From Filomicrobium insigne (GTDB taxonomy: Bacteria; Pseudomonadota; Alphaproteobacteria; Rhizobiales; Hyphomicrobiaceae), in contig NZ_FNJC01000002.1 in assembly GCF_900104305.1 (NCBI RefSeq), forward strand, positions 248,001-312,000: DNA of 64,000 nt, given 5' to 3'. The notes beneath the pieces were generated by a model, which was not told the DNA's origin, searched no databases, and saw only the letters and a program-made list of their open reading frames with translations. This document shows, one piece after another, positions 1-64,000 of this stretch. The translations under genes were made by a program, and so were the position numbers. The first letter of the stretch is position 1; each line of letters starts with the position of its first letter.

Positions 1-1
1 C

Positions 2-415
2 GCGAAATCCGTAGCAATCGATACCTCTCAGCCAGGGCCGAACATCTCACGCGGAGCAGTTGTCTATAAAAATTGCCGGGCATGTCATGACATTGGCCAG
101 GATGCCGGAACACGCGTTGGCCCCGATTTAACAGGCATCGTAGGCAGACCTGCCGCCGTCCTCGAGGATTATACCTATTCAAAAGCCATGCACGAGGCCG
201 GGAAGGAAGGTTTGATTTGGTCCCGTGATCTTCTCGATCAGTATCTCTCTGCGCCGACCAAGTTCATTCCCGGAAACAAGATGGCCTATATCGGGTTGAA
301 TGACGCGGAAGCGCGGCGCAACCTGATCGCCTACCTCGCAACATTCGAGATCATTGGCCGCGCACCTTGGGAGCCGGTCGAAATTACAGCTCCGTTACCC
401 GACCAACGTCCATGA
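2..415 (+). CDS. Class I c-type cytochrome, 5' end cut by window edge
   Basis: The reading frame is open from base 2, so the N-terminus lies outside the window. It carries one haem attachment motif, CRACH, encoded near bases 74-88. A GPDLTGIVGR segment follows, and then GNKMAYIGL, whose Met is the expected second axial haem ligand of class I cytochromes. About 137 residues are visible. This fits a soluble or membrane-anchored cytochrome c2/CycM-type electron carrier in the periplasm. Its stop overlaps the lutA start as ATGA, so the two are probably co-translated. I infer that it accepts electrons derived from lactate oxidation. That role is not shown by sequence alone. Confidence 0.85.
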   Translation, partial: AKSVAIDTSQPGPNISRGAVVYKNCRACHDIGQDAGTRVGPDLTGIVGRPAAVLEDYTYSKAMHEAGKEGLIWSRDLLDQYLSAPTKFIPGNKMAYIGLNDAEARRNLIAYLATFEIIGRAPWEPVEITAPLPDQRP

Positions 416-1221
416 ATCAGCAATCCAGTGACCGCGACTTTTCGGGCCCCCCACCCGAGCCGGCAGCGCCATGTGTTGGCCTGTTCGTCACCTGCCTCGT
501 CGATCTATTTCGGCCCAGCGTAGGCTTTGCGGCTGTAAAGCTCTTAGAAGCCACGGGCTGCAAAATAGTTGTCCCACGCGAACAGACATGCTGCGGCCAG
601 CCCGCCTATAATTCAGGCGACCGAAAAACAGCCAGAAGCCTCGCTCTGCAAACGATCGAAGCATTTAAGGACTGTGACTACGTAGTCGCGCCCTCGGGCT
701 CCTGCGCGGGCATGCTGAAATCCCACTATCCGTCCCTTTTGGCTGACGATCCATCGGCACACGACGACGCCCTGCGATTCGCCGCTAAAGTCTACGAATT
801 GATCTCATTTCTGTCCGACGTCCGCGGCATGGTCAGTGTCCCAGGCGCCTACACCGGCACAGTCACCTACCATGACAGCTGTTCAGGGTTGCGCGAACTA
901 GGCATCAAGGATCAACCCCGTCGCCTGCTGAAATCCGTCGAGGGACTGGAACTTGTCGAAATGGCCGAATGCGAAACCTGCTGTGGATTCGGCGGAACAT
1001 TTTCGGTCAAATTCCCCGATATCTCCAATGCCATGGTTGAACGTAAAACCACCAACATAAGTGCATCGCAAGCACCACTGCTTCTCGCTGGAGACCTCGG
1101 TTGCCTCATGAATATCGCGGGTAAACTGAGCCGACAAGGCTCACCCGTCGGATGCCGTCATATCGCCGAAGTGCTTGCCGGAGAACTATCCGATCCCGTA
1201 ATTGCTGCACCTTCACGCTAA
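412..1221 (+). CDS. lutA: LutA-type (Fe-S)-binding subunit of lactate utilization
   Basis: This 269-residue protein has the paired cysteine-rich CCG domains of the LutA/YkgE/heterodisulfide-reductase-B family. Visible motifs are TCCGQPAYNSGD (CCG at residues 60-62), SGSCAG near 96-100, YHDSCSGLRELG near 153-164 and CETCCGFGGTFS near 187-198. LutA works with LutB and LutC in oxidation of L-lactate to pyruvate in the cytoplasm, probably feeding the respiratory chain. I chose the ATG at 412, which overlaps the upstream cytochrome stop, over an upstream in-frame start at 367 that lies inside the cytochrome gene. It is the second gene of a cytochrome-lutA-lutB-lutC operon. Confidence 0.9.
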   Translation: MNQQSSDRDFSGPPPEPAAPCVGLFVTCLVDLFRPSVGFAAVKLLEATGCKIVVPREQTCCGQPAYNSGDRKTARSLALQTIEAFKDCDYVVAPSGSCAGMLKSHYPSLLADDPSAHDDALRFAAKVYELISFLSDVRGMVSVPGAYTGTVTYHDSCSGLRELGIKDQPRRLLKSVEGLELVEMAECETCCGFGGTFSVKFPDISNAMVERKTTNISASQAPLLLAGDLGCLMNIAGKLSRQGSPVGCRHIAEVLAGELSDPVIAAPSR

Positions 1222-1281
1222 TCCGGCTAGCCAATAAGTCTTGTTGCCCGCGGACGGGCTTTAGGACAGCTTTCTTCTGTC

Positions 1282-2709
1282 ATGCAGCCAACCACGCGCA
1301 CCTTCAAAGCGAACGCCCGCGAAGCCCTTGGCGACGAACAGCTACAGACAGCCCTTGCTGGGCTGCCCACGGGCTTGGTCGCACAGCGCGCCGCGGCACG
1401 CGCGCGACTGCCGGAATTCGATGAGCTGAGAGACCTCGGCCGCGATATCCGCAACCACACGCTGGATCATCTCGATCAATACCTGGAAATCTACGAAAAG
1501 AATGCCATCGCAGCCGGCGCGCATGTGCATTGGGCCGCGACCGGCCAAGAAGCTTGCGACAAAATTTTAGAAATTTGCCGGGAGGCGAACGCGCAACTCG
1601 TCACCAAGGGCAAATCCATGGTGTCCGAGGAAATCGGCCTAAATCACGAGCTTCAGAACGCGGGTCTCGAAGTCGTCGAAACCGACCTAGGAGAGTACAT
1701 CCTGCAAATCCGCGGGGAAACGCCAAGCCACATCATCGCACCGGCGATCCATCTCACCCAGGGACAGGTCGAAGCTGATTTTCGACGCGAGCACAGCGAC
1801 CTGCCACCTTCCCGCGACCTTAAGGAACCTGCCGAACTCGTAGACGAGGCCCGCCAGATCCTGCGCCAGAAATTTCTCACCGCCGACGTCGGCATAACGG
1901 GCGCGAATTTCCTGATTTCTGAGACCGGCTCTTCAATCATCGTGACCAATGAAGGCAACGGCGATCTCACCCAATCGCTCGCCAAGGTGCACATCGTCCT
2001 GGCAACGATCGATAAGGTCGTTCCAACGCTCGAAGACGTATCCGTACTGCTTCGCCTTCTCGCGCGCTCAGCAACAGGCCAGGACATCACGGCCTACACG
2101 ACCTTTTCCACCGGCCCGCGCCGTCCGAGCGATCCTGACGGCCCCGAAGCCTACCATGTCATCTTGCTAGACAATGGCCGTAGCGAATTGCTGGCATCTC
2201 AGTTTCGCGAAATTTTACGCTGCATTCGGTGCGGTGCATGCATGAACCATTGCCCTGTTTATGGCGCAGTCGGAGGGCATGCCTATGGTTGGGTCTACCC
2301 TGGTCCCGTCGGTGCGGTGTTAACGCCAGGCCTCATCGGTATCGAACAAGCTGCGAACCTACCCAACGCGTCGACGTTTTGCGGCCGCTGCGAATCCGTC
2401 TGCCCGATGCGCATCCCGCTTCCCGGCCTGATGCGGCGTTGGCGCGAGGTCGAATTCGAACAGAATAAGACATCGTTCCAGGCGCGACTAGGCCTCAAGC
2501 TGTGGGCTGCCTTCGCAAAACGCCCGTGGGCCTATCGTCTCGCATCTCGCTTCGCGGCCTCGTTTCTCCGCCTGCTCGCAGGAAGCCGCGGGGCGGTACG
2601 CAATCTGCCCGGTGCGGGAGGTTGGACAAAAAACCGCGATATGCCAGCCCCCCAGGGCCGGACGTTCCAACAGCTGTGGAACAAGAGCAAGCGGGAGCTC
2701 TCCAAATGA
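1282..2709 (+). CDS. lutB: LutB iron-sulfur lactate utilization protein
   Basis: This 475-residue protein matches LutB/YkgF. The N-terminal LUD-type domain contains the conserved block GKSMVSEEIGLNHE. The C-terminal half has two 4Fe-4S cysteine clusters: CIRCGACMNHCP (Cys 314, 317, 320, 324) and CGRCESVCP (Cys 367, 370, 374). It is thought to pass electrons from lactate within the LutABC complex. Sixty bases separate it from lutA. Its stop codon overlaps the lutC start as ATGA, indicating coupled translation. The length is normal for the family and no motif is broken. Confidence 0.92.
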   Translation: MQPTTRTFKANAREALGDEQLQTALAGLPTGLVAQRAAARARLPEFDELRDLGRDIRNHTLDHLDQYLEIYEKNAIAAGAHVHWAATGQEACDKILEICREANAQLVTKGKSMVSEEIGLNHELQNAGLEVVETDLGEYILQIRGETPSHIIAPAIHLTQGQVEADFRREHSDLPPSRDLKEPAELVDEARQILRQKFLTADVGITGANFLISETGSSIIVTNEGNGDLTQSLAKVHIVLATIDKVVPTLEDVSVLLRLLARSATGQDITAYTTFSTGPRRPSDPDGPEAYHVILLDNGRSELLASQFREILRCIRCGACMNHCPVYGAVGGHAYGWVYPGPVGAVLTPGLIGIEQAANLPNASTFCGRCESVCPMRIPLPGLMRRWREVEFEQNKTSFQARLGLKLWAAFAKRPWAYRLASRFAASFLRLLAGSRGAVRNLPGAGGWTKNRDMPAPQGRTFQQLWNKSKRELSK

Positions 2710-3377
2710 GCCGCGATCAGATTCTTGCAAAGGTCCGAGCCGCGATCTCTGACGCAACACCACAGCTTCAGCGCCGAGCAGCCGCCGAAGCCCGTGTCGC
2801 CAAGCCGTCGCGTAGCGCACCACCATTGCAACGCGTCTCACGTCCGACACAGGAACTGATTGAAGTCTTCAAATACGAGTTGGGCCGGCAATCAGCGAAC
2901 GTGATCGAGGCACAAGGTTCGATCCCTCAATCTATCGCGGCCTACCTGCAAGAAGCCGCTCTCCCACCAACACTACGTTGCGGTTCAGATTCGCGGCTCA
3001 CACGACTGCAATGGCGCGACGCGCCCACGCTGGCGCTTCAACATGGCCCCGCCGCTGCCCAAGACGACATCGGCCTATCCCACGCGTTTTGCGGAATTGC
3101 CGAGACGGGCACACTCGCATTGCTGTCCGGGCCGGAGAATCCCGTAACCCTCTGTTTCCTGCCCGATACACATATCGTCGTTGTCCGCCGCTCTGACATC
3201 GTAGCAAGCTACGAAGACGCCTACGTTCGGCTCAGACACCTGCTCGGCGAGCGGCGTATGCCGCGAACGCTTAATCTTATTTCAGGGCCTTCCCGCACTG
3301 CCGACATCGGCGGAAAAATCGTCATTGGCGCGCACGGTCCGCGGCGCCTGTGTGTCGTAATCGACAACACAAACTAA
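2706..3377 (+). CDS. lutC: LutC lactate utilization protein (LUD domain)
   Basis: This 223-residue LUD-domain protein has the family glycine-rich block GIAETGTLALLSGPENP in its middle and the terminal HGPRRLCVVIDN segment. LutC is the third component of the lactate oxidation complex. The ATG at 2706 overlaps the lutB stop by four bases; a longer in-frame start at 2502 lies deep inside lutB and was discarded. No dedicated lactate permease or lldD-type dehydrogenase is visible inside the window, so any transporter must lie upstream of base 1 or elsewhere. Confidence 0.88.
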   Translation: MSRDQILAKVRAAISDATPQLQRRAAAEARVAKPSRSAPPLQRVSRPTQELIEVFKYELGRQSANVIEAQGSIPQSIAAYLQEAALPPTLRCGSDSRLTRLQWRDAPTLALQHGPAAAQDDIGLSHAFCGIAETGTLALLSGPENPVTLCFLPDTHIVVVRRSDIVASYEDAYVRLRHLLGERRMPRTLNLISGPSRTADIGGKIVIGAHGPRRLCVVIDNTN

Positions 3378-3413
3378 ACGCACTTGAAACTAATCGATTT
3401 CGCGGAACGCCAC

Positions 3414-3641
3414 TTACTTCCGCTTGCAGGAACGCAGACACTTGATGAGCTGCGCGTCACACTTCGAACTGTCGAGCGAGGCCTGTCGGGTGCGGCATTT
3501 GTTGTGCTCTTCATGACATTTGGCGCAGCCATCGGCAGCAGCCGTCTCAGCAAAGCTAGCAACCGTAACCGCCAACCCGGCTGAAAGGCAAAGCCCCGCG
3601 AGCCCCAAGAATATTGCGCGTCGTGTCAAATCGAGCCTCAT
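3414..3641 (-). CDS. Small exported Cys-rich protein, unknown function
   Basis: Starting at the ATG at 3641 gives 75 residues. A basic start (MRLDLTRR) and a hydrophobic stretch (residues 9-30) ending near ASFAETAAA look like a signal peptide. The mature part holds six cysteines (39, 42, 49, 61, 68, 72). The first two form CAKCH, which formally matches a c-type haem site. The other four cysteines and the very short length argue for a disulfide or metal-binding mini-protein instead. It is convergent with lutC, 36 bases away. I recognise no family, and function is unknown. A longer in-frame extension to 3875 overlaps the next gene and looks non-coding. Confidence 0.6.
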   Translation of the reverse strand: MRLDLTRRAIFLGLAGLCLSAGLAVTVASFAETAAADGCAKCHEEHNKCRTRQASLDSSKCDAQLIKCLRSCKRK

Positions 3642-3825
3642 CAGATCTTGGTTTGAAAGAACACCGCATCGGCCAAGCTGCAGGCCAAAAATGAAATGCG
3701 CCACCCATGCGGATGACTCATATCGCAGGTTCGATGAACGTGACCTGAACTTGCAATCAAACACAACCTGGGGATGCAACAACCCACAGCGAACCTTTAG
3801 CCTCGCCCGTATCAAAGCGAACGGG

Positions 3826-5208
3826 CTACATCGCGGTCTCAGCAAAGACCCACGAAATATCGCCAGCCCACGCACCGTGATACTTTTCGAGAAGCTGATC
3901 AGCCACCGTACGACGCGAATCGACGATGTCTTCTAAAGGCGCCAGATATTGCCGTTCATCTGCGCCCGATGAATCGCAGAAATTGCGATTGGCGAGCCCC
4001 TTAGCGGCCAACTCAACCATCTCACGCGCAAGGTCAGCAACATGTCCGCCACGGAAGGGCGTCTCAAGCGCCAGCCTGGGGACCTCATCACGGAGTTTCT
4101 GACGCTCGTCCGCCGTCCAATCTTTAACGCGGTCCCAAGCCGCATCCAGCACATCAGCGTCATAGAGCAGGCCAGACCAAAGCGCTGGCAGCGCATTGAT
4201 CATCTCCACCCGGCCGCCATCTGCGCCCCGCATTTCCAGGAACCGCTTCAAACGCGCTTCTGGGAAAAGCGTTGTTAAATGATCCGACCAGTCATCCAGC
4301 GTCGGAAGAATGCCCTCCAGGCCGACAAGCTTACCAGCGAGAAAATCTGCGAAAGAAGCGCCCGCGACGTCGATGTAATGTCCGTCGCGGTAAACGAAGT
4401 ACATCGGCACCTTGAGCGCATAATCGACAAAGGCCTCGTATCCCATGCCCTCTTCGAAAGCGAACGGCATCATGCCCGTACGATTGGGATCGGTATGACG
4501 CCAGATCTCGCTCCGCATTGATTTGAAGCCGTTTGGCTTGCCTTCCGTGAATGGCGATGAGGCAAACAATGCCGTTGCCACCGGCTGCCAGGCCAACGCA
4601 ACCCGAAGCTTTTTGACCATGTCCGCTTCGGATCCAAAATCCAGATTGGCCTGGATGGTCGCGGTCCGATACATCATGTCGAGGCCACGCGTTCCGACCT
4701 TCGGCATATAGCTAGTCATGATGCCGTAACGCTTTTTTGGCATCCGCGGCATGTCCTCGAAGGTCCATGTCGGCGCAAAACCGAGGCCCAGGAAACCAAG
4801 TCCGAGCGGCCCGCCGGCACGGTGGCATTGCTCCAGGTGCTGCTGCGTTTCAGCTGCCGTTTCATGAACGGTACGAAGGGGTGCTCCGGAAAGCTCAAAC
4901 TGCCCACCGGGTTCGAGACTGACCGTTGCTCCAGGCTCACCAATCGCACGTTTCAATGCGATCATGTTGCCGTCTTCAATAATGGGTTCCCATCCGCAGC
5001 ACTTCATGAGCCCGGACATCAGCGCGTTGATGCCGGTTTCGCCGTCGTAAGCAACGGGTTGCCGCGTCGCTCCATGAAACACGAACTTTTCGTGTTCGGT
5101 TCCTATGCTCCAGGCGTCACGCGGCTTTTCGCCGGCAGCAATCCAGGCGACAAGATCATTGCGTGAGTTAATCGTTTCGCTCGGCGCTGCGTCCTGACGG
5201 GTCGACAT
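3826..5208 (-). CDS. gshA: Glutamate-cysteine ligase, plant/alphaproteobacterial type
   Basis: This 460-residue enzyme catalyses ATP-dependent joining of glutamate and cysteine, the first step of glutathione synthesis, in the cytoplasm. The start segment ends in WSIGTEHEKFVF, a signature of the plant/alphaproteobacterial class (GCS2/EgtA-like fold). SLEPGGQFELSGAP and MYRTATIQANLDFGSE are further conserved blocks. The length is normal. It is transcribed on the minus strand downstream of rsmE with a 186-base gap, an order seen in many Rhizobiales. The glutathione synthetase partner is not in this window. Confidence 0.93.
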   Translation of the reverse strand: MSTRQDAAPSETINSRNDLVAWIAAGEKPRDAWSIGTEHEKFVFHGATRQPVAYDGETGINALMSGLMKCCGWEPIIEDGNMIALKRAIGEPGATVSLEPGGQFELSGAPLRTVHETAAETQQHLEQCHRAGGPLGLGFLGLGFAPTWTFEDMPRMPKKRYGIMTSYMPKVGTRGLDMMYRTATIQANLDFGSEADMVKKLRVALAWQPVATALFASSPFTEGKPNGFKSMRSEIWRHTDPNRTGMMPFAFEEGMGYEAFVDYALKVPMYFVYRDGHYIDVAGASFADFLAGKLVGLEGILPTLDDWSDHLTTLFPEARLKRFLEMRGADGGRVEMINALPALWSGLLYDADVLDAAWDRVKDWTADERQKLRDEVPRLALETPFRGGHVADLAREMVELAAKGLANRNFCDSSGADERQYLAPLEDIVDSRRTVADQLLEKYHGAWAGDISWVFAETAM

Positions 5209-5394
5209 AAAGGGCCTTCCGCATTTCTATTCTTACGCCCGCTGAGCGCACGAAGGAGACCTCGTACCAGCGCAGGCTTTAAACCATCGCCATAGGAAGT
5301 CGGAATCTGCGAGTTATGACGAGGCGCCGCGACGCGCACAAGCCCTACAATCAGTGTTAACGAGATTGCGAACACGGTCTGAGCCGCACGGACT

Positions 5395-6135
5395 TCAGGC
5401 CCAGTCGCCAAGAACGGAATTAACAAGGCTCAACGCAGCAACAGCCGCCGTGTCTGCACGCATGATTCTTGGGCCCAATGAAATCGCAGTTGTATCAGAG
5501 CGTCCCAGAAGAAGAGTCCGTTCGGTGGCATCGAATCCGCCCTCCGGGCCCACCAAAACGGCCACAGGTCCCGGTGAGATCTTCTGCAGCGCGGCAAGTG
5601 GGCTGGCCGTTTCGGCTGCTTCATCGCAGAAGATGATCCGACGAGATCCATCCCACCCCGCGAGTAAATCTGAAAACTTGACCGGCTCATCAACGGCCGG
5701 CAGCGCCAAGATGCCGCACTGCTCTGCCGCTTCGATGACGTTGGATCGCATCCGCTCAAGGTTGACCCGCTCAGCAATCGTGCGCCGTGTAATTACCGGT
5801 CTGAGCCGCGCGGCACCGAGTTCAACAGCCTTTTGCACCATATAGTCGAGCCGCGCGCGCTTCAGTGGCGCAAAAACATAGTGGAGATCGGCCCCACTCT
5901 CCTGCGGACGGACCTGTTTGTGCACGATCAAGTTGCATCGACGCTTGCTAGCGTCGCTGACAGCCGCACGCCATTCCCCGTCGCGGCCGTTAAAGATGAG
6001 AATTTCATCCTCATTCTTGAGCCGCAATACGTTGATGAGGTAGTTCACCTGCTCATTGGTGCAGGTAATGGTCGCGCCAGGAGCGAGCGCCGCATCGACA
6101 AAGAGACGCTCTGCATTGAAATCATGTACTGCCAT
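5395..6135 (-). CDS. rsmE: 16S rRNA (uracil1498-N3)-methyltransferase RsmE
   Basis: This 246-residue SPOUT-class methyltransferase methylates N3 of U1498 in 16S rRNA, using S-adenosylmethionine. The N-terminal PUA-like segment includes RLFVDAALAPG and VLRLKNEDEILIFNG. The C-terminal SPOUT knot shows VLVGPEGGFDATE and ISLGPRIMRADTAAVAAL, both diagnostic. I chose the ATG at 6135; the longer version starts at a TTG at 6171 and adds residues atypical for the family. It is divergent from ubiA, with about 85 bases between the starts that must hold both promoters. Confidence 0.92.
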   Translation of the reverse strand: MAVHDFNAERLFVDAALAPGATITCTNEQVNYLINVLRLKNEDEILIFNGRDGEWRAAVSDASKRRCNLIVHKQVRPQESGADLHYVFAPLKRARLDYMVQKAVELGAARLRPVITRRTIAERVNLERMRSNVIEAAEQCGILALPAVDEPVKFSDLLAGWDGSRRIIFCDEAAETASPLAALQKISPGPVAVLVGPEGGFDATERTLLLGRSDTTAISLGPRIMRADTAAVAALSLVNSVLGDWA

Positions 6136-6220
6136 GTGCGGGTGATACCCGAGACCGCGCCGAATTGACAATTGCTATAGTCGGCGCACACCACTTGCCT
6201 TGCCCTGAAAGCCACACGTC

Positions 6221-7195
6221 ATGCCCAACAACGCAACGTCCGGAAAAATTCCTCCCTTAGACCCGACGGTCGCGGATGCGGTTCCGGGCAATTGGGTCGA
6301 CCGCTACGCGCCATCCGCGTGGAGGCCCTACCTGCGGCTCGCGCGTGCCGACCGCCCGATCGGGACGTGGCTTCTGCTGTTTCCCTGCTGGTGGTCGCTG
6401 GCGCTCGCTGAACTGAGCGAAGGCGCCAGCTATCCAAATCCTTGGCACCTTGCGCTCTTCGCTATTGGAGCCTGGGTCATGCGCGGCGCTGGCTGCGCCT
6501 ATAATGACTACGTCGATCGTGATTTCGATGCCCAGGTCGCCCGCACACGATCACGCCCAATCCCATCCGGGCAGGTCTCCCCGAGCCATGCCTTGGTTTT
6601 CGTCGTGGCCTTATCGCTCGTCGGCCTGCTCGTTTTGCTCCAATTCAATGCGTTGACGGTAGCCACCGGCATCGCTTCGCTTGCACTCGTCGCGCTCTAT
6701 CCGTTCACAAAGCGTTACACCTACTGGCCTCAATTCGTGCTCGGACTAACCTTTAATTGGGGTGCACTCGTCGGCTGGACGGCAGCGATAGGTTCGTTCG
6801 CTTGGCCCCCATTGCTCCTGTACGTGGGATCAGTGGCATGGACCATTGCCTATGACACGATTTACGCACACCAAGACAAGGAGGACGATCTGATGCTCGG
6901 CCTCAAGTCTACCGCTATCCGCTTCGGAGAGCACACGCGCAACTGGCTGGCCGCCTTGTTCGCATTGACCGTCATTCTATGGACGGCAGCCGCTCTCGCT
7001 TCTGGGGGTGGTACGACTTCGCTGATCGCAATGGCAATCATAGCGGCACATTTCATTTGGCAAGTTCGAACGCTGGATATTTCTGACAGCGACAATTGCC
7101 TTGAACGGTTCAGGGCAAATCGCGTTGTCGGCGTAATATTTTTCGCCGGCATCCTGGCTGAGTTCGTCCTCGCGGCGCTTGGGTTAGACCTATAA
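6221..7195 (+). CDS. ubiA: 4-hydroxybenzoate polyprenyltransferase UbiA
   Basis: This 324-residue integral membrane prenyltransferase attaches the polyprenyl chain to 4-hydroxybenzoate in ubiquinone synthesis. The two Asp-rich, Mg-diphosphate-binding motifs are present: NDYVDRDFDAQVARTRSRP and, later, DKEDDLMLGLKSTAIRFG. Between and around them lie about eight to nine hydrophobic segments. The start at 6221 places a usual cytosolic N-terminal tail before the first RLARADRPIGTWLL block. Two stem-loops follow the gene. The divergent rsmE/ubiA arrangement is common in this order. Confidence 0.93.
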   Translation: MPNNATSGKIPPLDPTVADAVPGNWVDRYAPSAWRPYLRLARADRPIGTWLLLFPCWWSLALAELSEGASYPNPWHLALFAIGAWVMRGAGCAYNDYVDRDFDAQVARTRSRPIPSGQVSPSHALVFVVALSLVGLLVLLQFNALTVATGIASLALVALYPFTKRYTYWPQFVLGLTFNWGALVGWTAAIGSFAWPPLLLYVGSVAWTIAYDTIYAHQDKEDDLMLGLKSTAIRFGEHTRNWLAALFALTVILWTAAALASGGGTTSLIAMAIIAAHFIWQVRTLDISDSDNCLERFRANRVVGVIFFAGILAEFVLAALGLDL

Positions 7196-7214
7196 TTCAA
7201 GGCCCCAAAAGCAA

Positions 7215-7247
7215 TGCGGCACGGGGAAAGCGTTCTCCCGTGCCGCA
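7215..7247 (+). terminator. Strong stem-loop after ubiA
   Basis: An 11-bp perfect inverted repeat (7215-7225 paired with 7237-7247) encloses an 11-base loop twenty bases after the ubiA stop. No T tract follows on the plus strand, so it may stop transcription only partly or protect the mRNA 3' end. Confidence 0.6.
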
Positions 7248-7266
7248 CCTACGCCGTCCTGTTGAC

Positions 7267-7296
7267 GAACATCACCGTCTTCCGCGGTGGATGTTC
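7267..7296 (+). terminator. Second stem-loop after ubiA
   Basis: Bases 7267-7277 pair with 7285-7296 (11 bp with one bulged G at 7289) around a 7-base loop. It lies 19 bases after the first hairpin. No T tract follows. It could be a back-up terminator or part of a structured leader for the next gene. Confidence 0.45.
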
Positions 7297-7506
7297 ACAC
7301 CATACACCGGATCACTTCAGACCGAGTTAAAGAAACGTTCTAAAATTCGCTGCTCTCCGCTCCGTTATGAACCGATTTGCGGCAAACACATTCACAGCCC
7401 ATCCCCGCGGGGCTTGCTCAAGTCCCGCAGCTCAGGCAGGAAGAAATCTTAAAGAAGCTCACTGGCTTCGTGGCCCATCTAACCAAGCGCAAAGGATCTC
7501 TCGACA
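7297..7506. other. Remainder of the ubiA-DUF4170 intergenic region
   Basis: The 311-base gap between ubiA and the DUF4170 gene holds the two stem-loops listed separately, then about 210 bases with no supported gene. A short palindrome, CCCCGCGGGG, lies near 7403-7412. A promoter for the DUF4170 operon is expected here, but I cannot place it with confidence. Confidence 0.4.
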
Positions 7507-7755
7507 ATGAACGCCGACAAATCCGTTACGCCGAAGCAACTTTTACACCTCGTCTTCGGGGGAGAAGTGAGCACACTCGATAAGCCTGAGTTTAAAGACC
7601 TGAAAAACCTCGATATCGTCGGAATTTACCCGAACTACGCCGAGGCCCACACGGCGTGGAAGGCCGCCGCCCAACGCACAGTCGACAATGCCGAAATGCG
7701 TTATTTCGTTGTTCACCTACATCGCCTCCTCGAACCCGATACAAGCTCTGCATAA
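7507..7755 (+). CDS. DUF4170 family protein
   Basis: This 82-residue soluble protein resembles DUF4170 proteins of Rhizobiales, with blocks HLVFGGEVSTLD, VGIYPNYAEAHTAWKAAAQ and YFVVHLHRLL. The molecular function is unknown. Its recurrent position beside lysophospholipid acyltransferase, waaA and lpxK genes, repeated here, suggests a link to lipid A-Kdo assembly, but that is inference from neighbourhood. It is followed after 69 bases by the ABC exporter on the same strand. No signal peptide or membrane segment is visible. Confidence 0.75.
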   Translation: MNADKSVTPKQLLHLVFGGEVSTLDKPEFKDLKNLDIVGIYPNYAEAHTAWKAAAQRTVDNAEMRYFVVHLHRLLEPDTSSA

Positions 7756-7824
7756 TAGTTCCGAACATCGTCAGACCGACGCCGCTACTGCGAACGCAGT
7801 CGTTCGCACTCGAAAGGAGATCGT

Positions 7825-9663
7825 GTGAGCAAGGCCAGCACCGGCACGCCTCCGAAGGGAGCGAAGGCGCGCAAACGGGTCGCTTTCGACGCGAACTCGC
7901 GTCTTCTGATCTCACGCTTTCTCAACGATTGGGTCTGGCCCCGCTGGCGCAGCCTTCTCTATGCCCTTGTATTGACCGCCTGCCTCGCTGCGATCACCGG
8001 AGGCTATCCGATGATCATCAAGCTATCGTTCGATACCTTGATGAAGGAGCAAACCGGAACGCTGCTACCCATCCTTCTGGGCATTATCGCAATTACCGTC
8101 GCACGCAGCATTTTCATGTATCTGCAGACGGTATCGACCCAACGCATTGTCCATCGCATGGGCACCGACATTCAAAAGGCGGCGTTCACCCACCTTATTG
8201 AAGCTGATTTTGCTCGTCTTTCACGAGAATCCCCAGGCCACCTGCTCTCGCGACTGACTAACGATATCAACATGATACAACAAGCCGTGCAGGCAACGGT
8301 GAACACGGCGGTGCGCGACGTTTTGATGGTCGTCGCGCTCGTTATCTCGATGTTCTATCTCGACTGGCTGATGTCATTGTTTGTCTTGGGCGTTTATCCG
8401 ATTGCAGCGCTGCCGATCGCCATTATTTCCGAACGTCTTCGCAAGGTCGCAAAGCGCACGCAAAGCCAACTCGGTGATCTGACATCCTTGTTGTCCGAGA
8501 AACTTTCGGGATCGCGACTGATCAAAACCTTCAGGCTTGAGAACTATGCATCCGAAAAAGTGCACTCTAGCTTTGAAGAGGTCTTCAAACTTCGCATGAA
8601 GGCGTTGCGCAATCGCGCCCGTCTTGACCCAATGCTAGAAGCGCTTGGGGGCTTGGCCGTCGCTGGGGTCATCGCCTTCGCCTATTGGCGTATCTCCAGC
8701 GGAATTTCGACAGTCGGCGACTTTATGGGCTTCATCACGGCGTTGCTGATGGCCGCCCAGCCCATCCGTTCGCTCGGTAATTTGTCGGGGAAGATCCAGG
8801 AAGGGTTGGCGGGTGCCGAAAGCCTTTATGGACTGCTCGAAGAGAAGCCTAAGATCATTGATCTCCCGGACGCCGCAACGCTCAAGGTAACTGGCGGAAA
8901 TATCCGCTTCGACAACGTTGCTTTCGCCTACGACAGCGCCCCTGACGCGCCCGCCCTCCGCGGCATCAATGTCGATATCCCAGCAGGAGCGACCGTCGCT
9001 TTTGTCGGCCGGTCGGGTGCGGGGAAATCCACACTTATCAACCTAGTCCCCCGCCTCTTCGATCTCACCGGGGGGACCATATCTATCGACGGCCAAGATA
9101 TTCAGCAGGTGCGGCTCGCGTCCTTGCGCGACAACATCGCCATCGTAAGCCAGGACGTCACCCTCTTCGACGACACCATTCGCGCCAATATCGCGCTAGG
9201 TCGTCTCGATGCGAGCGACAGTGACATTGTCGCTGCCGCCAAGGCCGCTGCCGCCCATGACTTCATCATCGCTCAGCCCAGTGGCTACGACACACAGATC
9301 GGTTCAAGCGGACAACGTCTTTCGGGCGGACAGCGTCAGCGTCTCGCTCTGGCCCGCGCCATCCTTAAAAATGCTCCGATCCTTTTGCTCGATGAAGCCA
9401 CAAGTGCACTCGACACAGAGTCAGAACGTCTGGTCCAGGAGGCCTTGACCCACTTCACCTCAAACCGCACGACATTGGTGATCGCGCATCGGCTCTCGAC
9501 CGTTCAGAATGCCGACCTGATTTGCGTTATGGACGAAGGCCAAATCATCGAACTGGGCAACCACACAGACCTGATGGCGCAAGACGGCACCTACGCAATG
9601 CTCGCAAAAACCCAGTTGGTGGCCGACCCGGTCTTGGTCGACGATCCAGCGGCAGCTGGCTAG
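7825..9663 (+). CDS. MsbA-type ABC exporter (TMD-NBD half transporter)
   Basis: This 612-residue half transporter has about six N-terminal membrane helices (roughly residues 30-320) fused to one ATPase domain (about 350-590). The ATPase shows Walker A GRSGAGKST, the ABC signature RLSGGQRQRLALARA, Walker B ILLLDEATSALD and the switch histidine in VIAHRLSTVQ. Such proteins flip lipid A core or other lipids across the inner membrane. The placement before Kdo transferase and lpxK supports a lipid A flippase, although lipid export in general cannot be excluded. The start is GTG at 7825, preceded by AAAGGAG at good distance. Confidence 0.85.
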   Translation: MSKASTGTPPKGAKARKRVAFDANSRLLISRFLNDWVWPRWRSLLYALVLTACLAAITGGYPMIIKLSFDTLMKEQTGTLLPILLGIIAITVARSIFMYLQTVSTQRIVHRMGTDIQKAAFTHLIEADFARLSRESPGHLLSRLTNDINMIQQAVQATVNTAVRDVLMVVALVISMFYLDWLMSLFVLGVYPIAALPIAIISERLRKVAKRTQSQLGDLTSLLSEKLSGSRLIKTFRLENYASEKVHSSFEEVFKLRMKALRNRARLDPMLEALGGLAVAGVIAFAYWRISSGISTVGDFMGFITALLMAAQPIRSLGNLSGKIQEGLAGAESLYGLLEEKPKIIDLPDAATLKVTGGNIRFDNVAFAYDSAPDAPALRGINVDIPAGATVAFVGRSGAGKSTLINLVPRLFDLTGGTISIDGQDIQQVRLASLRDNIAIVSQDVTLFDDTIRANIALGRLDASDSDIVAAAKAAAAHDFIIAQPSGYDTQIGSSGQRLSGGQRQRLALARAILKNAPILLLDEATSALDTESERLVQEALTHFTSNRTTLVIAHRLSTVQNADLICVMDEGQIIELGNHTDLMAQDGTYAMLAKTQLVADPVLVDDPAAAG

Positions 9664-9678
9664 GAAACCAATACCCGC

Positions 9679-10416
9679 TTATTCACGCTGGAGCACGCGG
9701 TCAACGAGCCGGTTGGCCCAGCGATTAGACTGGTATGATTCCTTAAGCTTTTCGCTGTCGTAAACGGTCTCGACCCACTCGAAGAAGGGCATCGGACGCT
9801 CAGCGGTATCCGCAAGATACCGCTCGAAAAACATATCGAGAATACCCGTATCTGCTTGGCGGATATGTCCATATTTGAGCGACAACTGCTTCAGCGCCTC
9901 ATCGATCGGCTGATGCCCGCGAACATGCTTGTAGAGGACGCTCATGAGGCCCGCACGGTCCGCGCCTGATTTGCAATGCATGACCATCGGATATTCGATT
10001 GTTTCGAACATCTCCCGGGCAGCGAGAATATCCTCACGGGAGGGTGCGGCCCGCGAACGAATCGTAAAGTTCACGAGATTGAGCCCAAGCTCTTCACATT
10101 GCTTGCGTTCATGCCAAAAGCTGCCGCAAACACGCTCCCCGCGCAAGTTCACGACGGTTTTGATGCCCATCCGCTTGAAACGCCGGAAATCGTGCGGAGC
10201 AGGCTGCGCACTGCGCCATGCCTCGGGAGACAAGCGATGCATGTTCAAATAGATCAGGCGAAAAATGCCGTGATCGATGAATAACATATCGAGATAGGAC
10301 GCGTGCGCGCCAAACCGGCGGCGCAACCATTCGGGAGAATGATCGATAAGTCCGTGGCGCCAAGCCATCGTGACGCGCTTGACCGCGCGTTTCGCACGTT
10401 TGGCCAACCCTGCCAT
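9679..10416 (-). CDS. Tyrosine/dual-specificity phosphatase-like protein
   Basis: This 245-residue protein has the cysteine phosphatase P-loop HCKSGADRAG (CX5R) after a region with FRRFKRMGIKTVVNLRGE. That is the pattern of the Y-phosphatase2/DSP-like family found in Rhizobiales. The substrate is unknown, and could be a phosphoprotein or a phosphorylated lipid or sugar. The start is the ATG at 10416, since GGAAGG sits 4 bases upstream; the longer version would begin with GTG at 10449. The N-terminus is highly basic (KRAKRAVKR), which may favour membrane association. It is antisense-oriented inside the lipid A cluster, convergent with the ABC exporter. Confidence 0.8.
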   Translation of the reverse strand: MAGLAKRAKRAVKRVTMAWRHGLIDHSPEWLRRRFGAHASYLDMLFIDHGIFRLIYLNMHRLSPEAWRSAQPAPHDFRRFKRMGIKTVVNLRGERVCGSFWHERKQCEELGLNLVNFTIRSRAAPSREDILAAREMFETIEYPMVMHCKSGADRAGLMSVLYKHVRGHQPIDEALKQLSLKYGHIRQADTGILDMFFERYLADTAERPMPFFEWVETVYDSEKLKESYQSNRWANRLVDRVLQRE

Positions 10417-10471
10417 GTTGCCTTCCGAAAGAACCCGATTGTCAGCCACCGCGTCCGGTATTAGAGCAGAT

Positions 10472-10493
10472 CACCTGTAGAAAGTCACAGGTG
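10472..10493. promoter_or_regulatory. 7-bp inverted repeat upstream of the phosphatase gene
   Basis: CACCTGT at 10472-10478 and ACAGGTG at 10487-10493 form a perfect inverted repeat with an 8-base spacer. It lies about 55 bases upstream of the phosphatase start in a 297-base divergent intergenic region. It could be an operator or an mRNA leader hairpin; no protein is known to bind it. Confidence 0.3.
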
Positions 10494-10713
10494 CACGCCC
10501 ACCACCGGCACGCCGCCCCAATCCTAAGACTGGACCTAACCCCGCTTGCACCGAACACGTGTAATACTGAGCCGCATCATATAAAGGCTTTGCGACGCAA
10601 CATCGATTGCTAACCAGCCGGTATTATGCGCTATAGGATGCGACTGCAAGGGTCTTCGCTCCGCCAACCTCGACGAGTTTGTCAACTCCGCTCAAGCTAA
10701 GACAAGCAGGTTA

Positions 10714-12744
10714 ATGGCACTTTCGCCGAAATTGAAAACAACCCTGGGACGTGCGGGCGGCAGAATAATCGCCCGAACCATAAGGCTTGTTGAGCAAACT
10801 TCGACATTTGTGGGCGAGCCTCCCGACCTCCAAGAACGCATGCGTGCCCTCCATCCAGCAATTATGGCTTGTTGGCACGGGCAATTCATGATGCTGGCCA
10901 GCCCGGCCCCCAAAGAGCTGCGTTTTGCCGCAATGGTCGCGCGCCACGGTGACGCAGAATTGGTTGGCGAAGCTATGAGCCGCCTCGGGCATCAGCTGAT
11001 CCGCGGCGCCGGCGCGGGGGACCGCCGCAAAGACCGCGGCGGAGCCCATGCCCTGAGAGCCTCCCTCAAGGCCCTCGCAGACAATACCAACATCGTAATG
11101 ACGGCCGACGTTCCACCGGGCCCCGCGCGCCGCTGCGGTCAGGGGATTATCACGCTCGCACGCCTTTCCGGTCGCCCGATCCTCCCCATTGCGGCCGCCA
11201 CATCCCGCTACCATGCCCTCGACACATGGAGCCGAATGACTATCAATCTGCCGTACTCCACATTTGGCTACGTATTGGGCGACCCAATTTACGTTCCGGA
11301 CGATGCCAGCCCTGAGCAAATGGAACAGCTACGGCAACGGCTGGAGACGGCTCTCAATAACGCAACAGCACGCGCCTACGAATTGGCCGGAGCTGATCCT
11401 GCACGCGCCACCCCCCCCGGCGCAGCGGATCCTTCAACACCTCCGGTCCCTGCCGGTTTTCGACTCAAGTCGTATCGGGTCGCGACACGCATAATCCAGC
11501 CGGTAGCACCGCTCATTCTTCGGTTCCGGGAAAACAAGGGCAAAGAAGACCCAACACGCCGCAACGAGCGCTTCGGACAATCGAACCTAGCGCGGCCGGA
11601 AGGTCCTTTAGTGTGGATCCACGCGGCAAGTGTTGGCGAAACCAATGCGATCCTGCCTGTCGTCGATACCCTCACAGCGTTACGCCCTGACGTACGCTGT
11701 CTACTGACCACAGGCACCCTGACGTCGGCACGGTTGGCGGCGCAAAGGTTGGGACCAAACGCGTTCCATCAATTCCTCCCGCTCGACTCACCAGAATATG
11801 CGCGCCGTTTCCTAGAGCGATGGCAACCGGACGTCGCTGTACTCACGGAATCAGAAATTTGGCCGAATTTGATTTTGGAGGCACACGCCCGGGAAATTCC
11901 TCTCGTCCTCGTCAATGCGCGTATGTCCAATCGCAGCTTCAAGCGCTGGCGACGCAATACCAGTATGGCAGCAGCGCTCTTCACGCGATTCGATCTCGTC
12001 CTCACTCAGAACGACAAATTCGCGCGCTGGTATTCGGAGCTCGGCGCACGCCGCGTCCGCTCGATCGGCAATCTGAAAATCGATGCACCGCCACCACCAA
12101 TAGATCAGGCCGCGTTCGACGCCCTTGCCGCAGCCGTCAACAGCCGCCGCGGCTATGTCGCAACCAGCACCCACGAAGGCGAAGAAGAAATCATCGGCGA
12201 AGCACATCGCCGATTGGCCAATGAATTCGAGGGCTTCCTGACATTGCTGGCCCCACGCCATCCTGAACGTGGAACAGCGATAGCCGAAGCGCTGAAAATG
12301 AACGGCCTGAACGTCACCCAACGCTCCGAGAATAAGCTGCCGGACACGCGAACAGATGTTTATATCGCCGATACGATCGGCGAACTGGGCACGCTTTATG
12401 CTCTCGCACCGATCGCCTTCATCGGCGGTTCGCTTGTAGACAAAGGTGGGCAAAATCCGATTGAAGCCGTCCGTCATCACGCAGCAGTTCTCACCGGCCC
12501 GAGCTGGCACAATTTCCGCGACGCCTATGACGCGCTAAAGCGCCACGACGCGATGCGCGAAGTGCGTTCCTCCGAAGAACTCGCTGCGGCCGTAGCCGAA
12601 CTCATGCACGACGATGCCAAGTTGAATACCATGCGCGCGAACGCCGATCTGGCCATCGGAACGTTATCAGGCGCCCTAGACCAGACCATCGCGGCATTAC
12701 TCCACTACCTCCCCGACCAGGAAGGAATGAAGCGTGCCTCTTGA
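10714..12744 (+). CDS. waaA: Fused lysophospholipid acyltransferase (DUF374) - Kdo transferase WaaA
   Basis: This 676-residue protein joins two proteins that are normally separate neighbours. Residues 1-225 match the DUF374 lysophospholipid acyltransferase-like family, with ACWHGQFMML, TADVPPGPARR and GRPILPIA. Residues 226-248 are a Pro/Ala-rich linker. Residues 249-676 are a full-length CMP-Kdo:lipid A transferase with WIHAASVGETNAILP, LLTTGTLTSARLA, LTESEIWPNLI and FIGGSLVDKGGQNPIEA. WaaA adds Kdo to the lipid A precursor at the inner membrane. A run of eight C at 11411-11418 lies in the linker. The end overlaps lpxK by 11 bases, indicating coupling. Confidence 0.88.
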   Translation: MALSPKLKTTLGRAGGRIIARTIRLVEQTSTFVGEPPDLQERMRALHPAIMACWHGQFMMLASPAPKELRFAAMVARHGDAELVGEAMSRLGHQLIRGAGAGDRRKDRGGAHALRASLKALADNTNIVMTADVPPGPARRCGQGIITLARLSGRPILPIAAATSRYHALDTWSRMTINLPYSTFGYVLGDPIYVPDDASPEQMEQLRQRLETALNNATARAYELAGADPARATPPGAADPSTPPVPAGFRLKSYRVATRIIQPVAPLILRFRENKGKEDPTRRNERFGQSNLARPEGPLVWIHAASVGETNAILPVVDTLTALRPDVRCLLTTGTLTSARLAAQRLGPNAFHQFLPLDSPEYARRFLERWQPDVAVLTESEIWPNLILEAHAREIPLVLVNARMSNRSFKRWRRNTSMAAALFTRFDLVLTQNDKFARWYSELGARRVRSIGNLKIDAPPPPIDQAAFDALAAAVNSRRGYVATSTHEGEEEIIGEAHRRLANEFEGFLTLLAPRHPERGTAIAEALKMNGLNVTQRSENKLPDTRTDVYIADTIGELGTLYALAPIAFIGGSLVDKGGQNPIEAVRHHAAVLTGPSWHNFRDAYDALKRHDAMREVRSSEELAAAVAELMHDDAKLNTMRANADLAIGTLSGALDQTIAALLHYLPDQEGMKRAS

Positions 12745-13807
12745 GGAACCTTCATGGTGGTATGGCAATCAAACGAGCGACTGGCGGGCAAACGCGCTCG
12801 AACCAGTTGCAGGGATTTACGGCTGGGCCGCCGAACGGCGCTTCAAAAAAACGCAACCCTTCCGCTCCGAGCTCCCTGTTATCTGCGTCGGAAATTTCAC
12901 GGCTGGCGGCACAGGCAAAACGCCCATGTCGCTCTTGCTGGCTGAACTCCTGACACAACTTGGCGAACGCCCAGCGTTCTTATCACGCGGTTACGCTGGC
13001 CGCATTGCGGGCCCGGAATGGGTGGACCCTCACCGGCATTCCGCCATCGACGTAGGCGATGAACCCCTGCTGCTGGCCAGCTCAGCTCCAACCATGATCT
13101 GCCGGGATCGGCCTGCCGGAGCACGCGCCATCCTCACACGTGAGCCGCGTCCCACGGTCATCATCATGGACGATGGTCTGCAGAACCCATCGTTGGAAAA
13201 AGACCTGCGCCTTGCGATCGTGGATGGCGCGCGCGGCATCGGCAACGGTCGGGTTATTCCGGCCGGGCCTCTACGCGCACCTCTCCAATTCCAATACGCA
13301 ATGACCGACGCTGTGATCGTGAACGGATCACAGCCGCCCCACGACGACGATCGGCAGTCAAATACCGGAACCGGAGTTCTTGACCGCTTGCGCCACCGCT
13401 TCCTAGGCCCCGTGCTCGTTGCCGAACCCGAACCTGCGGGAGATATTTCCTGGCTAGCCGACACCCCCGTCATCGCGTTCGCGGGCATCGCAAACCCGCA
13501 CCGTTTTTTCTCGCTCCTAGAAAGATTGGGCGCAACCGTACTCGCCAAGTTGGCGTATCGCGACCATCACACTTTCACTGACAGCGAAGCGGAAAAATTG
13601 CTCGCGCAAGCTAAGGCAAGCGGCGCTCAGTTGGTGACAACCGAAAAAGATCTGGTCCGGATGACCCCAGAAGGGAACTCGGCAATAGCCCGCCTACGGC
13701 AGTCAGCGCGTCCACTACCCATCCGACTACAGTTTAAGGAAAACGATCTGTCTCGCATGAGGGCGCTGCTCGAAGCCGTCATCGCAGACAGTAAACTGCC
13801 CGCATAA
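12734..13807 (+). CDS. lpxK: Tetraacyldisaccharide 4'-kinase LpxK
   Basis: This 357-residue membrane-associated kinase phosphorylates the 4' position of the lipid A disaccharide. The P-loop is CVGNFTAGGTGKTP near residue 55, followed by LSRGYAGR, and by DDGLQNPSLEKDL typical of LpxK. The C-terminal half has TVLAKLAYRDHHTFTD and LVTTEKDLVR. The start is GTG at 12734, with GAAGGA upstream, overlapping the waaA end. The position after waaA is the usual alphaproteobacterial order. All key motifs are intact. Confidence 0.93.
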   Translation: MPLEEPSWWYGNQTSDWRANALEPVAGIYGWAAERRFKKTQPFRSELPVICVGNFTAGGTGKTPMSLLLAELLTQLGERPAFLSRGYAGRIAGPEWVDPHRHSAIDVGDEPLLLASSAPTMICRDRPAGARAILTREPRPTVIIMDDGLQNPSLEKDLRLAIVDGARGIGNGRVIPAGPLRAPLQFQYAMTDAVIVNGSQPPHDDDRQSNTGTGVLDRLRHRFLGPVLVAEPEPAGDISWLADTPVIAFAGIANPHRFFSLLERLGATVLAKLAYRDHHTFTDSEAEKLLAQAKASGAQLVTTEKDLVRMTPEGNSAIARLRQSARPLPIRLQFKENDLSRMRALLEAVIADSKLPA

Positions 13808-13829
13808 AGCAATCATGTCCGGGGCGCCC

Positions 13830-14054
13830 TCAGACCTTGCCGTTGACTTCCAGATAGCGACGGAAAGAAATCTCGGGAGAAGCATAGGCTTCCTGAAGCT
13901 CAACACTCCAGTACCGCAGCTCATTGAGAGCAATCGGCTGCCCAGTTATAGCGCAACGCACAAAATCACCCGGCGAAGTGACCTGAAAGTCACCGCCCTG
14001 ATACTTGACCTTCGCCTCATCCCGCGGGCCGAAAAACTTCTCAAACCGGTTCAT
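13830..14054 (-). CDS. DUF2093 family protein
   Basis: This 74-residue soluble protein matches DUF2093, a short family largely confined to Rhizobiales and relatives, often found beside lpxK. Recognisable blocks are NRFEKFFGP, AKVKYQGGDFQV, FVRCAITGQPI and LNELRYWSVELQEAY. The function is unknown. The Cys in VRCAITG is single, so a zinc ribbon is unlikely. It is convergent with lpxK, 22 bases away, and is transcribed from the side of xseA. Confidence 0.8.
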   Translation of the reverse strand: MNRFEKFFGPRDEAKVKYQGGDFQVTSPGDFVRCAITGQPIALNELRYWSVELQEAYASPEISFRRYLEVNGKV

Positions 14055-14212
14055 TGGAACTCCCTGCCCGGCAATGGTGCCGAAGCCTCAGATTGATTGC
14101 CCGTTGTCGGACACCCGTCAAGTCGTCCCTTTCGCGCAAGCACCACTTCAGGACCCAGTGCTGGTCATGTTTTTCGCGTGAGGGCTAACTTGGGAACCCC
14201 CTCGACGAATTG

Positions 14213-15835
14213 CTAGAATAGGCTTCCCTGATCAGATTTGCGAGCCGCGCGTGACGGCCGGCGCTCGTCCTTCGGTTTCTCAATCGTCATCTCAGAGACT
14301 TTCGACGGCGCAGGCTTATCCCCTTGCCCTGGACCCCCTGTTACGTTTGCCATAACTCGTCCATCGGCAAACTCGATCTCGATGCTCTGCTGCGGCACAA
14401 TCTGGGCCGCTTTACGCAAAGTTTTACCTTTTGCATCACGCACCAGCGCAAAACCACGCGCCAGAACCCCTTGGTAACTAAGCGTATTTAAAAGCTTCCC
14501 CTGTGAATCGAGCATCCGACGACGGTTAACGACCGCATTCGCGAACGCAGCATGACTGCGGGCGACAACCCCCACAAAGATCTCTTGCCCACGCGTTAAT
14601 CGGCTGCGCAATGCCGAAGGACGCAAACGCCCGCCGACGCTTTCAAGCCGCGTACGCCTCTGGCCAGCCGTACGCAAAAGCGCATGACGCGCGCGATTGT
14701 CACACTGCGCCAATCGTTCGCGATCTCGGGCAATCCGCATTTCGACGAGGCGCGGCACCAGCCTTCCGGAGATCCGGGCGTGGCGCATCGCATGCAGGCT
14801 GGTGTTGGAGATCAATCCGCGACCCAAGCGACGCTCCACATCGTCGAACTGCTGTCGCGCCGACAAAAGAAGGTTCTCGCGGCGCGGCAACCCACGTGCC
14901 GCCGCGCGCAAATGCGCCCGTGCACTCTCAACGCAACGGCGGACCGTATGCTGCGCACGGAGCCCGTATTCTGCCGTCCGCTGCACGAGATCGCCGAACT
15001 TTGGTACAGCCCATTCCGCAGCCTTCGTGGGCGTAGGAGCCCGCGCATCCGCGGCAAGGTCAATCAGGGTCCAGTCTGTCTCATGCCCGACCGCCGAGAT
15101 AACCGGCAGCGCACTGTCGGCCACGGCCCGCACGACGATTTCCTCGTTAAAGCCCCACAAGTCTTCAAGACTGCCGCCACCCCGCGCGACGATGATCACG
15201 TCGGGCCGTGGTACCGGCCCACCTGCTTTCAGCTGATTAAACCCACGGATCGCGGCAGCGACTTCCGGCGCGCACCCTTCGCCCTGAACCCGAACCGGCC
15301 ACACAATGGCGCGGGTCGGAAACCGCTCATCGAAGCCATGCAACATGTCACGGATAACAGCACCAGACGGACTTGTGACGATACCAACGATGCGTGGCAG
15401 GAACGGCAGCGGCACCTTACGGGCCTCGTCAAACAGTCCTTCCTCAGCGAACTGCTTTTTCCGCGCTTCCAGCAAAGCCATGAGCGCGCCCACACCGGCC
15501 GGCTCCAAGCTCTCGATAACAAGCTGATACTTGCTCTGGCCGGGAAACGTCGTCACACGCCCAACAGCGATCACCTCCATGCCCTGTTCCGGCTTGATCG
15601 CTAACCTTTGCGCAACGCCTTTCCACATGACGCCAGCGATTACGGCGCGATCATCCTTAAGGTCGAGATACAAATGGCCGGATGCCGGGCGGGAAATGCG
15701 GCCCAATTCTCCGCGCACGCGCACGTGCTCAAACTCGTCTTCCAGCGACCTTTTGATCGCGCCCGACAACTCGGACACGGAAAACTCCGGCGCATTACCC
15801 GCCCCTAAGCGCTTATCTGACAGGGTTTCGGTCAC
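14213..15835 (-). CDS. xseA: Exodeoxyribonuclease VII large subunit XseA
   Basis: This 540-residue protein is the catalytic large subunit of exonuclease VII, which degrades single-stranded DNA into oligonucleotides. The N-terminal OB-fold (about residues 15-115) includes VRGELGRISRPASGHLYLDLKD. The catalytic domain has RIVGIVTSPSGAVIRD, DVIIVARGGGSLEDLW and ISAVGHETDWTLIDL. Long helical segments follow, then a basic, low-complexity tail. The tail makes it somewhat longer than the roughly 450-residue E. coli protein, which is common in Rhizobiales. It is divergent from purD. The small subunit xseB is not here. Confidence 0.93.
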   Translation of the reverse strand: MTETLSDKRLGAGNAPEFSVSELSGAIKRSLEDEFEHVRVRGELGRISRPASGHLYLDLKDDRAVIAGVMWKGVAQRLAIKPEQGMEVIAVGRVTTFPGQSKYQLVIESLEPAGVGALMALLEARKKQFAEEGLFDEARKVPLPFLPRIVGIVTSPSGAVIRDMLHGFDERFPTRAIVWPVRVQGEGCAPEVAAAIRGFNQLKAGGPVPRPDVIIVARGGGSLEDLWGFNEEIVVRAVADSALPVISAVGHETDWTLIDLAADARAPTPTKAAEWAVPKFGDLVQRTAEYGLRAQHTVRRCVESARAHLRAAARGLPRRENLLLSARQQFDDVERRLGRGLISNTSLHAMRHARISGRLVPRLVEMRIARDRERLAQCDNRARHALLRTAGQRRTRLESVGGRLRPSALRSRLTRGQEIFVGVVARSHAAFANAVVNRRRMLDSQGKLLNTLSYQGVLARGFALVRDAKGKTLRKAAQIVPQQSIEIEFADGRVMANVTGGPGQGDKPAPSKVSEMTIEKPKDERRPSRAARKSDQGSLF

Positions 15836-15966
15836 GAATCAGTCCCGGTTTGTTAACTGCATCAGCGATGATACATCATTGAATAATGGCAGCAGACGCT
15901 CGGTAACACATGACGTGAACCTACAGCGATCCTGAAAAAGTGAAAAACTAAGGGCCCGCAACGAAC

Positions 15967-17253
15967 ATGAACGTCCTACTCATCGGCGGTGGTGGCCGCG
16001 AACACGCCCTCGCATGGGCGCTATCAGCAAGCCCCCTGCTCGACACATTGTATTGCGCTCCAGGCAACGCCGGAATAGCAGATGTCGCGCAGTGCGTTGA
16101 TCTGAAGGTCGACGATCATGAGGCCGTCGTTACCTTCTGTAAGGACAAAGCAATAGACCTCGTTGTCGTCGGTCCCGAAGTGCCGCTCGTTGCCGGATTG
16201 ACCGATACGCTGACAGCCGCCGGCATTAAGTGCTTTGGCCCGTCCGCCGCCGCCGCCCAGCTTGAAGGCTCCAAAGGCTTCACAAAAGACCTTTGCCGGG
16301 CCATCGGCATCCCGACAGCCGCTTATGCCCGCTTTGATAGTGCTGACGACGCAAAAGCTTACGCAGCACAACAACCTGTCCCCATCGTTGTCAAAGCTGA
16401 CGGCCTGGCCGCAGGCAAAGGCGTCATCATCGCGCAGACCCAGGCCGAAGCTCTCTCGGCAATCGACAGCCTGTTCACAGGAAACGCCAGCGGAGCCGAA
16501 GTCGTCATCGAGGAATTCCTCACCGGCGAAGAAGCGAGCTTTTTCGCCCTCGTTGACGGCGAACACGTCCTCGCCCTCGCGACCGCCCAAGACCACAAAC
16601 GCGTGGGAGAGGGCGACCAAGGCCCTAACACCGGCGGCATGGGGGCGTATTCCCCCGCTCCTGTCATGACGGATGAACTCATCACGCGCACCATGGATGA
16701 GATCATCAAGCCGACGGTCGCGGAAATGGCCCGACGTGGAACACCCTTCAAGGGCGTCCTATTCGCAGGGCTTATGATCACGGACGAAGGTCCCAAACTC
16801 ATCGAATACAATGTCCGCTTTGGCGATCCCGAGGCGCAGGTTTTAATGCCCCGGCTCACATCCGATCTCCTTCCGGCTCTCATCGCCTCAGCAGACGGCG
16901 TCCTCGATCGTTTCGATCTGCGCTGGCATGACACGGTTGCCCTCACGGTCGTCCTGGCCGCCAACGGCTATCCCGGAACTCCAGAAAAAGGCAGCGAGAT
17001 CAAAGGCATTGATGCCGCTTCTGCAATCGATGGTGTGACCGTATTTCACGCTGGCACCGCCCGTGACGACACCGGGCGCATCCTCGCCAACGGCGGACGC
17101 GTTCTTAATGTCACGGCCGTCGGCAAAACCGTCCGCGAAGCACACGATAGAGCCTATGAAGCCGTGAGTTGCATCGACTGGCCGGGCGGCTTCTGCCGAT
17201 CAGATATCGGCTGGCGCTCTTTGGCGCGTGAAACTTCGGACACAGAGGCTTGA
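15967..17253 (+). CDS. purD: Phosphoribosylamine-glycine ligase PurD
   Basis: This 428-residue ATP-grasp enzyme makes glycinamide ribonucleotide in step two of purine synthesis. The start has [13 protein letters not shown]; later blocks include [43 protein letters not shown] and the diagnostic [21 protein letters not shown], then [18 protein letters not shown]. The length is normal. It is divergent from xseA, as in many alphaproteobacteria. No riboswitch-like leader is apparent in the 131-base intergenic region. Confidence 0.95.
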
Positions 17254-17337
17254 TGAACCGCGCAGCTACCATCATCTCGCCATCGTGCGAGAAAGTAATG
17301 TCATGACGTTCCGACACCCGATGAGACCGGCAGCAAA

Positions 17338-18303
17338 GTGACAACCTCTCTCAGTAGCAGGGATCTGACGCGCGCACCGCGCATTGGGCTGGCGCTCGGT
17401 GGCGGCGGCGCGCGAGGTTTGGCGCACATTCTTATGTTGGAAGTCTTCGACGAGATGGGGTTACGCCCCCAGCTCATTGCCGGAACCTCCATCGGCGCCA
17501 TCTTCGGCGCGGCATACGCCTCCGGCTACACCGCAGCGCAGATCCGCGCCCATACGGAGGAAATCCTGAAAAGCCGGCTAGAGATCCTTCGCCAGGCTTT
17601 CAGCGCGCGCCAGGAGCCTCTCCAGCGCTTCATGAATGTATTCCAACTGCGATCCTCAATCTTCAACGCGGAAGCATTGCTCGACCTGATCATGCCGCCA
17701 CGAACGGCGGCAGACTTTGCGTCGCTCGAGATCCCATTGAAGGTGATCGCATCGGAATTCAGCGAACAAAAACAGATGGTTTTATCGGAAGGACCACTCT
17801 TGCAGGCGGTCGCGGCAAGTATGGCGCTCCCCGGCCTGTTCACGCCGGTCGAAATCGACGGTGCCATTCTGCTGGATGGCGGCCTCGTCAACCCGCTCCC
17901 CTTCGATGTCCTCGCAGAAGACACAGATATCACGATCGCAATCAACGTAACGGGGGCCGGTCGGGTCGCGAGTGAGGGCAAGCCCAGCGCCTTCGAGGCG
18001 ATCGTCACATCCCTGCAAATTCTACAGCAATCCATCGTTCGCGAGAAAGTGCGAACCCGGAAGCCAGATATTCTGATCGATGTCGAAGTCGGCAACTTCC
18101 ACGTACTCGAATTTCATAAACTGGACAAAGTTCTTGAGGCCGCAGCGCCCGCCAAAGCGAGACTTCGCCAACAGCTTGAGCGCATTCTTTTTGCTGAACC
18201 CGCCGACGTCAGCGAACCTGACCCTGAGCCCCAACCTAAATTGGAAGAACCCGAACCCGCTAGGCGGGCCCGCCTAGCCGAACGGCTCCTGGGTCGCCGC
18301 TAG
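17338..18303 (+). CDS. Patatin-like phospholipase family protein (RssA-like)
   Basis: This 321-residue protein has the Ser-Asp dyad hydrolase layout: oxyanion hole GGGGARGLAH near residue 22, nucleophile motif GTSIGA near residue 50, and DGGLVNPLP containing the catalytic Asp. It probably hydrolyses a lipid acyl ester; substrates of bacterial members are mostly unknown. The start is GTG at 17338. The C-terminus is a charged Glu/Pro/Arg-rich tail (EPDPEPQPKLEEPEPARRAR) that is not part of the fold. It is co-directional with purD and convergent with tadA. Confidence 0.88.
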   Translation: MTTSLSSRDLTRAPRIGLALGGGGARGLAHILMLEVFDEMGLRPQLIAGTSIGAIFGAAYASGYTAAQIRAHTEEILKSRLEILRQAFSARQEPLQRFMNVFQLRSSIFNAEALLDLIMPPRTAADFASLEIPLKVIASEFSEQKQMVLSEGPLLQAVAASMALPGLFTPVEIDGAILLDGGLVNPLPFDVLAEDTDITIAINVTGAGRVASEGKPSAFEAIVTSLQILQQSIVREKVRTRKPDILIDVEVGNFHVLEFHKLDKVLEAAAPAKARLRQQLERILFAEPADVSEPDPEPQPKLEEPEPARRARLAERLLGRR

Positions 18304-18318
18304 CGTCAAGGCCCGGCA

Positions 18319-18777
18319 TCATCTCCGCGCAGCAAAAAAATCGCGTAGAAGTGCCCCCGTGCGCTCTTCGTCAAGCCCACCATATACTTCCGGCGCGTGG
18401 TTGCACGTAGCCTGAGCAAACACCCGGGCACCATGCTCCACACCGCCTCCTTTCGGATCGCCCGCTCCGAAATAAAGCCGCCGGATACGGGCAAGGGAGA
18501 TCGCTCCAGCACACATGGCGCACGGCTCTAACGTGACGTAAAGGTCGCAGCCTAGGAGCCGTTCTGAACCAAAGGCCTCGCATGCGGCGCGAATCGCGAG
18601 GATCTCAGCATGGGCCGTAGGATCAGCAAGTTCGCGGATACGGTTACCTGCCGCACTCAAAAACGTACCATCCGGTGCAGCGACAACGGCTCCCACGGGA
18701 ACTTCTCCACGCTGAGCCGCAGCGTTGGCCTCCGCCAATGCGCGTTCCATGTGGCGGCTGCCCCGCATCGATGTCAT
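18319..18777 (-). CDS. tadA: tRNA-specific adenosine deaminase TadA
   Basis: This 152-residue zinc deaminase converts A34 to inosine in tRNA-Arg(ACG). The zinc and catalytic motifs are TAHAEILAIRAA (HAE) and LEPCAMCAGAI (PCxxC). The N-terminal helix MERALAEANAAAQRGEVPVGAVV is typical. The first ATG at 18777 adds about eight residues and may or may not be the true start; MERALAEA at residue 9 is possible. It is divergent from the pseudouridine synthase gene 35 bases away, a conserved pairing in Rhizobiales. Confidence 0.92.
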   Translation of the reverse strand: MTSMRGSRHMERALAEANAAAQRGEVPVGAVVAAPDGTFLSAAGNRIRELADPTAHAEILAIRAACEAFGSERLLGCDLYVTLEPCAMCAGAISLARIRRLYFGAGDPKGGGVEHGARVFAQATCNHAPEVYGGLDEERTGALLRDFFAARR

Positions 18778-18812
18778 AACAGCGCGTCCTTCAATTCGAA
18801 CAGAAATCGCAA

Positions 18813-19865
18813 ATGCCTAAGGCGCCTACAAAACGACGTCCGAACATTATCAGCAAGGACCGGCAGACACACGCCAAGCCGGCACGCAAGGTGAAGGCGG
18901 AGGCACGTTCAAAACCAACCTCCGCGGACGCGGCAAAATCCACCACGCGCAAGTCTGCTGAACGCCCCACCGCAGCCAAACCCGCTCGCACGCCGGTCCG
19001 CAAGAAACAGCGTGGACCAGGACGCGCGCCGGAGCCTGCTGCAGGACAAAACGACCCTATGCGCATCGCCAAGGCGATTGCCCGTGCAGGACTATGCTCG
19101 CGGCGTGAAGCCGAACGCTGGATTGCCGAAGGCCGTGTCCGGCTGAATGGCAAATTGCTAAACAGCCCCGCCGTAACGGTAACCTCTTTGGATAAGATTG
19201 TCGTTGACGGCAACCTACTACCGGACGCCGAGCCCGTACGTCTATGGCGCTATCACAAGCCGAAAGGTCTCGTCACGACGCATCGCGATCCGGAAGGCCG
19301 TCCTACAGTATTTGACAGTCTTCCGCCTGAGTTGCCGCGTGTTGTCTCCATCGGCCGTCTAGACTTCAATACGGAGGGCTTGCTGCTTTTGACCAACGAC
19401 GGCGCGCTGGCCCGCCATCTCGAATTACCGTCCACGGGCTGGTTACGCCGCTATCGCGCACGCGCGCACGGTCGCGTAACACAAGCCGACCTCGACAAAC
19501 TGAAAGACGGCGTGGAAATCGAGGGGGTTCGCTATGGCCCAGTCGAAGCGACGCTCGATTCAACGCAGGGTGCCAACGTCTGGCTCACACTTGGCCTGCG
19601 CGAAGGCAAAAATCGCGAAGTGCGCAAAATCCTCTCAAGCCTTTCGCTCGATGTAAACCGCCTGATCCGTGTGTCCTACGGACCGTTCCAGTTGCTCGAC
19701 CTTGCTCCCGGAACCACCGAACCCGTGAAGCGACGCGTCCTCGCCGACCAGCTTGGCGCGAAATTGACAAAGGAACTGGGCCTCGCAGCACCTGACCCTG
19801 ACCGCGTCGGCCGAGGCCATAAACCCGAGGGCAAAGCAGCGAAACCAAAAGGCCAGTCGGAATGA
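18813..19865 (+). CDS. rluB: 23S rRNA pseudouridine synthase RluB-type
   Basis: This 350-residue enzyme has a long basic N-terminal extension (about residues 1-80, rich in Lys, Ala and Thr). It is followed by an S4 RNA-binding domain (AIARAGLCSRREAERWI) and a RsuA/RluB catalytic domain with the Asp motif GRLDFNTEGLLLLTNDG. It isomerises uridine in 23S rRNA (2605 in E. coli RluB); RluB versus RluE/F specificity is inferred. The basic extension is common in this order and may help bind rRNA. It is followed by rsmD. Confidence 0.88.
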   Translation: MPKAPTKRRPNIISKDRQTHAKPARKVKAEARSKPTSADAAKSTTRKSAERPTAAKPARTPVRKKQRGPGRAPEPAAGQNDPMRIAKAIARAGLCSRREAERWIAEGRVRLNGKLLNSPAVTVTSLDKIVVDGNLLPDAEPVRLWRYHKPKGLVTTHRDPEGRPTVFDSLPPELPRVVSIGRLDFNTEGLLLLTNDGALARHLELPSTGWLRRYRARAHGRVTQADLDKLKDGVEIEGVRYGPVEATLDSTQGANVWLTLGLREGKNREVRKILSSLSLDVNRLIRVSYGPFQLLDLAPGTTEPVKRRVLADQLGAKLTKELGLAAPDPDRVGRGHKPEGKAAKPKGQSE

Positions 19866-19890
19866 ATGGCCTACCCTCAAGGGGGACGCC

Positions 19891-20460
19891 ATGCGTATCG
19901 TAGGCGGGCGTCTCAAAGGGCGCACTTTGGTTGCTCCTCAGCACGGAGGCACGCGCCCCACCTCGGATCGCGTCCGCGAGTCCGTATTCAACATTCTCAC
20001 GCACGGCATCGAAGGCCCTCCATTGGAGGGCGCACGTGTCATCGACCTCTTCGCCGGCACGGGAGCACTTGGGGTGGAAGCCCTTTCACGCGGCGCTTCT
20101 TATGCGCTTTTCGTCGAAGACAACGCCGATGCCCGCGGGCTTATTCGCAGAAACATCGAAGCCTTCGGACTGCAAGGCATAACCCGCATCTTCCGGCGTG
20201 ACGCCACCCGGCTTGGCCCAGCCGCAACGCGGGACAGCTACGCCTACGCCTTCCTTGACCCGCCCTACGACAAAAAACTCGGCGAAGCCGCACTCACAGC
20301 CCTTCATGAGGGAGGTTGGCTCTCTCCCGGCGCAATCATCGTCCTTGAAGAACGCGCAGGCGTAACAGTCGATCTGCCATCTGCCTTCGAACTTATCGAC
20401 GAACGTACATATGGCGACACCACGGTTCATTTTGCCCGGCTAATCTCCGAAACAGCATGA
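19891..20460 (+). CDS. rsmD: 16S rRNA (guanine966-N2)-methyltransferase RsmD
   Basis: This 189-residue SAM-dependent methyltransferase begins MRIVGGRLKGRTL, as usual for RsmD, with TRPTSDRVRESVFNIL, then the SAM-binding loop DLFAGTGALGVEALSRGA and the catalytic FLDPPYDK. It modifies G966 of 16S rRNA. It lies 25 bases after rluB and 13 bases before the permease gene, so these are likely one transcript. Confidence 0.94.
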   Translation: MRIVGGRLKGRTLVAPQHGGTRPTSDRVRESVFNILTHGIEGPPLEGARVIDLFAGTGALGVEALSRGASYALFVEDNADARGLIRRNIEAFGLQGITRIFRRDATRLGPAATRDSYAYAFLDPPYDKKLGEAALTALHEGGWLSPGAIIVLEERAGVTVDLPSAFELIDERTYGDTTVHFARLISETA

Positions 20461-20473
20461 CGAGGATCCACCC

Positions 20474-21466
20474 GTGAACATACGCTGGCGGGATAAAACG
20501 CACGGCGGTTTGAACGGATGGCTCGAAGCGGCCCTGTTCGTCATCGCGATCTCCGCGTTGACCGTACTCTATGCAATTGCCCAGGCCGCCGGCGCGCATA
20601 TGTCTGTCTTCATCTTCTACACGATGGCCGCCTCGGCTGCCGGAATGCTGGCGATCACGGGGTGGGGCAAAGACGCAGGCGATGTCATCCTGACGCGTCA
20701 GAGCTGGGTGTTCGGCACCGCCACCGTCGGCCTCGAAGCCCTATATTTCCTCCTGCTGGGTATCCTAACACCCGCCGAAGCTAGCCTCGCTTTGCGCTTG
20801 GCTGTGCCCGTGTCGCTTGTGATCGGCTGGCTGTTTTTTTCTCGCACCATGACGAACCGCATTTGGTTCGGTGCGGCCATAATTATTGTCGCCGTTATCC
20901 CGATCCTCTGGGGCTTGGACAATGCGCGCATATTTTCCGCAACGTTACTTGCACTCGCCTGCGCACTTGTCGTCTCAATAAAAACATTCGCCAGCGAATT
21001 TCATCCCTGGAACCGGCGCGCGGAAACGGTACGCGAAAAACTGCGTGTCACAGGCTTGGTCGTGCTGGCGACAACGCTGATCGCAGCGACAGCGTTGATC
21101 TGTTCGGTCTTTCTGGTCGTCTATGGCATTCTCCCAGCCAACCCGATGACACCTGAACCCGCCGCCTTCTGGCACGTGCCAACGCTTGCCCTGGCCCTTT
21201 TCTGCGGCGCGCCTGTATTCATCGCCATGACGTATTTAACCTTCTCCTCCGTGGTAAAAATCGGCACAGAAAGCTTCCTGGGAACCAGTGCCTTGACACC
21301 GTTTAGCGCACTGGCGCTCGAAGCATTGGCCGCAGGGTTCGGCATCCTTGCCGTCCCGAACTACGACTGGAAATTGATCCCGCTCATATTACTCGGCGTC
21401 GTCGGCGTCTTTATTGTCATCAGCGGCCGTCACAAATCGGCCCCCTCCGAAATTCCTGCCCGATAA
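20474..21466 (+). CDS. DMT/EamA-like inner-membrane protein, substrate unknown
   Basis: This 330-residue protein has about nine to ten hydrophobic segments, for example VIAISALTVLYAIAQAAGA and IWFGAAIIIVAVIPILWG. The arrangement resembles the drug/metabolite transporter superfamily. A polar loop with two basic-rich stretches lies near residues 180-205. The start is GTG at 20474, with GAGGA upstream. I cannot name a substrate. It directly follows rsmD and precedes rpe, so it may just share the housekeeping operon. Confidence 0.6.
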   Translation: MNIRWRDKTHGGLNGWLEAALFVIAISALTVLYAIAQAAGAHMSVFIFYTMAASAAGMLAITGWGKDAGDVILTRQSWVFGTATVGLEALYFLLLGILTPAEASLALRLAVPVSLVIGWLFFSRTMTNRIWFGAAIIIVAVIPILWGLDNARIFSATLLALACALVVSIKTFASEFHPWNRRAETVREKLRVTGLVVLATTLIAATALICSVFLVVYGILPANPMTPEPAAFWHVPTLALALFCGAPVFIAMTYLTFSSVVKIGTESFLGTSALTPFSALALEALAAGFGILAVPNYDWKLIPLILLGVVGVFIVISGRHKSAPSEIPAR

Positions 21467-21531
21467 GGGGTGGCAGGTAAGCGTGTCGGGGGCTATGAAG
21501 CAGGCAGCAAAGTCATCCGGGATTCAGATAC

Positions 21532-22224
21532 ATGGCCGCCACCCGTCCAATCGTCATAGCCCCCTCGATTTTATCGTCCGACTTCGCCCGTCTGGGCGAA
21601 GAGGTTCGCGACATTGATGCCGCTGGGGCTGACTGGATCCATCTCGATGTCATGGACGGCCATTTCGTGCCCAACATCACCTTTGGCCCTCCCATTATCA
21701 AAGCCATCCGCAACGCCTCGCCCAAGGTCTTCGATTGCCATTTGATGATCGACCCGGCCGTTCCCTATATCGAAGCGTTCGCGGAAGCCGGTGCGGACAT
21801 CATCACGGTGCACGTTGAAGCCGACACCCATCTCGACCGCTCGCTGCAAGCAATCAAGGCTCTCGGAAAACGCGCGGGCGTCTCGCTCAATCCGTCGACA
21901 CCTGAAAGCACGATCGAGTACGTTCTCGACCGCCTCGACCTCATTCTGCTGATGACCGTCAATCCAGGCTTCGGCGGCCAGGCTTTCATTCCTGCCGTGG
22001 TGGAGAAGGTCCGCCGCGTCAAACAGATGATCGGAAACCGCCCGATCGACATCGAGGTTGATGGCGGCGTAACACCGGAAACAACCGGCAAGATTGTCGA
22101 AGCAGGCGCCAACGCACTCGTCGCCGGTTCTGCGGTATTCAAAGGCGGCACGCCTGCTCACTACGCGGCCAACATCAAAGCGATCCGGGACGCAGCAACG
22201 AACGCCCGCTCGATCCCCTGTTGA
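21532..22224 (+). CDS. rpe: Ribulose-phosphate 3-epimerase
   Basis: This 230-residue TIM-barrel enzyme interconverts ribulose-5-P and xylulose-5-P in the pentose phosphate (or Calvin or formaldehyde) pathways. Diagnostic segments are [44 protein letters not shown] and [13 protein letters not shown], giving the metal His/Asp residues. The length is normal. It is followed 9 bases later by the thioredoxin-like gene on the same strand. Confidence 0.95.
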
Positions 22225-22233
22225 GGAGTGGCA

Positions 22234-22788
22234 ATGGCGGTAGAAACCCCGATCTGCGATTTCGGCTGGAAAGCTCCGAACTTCACGCTACCCGGCGTCG
22301 ACGGCAAAACCTACAGCTTGGCCGACCTGCGTGGAGAACGTGGCACGCTGATCATGTTCATCTGCAATCACTGCCCTTACGTGAAAGCAGTGATCGACCG
22401 TATCGTCCGCGATGCCAATGAACTCAAGCCCCTGGGCATTGAGAGCGTCGCAATTTGCGCGAACGATTGGCGCGCATACCCCGATGATTCATTCGAAAAC
22501 ATGAAAACCTTCGCCGCCCATCACGGCTTCACGTTCCCCTATCTCCACGACGAGACACAATCCGTCGCCCGGACCTATGACGCCGTATGTACGCCGGACT
22601 TCTTCGGCTTCGACGCCGATCTCGGCCTTCAATATCGCGGCCGCTTGGATGCGTCCCGGAAAGAAACCGGCCCCGCCGATCTGCGCAGAGACCTTTTCCT
22701 CGCAATGAAGCAAGTGGCTGAAACAGGCCAAGGCCCACGTGAACAGATCCCCTCGGCGGGATGCTCAATAAAATGGCGGGAAAGCTGA
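22234..22788 (+). CDS. Thioredoxin-like/AhpC-TSA family protein
   Basis: The ATG at 22234 follows GAGGA at good spacing; an in-frame GTG at 22228 abuts that site and was rejected. The 184-residue protein has a thioredoxin fold with the redox motif CNHCPYVKAV near residue 47. It belongs to the large group of cytoplasmic 'thioredoxin family' proteins that start DFGWKAPNFTLPGVDGK. It probably reduces thiols or peroxides; the substrate is unknown. It ends directly adjacent to gph (no spacer). Confidence 0.85.
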   Translation: MAVETPICDFGWKAPNFTLPGVDGKTYSLADLRGERGTLIMFICNHCPYVKAVIDRIVRDANELKPLGIESVAICANDWRAYPDDSFENMKTFAAHHGFTFPYLHDETQSVARTYDAVCTPDFFGFDADLGLQYRGRLDASRKETGPADLRRDLFLAMKQVAETGQGPREQIPSAGCSIKWRES

Positions 22789-23466
22789 ATGGTTCGCGCA
22801 GTTGTTTTCGACCTCGATGGTACCCTCATCGACAGTGCCCTCGATATCCACGCCGCGGCCAATCGCGTCCTCCGCGAACAAGGCCTCACTGAACTCGATC
22901 TTCCGACATTGAAATCATTCGTCGGCGAAGGTGTCCGGGTCTTGATGCAGCGCTGTCTCGATCATGCGCACGCCAGCACCAGTCCTGAAGACATACAGCA
23001 AGCCGTGGCTCACTTTCTCGAGATTTACGCTGAAGACCCGGCAAAGCACACAGTCATCTACCCTGGCGTGCAAGACCTGCTTGCGAAGCTGCAGAGCCGC
23101 GGCGACCGGCTGGGCATTTGCACAAACAAACCTGAAGCGATAACGCGCACGGTCCTGAAAGACCTTGGCCTCACAAGCACATTCAGAGTCGTGGTCGGGG
23201 GCGATACGCTGCCAACGCGCAAGCCGGACCCGAGCGGCCTGTTGGCTACAATCGCGCAACTCGGAAGCAAACCGGACGAAACGATCTACGTCGGAGATAG
23301 CGAAGTCGATGCTGCGACAGCCCAAGCCGCTGGCGTAAAATTCGTGTTGTTCACGAAGGGCTATCGCAAGAGCCCCGTAGCCTCGATCCCCCACTGGCGC
23401 GCACACGATACGTTTGCCGAGATCGAAAGCGCGCTTATCACGAATGACGCAACGGCGAACGGATAA
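22789..23466 (+). CDS. gph: Phosphoglycolate phosphatase (HAD family)
   Basis: This 225-residue HAD hydrolase has motif I VFDLDGTLIDSA, motif II ICTNKPEA, and motifs III/IV RKPDPSGLL and YVGDSEVDA, with the cap domain between residues 15 and 80. It dephosphorylates 2-phosphoglycolate produced by DNA repair or oxygenase side reactions. Other HAD sugar phosphatases look similar, so specificity is by family resemblance. The ATG at 22789 immediately follows the previous stop. It is convergent with mutL. Confidence 0.85.
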   Translation: MVRAVVFDLDGTLIDSALDIHAAANRVLREQGLTELDLPTLKSFVGEGVRVLMQRCLDHAHASTSPEDIQQAVAHFLEIYAEDPAKHTVIYPGVQDLLAKLQSRGDRLGICTNKPEAITRTVLKDLGLTSTFRVVVGGDTLPTRKPDPSGLLATIAQLGSKPDETIYVGDSEVDAATAQAAGVKFVLFTKGYRKSPVASIPHWRAHDTFAEIESALITNDATANG

Positions 23467-23472
23467 CGCGCG

Positions 23473-25320
23473 TTAGCGACGCCCGAACAAACGCTCGATA
23501 TCCGAGAGCTTCAACTCCACATACGTCGGACGGCCATGATTGCATTGGCCCGAAAACGGTGTGGCTTCCATCTCGCGCAATAAAGCGTTCATCTCGCTCG
23601 CGGTGAGCCGGCGACCGGCCCGCACGCTGCCATGACACGCCATCCGCGACGCCACGGCTTCCAGCCGGGTTTTCAGAGCGCTGTCATCCGACTCGCTAAG
23701 GATCTCATCGGCAAGATCCCGGACAAGACCATCGACATCGGTGTCTCCTAGCAGCGCAGGCACTTCACGTACGGCCACCGCGCCGGGACCAAACCGGTCG
23801 GCGACAAGGCCAAGCTCTAAAAGTTCATCCGCCTTCTCGGCTAAGGTTTCAGCCCCTTCCTCGCCCAGTTCGACGATAACGGGGATCAAAAGCCCCTGTC
23901 GCGCCACGCCACCTTCCGTCAACATCGCCTTGAGCTTCTGATAGACAAGACGCTCGTGCGCGGCGTGCTGATCAACGATGACAACGGCGTCGCGTGTCTG
24001 CGAAACAATATAGGTCTCGTGCAATTGCGCCCGCGCGGCGCCAAGCGGGCTATCCATGAGGTCTGCCCGGGCAGGTTCCGCGTCCGCCGACGCATCCGCA
24101 CCTGTTGCCGAGAATGCAGTAAACGCTGCCTGAACCGGCTCGGCAAAGCCATGCACCCTGCCCTGCGGACTCTCGAAGTCCGATAGGGGTGAGCTGCTAG
24201 GTACAGAGGCCACGCGTGAGGAAACGCCAGACCACGCTGCCCCGGTAGTCCGTGACGGTGCCGCCGGTTCCACGGGCCGCAATGTTGCGATCGTATCCTG
24301 CCCGCCCCGCGCCGACGCACGATGCCCTGCACCTTCCAAAGCATGCCGAATCGCACCGATCATGATGCTGCGCACCGTTCCAGCGTCACGGAACCGGACT
24401 TCCGTCTTAGCTGGGTGCACGTTGACGTCCAGCTCACGTGGATCGACGTCAACAAAGAGCGCAACGAGAGGATGACGCCCGCGCGGCACCGTATCCCCGT
24501 AGGCAGCGCGAAGCGCTCCAACCACCAGCCGATCTTTCACAGGCCGTCCATTGACGAACAGAAACTGTTGAGAAGCATCCCCGCGATTGAGTGTCGGCAG
24601 TCCCGCAAATCCCGCCACGCGAACGCCGTCCCGTTCTCCGGCGATCTCCAAGGCGTCTGCGAGAAAATCGCGCCCCATAATCCGGCCGAGGCGCTGCAAA
24701 AGTCCGTCCGCATCGGCCTTGCACGCTGGCAGCTTGAGACTGGCCCGTTCGCCAGTCACCAGCGTGAAAGCGACCTGGGGATGCGCCATCGCCAACCGTT
24801 TGACGACATCGGAAACTGCAAGATTCTCTGAGCGCTCGGACTTCATGAATTTCAGGCGAGCTGGTGTCGCAGAGAAAAGATCCGTCACCTCGATACGGGT
24901 TCCCGAATTGATCGCTGCGGGCCGAATAGGACCCTTGGCACCCCGGTCAACGATGATAGCGCAGCCTGAGCTCCCGCCCTGCTCCTGCGTAACAATCTCC
25001 AGCCGCGCAATCGAACCGATGGAAGGAAGCGCTTCCCCGCGAAACCCGAGCGTTCGAATATCGAAGAGATCTTCCTCGCTGAGTTTGGACGTCGCGTGAC
25101 GTTCGACACAAAGCGCCAGATCTTCCGCACTCATGCCGCAGCCGTCGTCGCTCACACGGATCAACGACAAGCCACCGCCTGCGGTCACAACCTCGACGTC
25201 GCGGGCACCCGCGTCGATCGCGTTTTCGACAAGTTCCTTGACGACGCTCGCCGGCCGTTCGACGACCTCGCCGGCCGCGATACGATTGATTGTTTCAGGC
25301 GAGAGCTGACGTATCGACAA
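23473..25320 (-). CDS. mutL: DNA mismatch repair protein MutL
   Basis: This 615-residue protein has the GHKL ATPase N-terminus ([30 protein letters not shown]), a variable proline/serine linker (about residues 340-430) and a C-terminal dimerisation/endonuclease domain. The endonuclease motif is present as DQHAAHE at D450-E456, and the motif's final Glu is Gln461 here. [10 protein letters not shown] and [10 protein letters not shown] are the other metal-site blocks. So it is probably a nicking MutL, as expected outside the MutH-bearing gammaproteobacteria. It is convergent with gph; pgi lies upstream. Confidence 0.94.
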
Positions 25321-25365
25321 ACCGAGAAATCCCTCTTCGTCGAGTACCCGGAACGCCGCTGCGGA

Positions 25366-26745
25366 TCAGATACCGGCGTCGAGCCGTTTACGCGTGAGGA
25401 TTTTCGCCAATTCGACAGCGGGTTGATCGAACGGATCGATGCCCATAATCCGTCCGGCGAGAATCGTTTCGAGCATAAAATGCATCAAAATCCCGCCGAT
25501 CGCACGCTCATCGAGGCGATCCACATCAATCGTGCGAACCGGCCGCCCAGCCTGCGCGAGCGCTTCCGGTAACGCCGCCGCTTGCGCAGCCACGATATCC
25601 CCAACATGGCGGCCCGCCATGTAGTCCGCGCCAGCCTGCCGGGCCATCTCGGCATCCACGACCGGCCCATTGCCAACGGTGGCAACACGGACAACCGTGA
25701 CCCACAGTTCAGGCGGCCCATCCATGAAAAACTGAAGCTGGGAATGCTGATCAAGCGGTCCGACTGCCGCAATCGGGCATGTGCCTTGGCCATTCTTACC
25801 CAGGCTCTCCGCCCACAGCTGAACGTACCAATCTGCCAACCTTCCCAGACGGTCGGCGTAAGGCATGATGACGCTAAGCCGAACGCCCTTTTCTTTGTTA
25901 AGCGCCACGGCTGCCGCTGCTGATACGGCCGGCGCGAAGTCGGCTGGACGGCGTGCGTCCAGCATCTTCTGGACCACATCGGCGGCCCCCTGCCGCACAG
26001 CGAACGCATCGAGCCCACGCGCCATCGCCGGCATTAATCCGACGTTCGTGAGGCACGAATACCGCCCACCGATCCCGTCATGATGCGCAAGCATCGGAAT
26101 GCCGTGTGCCGCAAAGAGGGAACGCAACCCATTGCTTTTACCCGGCTTATCCTCCTCCGTAATCCCGAGGAACAACTCCGGGATACGGGCCTCGAGCCCT
26201 GCCGCTTTGACTGCGCTGAGCGCCGCAATGGCCTGCGCGAGCGTTTCGGTTGTACTACCCGACTTCGATGTCACAACGAAACGCGTTGTCTCTAGATCAA
26301 GGATGTCCAGCGCACCGGACAACGTCGCGCCGTCGAGATTGTCGTAAAAGCGCGTCCGAGGCCGTTTGCGTTGATCGGGAGCTGCACCGCCGGGGATATT
26401 CCATCCCGCAAGCTGAGCCAAAGTTTGCCCGCCAAGCCCCGAACCGCCAGTCCCGAAAAAGACAATCAGCCGGGCCCCCTCGCTGAGCCGCGCGAGAGCT
26501 GCATGGGCGTCATCAAGATCCGCCGTCTCTTCGGGAATATTGAGAAGAGGCAGCCGCCCCGTCTTGTAGTGGTCTCTCAGCTTGGCGAGTTCGGGCTCGG
26601 CACGTTTGAGATACCGGCTCAGCAAATGCTCGGACAAACCATGTCGGCCAATGACCGTCTCCATGCAGCCGTCGATCGAAATACGAAAGGGCGCGCAGCC
26701 TTCAGCTGATGCTGAATTCTTGCTGAGAGAAACAGGGTTGGTCAT
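25366..26745 (-). CDS. pgi: Glucose-6-phosphate isomerase
   Basis: This is a roughly 459-residue isomerase linking glucose-6-P and fructose-6-P. Visible blocks include VFFGTGGSGLGGQTLAQL (sugar phosphate site), FVVTSKSGSTTETLAQ, GGRYSCLTNVGLMP and the C-terminal DQPAVELAKILTRKRL. It is shorter than the E. coli enzyme and resembles the compact alphaproteobacterial type. The start is uncertain: ATG at 26745 is preferred, while an in-frame GTG at 26781 adds 12 residues. Minus strand, upstream of mutL. Confidence 0.9.
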   Translation of the reverse strand: MTNPVSLSKNSASAEGCAPFRISIDGCMETVIGRHGLSEHLLSRYLKRAEPELAKLRDHYKTGRLPLLNIPEETADLDDAHAALARLSEGARLIVFFGTGGSGLGGQTLAQLAGWNIPGGAAPDQRKRPRTRFYDNLDGATLSGALDILDLETTRFVVTSKSGSTTETLAQAIAALSAVKAAGLEARIPELFLGITEEDKPGKSNGLRSLFAAHGIPMLAHHDGIGGRYSCLTNVGLMPAMARGLDAFAVRQGAADVVQKMLDARRPADFAPAVSAAAAVALNKEKGVRLSVIMPYADRLGRLADWYVQLWAESLGKNGQGTCPIAAVGPLDQHSQLQFFMDGPPELWVTVVRVATVGNGPVVDAEMARQAGADYMAGRHVGDIVAAQAAALPEALAQAGRPVRTIDVDRLDERAIGGILMHFMLETILAGRIMGIDPFDQPAVELAKILTRKRLDAGI

Positions 26746-26836
26746 CGAGCAATCCCGGATTGGTGAAACGTGTGTGTCCACCTAGCCCGTTTCTGCGGCC
26801 ACGCCAAGGCACAGGAATCTGAGCCGCAGATAGTAA

Positions 26837-26857
26837 CGCGGGGAAAATTGCCCCGCG
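26837..26857 (-). terminator. Stem-loop after the M16 protease pair
   Basis: CGCGGGG at 26837-26843 pairs with CCCCGCG at 26851-26857 around a 7-base loop, about 50 bases downstream of the M16 gene on the minus strand. The following bases (TTACTATCTG) are only weakly T-rich, so termination is plausible but not certain. Confidence 0.5.
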
Positions 26858-26904
26858 CTCTCAAAACAAAACGTGCAACCCTCTGCGAAATAAAGAGAAA
26901 ATAC

Positions 26905-28278
26905 TCACCCTCTCGGGGCCAAACCAGCCGGCTTGCCAACGACGGTAACGATGAGATCGTTGAGGTCGAGAAACCGTTTTGCCGCCTGCTTGATGTCTTC
27001 CAAGGTTACCGCCTCAATCTGCGCATTACGCGTATTCACATAGTCGATGCCCATGTCCTCGACCATGATGCCCAGAAGCTGGCTGGCAATCTTCGCGTTG
27101 CTATCAAACCTCAATGCATAGGAGCCCGTCAGGTAGTCCTTGGCGTTCTTAAGATCCTCTTCGGTCGGGCCGGTTTCCAGCATCTTCTTAAGCTCCGCAC
27201 GGATGACATCGAGAGATTCCGCGATCGCCTCGTTCTTCGTCGCAACGCTTCCCAGGAAGATCGCCGAATGATCCATCGGGCTTAGATAGCTGTAAACGGA
27301 GTAAGCAAGCCCGCGCTTTTCACGCACCTCTTCCATCAACTTCGAGGCAAACCCGCCACCACCGATGATGTGGTTCAGAACGAACGCCGACATGAAGTCT
27401 GGATCTTTGCGCTTCAACCCGCCAAGACCGAACACTGCAACAGACTGCGGAACGTCCATTTCCGTAACGATCAGACTTCCCTTCTTAGGCGGCGCGACAT
27501 CCGACACGGAATTCAGTTTCGCCTTCTGCGGCAGATCCCCAAAAACTTCGTCGAGCAGCTTGGCGAGCGCGTCGGCATCAATATCGCCGACAGCCACAAC
27601 TTTTAGATTCTCCCGAGCAAAGATCCTCGAGCGATAGGCTTCAAGGTCATCGCGCGTGATGCTGGAGATCGTCTCAAGCGTTCCATCCTTGGGCTTGCCA
27701 TACGGGTGGTTCGGGAAAGCCGCGGCATACCATGCGTTGCCAGCGACGCGATCCGGGTCACGCGACGCGTAAACAATGCTCGCCTTAAGCTGCCCGCGAA
27801 TACGTTCAATGGCATCATCATCGAAGCGCGGCTTCGTCAACGCCAGCTTCAACAATTCCATCGCCTGCGGACGGTTCGCAGAAAGAGTTTCAACACTGCC
27901 GTAGAACGTGTCGCGACTATCCTCATAGGACATGCGCATGGCGATATCTTCCATGCGCTCCTGGAACTCCGCCGACTTCAGATCACCCGCGCCCTCATCG
28001 AGCATCGCCGAGAGAAAATTAGAAACGCCTGCCTTGTCGGCCGGATCCTGCGAGCTGCCGCCCGTAAACGCAAAGCGCAGCGCAACGAGCGGGACAGAGT
28101 GTTCTTCGACGAGCCAAGCTTCGATGCCGCTGGCACTTTTAACGGTCTTGATATCCATAGCTTGAGCAGGCCTGCTGAGCGCGACGATGTTAAGGAGAAA
28201 AAAAACGGCGAGGAGATTTACGAAATTGACACGGGCAACAGCACGAACGTGCAACCCGGCTTGTCGCAATAGGCTCAT
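26905..28278 (-). CDS. M16 family peptidase homologue, non-catalytic partner
   Basis: This 457-residue exported protein has an N-terminal hydrophobic segment (VNLLAVFFLLNIVAL) and the two-domain M16 fold. The zinc motif HxxEH of active members is replaced at the equivalent site (GVSNFLSAMLDEG), so it lacks catalysis. It retains the Arg-Tyr substrate-binding region REKRGLAYSVYSY. It therefore pairs with the active subunit encoded 17 bases upstream, like heterodimeric bacterial M16B enzymes. The ATG at 28278 with GAGAAG upstream is preferred over a TTG at 28299. Confidence 0.85.
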   Translation of the reverse strand: MSLLRQAGLHVRAVARVNFVNLLAVFFLLNIVALSRPAQAMDIKTVKSASGIEAWLVEEHSVPLVALRFAFTGGSSQDPADKAGVSNFLSAMLDEGAGDLKSAEFQERMEDIAMRMSYEDSRDTFYGSVETLSANRPQAMELLKLALTKPRFDDDAIERIRGQLKASIVYASRDPDRVAGNAWYAAAFPNHPYGKPKDGTLETISSITRDDLEAYRSRIFARENLKVVAVGDIDADALAKLLDEVFGDLPQKAKLNSVSDVAPPKKGSLIVTEMDVPQSVAVFGLGGLKRKDPDFMSAFVLNHIIGGGGFASKLMEEVREKRGLAYSVYSYLSPMDHSAIFLGSVATKNEAIAESLDVIRAELKKMLETGPTEEDLKNAKDYLTGSYALRFDSNAKIASQLLGIMVEDMGIDYVNTRNAQIEAVTLEDIKQAAKRFLDLNDLIVTVVGKPAGLAPRG

Positions 28279-28295
28279 GACTTCTCGTTCCCTTG

Positions 28296-29717
28296 TCAAC
28301 CGCGTGGCGATGCCGTAGCCGACGCCCGCTTATTGGACGTGCCAGGATCGTTATCGGCCTCGGGCAGAAGCCGTCCACTCACAGACTGCCGAATGTCGAG
28401 GCTTTTCTGTGCAGCCTTCTGCACATCCGCCGCGGTAACTCGCTCAATGGCCGCTGGCCATTCCTCGATATCTTCGATGCTCTGGCCGACGACTAAGCCC
28501 CAGCCATAACGCCGCGCCATATTTGACTGATTGTCGCTCTCGTACACGTAGTCCGCCGTCAGGCCCATCTTGGCCCGCCTCAGCTCGTCTTCGGTAACGC
28601 CGTTCTTCGCGACATCTGCAATAACCCGATCAATCTCAGCTTCTACCTGATCAAGATCGGAGCCGTCAGCCGCGATTGCGTAGAGCGCAACCTTGCCGCT
28701 ATCGAGCCCATCACCGTGATACCAGCCACCCGCCGACGAAGCGATTTTCTTGTCGACCACAAGCGACTTGTACAGTCGGCTTGTCGACCCGTTGGCAAGT
28801 ATCCGGACGAGAACGTCGAGCGACTCGGCCTCACCTTTCTGCGCCTTCACATAGCTAGGCGCCAGATAGTAACGATGGAAGGAAGCTTTACCTGCCCGCG
28901 GATCCGTAAGCACCAGCTCGCGAGCTGCAAGCTGCGGTGGCTCGACAGGACGGAGACGATTTGCACCCACCTCGGGGTTAGAAGGGATTTTACCGTAAGT
29001 TTCTTCAGCGAGCTTGCGCACCTCGTCAACGCCAACGTCCCCAGAGACCACCAGGATCGCGTTGTTCGGCGCGTAGTAGTGTTTGTAGAAATTGAGAGCA
29101 TCTTCCCGATCGAGCCGCGCAATCTCGTGCTCCCAACCGATCACCGGAATGGCGTAGGGATGTGAATAATAAAGCGTGGCATCCATCTGTTCAGACAAAA
29201 TAGCTGAAGGGTTGTTATCGACACGACTGCGGCGCTCTTCGAGAATAACGTTGCGCTCGGTCAAAACCTCATTGTCGGTAAGCCGAAGATTGACCATGCG
29301 GTCCGCTTCCATCGACATCACTTTGGCAAGTCGGTCCTTCGCGACGCGCTGGAAATAGGCCGTCGTATCCTGGCTGGTGAAGGCATTGTCCTGCCCACCC
29401 AACCTAGCCACGATCTTGGAAAATTCCCCAACCGCTATCTTGTCGGTGGACTTGAACATCAGGTGTTCGAGAAAGTGAGCGATGCCGGATTCTCCGCGCG
29501 GCTCGTCAGCAGCACCGACGCGATACCACACCATGTGCGTCACGACCGGCGCACGCTTGTCTTCGATAACAACCACCTGCATGCCATTGGCGAGTTTGAA
29601 TTCGTTGGCACGAGGAGCAGCGTGGGCGGAAGTAGCGGACAACGTCGTTGCGAGCATGAGAGCCGTCACTAAGCTGGAAACCAAAAGGGGAAAGCGGCAC
29701 GAAGCCAGAATGCGCAT
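28296..29717 (-). CDS. M16 family zinc peptidase, catalytic subunit
   Basis: This 473-residue protein has a signal peptide (residues 1-33, ending SAHAAP). It is followed by the catalytic zinc motif HFLEHLMFKST and the distal Glu region TERNVILEERRSR. It likely degrades or trims peptides in the periplasm as a heterodimer with the inactive homologue directly downstream. The start ATG at 29717 is well supported by the signal sequence. A candidate promoter lies about 240 bases upstream in an AT-rich patch. Confidence 0.92.
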   Translation of the reverse strand: MRILASCRFPLLVSSLVTALMLATTLSATSAHAAPRANEFKLANGMQVVVIEDKRAPVVTHMVWYRVGAADEPRGESGIAHFLEHLMFKSTDKIAVGEFSKIVARLGGQDNAFTSQDTTAYFQRVAKDRLAKVMSMEADRMVNLRLTDNEVLTERNVILEERRSRVDNNPSAILSEQMDATLYYSHPYAIPVIGWEHEIARLDREDALNFYKHYYAPNNAILVVSGDVGVDEVRKLAEETYGKIPSNPEVGANRLRPVEPPQLAARELVLTDPRAGKASFHRYYLAPSYVKAQKGEAESLDVLVRILANGSTSRLYKSLVVDKKIASSAGGWYHGDGLDSGKVALYAIAADGSDLDQVEAEIDRVIADVAKNGVTEDELRRAKMGLTADYVYESDNQSNMARRYGWGLVVGQSIEDIEEWPAAIERVTAADVQKAAQKSLDIRQSVSGRLLPEADNDPGTSNKRASATASPRG

Positions 29718-29956
29718 GAGTTCAGATCCTCAAAGGTCCGGACATCGGCGCGCTATGAAGGACAAGCTCAACCTCCAAACGCGCATTTCAAACCCGGCTA
29801 CGGAAGCGAAGCAAATCGTAACCGATTTACCGTGCACCTATCGAGTCGAAGCCTCCGAGGATGTCGGCATTCAGACCTGCCTTGTCAAATGACAACGCGT
29901 CCATGTTCCCACGGAATTGGCGCTGCTACATAGCTACGCCACACGCATAAGAGATT

Positions 29957-29985
29957 ATTTTAACTGAATAAATATTATTTGATAA
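29957..29985 (-). promoter_or_regulatory. Candidate sigma-70 promoter for the M16 pair
   Basis: On the minus strand, TTATCA (29980-29985) and TAAAAT (29957-29962) are separated by exactly 17 bases, inside a strongly AT-rich patch at about 29948-29990. The match is 4/6 and 5/6 to consensus. The start codon is about 240 bases away, giving a long untranslated leader. The rest of the 369-base gap between 29718 and 30086 shows no supported gene. Confidence 0.45.
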
Positions 29986-30086
29986 CGATGCGCTGCGTTA
30001 CCTGGCATGAGCACCTCAACCACGCGCCATGACGCCCCACGATGCCAAGCAAAATAATCTGGGGTCAGAACGCCGGCCAGAATGCC

Positions 30087-30530
30087 CTACTGCGCGTTCC
30101 ACTCTTTCATGGCTGAAAGAACCGACTTGCGGCAGGGACCCAATGGCCCAGAGACCGAGTCTGCGTCGGCGCGTCCCATGGCAACAGCCGTATCATAGTG
30201 CTTCGCGCAATACTCTTCCTGCTGCTTCTTCAACATTTCCTGGTCGACCACTTTGGCTCGGTCAGGATCGTTAATCGCAGCAAGAGAGATATCTTCCGGT
30301 GTCTGAGCTGGAGCATTGGGATCAGGCAAACGGGCCAAATCCGGAGGCACGACCAATGGGCTCCGCGATTCCATCTTAGGCGTTGTACGGGTCGTAGGCG
30401 CGTTCATGCCCATTGCATCGAAGATCTTACCTTCGAACTGGACATCGCCTGGCGAGCAGCCAGCCAAAGCAGCGGCAGCGAAAACGCTCAGTGCGGTCAG
30501 TAAAGCCCTGATCCGTCCGACAGATCTCAT
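30087..30530 (-). CDS. Lipoprotein, DUF3035-like
   Basis: The ATG at 30530 gives 147 residues with a lipoprotein signal: basic MRSVGRIR, a hydrophobic core and lipobox LAGC. The mature part contains SRSPLVVPPDLARLPDP, resembling DUF3035 proteins of alphaproteobacteria, and two further Cys in the C-terminal 60 residues. The function is unknown; it is presumably anchored in the envelope. It lies directly downstream of lspA, the signal peptidase needed to process it. The longer in-frame extension to 30650 lacks a signal and overlaps lspA. Confidence 0.7.
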   Translation of the reverse strand: MRSVGRIRALLTALSVFAAAALAGCSPGDVQFEGKIFDAMGMNAPTTRTTPKMESRSPLVVPPDLARLPDPNAPAQTPEDISLAAINDPDRAKVVDQEMLKKQQEEYCAKHYDTAVAMGRADADSVSGPLGPCRKSVLSAMKEWNAQ

Positions 30531-30603
30531 TTCCGAATCTCCCTGGCCGCAAGAGGTGGATCGCGTTAGGCGAGCCCCGGCCCAACCTCTGCAGCATCGA
30601 GCG

Positions 30604-31131
30604 CTATGACGTCTTTGCGGCGTCTTTGCGACTCGTTGCCCAGAAATCATACAAGAGGCCGATTACCCCAGCAACTATAGCGACATCTGCGACATTGAAG
30701 ACATACCAGTAGAAGCCGAAGGCATGCAGCGAAACAAAGTCGGCTACGCCCCCGATCACCAGCCGATCGATGCCATTTCCAATCGCTCCTCCGATGATCA
30801 GACCTAGGCTTAGAGCGAGAACGGCGCTCCCGGTGGAACGCGCTGACCATATCCACAGCGCTATGCTGGCCACGGCAGCAAATGCCGCCAAAGTGGCCTG
30901 CCAAGCCGGATGAGCCATATCGAGCATAGAGTAGCTCACACCGGTATTCTTCACGAAGACCAGATCGAGAAACGGGAGCACGACAACCCGCCCTCGCTCT
31001 TCTAGGTTGTAGTGGGCGATAATCCACCACTTGCTTACTTGGTCGGCCACCAAGGTGATGAGCGCCGCCCACAGCGTCCACCGCGAGAACGCGCCCCAAA
31101 ACCATCCACCGGAGTGTTGATCGCCCGTCAT
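30604..31131 (-). CDS. lspA: Lipoprotein signal peptidase LspA
   Basis: This roughly 175-residue, four-helix membrane aspartyl protease removes signal peptides from prolipoproteins. Diagnostic regions are ALITLVADQVSKWWI, FVKNTGVSYSML, GNGIDRLVIGGVADF (with the two catalytic Asp) and NVADVAIVAGV. Two starts are possible: ATG 31131 (chosen, normal length) or ATG 31173, which would overlap the ileS end by 26 bases. It sits directly after ileS, the classical arrangement. Confidence 0.93.
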   Translation of the reverse strand: MTGDQHSGGWFWGAFSRWTLWAALITLVADQVSKWWIIAHYNLEERGRVVVLPFLDLVFVKNTGVSYSMLDMAHPAWQATLAAFAAVASIALWIWSARSTGSAVLALSLGLIIGGAIGNGIDRLVIGGVADFVSLHAFGFYWYVFNVADVAIVAGVIGLLYDFWATSRKDAAKTS

Positions 31132-31147
31132 CACCACACGCCCTAAC

Positions 31148-34100
31148 CTAACCCTGGCCTGCGCCAGCAGCATCTATCTCACGCATCGCGGCGGCATCCC
31201 GCGCCGAAAGATCGGGATAGGCAGGATCAGATCCGACATCGTCAGTAATACGCCATGAGCGCGCGCATTTGCGTCCCTCAGCACGCTTCGGCACGACACC
31301 CACACCGGCAACATCGGGGAGCTTGAACGCATCTTCCGGCGCCGGACCACTAACGAGCTCGGCTCCGCTCGTAATAAACGCTTCGGCCAGATCCACGTCG
31401 TTGAGCGCAGCCAAGGTATCCGCGTTGTCGACATAGACGACGGGAGCCGCTTCGAGACTGGAGCCAATGCGTTTCGCCGCGCGCTCCAATTCCAACGCCC
31501 CTGTCACCACCCGGCGCACCTTTCGGATGTGGTCCCACTTTTCATCAACCGCTTCATTCCGCCAAAGCCGCGAAATCAGCGGAAAGTCTTGCAGGTGAAC
31601 CGAGCTGTCTTCGGACGGATACCGCTCCAACCAAGCTTCCTCCGCCGTAAACGACAGGATCGGAGCAAGCCAAAGCGTCGTCGCCTTGAAGATCTCATCG
31701 ATAACACTGAGAGCCGCACGTCGGCGCATACTGGAAGGCGCATCACAGTAAAGCGCATCCTTCCGGATATCGAAGTAGAATGCCGATAGATCCGTGTTCA
31801 GGAATTGCGCGAGCAGATAAACAACCTTCCGGAAATCGTACTCCGCATAAGCCGTCCGCACCTCTGGCCCCATCTCGGACAGCCGGTGCAGCATCAGCTT
31901 TTCGAGCTCGGGCATATCGGCAATTTCAACGCGATCTTCCTCGCGGAAATGCGAGAGCGCCCCCAACATCCAACGGATGGTGTTGCGCATTTTCCGATAG
32001 GTCTCAGAGAATGTCTTGAGGATCTCGGGACCAATACGCAGATCGTCGGAATAGTCCGAAGCCGCCACCCACAAGCGCAGGATATCAGCACCCGACTTGT
32101 CCATGACGTCCTGCGGCGCGGTTACATTGCCCGCCGACTTGGACATCTTCGCGCTCTTCTCATCGAGCACGAAGCCATGGGTCAGGACGACGTCATAAGG
32201 CGCATGCCCCCGCGTACCGCAGCTTTCCAGAAGCGAGGAATGGAACCAGCCGCGGTGCTGATCCGACCCCTCAAGGTACATCACACGATCATGGCCACCG
32301 GCGGAAGCCCGATGGATATTGGCGAGTCCCGGAAAATGCACGGGGTCTTCCATTGTGAACGCGTGCGTGGAACCGGAGTCGAACCACACATCCAGAACGT
32401 CACGCACCTGCTCCCACGCGCTCGGATCGTCGACGAGACCATCGAGGAAACGCTCTTTCGCCCCCTCTTCAAACCAGACGTCCGCGCCTTTTTCCGCAAA
32501 AGCATCGGCGATCCGCTTTTGCAGTTCGTCCGATTTCGCAAAGCCGGGGCCGGGAATAATTTCATCGGTTTCCGTGTTGCGGAAGACCGTGATCGGCACG
32601 CCCCACGCGCGCTGACGCGAAACCACCCAATCCGGGCGGTTGGCGATCATGCCTGTGATGCGGTTCTCACCAGCAGCCGGCACCCACTCAACGCGCTTGA
32701 TCTCCTCCAGCGCCGTCTCGCGCAACGACTTGTTGCCGGCAGCCGCAAGAGGTCGGTCCATGGCAATGAACCACTGCGGTGTATTGCGGAAAATGACCGG
32801 CTTCTTCGACCGCCACGAATGCGGATACTGGTGCTTGAGGCGGCCGCGCGCGATCAGCGCACCCGCCTCTGCGAGCGCTTTGATGACGGCGTCGTTGGCA
32901 TCGCCCTTATCGCCGTTTTCCTTGAGCACACGTTTGCCCGTGAACCCAGGCGCTTGATCCGTCAGCACACCGTCCGCATCGACCGTGAACGGGATCGTCG
33001 TGTCGATGTCGCGGTCCCGTAGAGACTTCTGCCGCGCCGTCCAGATGTTGTAGTCGTCCGCACCATGTCCCGGCGCCGTATGTACGAAGCCGGTTCCTGT
33101 ATCATCGGTAACATGGTCACCATCGAGCAGCGGGACATCGAAATCGTAGCCCTTGCCGCGAAGCGGATGCGCACAAATCTGCGCACCACCCAATTTGGCA
33201 AAATCCACGTCACCGAGCCGTTCAGAGCTTTCAACCTTGGCAGCCTTCATCACGTCAGCTGCAAGCTTGTCCGCAAGTACAAACGTGTCACCGGATTTGG
33301 CCCAATTGCCTTCCGGCGCTGCCGTAACTTCGTAGAGCCCATATGCGATTTTCGACGAATACGAGATCGCGCGGTTCCCAGGAATCGTCCACGGCGTTGT
33401 TGTCCAGATGACGACCGATGACGACAGCAGCTTTTGCGAGACGGGATCATCTCCAGACTCCCCAACACTGATGATCGGAAACTTCACCCAGATCGTGTCG
33501 GACTGATAGTCCTGGTACTCAACTTCCGCTTCCGCGAGCGCCGTCTTCTCGACGACCGACCACATCACCGGCTTCGAGCCGCGATAGAGCTGACCGCTGC
33601 GCGCGAACTTCATCAACTCGTTGGCGATCGTCGCCTCAGCGGGAAACGCCATCGTCGAATAGGGATGTTCCCAATCGCCGATCACGCCCAGTCGTTTGAA
33701 TTCCTCGCGCTGCACGTCGAGCCACTTCGCAGCAAAGGCCCGGCATTCAGCACGGAACTCATTGACCGGCACTTCGTCCTTGTTCCGGCCCTTGGCACGA
33801 TACTGCTCCTCGATCTTCCATTCGATCGGCAGGCCGTGGCAGTCCCAGCCCGGCACATAGTTCGAATCGTGCCCCAGCATCTGCTGGCTCTTGACCACGA
33901 GATCCTTGAGGATCTTGTTCAGCGCGTGCCCGATATGAATGTTGCCGTTGGCATATGGAGGGCCATCGTGCAGCACGAACTTGTGCCGTTCCTTCGCCTC
34001 CGCGCGCAGCTTGTCATAAAGCCCGATCCGCTCCCAACGCTCGAGCAATCGGGGCTCAAGTTTCGGCAAGCCCGCCTTCATGGGAAAGTCAGTCTTCGGC

Positions 34101-34180
34101 AGATAGAGTGTTTTCGACCAGTCGCGTGCTTCCGTGGTCGTCGCGCCTTCGTTATCGCCTTGGCCAGTCTGTTTCGCCAT
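31148..34180 (-). CDS. ileS: Isoleucyl-tRNA synthetase
   Basis: This 1010-residue class I synthetase charges tRNA-Ile. The HIGH motif appears as [16 protein letters not shown] and KMSKS as AKMSKSAGN; the editing domain includes [13 protein letters not shown]. The C-terminus ends with the anticodon-binding domain. It is somewhat longer than the E. coli protein, as usual for alphaproteobacteria. It heads the operon with lspA. The ATG at 34180 is the clear start; the 124-base gap before it must carry the promoter. Confidence 0.97.
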
Positions 34181-34304
34181 TTGTCCTTCACGCCGGGCGG
34201 CGTTCTTTCCAGTGTTTATGGGTTAGCCGCCTTCTAGCAACGCTGCCGCCGCTGTACCAGCACCATATCGGCACATTAGGAATTCGCTTGGTAAATCGCA
34301 CGAT

Positions 34305-35618
34305 TCAACGCCGCGGAGACGGGCCTGAGCGACCGCGCCGGGTTTTGACCGGTCCGAGGTCGAGCGACGGCACGGCCCAATCGGTTTTCTCTTCCATGTC
34401 ACCACCGTCCCGCGCAGTCGGGTGAAAGACGCCATATCCCAGCGTCGCAATGCGTCGCTCTGTTGATTCGTGCACGCGACGCACTGCAAACGTCCAAAGC
34501 GGACTGAACAGGAGTGAGAGCACAATAACCGAGATAGCAAGCTTGTAGCCGACAGGATCGAAAACCTGATTCGCCAAGCCAACAGCGGCCAGCACAAACG
34601 AAAACTCTCCGATCTGGCCCATCACGAGACCGGCCTGATAAGCCGTTTTCCACGGCAAGCCGACGCGATGAAGGATGACAATGTTGGCGACGGATTTCAG
34701 CAGAAGCGTCCCAACCACGAAGACCGCTACCAGACCGGCATTCTCAATGATGAACTCGACGTCGAGCAAGAGGCCGATGGCCACAAAAAACAACACCATC
34801 AGAACGCCTTGGATCGGCTCCATCGCGCGTATCGCCTCTGTGCGAAGTGTTGTTTTGCCGATCAGCAACCCCGCAAGAAACGCTCCATAAGCCGGCGACA
34901 TTCCCGCAACGCCCGTAAGCACGGCGGCTGTGCAGCAAATGAGGAGCGCAACAAGCGTAACCAACTCTACGCGCCCCAGGATATTCTCCTGCCAAGGGAA
35001 CGGCAGCTTCCCGCCCTTGCCGAATATGCGGATGAAAAGGGCCAACCCTGCGAACGCACCAACGACCTTAAGGAGCGTTGAAAGCTCCAACGACGCCCCA
35101 GGTACGAACGAGTTCGCGATGACCAACATCGGCACGATGGCGATATCCTGCGCGATCATAACCGCGACGACGATACGCCCGAGGTCCGTGCGCAATTCGC
35201 CAAGGTCATCCAACAGCTTCAACGCGACAGCCGTCGATGACATGGTGACAACAAAGGTCATCAGAACGATCTGTTCGGGACGCCACTCAAGGATAACGCC
35301 AAAAAGCGCTAGCGCACCGAATGCTACGATGATCTGCCCCGCCACCGTCAAAACGGCGGGCCGAAGATCATCGATGAACGCCTTTAGGCTGACTTCCATG
35401 CCGATGACGAACAGGAGAAACAGCACGCCGAATTCAGCCGCCAAGGGCACCGCATCCACTTGCGGCATAAATCCGACACCAGCCGGACCAAGCGCTACGC
35501 CTGCCAGAATATAGCCCACCATCGGCGGCTGCTTGAGCCAAGCCATAAAAAGACCGGCCGTAACGGCCGCTAATGTGATGATGGCGATCGCCAACAAAAA
35601 CGGGAGCTGGTCTTCCAC
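34305..35618 (-). CDS. Cation:proton antiporter, CPA2/KefB-like, no RCK domain
   Basis: This 437-residue protein has about twelve membrane segments and the CPA2 family features QPPMVGYILAGVALGP and a long amphipathic ion-exchange core. It ends in a roughly 40-residue polar tail with a Thr/Arg-rich end and has no TrkA-N/RCK regulatory domain, unlike KefB/KefC. It probably exchanges K+ or Na+ for H+ at the inner membrane; ion selectivity cannot be read. Minus strand, 33 bases after ribF. Confidence 0.85.
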   Translation of the reverse strand: MEDQLPFLLAIAIITLAAVTAGLFMAWLKQPPMVGYILAGVALGPAGVGFMPQVDAVPLAAEFGVLFLLFVIGMEVSLKAFIDDLRPAVLTVAGQIIVAFGALALFGVILEWRPEQIVLMTFVVTMSSTAVALKLLDDLGELRTDLGRIVVAVMIAQDIAIVPMLVIANSFVPGASLELSTLLKVVGAFAGLALFIRIFGKGGKLPFPWQENILGRVELVTLVALLICCTAAVLTGVAGMSPAYGAFLAGLLIGKTTLRTEAIRAMEPIQGVLMVLFFVAIGLLLDVEFIIENAGLVAVFVVGTLLLKSVANIVILHRVGLPWKTAYQAGLVMGQIGEFSFVLAAVGLANQVFDPVGYKLAISVIVLSLLFSPLWTFAVRRVHESTERRIATLGYGVFHPTARDGGDMEEKTDWAVPSLDLGPVKTRRGRSGPSPRR

Positions 35619-35650
35619 GTGACCCGCATTCCTTTATGTATCTAAAAAAT

Positions 35651-36613
35651 CTAAATAATCGGCGGCTTTTCACGCACGGCCGACAGGATCGCACGGGCCT
35701 GCACGCAATCTTCGACAATTTGCGCCTTCAGCGCATCGAAGGTTTCAAACCGCTTATCTTCACGTATGAAATCAACGAACTCGATGGCAATTTCACGATC
35801 ATAAAGATCGCCCTGAAAATCCAGGATAAAGACCTCTAGCCGAACGGGACCGTCATCGGCACTCGGTCGAGTTCCGAAATAAGCTGCGCCATCGTGTATT
35901 TCGTCGCCGATGACCACACGCGCGGCGTAAATGCCGTGTCGTAGAGCTGTCCCGCGCGGCAACTCAACGTTTGCCGTCGGAAATCCCAGCTCGGTCCCAA
36001 GCTTTTGTCCACTGATGACTGGTGCGGCAACGCGCCACCAATGGCCCAGCGCATGCGCAGCCCCACGAACATCGCCTTGAGCCAGATGCAGCCGAATGGC
36101 AGTCGAAGAAAAAACTTCGCCCTCCTCGGCTTGCTGATTGATCACGCTCACGCCAAATCCGTGTTTCTCCCCAGCCTGACACAATGACTCAGGCGTGCCC
36201 GCACGGGCCTTGCCGAAGCGAAAATCGTAGCCGATTACCACATGCGCGACGTCATAAGTCCTGACGAGAATTGTTTCGACGAACTGATCCGCCGACAAGC
36301 CGGCGAGCTCAGCATTGAAGTCGAGAACAGCGACAAGATCGAGCCCGAACAGCTCAAGCAACCGCAATTTTTCCGATAGCGGTGTCAGGCGGAAATGCGC
36401 CTCTTCGGGATGAAAAAACTCGCGCGGCTGCGGCTCAAAGATGACCGCACCCGCCTTCCGCGACAACGCCTTGGCCGTCTTCACGGCCTCTGCAAGAAGC
36501 GCCTTGTGTCCGCGATGCACGCCGTCGAAGTTGCCGATCGCCAGCACGGCGCCTCGTGCAACGTCCGGCACCGGAAGACTACCGTGAACCACCAGCATGC
36601 GGCCTGTTCCCAT
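35651..36613 (-). CDS. ribF: Bifunctional riboflavin kinase/FAD synthetase RibF
   Basis: This 320-residue enzyme makes FMN and then FAD from riboflavin. The N-terminal adenylyltransferase domain starts with AIGNFDGVHRGHKALL and includes VIGYDFRFGKARAGTP. The C-terminal kinase domain has GTELGFPTANVELP and HDGAAYFGTRPSADDG. The length is normal. The start at 36613 is followed by VVHGSLPVPDVARGAV, usual for Rhizobiales. It is part of the minus-strand run with the antiporter. Confidence 0.95.
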   Translation of the reverse strand: MGTGRMLVVHGSLPVPDVARGAVLAIGNFDGVHRGHKALLAEAVKTAKALSRKAGAVIFEPQPREFFHPEEAHFRLTPLSEKLRLLELFGLDLVAVLDFNAELAGLSADQFVETILVRTYDVAHVVIGYDFRFGKARAGTPESLCQAGEKHGFGVSVINQQAEEGEVFSSTAIRLHLAQGDVRGAAHALGHWWRVAAPVISGQKLGTELGFPTANVELPRGTALRHGIYAARVVIGDEIHDGAAYFGTRPSADDGPVRLEVFILDFQGDLYDREIAIEFVDFIREDKRFETFDALKAQIVEDCVQARAILSAVREKPPII

Positions 36614-36683
36614 TCATCAGCACACCAATGTGCGCGTCAGCGTGAATAACCCTTACAGCACGTCACCGCTGTGCGGACGCAAA

Positions 36684-37121
36684 CTACTCCGGGCGTCCCG
36701 GCACCATCATCATCGCCTCGCCATCGAGAACGACTTTGCCGTTAACAGAACAGGTGCAATCGAATCGCGCGCGCTTCTTGGCTGGGACGAGATCAACAAC
36801 GACGACCTTCGCCGTCACGGTATCACCAATCCGTACAGGGGCTTTGAAGTTGAGCGTCTGGGAGACATAGATCGCGCCTGGCCCGGGCATCTCCATGCCA
36901 AAGACCGTCGAAATGTAGCTGGCCGTCAATAACCCGTGGGCTATGGGCTCTTTGAAGATTGTTGTGGCGGCGTATTCACGATCCAGATGCACCGGGTTGC
37001 GATCGCCCGAGACCTCCGCGAACGCCGCGATGTCAGCCTCTTGAACCGTTTTCTCGAAGGTGGCCTCCATGCCGAGCTCGAGGTCCTCGAAGTAATATGC
37101 TTTTCGTGTCACCACCGTCAT
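36684..37121 (-). CDS. MaoC-type (R)-specific hydratase family protein
   Basis: Starting at the ATG 37121 (AAGGGC upstream) gives 145 residues with the hotdog-fold hydratase motif FAEVSGDRNPVHLDREYA and HGLLTASYISTVFG. It resembles (R)-enoyl-CoA hydratases that link beta-oxidation and polymer or fatty acid synthesis, but members of this family act on many acyl-CoAs. The 34 residues upstream in frame look non-coding. It stands 70 bases upstream of ribF on the same strand. Confidence 0.85.
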   Translation of the reverse strand: MTVVTRKAYYFEDLELGMEATFEKTVQEADIAAFAEVSGDRNPVHLDREYAATTIFKEPIAHGLLTASYISTVFGMEMPGPGAIYVSQTLNFKAPVRIGDTVTAKVVVVDLVPAKKRARFDCTCSVNGKVVLDGEAMMMVPGRPE

Positions 37122-37466
37122 CAATGCCCTTTTCGGTGCCTGCACCTTAGCTGTCGATGCATTCGCACCGCGATTTAGCCCGCGCACCCTAATGGCCGCT
37201 TCGCATACGAGCAACACGCTCATTCACACGTCATTGACCAAAAAAGTTACAGAGCTGGAATAGGCACAAAGGGCCATTCCGCACTATATTTCCGCTTATT
37301 GGGTTTGGTCTCACAGGCAACGCGCGGCGTGCTGTTGCATCCACCTCCGACGCCAGCTGTTGCAATGCGCTAAGTATTCAATGTATTGTGCAGATCCTCC
37401 CGTTAATTCATTCAGCCTATTGGCCCGCGCGGACGTCTCCACCGCGCGCGGACCGGAGAAACTCTT
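37122..37466. promoter_or_regulatory. Divergent intergenic region upstream of trcR
   Basis: This 345-base gap separates the divergent MaoC and trcR genes. On the plus strand, TTGACC (37234-37239) and GAATAG (37258-37263) with an 18-base spacer are a plausible promoter, which would leave a leader of nearly 200 bases before trcR. A GC-rich inverted segment (CCGCGCGG near 37425 and CCGCGCGCGG near 37443) lies just before the trcR start. I see no coding sequence. Confidence 0.35.
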
Positions 37467-38309
37467 ATGAGCGATCGTAAGCCGTTGATGCCCAAGGCCA
37501 CTGCCGTTTGGCTGGTCGACAATACCGCCCTGACGTTTGAGCAGATTGCCGAGTTCTGCGGACTACACGTGCTCGAGGTCAAGGGCATTGCCGACGACGA
37601 TGTGGCGCAGGGCATCAAGGGAATGGACCCCATTACCTCCGGCCAATTGACGCGCGATGAGATCGTGCGCGGCGAAGAGGACCCCAATCATCGCCTGAGA
37701 TTGGCTGAACCCAAGGTCAACATGCCGCAGGTCGCGACTCGAAAAAAAGGTCCGCGCTATACACCTGTCTCGCGTCGTCACGATCGGCCGAATGCCGTCC
37801 TCTGGCTATTGCGCAACCATCCGGAGCTCAAAGACAGCCAGATCATGCGCCTCGTCGGCACCACTAAGCCGACCATCGCCCAGATTCGCGATCGCACACA
37901 CTGGAATTCGGCCAACTTGGTTCCGCAGGATCCGGTAACCCTCGGCCTGTGCTCCCAGATCGATCTCGACAATGAGGTCCAGAAGGCCGCGAAACGCACC
38001 GCTAAGGAACGTGAAGCCGCCGGTCTTCCGCTGGAGCCAGGTGGCAGCCTGTTGCCAACTGACGAAACGACCGACCTCAACGAGACTCCGGCTCCAGCCG
38101 ACGAATCCGAGAGCGAGGAAGAGGCACGCATGTTTGCGAAGCTTCAACAGCTCTCCGGCGGCAATACGTCCGACGAAGACGAAGAAGAAGAGGGCGAAGA
38201 CGAAAAATCTGAGGAAACGCCCGAAGCTTCCTCTGATGAGGGCTCAGGGACTGACGAGGATTCAGAGACTGAAGAAGATGAAGAAGATTCAGAGCCTCGC
38301 GATTCGTGA
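37467..38309 (+). CDS. trcR: TrcR-type cell-cycle regulator (DUF1013) with acidic tail
   Basis: This 280-residue protein matches the alphaproteobacterial DUF1013/TrcR family (blocks MPKATAVWLVDNTALTFEQI and PNAVLWLLRNHPELKDSQI, a helix-turn-helix-like region). Family members are described as cell-cycle transcription regulators. Residues 1-195 look normal. Residues 200-280 form a very acidic tail, almost all Asp, Glu, Ser and Thr from about residue 235, which is unusual. The start has GGAGAAACTCTT upstream. Confidence 0.85.
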   Translation: MSDRKPLMPKATAVWLVDNTALTFEQIAEFCGLHVLEVKGIADDDVAQGIKGMDPITSGQLTRDEIVRGEEDPNHRLRLAEPKVNMPQVATRKKGPRYTPVSRRHDRPNAVLWLLRNHPELKDSQIMRLVGTTKPTIAQIRDRTHWNSANLVPQDPVTLGLCSQIDLDNEVQKAAKRTAKEREAAGLPLEPGGSLLPTDETTDLNETPAPADESESEEEARMFAKLQQLSGGNTSDEDEEEEGEDEKSEETPEASSDEGSGTDEDSETEEDEEDSEPRDS

Positions 38310-38337
38310 GTTCCTTAAAGCGGTCGATATTTGCGGC

Positions 38338-40260
38338 CTAAACAATTTTGGCCTGCGCTAGCCCCCGCAGCTCCAGAACAGCTTTTATCTCTTCAAGGAT
38401 CGCCGGGTCATCGATGGTGGCGGGCATCGCCCAGGCCTGTCCGTCAGCCATCTGCCGCATCGTTCCGCGCAGTATCTTGCCCGAACGCGTCTTCGGAAGA
38501 CGATTGACCACCATTACGGTCTTGAAAGCCGCGACCGGGCCGATGACGTCCCGCACGAGTTGGACGACCTCGGCCTCCACTTCGGAAGCCTCCCGATCCA
38601 CACCGGCGTTCAACACAACAAACCCCGCGGGAAGTTGCCCTTTGAGCGAGTCTTGAACGCCAATCACCGCACACTCGGCAACATCTTTGTGCTGCGCGAC
38701 GACCTCTTCCATCTGTCCCGTCGAGAGACGATGCCCAGCGACGTTGATAACGTCATCCGTACGCGCCATCACATAAACGTAACCGTCTTCGTCAAGGAAC
38801 CCGGCGTCTGAGGTCGAATAGTACCCCGGAAACTGCGTGAGATAGCTGCTGCGAAAACGCTGATCATCCTGCCAAAGCGTGGGCAAACATCCTGGGGGCA
38901 ACGGCAGTTTGATCGCGATAGTCCCTTGCTTGCCGCACGGTAGCAAATTTCCCACCTCGTCCAACACGTCGAGAGCATAGCCCGGCATCGGCACTGTCGG
39001 AGAACCATACTTGACTGGCAACAGTCCGAGCCCAACCGGATTGCCGGCAATCGCCCAACCCGTTTCCGTCTGCCACCAGTGATCAATCACAGGAACTTGC
39101 AGCTTGGTTTCAGCCCATTTCAGGGTTTCCGGATCAGCTCGCTCGCCGGCAAGGAAGAGAGTACGCAGACTTGAGAGATCATAGTCCCGAACAAGGTTGC
39201 CTTCCGGATCTTCCTTCTTAATTGCGCGGAATGCCGTCGGAGCCGTAAACAAAGCGGACACTTTGTGCTGGGAAATCACGCGCCAAAAAGCACCCGCATC
39301 CGGTGTCCCGACAGGCTTGCCCTCATAGACCAGCGTCGTCGCACCGTGAAGCAGCGGCGCATAACAGACGTACGAATGCCCCACGACCCAGCCAACATCG
39401 GAAGCCGCCCAGAAAACCTCACCAGGTGCGATGTCGTAGAAATTGGGCATCGTCCATTTTAGAGCCACCATGTGGCCGCCGTTATCGCGAACGACCCCTT
39501 TTGGCTTTCCAGTCGTACCGGATGTGTAAAGTACGTAAAGCGGATCGGTCGCCTTTACTGCGACGGGACCGACAGTCGCCCCATTCCCACGCTCGAGCAT
39601 TTCCTGCCAATCGAGATCGCGACCGGGAATCAAAGTGGCTTCTGCCATCGGCCGCTTGAGAATGAGACAATAACGCGGTTTGTGTTGCGCACGTTCAATC
39701 GCAGCATCAATAAGCGGTTTGTAGGGAACAACACGGCTGCCTTCGATCCCGCAGGACGTAGAGAGAATAGCAACAGGTTTGGAATCATCGATACGGGTTG
39801 CCAATTCAGCCGCTGCGAAACCGCCAAAAACCACCGAATGAACAGCCCCGATGCGGGCGCACGCCAACATGGAGATAACCGCTTCCGGGATCATCGGCAT
39901 ATAAATGACGACCCTGTCGCCGGTCCTGACCCCAAGTTCGATGAGGACATGCGCCAAGCGTGCAACTTCTGCCGTCAGTTCAGTGTAGGAGAACGTTTTG
40001 ACGGTTCCCGTAACCGGGCTGTCGTAGATGAGAGCCGTTTGATCACCGCGTCCCGCTTCGACATGACGGTCAAGACAGTTGTAAGCGGTATTGCACTCGG
40101 CCCCAGCGAACCACGCCCCATGATGCCCCGCGTAGGGATCGTGTACTTTGTCCCAAAGACGATACCAGGAGATGTCCTTGGCTGCCTCGGCCCAAAAACC
40201 TTCAGGATCCCTCTTCCACGAGTCGTACACCTCAAAATAACGGCTCTGCGAGGATGTCAT
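38338..40260 (-). CDS. prpE: Propionyl-CoA synthetase (PrpE) / acetyl-CoA synthetase-like
   Basis: This 640-residue AMP-forming acyl-CoA synthetase has motifs YTSGTTGKPKGVV and WWQTETGWAIAGNP, and the terminal Lys motif PKTRSGKILRGTMRQ. Regions such as YNCLDRHVEAGRGDQTALIYDSP are more like PrpE than Acs. It activates propionate (or acetate) using ATP and CoA in the cytoplasm. The ATG at 40260 is chosen because the upstream in-frame codons are not conserved-looking. It is convergent with trcR and divergent from the TauE-like gene. Confidence 0.85.
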   Translation of the reverse strand: MTSSQSRYFEVYDSWKRDPEGFWAEAAKDISWYRLWDKVHDPYAGHHGAWFAGAECNTAYNCLDRHVEAGRGDQTALIYDSPVTGTVKTFSYTELTAEVARLAHVLIELGVRTGDRVVIYMPMIPEAVISMLACARIGAVHSVVFGGFAAAELATRIDDSKPVAILSTSCGIEGSRVVPYKPLIDAAIERAQHKPRYCLILKRPMAEATLIPGRDLDWQEMLERGNGATVGPVAVKATDPLYVLYTSGTTGKPKGVVRDNGGHMVALKWTMPNFYDIAPGEVFWAASDVGWVVGHSYVCYAPLLHGATTLVYEGKPVGTPDAGAFWRVISQHKVSALFTAPTAFRAIKKEDPEGNLVRDYDLSSLRTLFLAGERADPETLKWAETKLQVPVIDHWWQTETGWAIAGNPVGLGLLPVKYGSPTVPMPGYALDVLDEVGNLLPCGKQGTIAIKLPLPPGCLPTLWQDDQRFRSSYLTQFPGYYSTSDAGFLDEDGYVYVMARTDDVINVAGHRLSTGQMEEVVAQHKDVAECAVIGVQDSLKGQLPAGFVVLNAGVDREASEVEAEVVQLVRDVIGPVAAFKTVMVVNRLPKTRSGKILRGTMRQMADGQAWAMPATIDDPAILEEIKAVLELRGLAQAKIV

Positions 40261-40419
40261 TACGGCGCGCTCCCATGGGAATTGTTTGATTATTCCGCTA
40301 TGAGAGCACTGCGCACCCCTCAAGCGCAATAATTTCTGCGCCTTGCCGACGTCGCAACACGCACACCCAGAGATACGTCACCCAATGCTCAGGCACACGT
40401 GCCGCCTCGCCAAGAGCCG

Positions 40420-41178
40420 ATGATCACCGACCCCTACTTTTACGCTGTAGCAATTCCCGCAGTTTTCCTGATGGGGCTCGCCAAGGGCGGCTTTTTAGGC
40501 AGCCTCGGCGGGTTCTCAGTGCCGATCATGGCCTTGGCCATTTCTCCCGTCGAAGCTGCTGCCATCATGCTTCCAATCCTGATTGTCATGGATTTGATCG
40601 GCGTCTACGCCTACAGGCGAGAATTCGACCCGGTGAACTTGCGCATCCTGCTACCGGCCGCGGTAATTGGCGTCGGCATAGGTTGGGCCACTGCCGCCAT
40701 CGTAACCGAATCTCATGTGCGGCTTATCGTTGGAGTCGTAGGGCTCGTCTTTAGCCTCGACTATTGGATAAAGTTGCATGGACGCACAGCATCAGCCAAA
40801 GGCCCGAACGTTCTCAAGGGTTCATTTTGGGGTGTCGTGGCCGGATTCACCAGCTTCGTCAGTCACGCTGGCTCGGCGCCGTTTCAGGTCTACATGCTGC
40901 CACAACGGCTGCCGAACGCCGTCTTTGTGGCGACTTCCGTCATGTTCTTTACGACGGTGAACCTCGTGAAGGTCATCCCTTATGCAGCTCTAGGCCAATT
41001 CAGCTTGGCAAACATGTCCACAATGGCGGTGCTCTTGCCGTTAGCCCCCATAGCGACACTTATCGGTGTATGGCTGACACGCAGAATTCCACAGGAGCCC
41101 TTCTACCGAATCGCCTACGCATGTCTGCTTTTGATTTCGCTTAAGCTGATTTGGGATGCCGTGAGTGCGCTGCTTTGA
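40420..41178 (+). CDS. TauE/SafE-family permease
   Basis: This roughly 252-residue protein has about eight hydrophobic segments in two repeats. The first, FLMGLAKGGFLGSLGG, is the family hallmark; the second begins GSFWGVVAGFTSFVSHAGSAP. The family exports sulfite, sulfoacetate or other organic anions; the substrate here is unknown. Start ATG 40420; a GTG at 40399 in frame is less likely. Divergent from prpE, about 160 bases between starts. Confidence 0.8.
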   Translation: MITDPYFYAVAIPAVFLMGLAKGGFLGSLGGFSVPIMALAISPVEAAAIMLPILIVMDLIGVYAYRREFDPVNLRILLPAAVIGVGIGWATAAIVTESHVRLIVGVVGLVFSLDYWIKLHGRTASAKGPNVLKGSFWGVVAGFTSFVSHAGSAPFQVYMLPQRLPNAVFVATSVMFFTTVNLVKVIPYAALGQFSLANMSTMAVLLPLAPIATLIGVWLTRRIPQEPFYRIAYACLLLISLKLIWDAVSALL

Positions 41179-41269
41179 CGAACGCCTGTCAGGCGAAAGA
41201 CCATCAGACAGCGCAACCAGCTTGCAGCCAACGTTTCATCACACTCAAGGCCGCCAACCCGATCCAACA

Positions 41270-41353
41270 TTACTCAATGAGCAATGGGGTAAGAGCGATA
41301 AGTGTCATAAGTATCCAGAGGCCGATGCTGTCTAATCTGCTCGGACTGCTCAT
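41270..41353 (-). CDS. Possible 27-residue small membrane protein
   Basis: A short minus-strand frame encodes MSSPSRLDS followed by one hydrophobic helix (IGLWILMTLIALTPLL) and a TAA stop. GGCGGAGA stands 7 bases before the ATG, a good ribosome-binding site. It is too short for standard gene finders. The evidence is only the RBS plus a single membrane helix, so it may be spurious. Confidence 0.35.
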   Translation of the reverse strand: MSSPSRLDSIGLWILMTLIALTPLLIE

Positions 41354-41664
41354 TGCTACGTCTCCGCCATCCTAAGCCGACGCGCACAATTCCAAAAATA
41401 TCACGTATTCATAACACGGCAATTGCCACCTTGAGAGTATGGAAATGTATATCACAGATTTATCGCACGTGTCCTCAATCGCCCCACCCCAACCTTGAAG
41501 ACACGCTCAATGCACTGGTCATATTGCCGGAAAACGACACCTCGTGCATTGATAACTCCACGGGTGAATGACAAAACCACACGCCCATAACGCCGGAACG
41601 CCCTGTCCATGCTCGGTTAGATAGCTGGGCTTATTTGAATCGAACATACTGACCCTGGTGAAAG
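41354..41664. other. Intergenic region before the acyl-CoA ligase
   Basis: Together with the small ORF and the bases after the TauE-like gene, this makes a 486-base gap (41179-41664). I see no gene, hairpin or repeat that I can support here, other than a moderately AT-rich stretch around 41390-41470 that may hold the acyl-CoA ligase promoter. Confidence 0.35.
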
Positions 41665-43293
41665 ATGTCCGCCAATCCTTTTGAGCAGAACCTCGACAAG
41701 AATGCAGCCAATTACCAGCCGCTGACGCCGCTCACATTCTTGTCACGCGCGGCGCTCGTTTATCCCCGGCACACCGCCATCATTCATGGCAAGCAACGCA
41801 CGTCATATGCCGATTTTTACGCCCGTAGCCGGCAACTCGCTTCCGCCCTTGCAACACGCTACATCGGCAAGGGGGACACTGTATCTGTAATGCTGGCCAA
41901 CACGCCGCCAATGCTTGAGGCACACTACGGCGTCCCAATGATCGGCGCCGTCCTTCACTCGATCAACACCAGGCTCGACGCCAGCGTTATTGCGTTCCAA
42001 CTCGACCATGCCGAAGCCAAGGTATTGATTGTCGACCGCGAGTTCGCTGCCGTAGCGCGAGAAGCTTTGACGCTCGCAACAGTGAAACCACTTGTCATCG
42101 ACTACAACGATCTGGAATTCCCCCAGGATGGCGAGCCTCTGTCCTATACGGATTACGAGGAATTCATCGCGAAGGGTGATCCGAGCTTCCAATGGAAGAT
42201 GCCGGACGACGAGTGGGACGCCATCGCCCTCAACTACACATCTGGCACCACCGGCAACCCCAAAGGCGTCGTCTACCATCATCGCGGCGCCGCCCTGATG
42301 TGCTATGCAAACACGCTGGCAACCGGCATGCAGGCGCATCCCGTCTACCTCTGGACCCTGCCAATGTTCCATTGCAACGGCTGGTGTTTCCCGTGGTCGC
42401 TTTCCGCCGTTGCAGGAACGCACGTTTGCCTGAGATGGGTCCGCGCTAAAGGTATGTACGACGCCATCGCCGACCACCGCGTCACTCATCTCTCCGGCGC
42501 TCCGATTGTGATGTCGACGCTGTTGAACGCAAACCCGGATGAAAAGCGCGAAATTACCCACCGCGTCGCCTTCAATCACGCCGCAGCACCTCCACCACAG
42601 GCAGTTCTCGACCGCATGGTCGAAGCAGGCTTTGATCTAACGCACCTTTATGGGCTCACCGAGACCTACGGGCCGGCAACAATCAACGAGTGGAATTCTG
42701 AGTGGGATAATCTCAGCCCGGAAGCCATCGCACAAAAGCGCGTACGCCAGGGCGTCCGTTACGTTGCGCTCGAAGGACTCACGGTGCTCGATCCTCTGAC
42801 CATGCAACAGGTTCCCGCGGATGGAGAATCGCTTGGCGAGGTCATGTTCCGTGGCAACATCGTCATGAAGGGCTACCTGAAAAACACCGAAGCGACCGAA
42901 GAAGCATTTGCTGGTGGATGGTTCCACTCGGGCGACCTTGGTGTCCTGCATCCCGATGGCTACATCCAGCTGAAGGATCGTTCAAAGGACATCATCATAT
43001 CCGGCGGCGAAAACATCTCTTCGATTGAAGTCGAAGACGTGATCTACAAACATCCCTCTGTCGCGTATTGCGCCGTCGTCGCGAAGCCCGACGAAAAATG
43101 GGGTGAAACGCCCTGCGCATTCGTTGAGCTGAAGCCGGAGACATCCACCACGGCGGAAGACATCATCGCATGGTGCCGCGAGCGGCTCGCTCATTACAAG
43201 TGCCCGCGCTACGTCGTCTTCTCTGAAATCCCGAAGACTCCCACCGGAAAGATCCAGAAATTCAAACTGCGTGATATTGCGAAGGCTGACTAA
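41665..43293 (+). CDS. AMP-dependent acyl-CoA synthetase, medium-chain/DmdB-like
   Basis: This 542-residue ligase has the ATP loop NYTSGTTGNPKGVVYHHRG, GLTETYGPATI, the hinge region DRSKDIISGGENI and the catalytic Lys loop PKTPTGKIQKFKL. The N-terminal block LTPLTFLSRAALVYPRHTAII is like fatty acyl-CoA and methylmercaptopropionyl-CoA (DmdB) ligases. The substrate cannot be assigned by sequence. It ends over a stem-loop shared with the convergent next gene. Confidence 0.82.
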   Translation: MSANPFEQNLDKNAANYQPLTPLTFLSRAALVYPRHTAIIHGKQRTSYADFYARSRQLASALATRYIGKGDTVSVMLANTPPMLEAHYGVPMIGAVLHSINTRLDASVIAFQLDHAEAKVLIVDREFAAVAREALTLATVKPLVIDYNDLEFPQDGEPLSYTDYEEFIAKGDPSFQWKMPDDEWDAIALNYTSGTTGNPKGVVYHHRGAALMCYANTLATGMQAHPVYLWTLPMFHCNGWCFPWSLSAVAGTHVCLRWVRAKGMYDAIADHRVTHLSGAPIVMSTLLNANPDEKREITHRVAFNHAAAPPPQAVLDRMVEAGFDLTHLYGLTETYGPATINEWNSEWDNLSPEAIAQKRVRQGVRYVALEGLTVLDPLTMQQVPADGESLGEVMFRGNIVMKGYLKNTEATEEAFAGGWFHSGDLGVLHPDGYIQLKDRSKDIIISGGENISSIEVEDVIYKHPSVAYCAVVAKPDEKWGETPCAFVELKPETSTTAEDIIAWCRERLAHYKCPRYVVFSEIPKTPTGKIQKFKLRDIAKAD

Positions 43294-43319
43294 CTGGCGG
43301 TCTCTAGAACAGCCGCCAG
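43294..43319. terminator. Bidirectional stem-loop between convergent genes
   Basis: CTGGCGG (43294-43300) pairs with CCGCCAG (43313-43319), one base after the acyl-CoA ligase stop and overlapping the end of the convergent gene. No clear T tract follows on either strand. It probably ends both transcripts or protects their 3' ends. Confidence 0.5.
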
Positions 43320-44098
43320 ATAACCAGAAACCCCGCGCTTAATCCCGCAAAGCCAAGGCCCGCCAGAGCTTTCACTGGGTTGTCCTCAAACAGCTCAACG
43401 GCCTCTCGCAAGCGCGCCGTGTTCAGCGTCCACCAATTCGCGCGTGTCTTTAGCGTCCGATCGTGGGCAAGATGCAGGATATCGAACTGCAACCGCACCT
43501 TGGCCAACACAGAACGCTGAACGAGCGCATAGTTGCCCCGCTCGAATGCCTCTGCTTCGATCGGGCCGGACAGAAAGCCTTGAAGTGCGAGATCATTCCG
43601 TATCGCAAGCCCTTCCAGATAAGGCCGCTCGACATAAGCGCTGCCGTACATATCAATAAGAAGGCGAGCCAAATCGAGCTTTTGCGATTCAGGCAAGCAG
43701 AACGGTTCTCGCCCGAGCACCCGATAGCGATGTTCGACAGCGGCAAAACCGTACATCGCATCGCGCATATTCCAGTGCACGAACCGCATCATGCGATTGG
43801 TCGCCAGAAAATCGAAAAACTTGGCAAGCATCGCGCATTCGAGCTCTTCGATCCGACTCAGAACCTGGATCGGACCAAGCCTTCGTAGCTCGGCCTCGAT
43901 ATGAATCGAAAAGACGCTAGTCTCACCGCTTTCCAGATGCCGAGCCGCTATGGCTGTAACACACGGTGACCCCAGCGCCTCTTCCGCATCGAAACTCTGA
44001 CAAGCATAGTGAATGATGAAGACACTGGATGGGTGTGCGAACAGGCCGGCAAGCTTATCGCGAGCCGCTCTTTGTCGAACTGGATTGGGTGCGGGCAT
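43304..44098 (-). CDS. Uncharacterized protein with C-terminal membrane anchor
   Basis: This 264-residue protein has a conserved-looking block RFVHWNMRDAMYGFAAVEHR (residues about 105-124) and LDLARLLIDMYGSAYVERP. The C-terminal 19 residues (AGLGFAGLSAGFLVIWRLF) form one hydrophobic helix, giving a tail-anchored topology. The N-terminal alpha/beta pattern and the Asn-Asp block faintly recall DnaQ-like 3'-5' exonucleases, but I see no DxE motif, so this is only a guess. Function unknown. Convergent with the acyl-CoA ligase. Confidence 0.65.
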   Translation of the reverse strand: MPAPNPVRQRAARDKLAGLFAHPSSVFIIHYACQSFDAEEALGSPCVTAIAARHLESGETSVFSIHIEAELRRLGPIQVLSRIEELECAMLAKFFDFLATNRMMRFVHWNMRDAMYGFAAVEHRYRVLGREPFCLPESQKLDLARLLIDMYGSAYVERPYLEGLAIRNDLALQGFLSGPIEAEAFERGNYALVQRSVLAKVRLQFDILHLAHDRTLKTRANWWTLNTARLREAVELFEDNPVKALAGLGFAGLSAGFLVIWRLF

Positions 44099-44328
44099 CC
44101 CTCAAGATCCATCTGACGCGCGCCACGAATCAACAGCGCGCTCTTGAAGGAGCATTCCGAATTACACAGCGATTGCAAGCGCCAGCCGATCACACCGGGC
44201 AGTCGTCAGGCACAACGAACCCACGTGACGCTACGCGCTACATGTCGGCCAGCTTCGCCTCACCGCACGATAGCGAAATTCAACCGATGCAACCATTACC
44301 CCGCATCAGTTCATCCGCAAAAAATAGA

Positions 44329-44355
44329 AAGCCCCGGCGCATCGCACAGGGGCTT
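44329..44355 (-). terminator. Rho-independent terminator of the DUF465 gene
   Basis: On the minus strand AAGCCCC pairs with GGGGCTT (44329-44335 with 44349-44355) and is followed by TCTATTTTTTGC, a clear T tract. It begins 7 bases after the DUF465 stop, as for a classical intrinsic terminator. Confidence 0.85.
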
Positions 44356-44361
44356 CGAACT

Positions 44362-44538
44362 TCAATGGCGTGTAACGTGTTTTAAACGCTCGATCTCTTC
44401 CTTGATCTTCAGTTTTTCGCGCTTGAGGCGTCTGATCTGCAGGTCATCAGACCCTGGTCTCCCCAATTCATCACTTATCTGTCGGTCGAGCAGGCGGTGC
44501 TTCTCTGTGAGCTCAGCGAGATGACCTTCAAGCGACAT
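44362..44538 (-). CDS. YdcH-like DUF465 protein (58 aa)
   Basis: This short protein starts MSLEGHLAELTEKHRLLD and continues as a charged helical hairpin with RRLKREKLKIKEEI, the DUF465/YdcH pattern. It has no membrane segment. A GGAGGG ribosome-binding site stands 5-6 bases before the ATG at 44538, and an intrinsic terminator follows. DUF465 proteins are small and mostly uncharacterised. It is divergent from a second DUF465 gene. Confidence 0.8.
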   Translation of the reverse strand: MSLEGHLAELTEKHRLLDRQISDELGRPGSDDLQIRRLKREKLKIKEEIERLKHVTRH

Positions 44539-44824
44539 CGTGACCCTCCGTTTGAGGTTTCAGGCATGGTTATCGTGACAGATAGGTGACATGTTGTCTA
44601 TGTCCACCCTACCGCTCCCGTTAATTGCCGTTAAACAGTTTTGCCCGTCTCTATCGAAATACGCCGAAAGGGAGGTGGCACCTACATTATCCCCAACCGG
44701 ATTGCTGCTTTAGCTAGCCTCGGGTCCCCCTCAGAAACCGCGTTCACGGCTTGCGAAATCGTGCAAACGCGACAATATTGCGCGCGCCGTGTTTGATGGC
44801 GGCAAACTCAAGCGGCGTGGTGAA

Positions 44825-45031
44825 ATGCAGCGGGAACGCGAACGAGAACTCCGCGAGGAACTTGTGCAGTTGAGAGAGCAACATCGGGCACTCGACGAGG
44901 AAATCGTTGAGCTCGAAAGCTCGGCTGCGGTCGATCAACTTCTGATCAAACGGCTGAAACGGAGAAAACTCGCAATCAAGGATCGCATCCAAGTCATCGA
45001 AGATCAGTTACTGCCCGACATCATCGCCTAA
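44825..45031 (+). CDS. YdcH-like DUF465 protein (68 aa)
   Basis: Starting at ATG 44825, the protein has a coiled helical hairpin: MQRERERELREELVQL, LREQHRALDEEIVEL and IKRLKRRKLAIKDRIQVI. It is a paralogue of the DUF465 gene on the opposite strand (same REQHRALD/EKHRLLD and RRLKR/KRLKRRKL pattern). The true start is uncertain; the RBS is weak and an in-frame GTG lies at 44789. Function unknown. It is co-directional with the exonuclease gene 88 bases downstream. Confidence 0.7.
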   Translation: MQRERERELREELVQLREQHRALDEEIVELESSAAVDQLLIKRLKRRKLAIKDRIQVIEDQLLPDIIA

Positions 45032-45119
45032 AGATCCGTTTCAAGATTACCGAACCACCGGCATCTCTCACGCGTTTAGTGAGCCAAGACGCCTGATACG
45101 CAAACTTGGTCCCTCGGTA

Positions 45120-46139
45120 ATGACACACTCGGCTCACATCGCAGAACGTTGGCTTTATCCAACGGACGCGGGTCTGTATTGCGAACCCGGCGATTTCTTC
45201 ATCGATCCCCATCTCCCCACTCCGCGCGCCGTCATCACCCATGGTCACGCCGATCACGCCCGTGCAGGCCATGACGCTGTTCTGACAACGAGCGAAACCG
45301 CAGCGATCATGCGCCTCCGCTACGGTCCCGATGCCGTCGGCCGGTTCGAAACGGTCGCATACGGCGAAACACACCGTATCAATGGTCTCGACCTGAAACT
45401 CGTGCCCGCGGGCCACATATTGGGATCCGCCCAAGTCGTACTCGAGTATCAAGGAAGTCGCATTGCTATTTCGGGAGACTATAAGCGCAGCCCAGACCCG
45501 ACGTGCGAAGCGTTCGAGCCCATAAACTGCGATGTTTTCGTCACCGAAGCGACCTTCGCACTTCCGGTATTCCGTCATGAAGTAGCGCAAAAGGAAATTC
45601 AGCGATTGCTGGCATCCCTGCGCTTGGAACCCGACCGGCCGCACCTTGTAGGCGTTTATGGCCTGGGCAAATGCCAGCGGGTAATCAAGCTCCTGCGTGA
45701 AGAAGGCTACGATGATCCGATATGGCTGCACGGCGCCCTCATCAGCCTCTGCGATCTCTATAAGGACCTAGGCCACGATCTCGGCGACTTACGCGTCGTC
45801 GATACGGAAAAACCGGGCGGTACCGCACAAGGCATCATTATGTGCCCGCCATCTGCGCTCGGAGATCGCTGGTCGCGTCGCTTTCCCGATTCGGTATCAG
45901 CCTTCGCCAGTGGCTGGATGCGGATCCGTGCGCGGGCCCGGCAACGCGGCGTCGAACTGCCGCTTGTCATATCTGACCATGCGGATTGGCCGGAATTGAT
46001 CGGAACCATCAGAGAAACCGGCGCCGCGGAAATCTGGGTCACGCACGGACGCGATGACGCCCTCGTGCATCAATTGTCTCAAATGGGGGTCAAGGCCAAG
46101 GCGCTCGCCTTGGTTGGCTTCGAGGACGAAGCGGAGTAG
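45120..46139 (+). CDS. Ligase-associated metallo-beta-lactamase exonuclease
   Basis: This 339-residue metallo-beta-lactamase fold protein has the metal motif THGHADHARAGHD, then VPAGHILGSAQVV, SGDYKRS and SDHADWPEL of the beta-CASP/mRNA 3'-end nuclease superfamily. In many proteobacteria such exonucleases are encoded with a dedicated ATP-dependent ligase, as here, and are described as part of a DNA damage response module. It stops 7 bases before the ligase start. The usual helicase and PdeM-like partners are not adjacent. Confidence 0.85.
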   Translation: MTHSAHIAERWLYPTDAGLYCEPGDFFIDPHLPTPRAVITHGHADHARAGHDAVLTTSETAAIMRLRYGPDAVGRFETVAYGETHRINGLDLKLVPAGHILGSAQVVLEYQGSRIAISGDYKRSPDPTCEAFEPINCDVFVTEATFALPVFRHEVAQKEIQRLLASLRLEPDRPHLVGVYGLGKCQRVIKLLREEGYDDPIWLHGALISLCDLYKDLGHDLGDLRVVDTEKPGGTAQGIIMCPPSALGDRWSRRFPDSVSAFASGWMRIRARARQRGVELPLVISDHADWPELIGTIRETGAAEIWVTHGRDDALVHQLSQMGVKAKALALVGFEDEAE

Positions 46140-46146
46140 GGGGCAT

Positions 46147-47763
46147 ATGCAGCGTTTTGCCAACCTCGTTGACAGCCTTGCCTTCACGCAAAGCCGCAAC
46201 CGCAAACTGTCTCTGCTGACGGATTACTTTCTGACCACCTCAGACCCCGACAGAGGCTGGGCACTCGCCGCACTAACGGATGGGCTCCCTCTGCGGGTCC
46301 CACTAAGGCGGATCCTACCAGAAATCCTGGCCGATATAGTCGATCCGGTCCTGTATCACTTGTCGCGGGACTACGTTGGCGACACGGCCGAAACGGTCGC
46401 ACTGCTATGGCCGGATCGGCCGGAATACCAACGCGATGGTGCGAGAGTAACTCTTGACTCCGTTGTCACTGCGTTCGCGACCGCACCCAACTCGAGCCAC
46501 GCAGAAATCCTGAAAGGGCTGCTTGACGCGCTTGAACCGTCCAGCCGTTTTGCACTTCTCAAACTCCTCGGTGGCGCCCCGCGTGTTGGCGTATCAGCGC
46601 GCTTGGCAAAACTCGCATTAGCCCAAGCCTTCGAGCAGCCCGTTTCTGAAATCGAGGAATCCTGGCACGCAGTTGACGCTCCCTACCTCGCATTGTTCGA
46701 CTGGCTAAACGGCGATGGACCACGCCCCGACCCGGGCGGACGTCCCGTCTTCCGCCCGATGATGCTCGCACACCCGATCGAGGACGAAGACCGCACGAAA
46801 CTTGATCCCGACGATCTGCTCGCAGAATGGAAGTGGGATGGAATCCGCGTTCAAGTCGCAGCCCAGATGGGAGAGGTCCGTCTCTTCTCCCGAACCGGCG
46901 ATGACATCTCTGCAGGCTTTCCCGACATTGTGACAGCCTTTACTGGGCGAAACTGTATTCTGGACGGCGAGCTATTGGTTGTCCGCGAGGATGAAGTCGC
47001 CCCCTTCAACGATCTCCAGCAACGCCTCAATCGCAAGACGGTCTCAGCGCGCATGGTGCGCGACTACCCGGCACACATCCGCCTGTACGATTCACTCCAA
47101 ATCGACGAAAAAGATCTGCGCGACCTGCCGCTCATCGAACGACGCAAACGTCTTGAGCACTGGCATCGAGCGCATCCACCATTGTCGACAGACCTGAGCC
47201 CGCTCGTCCCCTTCAACACCTTCGATGAACTCACCCACCTCTGGCAGAACACGCGCGCCGAAGGCATCGAGGGATTGATGCTGAAGCGCAAGGACAGCCC
47301 CTACCTTTCCGGACGCCCCCGGGGCCATTGGTGGAAATGGAAGCGAGCCCCCCTCACCCTCGATTGTGTCCTGATGTACGCGCAGCGCGGCTCCGGCAAA
47401 CGGTCATCGTACTATTCCGATTACACGTTCGGCGTCTGGCGGGACGCCCCCGACGACGGAGCAGAACTCGTCCCCGTGGGAAAAGCCTACTCGGGTTTCA
47501 CCGACGCAGAGCTTTTGGAACTGGATCGCTTCATCAGATCGAACACGACCGACCGCTTCGGTCCCGTGCGCGCTGTCTCCCCCAAACTTGTGCTCGAGGT
47601 TGCTTTCGACGCACTGCAGAAATCAACGCGACACAAATCCGGCATCGCGATGCGCTTTCCCCGCATCGCGCGCATACGCTGGGACAAGCCCGTCAGCGAA
47701 GCGGATACGCTGTCACGTGCGCAATCGCTTCTGAAAGCCCCATCGCTCGATAAACGAGGCTAG
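46147..47763 (+). CDS. ATP-dependent DNA ligase (cisplatin-damage-response type)
   Basis: This 538-residue ligase has an N-terminal helical DNA-binding domain starting MQRFANLVDSLAFTQSRN and the adenylation motif EWKWDGIRVQ (Lys is the AMP acceptor). It also has LDGELLVV and the RKDSPYL-like motif LKRKDSPYLSG; a C-terminal OB domain follows. It seals nicks with ATP, unlike the NAD-dependent LigA. The ATG at 46147 with GGGGG upstream is the true start; the longer frame overlaps the exonuclease. The stop overlaps that of pyrC in the sequence CTAG. Confidence 0.9.
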   Translation: MQRFANLVDSLAFTQSRNRKLSLLTDYFLTTSDPDRGWALAALTDGLPLRVPLRRILPEILADIVDPVLYHLSRDYVGDTAETVALLWPDRPEYQRDGARVTLDSVVTAFATAPNSSHAEILKGLLDALEPSSRFALLKLLGGAPRVGVSARLAKLALAQAFEQPVSEIEESWHAVDAPYLALFDWLNGDGPRPDPGGRPVFRPMMLAHPIEDEDRTKLDPDDLLAEWKWDGIRVQVAAQMGEVRLFSRTGDDISAGFPDIVTAFTGRNCILDGELLVVREDEVAPFNDLQQRLNRKTVSARMVRDYPAHIRLYDSLQIDEKDLRDLPLIERRKRLEHWHRAHPPLSTDLSPLVPFNTFDELTHLWQNTRAEGIEGLMLKRKDSPYLSGRPRGHWWKWKRAPLTLDCVLMYAQRGSGKRSSYYSDYTFGVWRDAPDDGAELVPVGKAYSGFTDAELLELDRFIRSNTTDRFGPVRAVSPKLVLEVAFDALQKSTRHKSGIAMRFPRIARIRWDKPVSEADTLSRAQSLLKAPSLDKRG

Positions 47764-49085
47764 CCTTCGTAGAAGCGTACAGCTTCGCCGGATGCGGCAG
47801 GAGCAAGCTCCCCTTCCCACATGGCGCGATGTCCGCGCACGATCGTGCCGACGGGCCAACCCGTGACCGTCACGCCATCATAGGGCGTCCAACCGCACCG
47901 GCTTTCGATCCAATCGTTCCGGATTGTCTCCCGCCGCTTCATGTCGACGATTGTTAGGTCGGCATCGTATCCAACTGCAATCCGGCCCTTTCCACGAATT
48001 CCGAAAAGACGTTGCGGACCATGGCTCGTCAGATCAACGAAACGTTGCAGCGACAAACGCCCTGCGTTCACATGATCCAACATCATGGGAACCAAAGTCT
48101 GCACGCCTGTCATGCCGGAATGCGACGCGGGGTAGGCGTGATCCTTCTCCTCGCGAGCATGCGGGGCGTGATCTGACCCCAGCACATCAACGACACCGGA
48201 TGCCAACCCCCGCCACAACCCTTGTCTGTGCGTATCGTCCCGCACCGGTGGGTTCATCTGCGCATACGTACCAAGACGCTCATAACAATCAGGCGCAACC
48301 AATGTCAGATGATGCGGTGTGACTTCGACACTCGCCCATTCCTTATGGTCTGCCAAAAAAGCCATTTCATCGGCCGTCGAAATATGGAGCACATGCACGC
48401 GTTTTTTGTGCTTCTCCGCTAACGCGACAAGTCGCTTAGTCGCCATCAAAGCGGCTTCCGGATCTCGCCAGACAGGGTGCGAACTCGGATCACCTGCCAG
48501 CCTGAGATCCTTGCGTTCGTTGAGCCGCATCTCGTCTTCAGCATGAAACGACGCGCGCCGGCTGAGTTTGGCAATAATGTCATCAAGCGAAGGATCGTCT
48601 TCGACCAGGAGGTTGCCCGTCGAGGAGCCCATAAAGACTTTGATGCCCGCAGAACCCGGCAATCGCTCAAGCACAGGAATATCTTCGATATTTTCCCGTG
48701 TTCCACCGACGAAGAAAGCAAAGTCGCAAAACATCCGGTGGCGCGCGCGCGAAACCTTATCAGCCAAGGCCTCGGCACTTGTCGTCAGGGGATTGGTGTT
48801 TGGCATCTCGAAGACGGCAGTCACTCCGCCCATCACGGCCGCGCGGCTACCCGTCTCAAGATCTTCCTTGTGCGTTAGACCCGGCTCTCGGAAATGCACC
48901 TGTGTGTCAATAACACCAGGGAGAATCGTGAGCCCCTTTGCGTCGATCACCTCGCCAGCGGCATCAGCCGCTATCGAACCGAGTTCGACAATCCCCCCGT
49001 CGCGTATACCGATGTCGCGCACGCTCTCGCCGTCGTGGTTGACGACGGTGCCCCCTCGCACAACGACATCGTATATTGCTGGCAT
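47760..49085 (-). CDS. pyrC: Dihydroorotase, HxH motif replaced by QVH
   Basis: This 441-residue amidohydrolase resembles class I dihydroorotases (VIDTQVHFREPGL, EMPNTNPL, GIKVFMGSS with carboxylated Lys149, HAED at 181, LHIST near 234, GSDHAPH with Asp305). The first metal motif, normally HxH, reads Q62-V-H64, losing the first metal-binding His. The other metal ligands look intact. Activity is therefore doubtful, and the protein may be an inactive partner or have altered metal use. The convergent end overlaps the ligase stop. Divergent from ygfZ with 110 bases between. Confidence 0.85.
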   Translation of the reverse strand: MPAIYDVVVRGGTVVNHDGESVRDIGIRDGGIVELGSIAADAAGEVIDAKGLTILPGVIDTQVHFREPGLTHKEDLETGSRAAVMGGVTAVFEMPNTNPLTTSAEALADKVSRARHRMFCDFAFFVGGTRENIEDIPVLERLPGSAGIKVFMGSSTGNLLVEDDPSLDDIIAKLSRRASFHAEDEMRLNERKDLRLAGDPSSHPVWRDPEAALMATKRLVALAEKHKKRVHVLHISTADEMAFLADHKEWASVEVTPHHLTLVAPDCYERLGTYAQMNPPVRDDTHRQGLWRGLASGVVDVLGSDHAPHAREEKDHAYPASHSGMTGVQTLVPMMLDHVNAGRLSLQRFVDLTSHGPQRLFGIRGKGRIAVGYDADLTIVDMKRRETIRNDWIESRCGWTPYDGVTVTGWPVGTIVRGHRAMWEGELAPAASGEAVRFYEG

Positions 49086-49195
49086 GCGCTTCTCCTGAGA
49101 CCGCGATATAAATGGAAGATTGAGAGCATCCGACTTGCCCCGATCCGTCCTCCCGCATACGTAAACTGCTAGATTACCGCAACCCTGGACATACC

Positions 49196-50083
49196 ATGGC
49201 TAAATTAAAGTCTGCCTTCCTACCCGATCGGGGCGTCGTCAGCATTGTCGGACGTGACGCACAGACGTTCCTGCAGGGCATCGTCACCAACGATATGGGT
49301 CTCCTGGCGACCCAGCAGGCGATATATGCCGGCCTGCTAACGCCGCAAGGAAAAATCCTGTTCGATTTCTTCGTTACCAAAATCGAAGGCGGCTACATTC
49401 TGGAAGTTACACGTAGCCAAATCCCAGCGTTAATACAGCGGCTTAACCTTTACAAACTAAGGTCAAATGTCGAGATAACCGACTGCTCCGCAGAATATAC
49501 GGTCACAGCGATCTGGGACGACGGCATTGACGCAATGCCCAAGGATGGTTCGGTCATCGCGTTCCTCGACCCGCGTCTGCCCACGCTTGGCTTCCGGGCC
49601 CTCTTGACGCTCGCAAACGACAAAATACCAGCCGAGATCGGAGCAGACCCGGCTCCCCGAGAAGATTACGATGCACATCGCATCACACTCGGCGTTCCTG
49701 AAGGCGGTAAAGACTACGAGTTCGGCGACGCGTTTCCCCACGAAGCGCTATTCGACCAACTCAACGGCGTGTCCTTCTCGAAAGGCTGCTTCGTGGGCCA
49801 GGAAGTCGTCTCACGAATGCAGCACCGGGGGACAGCGCGTAAGCGTATCGTACCTGTCGTCGCTGACGGCTATCTGCCTGATCCGGGTTCAGAAGTGCGC
49901 GCAGGCACGGCGGCAATTGGGACCCTGGCGAGCACGTCGGGCAACCGTGCCCTGGCACTCTTGCGCATCGACCGCGCGGCAGAGGCCGCTAGCAAGGGCG
50001 AACCCTTGCTTTCAGGCAATACCCACATCCGTATCGATCTTCCCGATTGGGCAACGTTCAAAATTGCGGCCTCTGCGGATTAA
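49196..50083 (+). CDS. ygfZ: Folate-binding Fe-S assembly protein YgfZ
   Basis: This 295-residue tetrahydrofolate-binding protein related to aminomethyltransferase supports Fe-S enzyme maturation. It ends with the family signature KGCFVGQEVVSRMQHRG. Its start MAKLKSAFLPDRGVVSI and the FLQGIVTNDM segment are typical. It is 7 bases before tag on the same strand. The length is normal. Confidence 0.92.
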   Translation: MAKLKSAFLPDRGVVSIVGRDAQTFLQGIVTNDMGLLATQQAIYAGLLTPQGKILFDFFVTKIEGGYILEVTRSQIPALIQRLNLYKLRSNVEITDCSAEYTVTAIWDDGIDAMPKDGSVIAFLDPRLPTLGFRALLTLANDKIPAEIGADPAPREDYDAHRITLGVPEGGKDYEFGDAFPHEALFDQLNGVSFSKGCFVGQEVVSRMQHRGTARKRIVPVVADGYLPDPGSEVRAGTAAIGTLASTSGNRALALLRIDRAAEAASKGEPLLSGNTHIRIDLPDWATFKIAASAD

Positions 50084-50090
50084 AGCTGAA

Positions 50091-50696
50091 ATGGCGAAAC
50101 AAACAACGCGCTGTCCTTGGGTCGGCATCGAAGACGCAGAATATACACGCTACCACGACGAAGAGTGGGGTGTACCGAAGTTCGGCGACCGTGAGCTTTT
50201 CGAAAAGCTTGTACTGGAGGGCTTTCAGGCCGGCCTCTCCTGGCTGACCATTTTGAGGAAGCGACAGAACTTTAGGACCGCCTTCGATGACTTCGACGCC
50301 AAGAAGATCGCCGCATACGGATCCTCGGACATTAGCCGCCTGATGGCCGACGCAGGAATTGTCCGGAACCGCAGCAAGATTGAAGCCACGATATCCAATG
50401 CAAGGGCGTACCTTGAATTAAGCCGCCGACAGAGCTTGTCGGATTTCCTTTGGGGATTCGTCGACGGAAAGCCGATCATCAACAAACACACCGAGTTCGG
50501 AGATGTCCCAGCGCAGACCGATATCTCGAAACGCATTTCGAAGGCACTGAAAACCGAAGGGTTTCGCTTCGTTGGCCCAACGACCGTCTACGCGTTCATG
50601 CAGTCGGTGGGCATGGTCAACGACCACCTTGTCTCCTGCCATCGGCATGCACCCTGCGCGAAGCTACAACGCGCCCTCAACAGCAAGAACCGCTAG
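50091..50696 (+). CDS. tag: DNA-3-methyladenine glycosylase I
   Basis: This 201-residue base-excision glycosylase removes 3-methyladenine from alkylated DNA. It has RCPWVGIEDAEYTRYHDEEW with the zinc Cys/His, EGFQAGLSWLTIL and, at the end, VGMVNDHLVSCHRH completing the zinc site. The ATG at 50091 follows the ygfZ stop by 7 bases; the long upstream extension in frame lies in ygfZ and is spurious. Confidence 0.95.
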   Translation: MAKQTTRCPWVGIEDAEYTRYHDEEWGVPKFGDRELFEKLVLEGFQAGLSWLTILRKRQNFRTAFDDFDAKKIAAYGSSDISRLMADAGIVRNRSKIEATISNARAYLELSRRQSLSDFLWGFVDGKPIINKHTEFGDVPAQTDISKRISKALKTEGFRFVGPTTVYAFMQSVGMVNDHLVSCHRHAPCAKLQRALNSKNR

Positions 50697-50707
50697 CCTG
50701 CACACGA

Positions 50708-51379
50708 ATGACCCCAAAACAGCCCAAGAAAACCCCAACAGCGAAGACCGCGATCTCACGCAGCTCTCAACCGCCTCCACGCGCTTGGCAGCGCATGCTT
50801 TCAGGCCGTCGGCTGGATCTCCTCGACCCCTCACCATTGGATATCGAGATCGAGGATATCGCCCATGGTCTCGCCCGCGTCGCGCGTTGGAATGGTCAGA
50901 CCATCGGAGACCACGCGCTATCGGTAGCCCAGCATGTGCTGATCGTCGAAGAGATCGCCACCAATCGAAATCCAAAGTGGTCATCCGCATGGAAGCTGGC
51001 GACATTGCTCCATGATGCGCAAGAATACGTTGTCGGCGACCTCATTAGCCCCTTCAAGACCGCGATCGGTCTCGACTACAAAGCTTTTGAGATAAGATTG
51101 AACGAAGCTATTCACCTTCGCTTTGGCTTACCACCAAATTTACCGGACGAAGTCGCCACGGAAATAAAATCTGCTGATCGGATCGCGGCCTATTTCGAAG
51201 CAACGGTTCTTGCTGGCTTTGAGCGAAACGAAGCGGTGAGATTTTTTGGAAAGCCCAGCGGTATTTCCGCGGCTCTACGCATGCGTCTGGAAAAACTCAC
51301 ACCTTTCCCTGCCGCCGAAGCACAAGATCTTTTCCTGCGCCGTTTTGCACTATTATCGAAGCATCCAACGCCACGCTGA
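50708..51379 (+). CDS. HD-domain hydrolase, YfbR-like
   Basis: This roughly 223-residue protein contains a block RRLDLLDPSPLDIEIEDIAH and the metal-binding HD pair in LLHDAQEYVVGD, with SADRIAAYFEA downstream. It resembles 5'-deoxynucleotidase/HD hydrolases of Rhizobiales located next to the NAD regulator gene. The substrate is unproven. The first 30 residues are Pro/Thr-rich and may not be translated if the true start is MLSGRRLDL further in. Eleven bases follow tag. Confidence 0.82.
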   Translation: MTPKQPKKTPTAKTAISRSSQPPPRAWQRMLSGRRLDLLDPSPLDIEIEDIAHGLARVARWNGQTIGDHALSVAQHVLIVEEIATNRNPKWSSAWKLATLLHDAQEYVVGDLISPFKTAIGLDYKAFEIRLNEAIHLRFGLPPNLPDEVATEIKSADRIAAYFEATVLAGFERNEAVRFFGKPSGISAALRMRLEKLTPFPAAEAQDLFLRRFALLSKHPTPR

Positions 51380-51451
51380 GCTGACAGCATATCTGCGTTG
51401 TACTGCGCAACTTAGTCCTACAAAACGACAAGTCGGCGCCATAAACATACC

Positions 51452-51472
51452 GCGGTATCGAGCGAATACCGC
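51452..51472. promoter_or_regulatory. Inverted repeat upstream of nadQ
   Basis: GCGGTAT (51452-51458) and ATACCGC (51466-51472) are perfect 7-base arms with a 7-base spacer, in the 243-base gap between the HD hydrolase and nadQ. They could be the end of the HD transcript or an operator for NadQ. Confidence 0.35.
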
Positions 51473-51501
51473 CACGACGAACTAAGGCACAATTTGGGAA
51501 C

Positions 51502-51520
51502 ACTCGCATGATCAGCGAGT
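51502..51520. promoter_or_regulatory. Second inverted repeat upstream of nadQ
   Basis: ACTCGC (51502-51507) and GCGAGT (51515-51520) are perfect arms with a 7-base spacer ATGATCA, about 100 bases before the nadQ start. The arm sequence differs from the first repeat. I cannot tell an operator from a leader hairpin. Confidence 0.3.
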
Positions 51521-51622
51521 TAGCATCATTTTGTACAAAACACCTGTTCTGAAAAACGCCATGATCGGCCTCTAGCTCGACCCAATCACAAGAATGCGAG
51601 AGACCGCATCGGAGAGCCTCAT

Positions 51623-52681
51623 ATGACGTCTCAGGCAAACCTGCGCCACCCAGAGATGCCCACCTCGGTACCGAGGGGTCCCTTGCGAACCTCGATGCAC
51701 CTGGAGCAGTCGACCGTCGAGATCGAACTCAACGCAGCTATCATCGCCGTCACGAACGATGAGCCCGTTGTGTTGACGGTCAAAGACGCGGCCGACGCTG
51801 CCGGAGCAACAGAAGGTTTGCCATTTGGACCATTTTCACCCATCGATCACAGAACGTTAGAAATCGGTTTGCGCTCGTGGGTCGCAGATCAAACAGGCCT
51901 GGAACTCGGTTATGTCGAACAGCTGTACACGTTCGGGGATCGAGGCCGGCACGCACAGGTCGGCGACACAAGACCTCCTGTCGTATCCATCGGCTATCTC
52001 GCCTTAACGCGCGCACTCCAGGCGGAAGGTCTTCAGTCTGGAACCTGGCGAAGCTGGTATCATTTTTTCCCTTGGGAGGATTGGCGCAAAGGCCGCCCTG
52101 AAATTCTCGACAGTGTCATGGAACCGGAACTCCGCCGATGGGCCCAAAGCAACCAGGGCAGACCATCATCGGCTCGTCCGCTCGACCGCAATCAACGCAT
52201 ACGCGTATGCTTCGGTTTTGATGGCGTTGCCTGGGACGAAGAAAAAGTTCTGGAGCGCCTCGAACTCCTCTACGAAGCTGGGCTCCTTGCCGAAGCTCAT
52301 AGGGATCGCCCCGAGGCAGCGTCGCTGATGAACGTGCCCGAGCGGACGCTCGGCAGTCCGATGCGTTTTGATCACCGCCGTATACTGGCAACAGCGATCG
52401 GTCGTGTACGCGCAAAAATTAAATATCGGCCGGTCATCTTCGAACTGATGCCCGACGAGTTCACGCTCTTCGAATTGCAGAAAACTGTGGAAGCTATTCT
52501 TGGCCCACATCTGCACAAGCAAAACTTCCGACGCCTCGTCGAAAGCGCCGGCCTCGTCGAACCGACAGGTCAAATGAAGACGCGGACCGGTGGGCGTCCC
52601 GCCAAACTCTTCAGCTTCCGTCGTGAAGTTCTACTGGAACGGCCTGCTCCGGGCGTCAGAGTGAAACCGCAGCGCGTTTAA
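51623..52681 (+). CDS. nadQ: NadQ-type NAD biosynthesis repressor
   Basis: This 352-residue protein has a Nudix-like N-terminal half (LNAAIIAVTNDEPVVLTV, GLPFGPFSPIDHRTLEIGL, YVEQLYTFGDRGRHA) without an intact Nudix catalytic box. A winged helix follows in the C-terminal third (RRLVESAGLVEPTGQ). This matches COG4111/NadQ, the alphaproteobacterial regulator of NAD synthesis genes. Ligand sensing by the Nudix domain is assumed from the family. No nad genes are adjacent in this window. Confidence 0.8.
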   Translation: MTSQANLRHPEMPTSVPRGPLRTSMHLEQSTVEIELNAAIIAVTNDEPVVLTVKDAADAAGATEGLPFGPFSPIDHRTLEIGLRSWVADQTGLELGYVEQLYTFGDRGRHAQVGDTRPPVVSIGYLALTRALQAEGLQSGTWRSWYHFFPWEDWRKGRPEILDSVMEPELRRWAQSNQGRPSSARPLDRNQRIRVCFGFDGVAWDEEKVLERLELLYEAGLLAEAHRDRPEAASLMNVPERTLGSPMRFDHRRILATAIGRVRAKIKYRPVIFELMPDEFTLFELQKTVEAILGPHLHKQNFRRLVESAGLVEPTGQMKTRTGGRPAKLFSFRREVLLERPAPGVRVKPQRV

Positions 52682-52711
52682 GACTCGCTGCGATTGAACC
52701 TTGCCCGAACG

Positions 52712-52737
52712 TGGTGGTCCGTTAGGACGGACCACCA
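52712..52737. terminator. Bidirectional stem-loop between nadQ and ldt
   Basis: Bases 52712-52722 pair perfectly with 52727-52737 (11 bp) around a 4-base loop. The loop region overlaps the stop of the convergent transpeptidase. There is no T tract, but the stem is very stable and probably ends both transcripts. Confidence 0.65.
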
Positions 52738-53480
52738 GGATTGTCGACGGCAACGACGCCTTTCCCGGAAGGCGGCCAATGCTTAACGACCTTTACCGTC
52801 GTCCCGACACCGACCAACGTCGCGAGATGCATCACATGCGAGTTCATCATGCGGAAGCAGCCTGATGAAGCCGCCCGCCCAATGGACTTCGCGTCATTGG
52901 TCCCGTGAATTCGATAAAGCGTATTACCAAGATAGATCGCTTTTGCGCCAAGCGGGTTACGCAACCCGCCAAGCATCTTTTTCGGCAATTCGGGCTGGCG
53001 CTTCCGCATGTCAGCCGGTGGGTGCCAATCTGGCCAAGCCGCAACACGGCTGACCTGCTCGGTACCCGTCCACGAGAAGCCTTCCCGGCCCACTGATATG
53101 GGATAGGTGTAGGCCGCAGTCGGCGACAGCACGTAGTAGAGCTTTCGCGCCTTGGTATCGATAATCACGGTGCCAGGCTCTTCATCACTGACGAAAGAAG
53201 TCGTCTGTGGAGCCTTGGCGGCTATGTGTGGGCGCGCGCCCCCGGAACGGACCTCATTTGAAGGTCGCCGTTTTGGGCGCGGTTCGCCATAATAGTCGTC
53301 GTAATACCCACCATACCCGCCGTACGAATTATATCTGGGCGGCTGATATGCACCCTGATACTGCGGAGATGAGTGAAAAATCGGCTGGCCATTCTCCCAC
53401 GTGATGCCGGATTGGGCCGCTACCGGAGAACTAAATGCGAATCCTGCGATCGCAGCAATTGCGAAACGGCGTTGCAGCAC
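52722..53480 (-). CDS. L,D-transpeptidase (YkuD domain)
   Basis: Starting at GTG 53480 (GGAGAG 6 bases upstream) gives 252 residues. A signal peptide (VLQRRFAIAAIAGFAFSS... to AAQ) precedes a Tyr/Gly/Pro-rich linker (about residues 35-75). A YkuD domain follows with the catalytic motif HGTNDAKSIGRAASSGCFRM (His and Cys). It cross-links peptidoglycan or attaches proteins in the periplasm. The linker YGGYGGYYDDYYGE is low-complexity. The longer frame to 53645 lacks a signal. Confidence 0.85.
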   Translation of the reverse strand: MLQRRFAIAAIAGFAFSSPVAAQSGITWENGQPIFHSSPQYQGAYQPPRYNSYGGYGGYYDDYYGEPRPKRRPSNEVRSGGARPHIAAKAPQTTSFVSDEEPGTVIIDTKARKLYYVLSPTAAYTYPISVGREGFSWTGTEQVSRVAAWPDWHPPADMRKRQPELPKKMLGGLRNPLGAKAIYLGNTLYRIHGTNDAKSIGRAASSGCFRMMNSHVMHLATLVGVGTTVKVVKHWPPSGKGVVAVDNPGGPS

Positions 53481-53690
53481 GGGAACTCTCCATCTTACTC
53501 GTTGCGCCGATCTCGACAGAGCGCAGACAAGCCTCCCTCCGATGACCGACAACCTGCATAAAGATGGGGGGAAAATGCCATGCCCGCAAGGAACGTTCCG
53601 ATCCCAAAAAATTGATCGGTATCCGCATCTTGAGCGCTCAAGCAAATATAGATTGATTACTTGCCCATGAGAGATCGGGCGTAGACAGTT

Positions 53691-54404
53691 TTAGTCATGT
53701 TGTGCAAAAGTGTGCCACGTGCCATCAGCCCCAATGGCAAGGCGATACCACGTCCATTTGCCAGATTTGATGATTGCTGAAGCCTGCTCTGGACCAACCA
53801 TCCTATAAAGTTCAACTTTTTCACCCGGCGTGAATTGAGCGGGCGGCTTCTCCGACATGTAGGGCCAAACGTAGACCGCATTGTTTTCAAGATCCGGCCC
53901 GATAGGAAGCTTCGCGGGCGGCCCTTGCAGTATTTCGCCAAGTATCGAGAGGATCTCAATCCCGTCCCCGGCCATGTTCGCCTTCCAATATGCGATCGGA
54001 TCACTGTTCGCATCCAGACCAAAGTCCGGACGCAGCTCGTTCCATTCGATAGCCGTTCTGAGTTCGTCAAAATCGCCGCGGACTACACCTGCAAGGATCG
54101 CATCCCGCATTTCTTGCACGGCAATGGGCAACTCCCCCAAAGGAACACGCACTAACTCTGGCTTTTTCTCCCCCTCGGACTGTGGCATCTCGGCCTTCTG
54201 AGACGCCGCGACGCCCGCTGTAGGTTCCGCCAATACGCCCGCCGTAAGGCCCGCACAATAGACAATGCTAGACAGCCCAACTAGGAATAGCCGTCGAAAC
54301 CTACGCCAGGGGGACTGGGCGGCCAATATCGGGAGGAACAGCGATTGAGGGATTACACGACAGGCACTAACATTCTTGGAAGAACGCGACATAGATCTGC
54401 ACAT
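53691..54404 (-). CDS. Exported protein of unknown function
   Basis: The ATG at 54404, preceded by GGGGGAG, gives 237 residues. A hydrophobic segment (RLFLVGLSSIVYCAGLTAGVL, residues about 38-58) looks like a signal anchor after a basic tail. The rest is soluble, with GDFDELRTAIEWNELRPDFG and several Trp/Tyr residues near the end. I recognise no family. It may be an envelope protein specific to Hyphomicrobiaceae. Confidence 0.6.
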   Translation of the reverse strand: MCRSMSRSSKNVSACRVIPQSLFLPILAAQSPWRRFRRLFLVGLSSIVYCAGLTAGVLAEPTAGVAASQKAEMPQSEGEKKPELVRVPLGELPIAVQEMRDAILAGVVRGDFDELRTAIEWNELRPDFGLDANSDPIAYWKANMAGDGIEILSILGEILQGPPAKLPIGPDLENNAVYVWPYMSEKPPAQFTPGEKVELYRMVGPEQASAIIKSGKWTWYRLAIGADGTWHTFAQHD

Positions 54405-54517
54405 AATCAACTACTCCCCCACTTAAGTGTGACGGCTTCGCGCCTACGCTCCGTGGCAACCGACAGTATACCCGCACACGCGCACTGCCACTGTGGCGTT
54501 CCTCGGTGGCCCACCCA

Positions 54518-55189
54518 ATGAGCTTTATCCCAAATCCGCTAATCATCCCGATCGGAATGTTCATTGGCATTCTTGTGGCCGCTCCGGTGGGACCGGTCAA
54601 TGTGTTGTGCATTCAGCGCACACTTGCCCATGGTATGGCCGCGGGAATCATTGCCGGCATCGGCGCAATGCTGGGCGACGGTCTGATTGCGCTATTCGCA
54701 GCGTTGGGCGTCGGCGCAATTACCGGCGTCGTCGATTACCATCGCGCGGCAATCCAGATCATCGGCGGCTTGGTGCTACTGTATTTTGGTTGGCGGCTTT
54801 ACGCACATGCGCCACCTTATACACGCCCCCAGAACGGCGCGCCCAATGGCGGTCCCCTGCGCAACTACGTCTGGGATATCCCGAAAACGTTTCTTCTGAC
54901 GGTAACGAATCCAGGCGCCGTCCTAGGTCTCTTCGCCATCTTTGGCGGCGCGAGCACGTTCGTCGAAGTCCGCGGCCCCGGCGAGGCCTTTCTGATGGTC
55001 GGCTCCGTCATGCTTGGCTCCCTGTCCTGGTGGATCGGGCTCTCTTACATGGTCGGCCGAATACGTAACATTTTCAAGCCAGAGCATCTCACGCGCATCA
55101 ACCTCTGGGCCGGGATCCTACTCATGGGATTCGGCCTCGTTTTGATCGGCGAGATCGTCTTTAAATTGATAACCGCGCTAATTCATTAG
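54518..55189 (+). CDS. LysE-family transporter
   Basis: This 223-residue protein has about six hydrophobic segments. Its N-terminal APVGPVNVLCIQRTLAHG is the LysE/RhtB signature. Members export amino acids or related compounds; the substrate here is not known. The start is the ATG at 54518, while an in-frame GTG at 54506 is possible. The stop overlaps the next gene's stop in TTAG. Confidence 0.82.
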   Translation: MSFIPNPLIIPIGMFIGILVAAPVGPVNVLCIQRTLAHGMAAGIIAGIGAMLGDGLIALFAALGVGAITGVVDYHRAAIQIIGGLVLLYFGWRLYAHAPPYTRPQNGAPNGGPLRNYVWDIPKTFLLTVTNPGAVLGLFAIFGGASTFVEVRGPGEAFLMVGSVMLGSLSWWIGLSYMVGRIRNIFKPEHLTRINLWAGILLMGFGLVLIGEIVFKLITALIH

Positions 55190-55443
55190 TGGCGTGATTG
55201 GCGAAGCGTGAACTCGCCGAGCTTGACACGTTGTTCCAGTGATCCGGCCATTTTTGCGACCGCATCTTCGCCAAACAAGGTTACGAGATCTGTCATCGCA
55301 GCAAAGATAGCTGCGTAAGCCATCAGTTCGGGGGCAACCCCGCTTTCCTCACCCTCGTCCCACGCAGTCAGAATTAGCTGCAATGCCCGCACGGTATCAT
55401 CACTTGTATCGATACTTGGGTCAGTCCATTCTGCTGTCGGCAT
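55186..55443 (-). CDS. Small acidic protein, unknown
   Basis: This 85-residue soluble, acidic protein (EWTDPSIDTSDDTVRA, AWDEGEESGVAPELMAYAA) is probably mostly helical. It has no signal or membrane segment, and I recognise no family. Its stop overlaps that of the LysE-type gene by 4 bases; its promoter would lie in the 194-base gap before it. Confidence 0.55.
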   Translation of the reverse strand: MPTAEWTDPSIDTSDDTVRALQLILTAWDEGEESGVAPELMAYAAIFAAMTDLVTLFGEDAVAKMAGSLEQRVKLGEFTLRQSRH

Positions 55444-55637
55444 GCTTGTGTACTCCCGTTACTGCAATTGGCAAACGGCTCCCCTAACCGTCGCAATGAC
55501 CGGACCGCGAGCACACGGAGCTGCGCGACCGACATTCGTATGGCTGTAGCACGCCGCTTTGTCGGCGGGAGTTGGCAAAACAATTCATTGTAAACCGCTG
55601 ATGTAGAAACCGCCCATGCTGATGACCAAGCGACGTG

Positions 55638-56042
55638 TTAGGGATAAGCTTTCACAAGGCTCTCCGAGAGCTCCACGCCCTCAACAAGAAAGCGATCAAC
55701 AGCCGTCTTCGCTGACTGAGTGCAAGCATTATAAGTGCGGCTGTAACTATTGTAGCCTTTATTGAAACTGCGCGTTAGCTGTGCGCGGCGGAGCGCGCTC
55801 GAACCTTCAGCATTAATGAGATCACGCATCTTGTCTCGCCAGAGCTGATCCTCTCCGGCGCCACATAACTCGCGCAGATAGTGCACCGCACCCAGTATTT
55901 CGGACAGCCTCATCAGCTTGTCGTCATAAGGTTTCACTTCCGCTGCGTGTGTCCCAAAGCCCACCGACCCAACAACACCGAGAGCAAGAAGGATCGCCGC
56001 ACTCCGTAAGCGCCACCTCATCACTTGCGTTTGTCCCTCCAT
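55638..56042 (-). CDS. TIGR02301 family exported protein
   Basis: This 134-residue protein with an N-terminal signal peptide (AAILLALGVVGSVGFGTHAA) matches the TIGR02301 family of Rhizobiales. Blocks include LMRLSEILGAVHYLRELCG and RSFNKGYNSYSRTYNACT, with two conserved Cys possibly forming a disulfide. Function is unknown. It lies 9 bases downstream of the NUDIX gene in the same operon, a usual pairing. Confidence 0.85.
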   Translation of the reverse strand: MEGQTQVMRWRLRSAAILLALGVVGSVGFGTHAAEVKPYDDKLMRLSEILGAVHYLRELCGAGEDQLWRDKMRDLINAEGSSALRRAQLTRSFNKGYNSYSRTYNACTQSAKTAVDRFLVEGVELSESLVKAYP

Positions 56043-56051
56043 GAAGTCGGA

Positions 56052-56519
56052 TCACCTTTCCCCGCAGCGTAATCCCGCCTGAAGCACTTCGTCATACAAA
56101 TACGCCCACGCTGACCGAATCACATACTCCGCTCCGCTCGTCAGACGATACTGTTCGAGTTCGGCAAAGGGAACGAACCTAGCTTGCGCAGCATCGCTCG
56201 CCGCAACCGGCACTGCTCCAGCCCTTATCACACCCGCAAACACGCTGAGCTGATATGTAGTCGATCGGCTTCCATCCGGCCCGAGGCTTTCAATCTCACG
56301 CTCACAGAAGCACCCCAAAATCTCAGGTTCCAGACCGGTTTCTTCGCGAACTTCGCGGATAGCCGCAGCCTGAGGGGCCTCCCCGGCACAAATATGACCA
56401 CCGGGAAAACTCCAATACCCTGCAGCAGGCGGATGCGCACGCTCGACGAGCAAAACCGATCCGCCCTCGAAAATAACGGCACTAGCCGCCAAAACGACTT
56501 TTCTCTGCGGCACCGACAT
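56052..56519 (-). CDS. NUDIX hydrolase
   Basis: The ATG at 56519 gives 155 residues. The Nudix box reads GGHICAGEAPQAAAIREVRE followed by ETG, intact with its glutamates. The family hydrolyses nucleoside diphosphate derivatives; the substrate is unknown. In-frame codons upstream to 56552 are a poor start. It is followed by the TIGR02301 gene. Confidence 0.88.
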   Translation of the reverse strand: MSVPQRKVVLAASAVIFEGGSVLLVERAHPPAAGYWSFPGGHICAGEAPQAAAIREVREETGLEPEILGCFCEREIESLGPDGSRSTTYQLSVFAGVIRAGAVPVAASDAAQARFVPFAELEQYRLTSGAEYVIRSAWAYLYDEVLQAGLRCGER

Positions 56520-56600
56520 GCGCTCTAGCCTACGTTCCTTGACCCGACGCAATCGCAGCAGGCATGGTATTTTTCTAATGCGACTCTACCATACGAAACC

Positions 56601-57281
56601 ATGTGTTCACGCTATACTCTGACATCACCGCCTGAAGCTGTTCGGACCCTTTTTGGTTATGCGAACGATGCAGGTTTTCCACCCCGCTATAATATCGCGC
56701 CGTCGCAACCGGTCGCGATTGTCCGTCATGGCCTGCGCGGTCAGCGGGAATTGGCATTGGTTCGGTGGGGGTTGATCCCACCCTGGGTCAAGGACCCGAT
56801 GAACTTTGCAATGCTCATCAATGCGCGCGCCGAAACCGCAGACGTAAAACCGTCATTCCGCAGCGCCCTCCGTCACCGCCGCTGCCTTGTGCCTGCTGAC
56901 GGATTTTACGAATGGACCGGACGCGCTGGTGCCAAACAACCCCACCTGATCAAACCAAAAAACGGCGGGCTCATTGCTCTCGCCGGGCTTTGGGAACATT
57001 GGCTGGGCGCCGATGGCAGCGAACTGGAAACGATGGCCATTCTGACCACAACGGCCAATGCCGAAATGGCGGCAATCCACGAACGTATGCCGGTCATTCT
57101 TACGCCCGATCAATTCGATGAGTGGCTCGATTGTCGTTCAGGCCGGTCTCAGGAAGCCAAAAAGCTGCTAAGTCCGCTTCCTGATAGGTCTCTGGAGATT
57201 ACGCCCGTTTCCAAAGACCTGAACAATCCCAGGAACGACTTTCCTGAAGTCCAGCGCAACATGCCTGACACGTTATTGTAA
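56601..57281 (+). CDS. SOS-response associated peptidase (HMCES/YedK)
   Basis: This 226-residue protein begins MCSRY, so after Met removal the catalytic N-terminal Cys is exposed, as required for DNA-protein crosslinking to abasic sites. Further signature blocks are YNIAPSQPVAIVRHG, NARAETADVKPSF, RCLVPADGFYEW and the histidine region HERMPVIL. The residue after Cys is Ser, where MCGR is more usual. It protects single-stranded abasic sites during replication. Confidence 0.92.
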   Translation: MCSRYTLTSPPEAVRTLFGYANDAGFPPRYNIAPSQPVAIVRHGLRGQRELALVRWGLIPPWVKDPMNFAMLINARAETADVKPSFRSALRHRRCLVPADGFYEWTGRAGAKQPHLIKPKNGGLIALAGLWEHWLGADGSELETMAILTTTANAEMAAIHERMPVILTPDQFDEWLDCRSGRSQEAKKLLSPLPDRSLEITPVSKDLNNPRNDFPEVQRNMPDTLL

Positions 57282-57506
57282 GGACGCAGCCCGCTTGGCA
57301 CCGCCACATTCGCCACACCTGCTTGGTAAATTGAACAAATCAATTGCGAATACTGTCTGCCCCCTCGCTTCCCAATTCGAGTGCGGTTAATCTGCCACGG
57401 CCCAGACGCGCAATTTACCGAGTGAGTTCAGGGCGATTAGAGCGATGGCCATAGGGCGCATTGCTTGATGTAAGCGAGCAGAACCCCGCGTATCGGGAGA
57501 GTGAGT

Positions 57507-59195
57507 ATGGGCTACAGAGGCGAAGACCTGGATTTGCGCACGACGCGAACCTGGAGTGGTCGAGGTGAAGGCGACTCTGACACAGCCGGCCCCGACGCGA
57601 TTTTGGATCCTCTTGCATCCCCACCTGACGGCCACGGTCCGATATGGGTCGATGACCTCCTGCTCACCTGTTGTAACCACGCCTATGAAATCGCGCTCGC
57701 CCACCGCTCGGGCGAAGTGCGTATCGAGCATCTGCTCTACGCCCTGACCCGCGTCGAAGAAGCCGCTGAAGTTCTGGAAAGCTATCGCATCAGGGTGGCC
57801 AGCCTTCGCCGCGAGTGTGGCATCGTTATAGCTGTCGAGCTTCCCGTTGGATTGGACGGAGAAGACAGCGCGCCGCGGCGCCAGCCAGCCCTTGAAGACG
57901 CGCTCCGAACCGCAGCACACTTGGCCTTCCGCCGGAAGAGCCCGGCGGGCGTTGCCGATCTCCTACAGGTCTTCGTTGATCTGCGACCGGATCTTCCAGG
58001 CCTCGACCTCCTCCATCGCTTTAGCTTGGTCAACAATCGCGACTACTATCGCTCGCGCTCATCTGCCTTCGAGCCGGACTACAACGATTATTCGACGCCG
58101 CGGGAGCGTCCACGCCGCCCAGCGCGACCAAGTTATCCAGACGAGCATTTTCCGTCCGCCAGCGCGGTTCGCTACAACATCCCCCAACCGCTCAACGACA
58201 ACACACAAAATGCACGCCTGGACGCTCTCGTACGCATGATCCAGACGTTGAGCGACGACCTCGCAAAAGACCGCGACAATCTCACGTCTACCTTCAAAAA
58301 ACTGCAACGAGACCTCGGAAACCCACCAACGTCCGGTGCGTCATCTACAGTTATTGAAAGTATCTTTGAAAAGATTGCCACCCGCCTTGATGCACTGGAA
58401 CAAGTGGTGCGAGAAGAAACCGGCGAGTCAGGACGGTCGCTCTCAGCCGTTTCCGCGCGATTGGCATCTGTCGAAAATCGCATCGCTGATAACCGCGACA
58501 CAGGCGTTGACCTGGGCCCAATAGAAGACCGGCTTGGCGAAATCGAATCCGCCTTCCTGAGCCTGAGCAGCGACACCGATACGGCCACGCGGATTGATGC
58601 ACTCGAAGCGACCTTAGTCGCAAAGCTTTCAGAAGCAGAAGAACGGGCCAATGCCGCAACCAACACCCAATTGGAAGCTCGAGCCCACGTTCTATCGGTA
58701 ATTGAAAGCAGCCTCGCCGGACTTACGACAAGCCGCGAAGCCGCGCAGGCACTCCGCGAAAAAAATGCCCAGCGTCTCGAAGCCATAGAGACACTACTCT
58801 CGCGGCAGACACAGCCAATCGATGACACACGCCAAGCTGACCTGCTCAAGCTTGATGAAGTGCATCAGGCCATCATGACGCTGAATGAGAACCAGCACAC
58901 GCTGGCTATGGCCATCCAGGCCTTCCGTTCCGCAAGCGTTGAACATGTCCAAACGATCGAAACCCGCCTCGCGCGTATCGACGCCAGCAACGAGGCCCCG
59001 GTCGCGCAGCTTCACCGCATGTCTCAACGCGTCGACGATCTACATCGCGCAGCGCTGGAACGCGATCATCGCCGAAATCGCTTCTGGTATTGGCTGTTCG
59101 GCACAAAGGACTGGCTCGCGGCAAGCTGGCCAAACCCGGTAAAGCAAACCGAAGAAGAACTACGCGCCATCAAGGACAGTGCATCGTCGACGTAG
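57507..59195 (+). CDS. ClpN-like domain and long coiled coil, unknown function
   Basis: Starting at ATG 57507 (GGGAGAG 6 bases upstream) gives 562 residues. Residues 45-172 resemble two Clp N-domain helical repeats: DDLLLTCCNHAYEIA with EHLLYALTRVEEA, then LEDALRTAAHLAFRR with DLLQVFVDLRPDLPG. No AAA+ ATPase follows. After a Tyr/Arg/Pro-rich linker (180-220), residues 230-515 are a long heptad-like coiled coil. The end NRFWYWLFGTKDWLAASWP is aromatic-rich and may touch membrane. I know no function. Convergent with tsaC, 10 bases apart. Confidence 0.7.
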   Translation: MGYRGEDLDLRTTRTWSGRGEGDSDTAGPDAILDPLASPPDGHGPIWVDDLLLTCCNHAYEIALAHRSGEVRIEHLLYALTRVEEAAEVLESYRIRVASLRRECGIVIAVELPVGLDGEDSAPRRQPALEDALRTAAHLAFRRKSPAGVADLLQVFVDLRPDLPGLDLLHRFSLVNNRDYYRSRSSAFEPDYNDYSTPRERPRRPARPSYPDEHFPSASAVRYNIPQPLNDNTQNARLDALVRMIQTLSDDLAKDRDNLTSTFKKLQRDLGNPPTSGASSTVIESIFEKIATRLDALEQVVREETGESGRSLSAVSARLASVENRIADNRDTGVDLGPIEDRLGEIESAFLSLSSDTDTATRIDALEATLVAKLSEAEERANAATNTQLEARAHVLSVIESSLAGLTTSREAAQALREKNAQRLEAIETLLSRQTQPIDDTRQADLLKLDEVHQAIMTLNENQHTLAMAIQAFRSASVEHVQTIETRLARIDASNEAPVAQLHRMSQRVDDLHRAALERDHRRNRFWYWLFGTKDWLAASWPNPVKQTEEELRAIKDSASST

Positions 59196-59205
59196 CGATT
59201 GAGCA

Positions 59206-60168
59206 TCACACCCTCGGTCGCGGCGCAGCGGCTCGTGTCAACCGGTCATTGATGGCCTCACCCAAGCCGGTATCGGGAATAGGCATCACAGCGATAGCTG
59301 AGACCCCGGGCTGGTCGAGTTCTCTCAGGCTCGCGAATAATCGCACGGCCGCCTCCGTGAGATCTCCACGCGCGCTCAAATTTAATACTAGCCCGTTATG
59401 TTCGGGCACGTTGGGGCCGAACGCCAACAGCGCCTCACCCTTTTCGGGTCGCTCCACATTGAGTCGAACCCGAGCAGCCGGCGCGTAATGGCTCTCCAAC
59501 TGGCCGGGCGACGTCGGCGTTTCCGTTGCGCCCTCGACCCGCGAGATCGGCGACCCAATCGTTTCCTCAATAAGATCGGTAGCAATCGCCCCAGGGCGGA
59601 GCAGTCGAACAACCTCTCCAGAACAATCGACGATGGTAGACTCAAGTCCGACCGTTGCAGGCCCGCCGTCCAGGATCAGATCGACGTCATCACCAAGATC
59701 CGCTGCAACATGCGCTGCGCACGTCGGACTAACCCGCCCCGACCGATTGGCAGAAGGCGCCGCAACGGGAACTTGAGCCTCCGCAAGAAGAGCCGTCGCA
59801 AGCGGATGGCCCGGTACGCGAATGGCAACCGTATCCATACCGGCGCTCACAAGGTCGGAAAGGCCGCTGTCCGCGCGCCGTTGAAGTACCAGCGTCAGCG
59901 GACCTGGCCAGAACGCCGCGGCCAAGACCTTCGCGACAGGCGTCATTATTGCGTAGCGTTCTACCGTGGCGACATCCACCGCGTGCACAATCAGCGGATT
60001 AAACCGAGGCCTGCCCTTCGTAGCAAAAATGGCGGCGACAGCATGAGCTTGCGTTGCATCTGCGCCAAGTCCGTAGACGGTCTCGGTCGGAAACGCCACA
60101 AGCCCACCCGCGCGGAGCACGGCACCCGCTTTTGCCACGGCCTGTGCGTCGGCCTTCTCGATATTCAT
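59206..60168 (-). CDS. tsaC: L-threonylcarbamoyladenylate synthase (Sua5 type)
   Basis: This 320-residue enzyme makes threonylcarbamoyl-AMP, the precursor of t6A37 in tRNA. The N-terminal YrdC/TsaC domain has GGLVAFPTETVYGLGADA, KGRPRFNPLIVH and SANRSGRVSPT. The extra C-terminal domain (about 210-320) with SPGQLESHYAPAARV is the Sua5 domain. The antisense frame that extends the downstream acyl-CoA dehydrogenase upstream runs through this gene and is not real. Confidence 0.95.
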   Translation of the reverse strand: MNIEKADAQAVAKAGAVLRAGGLVAFPTETVYGLGADATQAHAVAAIFATKGRPRFNPLIVHAVDVATVERYAIMTPVAKVLAAAFWPGPLTLVLQRRADSGLSDLVSAGMDTVAIRVPGHPLATALLAEAQVPVAAPSANRSGRVSPTCAAHVAADLGDDVDLILDGGPATVGLESTIVDCSGEVVRLLRPGAIATDLIEETIGSPISRVEGATETPTSPGQLESHYAPAARVRLNVERPEKGEALLAFGPNVPEHNGLVLNLSARGDLTEAAVRLFASLRELDQPGVSAIAVMPIPDTGLGEAINDRLTRAAAPRPRV

Positions 60169-60285
60169 CGACTAAATTGTCCCACAGCTCCGCCTCCAGT
60201 CTTGCCGATCCGGTCATTGCGAATAAGCTCGCGGCAAGACACGTCGCCGACACGGCGATATCCATACCACTCCATGAGGCTGCCC

Positions 60286-62061
60286 ATGACCTATCAGGCT
60301 CCAGTAGACGACATCATGCACGTCCTCAAGTCGGCAGTCGGTCTGGATGACCTCATTGAGCGCAATTTCTATGATGATCTCGATGCCGACACGATCCGCG
60401 CAATCATGGAGGAGGCGGGCCGTTTCGGTTCGGAGGTTCTCTCGCCCCTTAACAGCGAAGGGGACCATAAGCCGAGCGCTTTGAATGGCGGAAAAGTCAC
60501 GACGCCACCGGGCTGGAACGAAGCCTATCAGCAGTTCACGGCCGCAGGCTGGAGCGCCTTGCCAGGGCCTCAACAATATGGGGGCCAAGGCCTGCCGGAG
60601 ATCGTCTCCATGGCGGTAAGCGAGATCTGGAATGCCGCCAACCTATCCTTCGGTCTCTGCCCTCTGCTGACCCAGGGCGCCATCGGAGCTCTTGAGGCTG
60701 GCGGCTCTGATGTGCTGAAGGAAACCTATCTACCCAAACTCGTTTCAGGGGAATGGACCGGAACCATGAACCTGACCGAACCGCAAGCTGGGTCCGATCT
60801 GGCTGGCATAAAAACGCGCGCAGTTCCCCAAGACGACGGCACGTACCGTATCTTCGGCACAAAGATCTTCATCACGTACGGCGAACATGAGCTGAGCGGC
60901 AACATCATTCATCTTGTCCTTGCGCGATTGCCTGATGCGCCCCCTGGCACACGCGGGATCTCTCTGTTCCTCGTACCGAAGTTCATCGTCAATGACGACG
61001 GATCACTCGGTGAACGCAATGACGTCACCTGCACCGGCTTGGAACACAAGCTTGGCATTCACGGCAGCCCGACGTGCGTCATGACATTCGGCGAACAGGA
61101 TGGTGCGATTGGCTTCCTCGTCGGGGATGAGAACCGCGGCCTCAATTGCATGTTCATTATGATGAATGCCGCACGCCTCGCCGTTGGCGTTCAGGGCGTC
61201 GCCGTCGCAGAACGCGCGACCCAACATGCCGTTGCCTACGCAGAGGAACGTCGACAGGGCCGCAGTCCGCAAAATCGCGATGAGATGGTCCCCATCATCC
61301 AGCATGCCGACATACGTCGAATGCTCCTGGCCATGAAGGCCATGACGCAGGCGTCCCGCGCGATCTGCCTCGTCACCGCGCGCGAATTCGATTTGTCCAA
61401 TCGCGCAGCAACGCCAGAAGAGCGCGAGCAGGCCGCCGCACGCGCAGCATTGCTCACCCCCGTGGCCAAAGCATTTTCGACCGATATTGGCTGCGAAGTC
61501 GCTTCACTTGGAGTGCAGGTTCATGGCGGCATGGGATTCATCGAGGAGACGGGCGCCGCGCAGTATTACCGTGATGCACGAATCCTGCCGATCTATGAGG
61601 GCACTAACGGTATCCAGGCAATCGACCTCGTCACCCGCAAATTGCCGCTCGGCGAAGGCCGCGTCATGAAAGCGTATCTCGCTGAACTCAAACAGATCGT
61701 GGAAGCCGTATCCGCATCGAACCAGCCCGAATTCGGCGCCATGGCAAAGCGGCTGGAGGAAGCCGTCACCGCGCTGACGGAAGCCTCCATCTGGATGGGC
61801 GAACAGCTTGGCCAGGATCCGCAGAAAGCCCTCGCCGGTGCCACGACGTATTTACGCTTATTTGGGATCACCGCAGGCGGGTGTTATCTTGCAAAAGGCG
61901 CGTTAGCCGCTGCGCGTGATGGCACTCAAAGTTCCCCCCCTGTCGCAATCGCGCGCTTCTTCGCCGAACAGATCGCGACAACAGCCCCGGGTCTCGCATT
62001 GACCGTTACAGCAGGAAGCGATGCTGTGCTCGGCCTTGAACCGACCGCGCTCTCCGCATGA
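60286..62061 (+). CDS. Acyl-CoA dehydrogenase with C-terminal extension, DmdC-like
   Basis: This 591-residue FAD-dependent dehydrogenase has MNLTEPQAGSDLAGI and the substrate loop IHGSPTCVMTFGE. Other blocks are ARLAVGVQGVAVAERA and QVHGGMGFIEETGAAQYYRD (the catalytic Glu lies nearby in IYEGTNGIQ). The C-terminal part after residue 460 is the extra domain of the long FadE/DmdC type. It likely oxidises a short or medium acyl-CoA; specificity is not readable. The ATG 60286 is preferred; 60274 is possible. Its stop overlaps the crotonase start (ATGA). Confidence 0.88.
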   Translation: MTYQAPVDDIMHVLKSAVGLDDLIERNFYDDLDADTIRAIMEEAGRFGSEVLSPLNSEGDHKPSALNGGKVTTPPGWNEAYQQFTAAGWSALPGPQQYGGQGLPEIVSMAVSEIWNAANLSFGLCPLLTQGAIGALEAGGSDVLKETYLPKLVSGEWTGTMNLTEPQAGSDLAGIKTRAVPQDDGTYRIFGTKIFITYGEHELSGNIIHLVLARLPDAPPGTRGISLFLVPKFIVNDDGSLGERNDVTCTGLEHKLGIHGSPTCVMTFGEQDGAIGFLVGDENRGLNCMFIMMNAARLAVGVQGVAVAERATQHAVAYAEERRQGRSPQNRDEMVPIIQHADIRRMLLAMKAMTQASRAICLVTAREFDLSNRAATPEEREQAAARAALLTPVAKAFSTDIGCEVASLGVQVHGGMGFIEETGAAQYYRDARILPIYEGTNGIQAIDLVTRKLPLGEGRVMKAYLAELKQIVEAVSASNQPEFGAMAKRLEEAVTALTEASIWMGEQLGQDPQKALAGATTYLRLFGITAGGCYLAKGALAAARDGTQSSPPVAIARFFAEQIATTAPGLALTVTAGSDAVLGLEPTALSA

Positions 62062-62825
62062 GCAAACTCGTCGAAGGTCAGGTTACAAATCACGTCCAGG
62101 TGCTGCGTCTCTCACGGCCAGAGAAGAAGAACGCGATCAATGCAGAAATGTATCGCGCTCTTTCTGACGCCTTGGAACACGGCGATGCGTCGGACGATGT
62201 CAGGGTCCATGTCATCGTCGGCAGCGAAGGCACGTTCTCGGCAGGCAACGACCTGACGGATTTCTTGAAGACCGATGAGAACCGCGATGACGCCATGGCC
62301 GAGGTACTGCGCTTCATTCACCTCCTGCCCCACATCCGCAAACCGCTGCTCGCAGCCGTTGACGGACTCGCGGTGGGCATCGGAACCACATTGCTGTTCC
62401 ATTGCGATCTGGTGTTCGCCAGCGACCGTGCCACCTTTTCAACCCCCTTTGTTGATTTGGGTCTCGTACCCGAAGCAGGATCAAGTTTGCTCGGACCACT
62501 GCAGCTGGGCTACGCGCGTGCATTCGAACTTCTCGTTCTTGGCAAACCCTTCTCTTCTGAACGAATGCGCGAAGCAGGTCTCATCAATGCCGTCGTGCCG
62601 CCGGATGAACTGGAACAGGCAGCGCTCGCAGCAGCTGCGGGCCTGGCGGCAAAGCCTCCTCACGCGCTCGCGATATCTCGCCGCCTGCTCCGGGGAAATC
62701 CAACCACCGTCCAAAATCGCATCCGAGAGGAAGCCGAACACTTCGCTGAGCGCCTCAAAGCACCCGAAACTGTTGAAGCGCTGACAACATTCACACAAAA
62801 ACGGCCGCCAAATTTCTTAAAGTAA
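62058..62825 (+). CDS. Enoyl-CoA hydratase/crotonase family protein
   Basis: This 255-residue crotonase-fold protein has the oxyanion block FSAGNDLTDFL and the second block LVPEAGSSLLGP (Glu and Gly of the active-site loop). It hydrates or isomerises an enoyl-CoA. It is translationally coupled to the upstream acyl-CoA dehydrogenase by an ATGA overlap, so the two should act consecutively on the same acyl-CoA. The substrate is unknown. Confidence 0.88.
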   Translation: MSKLVEGQVTNHVQVLRLSRPEKKNAINAEMYRALSDALEHGDASDDVRVHVIVGSEGTFSAGNDLTDFLKTDENRDDAMAEVLRFIHLLPHIRKPLLAAVDGLAVGIGTTLLFHCDLVFASDRATFSTPFVDLGLVPEAGSSLLGPLQLGYARAFELLVLGKPFSSERMREAGLINAVVPPDELEQAALAAAAGLAAKPPHALAISRRLLRGNPTTVQNRIREEAEHFAERLKAPETVEALTTFTQKRPPNFLK

Positions 62826-62883
62826 CAATCATTCGGCTGAAAATAGCCCAACGGAAGTGCTAGCCTGAGGGAGAGAGAGGAAT

Positions 62884-64000
62884 ATGGCTAGCGGGATGAG
62901 ATTGAAGCGCCTGAAACACTTTGTGAGCCTAGTCATGGTCATCGGCCTCGTGTTAACGGCATCCGTCAATCACGCCGGCGCCAACTGGCTGACCAAGCTC
63001 TTGAAGGAGGCCGGTGACGCTGGCGTCGACGCCGGCCGCATCGGGAGCAAGCTCGCCGTGACGTCCCTCGATGACGCCGCGTCCGTCGTCTCAAAACTCC
63101 CCCACGCACCCGGAAGTGTCGCGCTCGCGACCCACGCGACACCCGAAGGCCACTGGAAATTTGTCAATCGCAAGGGCGAAATCTTCACGGCCGGAAACGC
63201 CGACGAGATGACCCGTGTTGTCCCCGCACTCGCCCCGGAACTGGCAGGCAGCAGCCCGGGACTCGCACTCTATCTGTCCGAAGAAACGCTCTTCACCCAG
63301 CGCCAACTGCTTCGAGACTTGCCCGAAAAGGCAAAGCTCCATGTCGTGGTGGATGGAAAAGCCTATCCTGTGTTGCGCCGGGTGGGGCCAAAGGATTCCG
63401 CCCTAGTTGAAGTTCGCCCCAACGTCGTACTCGAAGCGCAGGACCGAACGCTGTTCAAGGAAGCGATTTGGCAGCTCTCCCGGAACCTGTCGAAAGCCGA
63501 CGTGCGCATTCTGTCCATGACGGAAGCCGGCCCACGCACTTTAGCGGCATCACGAAAATTCGACAAAGCCGGACGATCGGTTCTAGTCGAACCTATAGAT
63601 CCCAATCACGTCATCACAAGCCTTGATGCATTGCGGGGGCAGACGGTCGTCGTCACGGGGCGCGTCGAGGGCAACATGCTCAACGTGAAACCGATCTCGG
63701 GCATCTCACGCAACATTCCGCTGGAGAATTTGAAGTCGGCAGCCGCAGCAAACGACATCAATCTCGTCGTGCTCGCAACGTCGTCTCCCGCACAGCCAGG
63801 CAGCCGCAACTGGTTCTGGCAATCAATAGAGGTGAGCGGCCTGCGCGACGCACTGAAACGAGCCACATACGCTGACTTTCTTGATGCCCTCGGCGCCCAG
63901 CATGGAAAGCTTGAGCTCTCTGCAACCAAACAGAGTTCATCACGCATTCGGATCGATGCCGTTCCATACGATCACACCCCCGGCACGCAAGATATGTTCG
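62884..64000 (+). CDS. Exported protein of unknown function, 3' end cut by window
   Basis: An open frame of 372 codons runs from ATG 62884 to the window end without a stop. The strong GAGGGAGAGAGAGG ribosome-binding region sits just upstream. A basic start and hydrophobic stretch (VSLVMVIGLVLTASVNHAGA) form a signal peptide. The remainder is soluble and Ala/Leu-rich, with blocks APGSVALATHATPEGHW, LALYLSEETLFTQRQLLRDL and DINLVVLATSSPAQPGSRN. I recognise no family. It is 58 bases downstream of the crotonase gene. Confidence 0.65.
   Translation, partial: MASGMRLKRLKHFVSLVMVIGLVLTASVNHAGANWLTKLLKEAGDAGVDAGRIGSKLAVTSLDDAASVVSKLPHAPGSVALATHATPEGHWKFVNRKGEIFTAGNADEMTRVVPALAPELAGSSPGLALYLSEETLFTQRQLLRDLPEKAKLHVVVDGKAYPVLRRVGPKDSALVEVRPNVVLEAQDRTLFKEAIWQLSRNLSKADVRILSMTEAGPRTLAASRKFDKAGRSVLVEPIDPNHVITSLDALRGQTVVVTGRVEGNMLNVKPISGISRNIPLENLKSAAAANDINLVVLATSSPAQPGSRNWFWQSIEVSGLRDALKRATYADFLDALGAQHGKLELSATKQSSSRIRIDAVPYDHTPGTQDMF

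Follow-up and report, generated by a model that had tools for sequence, protein, structure and literature searches.

Clp N-domains have been studied almost exclusively as pieces of AAA+ machines, and a gene in the stretch of 64,000 nucleotides analysed here (the window) raises the question of what such a domain does when it sits on a long coiled coil. The preliminary description of the locus had read the gene as ClpN-like repeats followed by a long coiled coil without an AAA+ motor, and this observation was confirmed by our analysis: the domain architecture is well supported. That description had also suggested a scaffold or adaptor; this interpretation is supported in part, and the role that we propose below, an anchored scaffold or adaptor, is put forward more tentatively.

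Gene start and modular organisation

The open reading frame, which we call clpN-coiled-coil, encodes 562 amino acids plus a stop and occupies positions 57507-59195 of the forward strand exactly. An alternative in-frame GTG is found two codons 5' of the ATG; we set the start at the ATG because the homologues likewise open with M-x-Y-R-G and because a GGGAG sequence lies seven bases before it. The gene and its parts are as follows:

57495..57499, + strand: likely ribosome-binding site GGGAG, 7 nt 5' of the ATG, read from the sequence
57507..59195, + strand: clpN-coiled-coil gene; open reading frame with start and frame kept in homologues
57507..57548, + strand: N-terminal motif, residues 1-14 (MGYRGEDLDLRTTR; family MxYRGxDLDLRTPQ); mean pairwise identity 79%
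57639..58022, + strand: Clp N-domain, residues 45-172, two helical repeats; from Pfam, PDB profile, and AlphaFold2 with Foldseek
58023..58196, + strand: variable proline-rich linker, residues 173-230; mean pairwise identity 13%, pLDDT mostly below 50
58197..59051, + strand: helical coiled-coil rod, residues 231-515; heptad periodicity and helical model, length differing between homologues
58881..58907, + strand: conserved LNxNQHTLA motif near the rod end, residues 459-467, from the alignments
59052..59141, + strand: C-terminal aromatic module, residues 516-545 (family RYHRRNRFWYWLFGTDDWxxxSWPSQ); mean pairwise identity 68%

Conservation sits in the N-terminal motif (mean pairwise identity 79%, more than in any other module), the Clp N-domain (56%) and the C-terminal module (68%), as against 13-34% in the linker and rod; binding ends joined by a spacer would be expected to show such a profile. 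The exact pattern of the N-terminal motif has one match in its own genome, which is the clpN-coiled-coil gene itself, and a search with exact or near-exact patterns returned no further protein of that genome with either the N-terminal or the C-terminal motif. The invariant N-terminal peptide may serve for docking as a short motif of its own. Pfam showed no AAA+ domain, and NCBIfam gave weak partial matches far below the cut-off; the protein has no AAA+ motor.

The Clp N-type head and the ClpS-contact residues of ClpA

The Clp N-domain that had been described at the start of the protein was recovered here by sequence and by model. The Pfam family Clp_N (PF02861) matches residues 59-103 with 26.2 bits against a curated cut-off of 20.7 (E 8.8e-6) and was matched independently in 15 of 20 homologues (E <= 0.001), this Pfam match spanning the first Clp-N repeat and not the second. 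Both repeats (residues 54-166) are covered by the E. coli ClpA N-domain when a family profile built from 15 homologues is compared with the PDB (E 9e-10); the sole other match is the N-domain of malarial ClpB2, which is weak (E 0.02). A phmmer search of residues 1-182 against the PDB also returned the E. coli ClpA N-domain (E 0.001), the rest being unconvincing. For AlphaFold2 modelling, the input was the protein and three homologues, and the alignments are shallow because they hold these four sequences. In the resulting head model, pLDDT is about 85-95 across most of residues 50-160, and helices at 50-65, 73-82, 84-92, 97-111, 127-141, 149-159 and more form a two-repeat all-helical fold. When this model was searched against the PDB with Foldseek, all 50 matches listed were Clp/Hsp100 proteins, mostly their N-domains (ClpA 1k6k, TM 0.76; ClpB 1khy, TM 0.78, normalised to the target). 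On both grounds the head is assigned the Clp N fold. A ClpB-type origin was considered and rejected, as the profile is weaker for it (E 0.027 vs 0.00035 for the ClpA of the same genome).

ClpA, the AAA+ unfoldase of ClpAP, therefore offers the nearest PDB sequence and shares the two-repeat Clp N fold. It differs in possessing AAA+ rings and, by sequence comparison, in lacking the N-terminal motif, whereas clpN-coiled-coil has instead that motif, the rod and the aromatic C-terminus. The genome encodes clpA with clpS upstream, plus clpB, and given this nearest relative and the presence of both clpS and clpA, one could suppose that the free N-domain binds ClpS in the manner of ClpA, with N-degron recognition sequestered or localised as a result. 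The contact residues speak otherwise. PMC12493166, citing Zeth 2002, gives E23, E28, T81 and R86 as the contacts of E. coli ClpA to ClpS. All four are kept in the eight aligned ClpA N-domains, that of the organism itself included, but two of them, E23 and R86, are lost in 21 of 21 clpN-coiled-coil proteins; the E28 position is Glu in 18/21 and the T81 position is Thr or Ser in 18/21. Because E23 and R86 are missing from every member, ClpA-style docking of ClpS is unlikely, and because the Clp fold is kept while these residues are lost, the head is altered over at least part of the surface with which ClpA contacts ClpS. As judged from these residues, the lost contacts argue against a simple ClpS decoy, although not against other binding, and an adaptor role of the ClpS/ClpA type is weakened; we consider a ClpS-holding function very improbable. 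The family has head invariants of its own, D49, V71, R82 and P113 among them, and those that depart from ClpA (for example R82, where ClpA has D, S or E, as well as D49 and P113) suggest a new binding surface.

The coiled-coil rod and the aromatic C-terminus

The long coiled coil that the preliminary description had placed at residues 230-515 stands: the heptad-like hydrophobic periodicity of this region is 0.93, compared with 0.33 +/- 0.09 for shuffled sequences, and none of 500 shuffles reached 0.93. The full-length AlphaFold2 model, at low confidence, has residues 231-531 mostly helical, and the rod amounts to about 285 mostly helical, heptad-periodic residues. It probably drives oligomerisation, and it would space the head from the C-terminus.

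In the aromatic module at the far end of the rod, W529, L530, G532 and T533 are invariant in the alignment. The module was not found outside clpN-coiled-coil in a class-wide sample of 289 genomes, where besides the gene itself we saw weak partial matches (E about 0.004-0.008) that we treated as chance. That this C-terminus docks at a membrane, as had been proposed, is at most suggested. The segment is strongly conserved and, with an interfacial score of -6 to -7.5 kcal/mol over the 12 residues around FWYWLFGTxDW, it is strongly favourable for an interface in most members. However, the 11 members computed have no transmembrane anchor (maximum 19-residue hydropathy at most 1.26) and no amphipathic C-terminal helix, the hydrophobic moment being just 0.09-0.14. 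As the C-terminus is not transmembrane and has nearly no hydrophobic moment, a protein partner is equally possible. We infer that the aromatic end patch of the rod anchors the protein; the membrane interface and a partner protein both fit as its site of attachment. The aromatic segment is weaker or altered in some divergent members (L048, L050 and L051).

Distribution, motor-less relatives and possible roles

We surveyed 79 genomes of the Hyphomicrobiaceae that are at least 90% complete, and the N-terminal profile gave exactly one match in each of 70 of them, in 19 of the 23 genera, so that conservation extends well beyond the genus. Neither of the two findings that would have spoken against the preliminary description, a missing Clp-N match and a restriction to the genus, was thus obtained. 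Of 59 relatives, 32 yielded homologues, and among the members with a name are Hyphomicrobium zavarzinii and Hyphomicrobium sp. Across the order, comparable profile scores are confined to this family and one divergent member elsewhere. The latter (L051:5423-7423, in genome G058 of a different family) has a degenerate N-terminal motif and an altered C-terminus, and its surroundings differ and include ORFs resembling secD and secF. Most of the loci read share the gene order LysE, DUF2385, (NUDIX), SRAP, clpN-coiled-coil, Sua5 and acyl-CoA dehydrogenase, with extra genes inserted ahead of Sua5 in some. The window also holds, at 53691-54410 on the reverse strand, an ORF of 239 amino acids that lacks a Pfam match at E <= 0.01; among the loci compared, 15 conserve it.

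None of the genes in this shared order points to proteolysis, which counts against a scaffold or adaptor reading and favours its main rival, a structural protein of the cell envelope or cell pole in which the coiled coil and the C-terminal anchor do the work and the Clp N fold merely mediates protein interaction or capping, unconnected with proteolysis. Conservation is higher in the C-terminal module than in the Clp domain, the module's interface-seeking score in most members fits such a role, and the family includes Hyphomicrobium, which buds from stalks. Yet conservation is good in the Clp head too, which has invariant residues of its own; we hold the structural role to be unlikely, while ranking it first among the alternatives.

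Clp N-type domains without a motor are already known in other proteins. Plant ClpT1 and ClpT2 resemble clpN-coiled-coil in being Clp N-like accessory proteins without a motor, but they are small, belong to the stroma and sit on the ClpPR core, and they are not known to carry a coiled coil or tail. ClpT1 interacts with Hsp100 chaperones (PMC4243950). Mycobacterial ClpC2 likewise has Clp_N without AAA+ domains, and our model has the Clp_N domain of ClpC2 among its structural matches (8ad9, 8b9o). PMC10030653 has ClpC2 dimerising via its own N-terminal domain and controlling its own gene as a transcription factor; ClpC2 is shorter than clpN-coiled-coil, and the text consulted describes neither a long coiled coil nor an aromatic tail for it. 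According to that source, ClpC2 acts as a sponge for cyclomarin A, and the head of clpN-coiled-coil could in a similar manner take a peptide, natural product or damaged protein bound for ClpA or ClpB and so shield the machine. Such a trap would need neither the invariant N-terminal motif nor the long rod nor the conserved aromatic C-terminus; no counterpart of the repression that ClpC2 exerts on its own gene (PMC10030653) was seen here, and the head does not retain the ClpS-contact residues of ClpA. We regard a sponge function as quite improbable.

A paralogue in the same genome, adjacent to argB, also has Clp_N (41.4 bits, a better score) and no AAA+ domains, and it differs in that its linker is rich in proline, a region towards the C-terminus is conserved and the C-terminal segment is hydrophobic, with no coiled coil seen. 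It is 618 amino acids long (L037:5569-7425; contig C5 of G000, about 205568-207424), and its conserved C-terminal region has no Pfam match. Its neighbour is argB both in this genome and in several relatives (L052, L055, L099, L102 and L103), and the same GTPase and YidC-like genes have homologues nearby in L052 and L055. L099 comes from a different family of the order, and there a gene for a second Clp_N protein (2832-4883) stands directly behind the Clp_N/proline-rich gene (777-2660). The tail of this second protein is long, helix-rich and, judged by eye, heptad-like. It is apparently an independent combination of Clp_N and coiled coil, and therefore the two may have been joined on more than one occasion. 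A literature search did not find the architecture of Clp_N, coiled coil and aromatic tail described; among the motor-less Clp_N proteins it is new and lineage-specific.

Our preferred reading, to which we give somewhat less than even chances, is that clpN-coiled-coil encodes a scaffold or adaptor that is specific to the Hyphomicrobiaceae and probably oligomeric, its Clp N head put to a new use and its C-terminus serving as the anchor. The ClpA-type N-domain, with its ClpS-holding surface altered, would be a binding head for a client or partner, carried on a coiled coil that oligomerises and anchored by the aromatic patch. The Clp N matches and head model, the heptad periodicity, the conserved ends, the single copy in most family genomes and the synteny in most loci count for the scaffold or adaptor reading; the low-confidence model of the rod and the non-amphipathic C-terminus count against it, as do, for the anchoring, the divergent members with a weaker or altered C-terminal segment. 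A bolder version, that a ClpA recognition head on a cytoskeleton-like rod places substrate recognition at a fixed site (membrane, pole or stalk) without a motor, seems to us rather improbable; if true, the rod-borne head would be a way to localise Clp-type recognition without a motor. A single-copy, family-wide Clp head on a rod, with its ClpS site altered, would show a second use of the domain. The family, to which the budding Hyphomicrobium belongs, is under-studied; the gene gives work on it a defined target and offers a direct route to ask what motor-free Clp N-domains bind.
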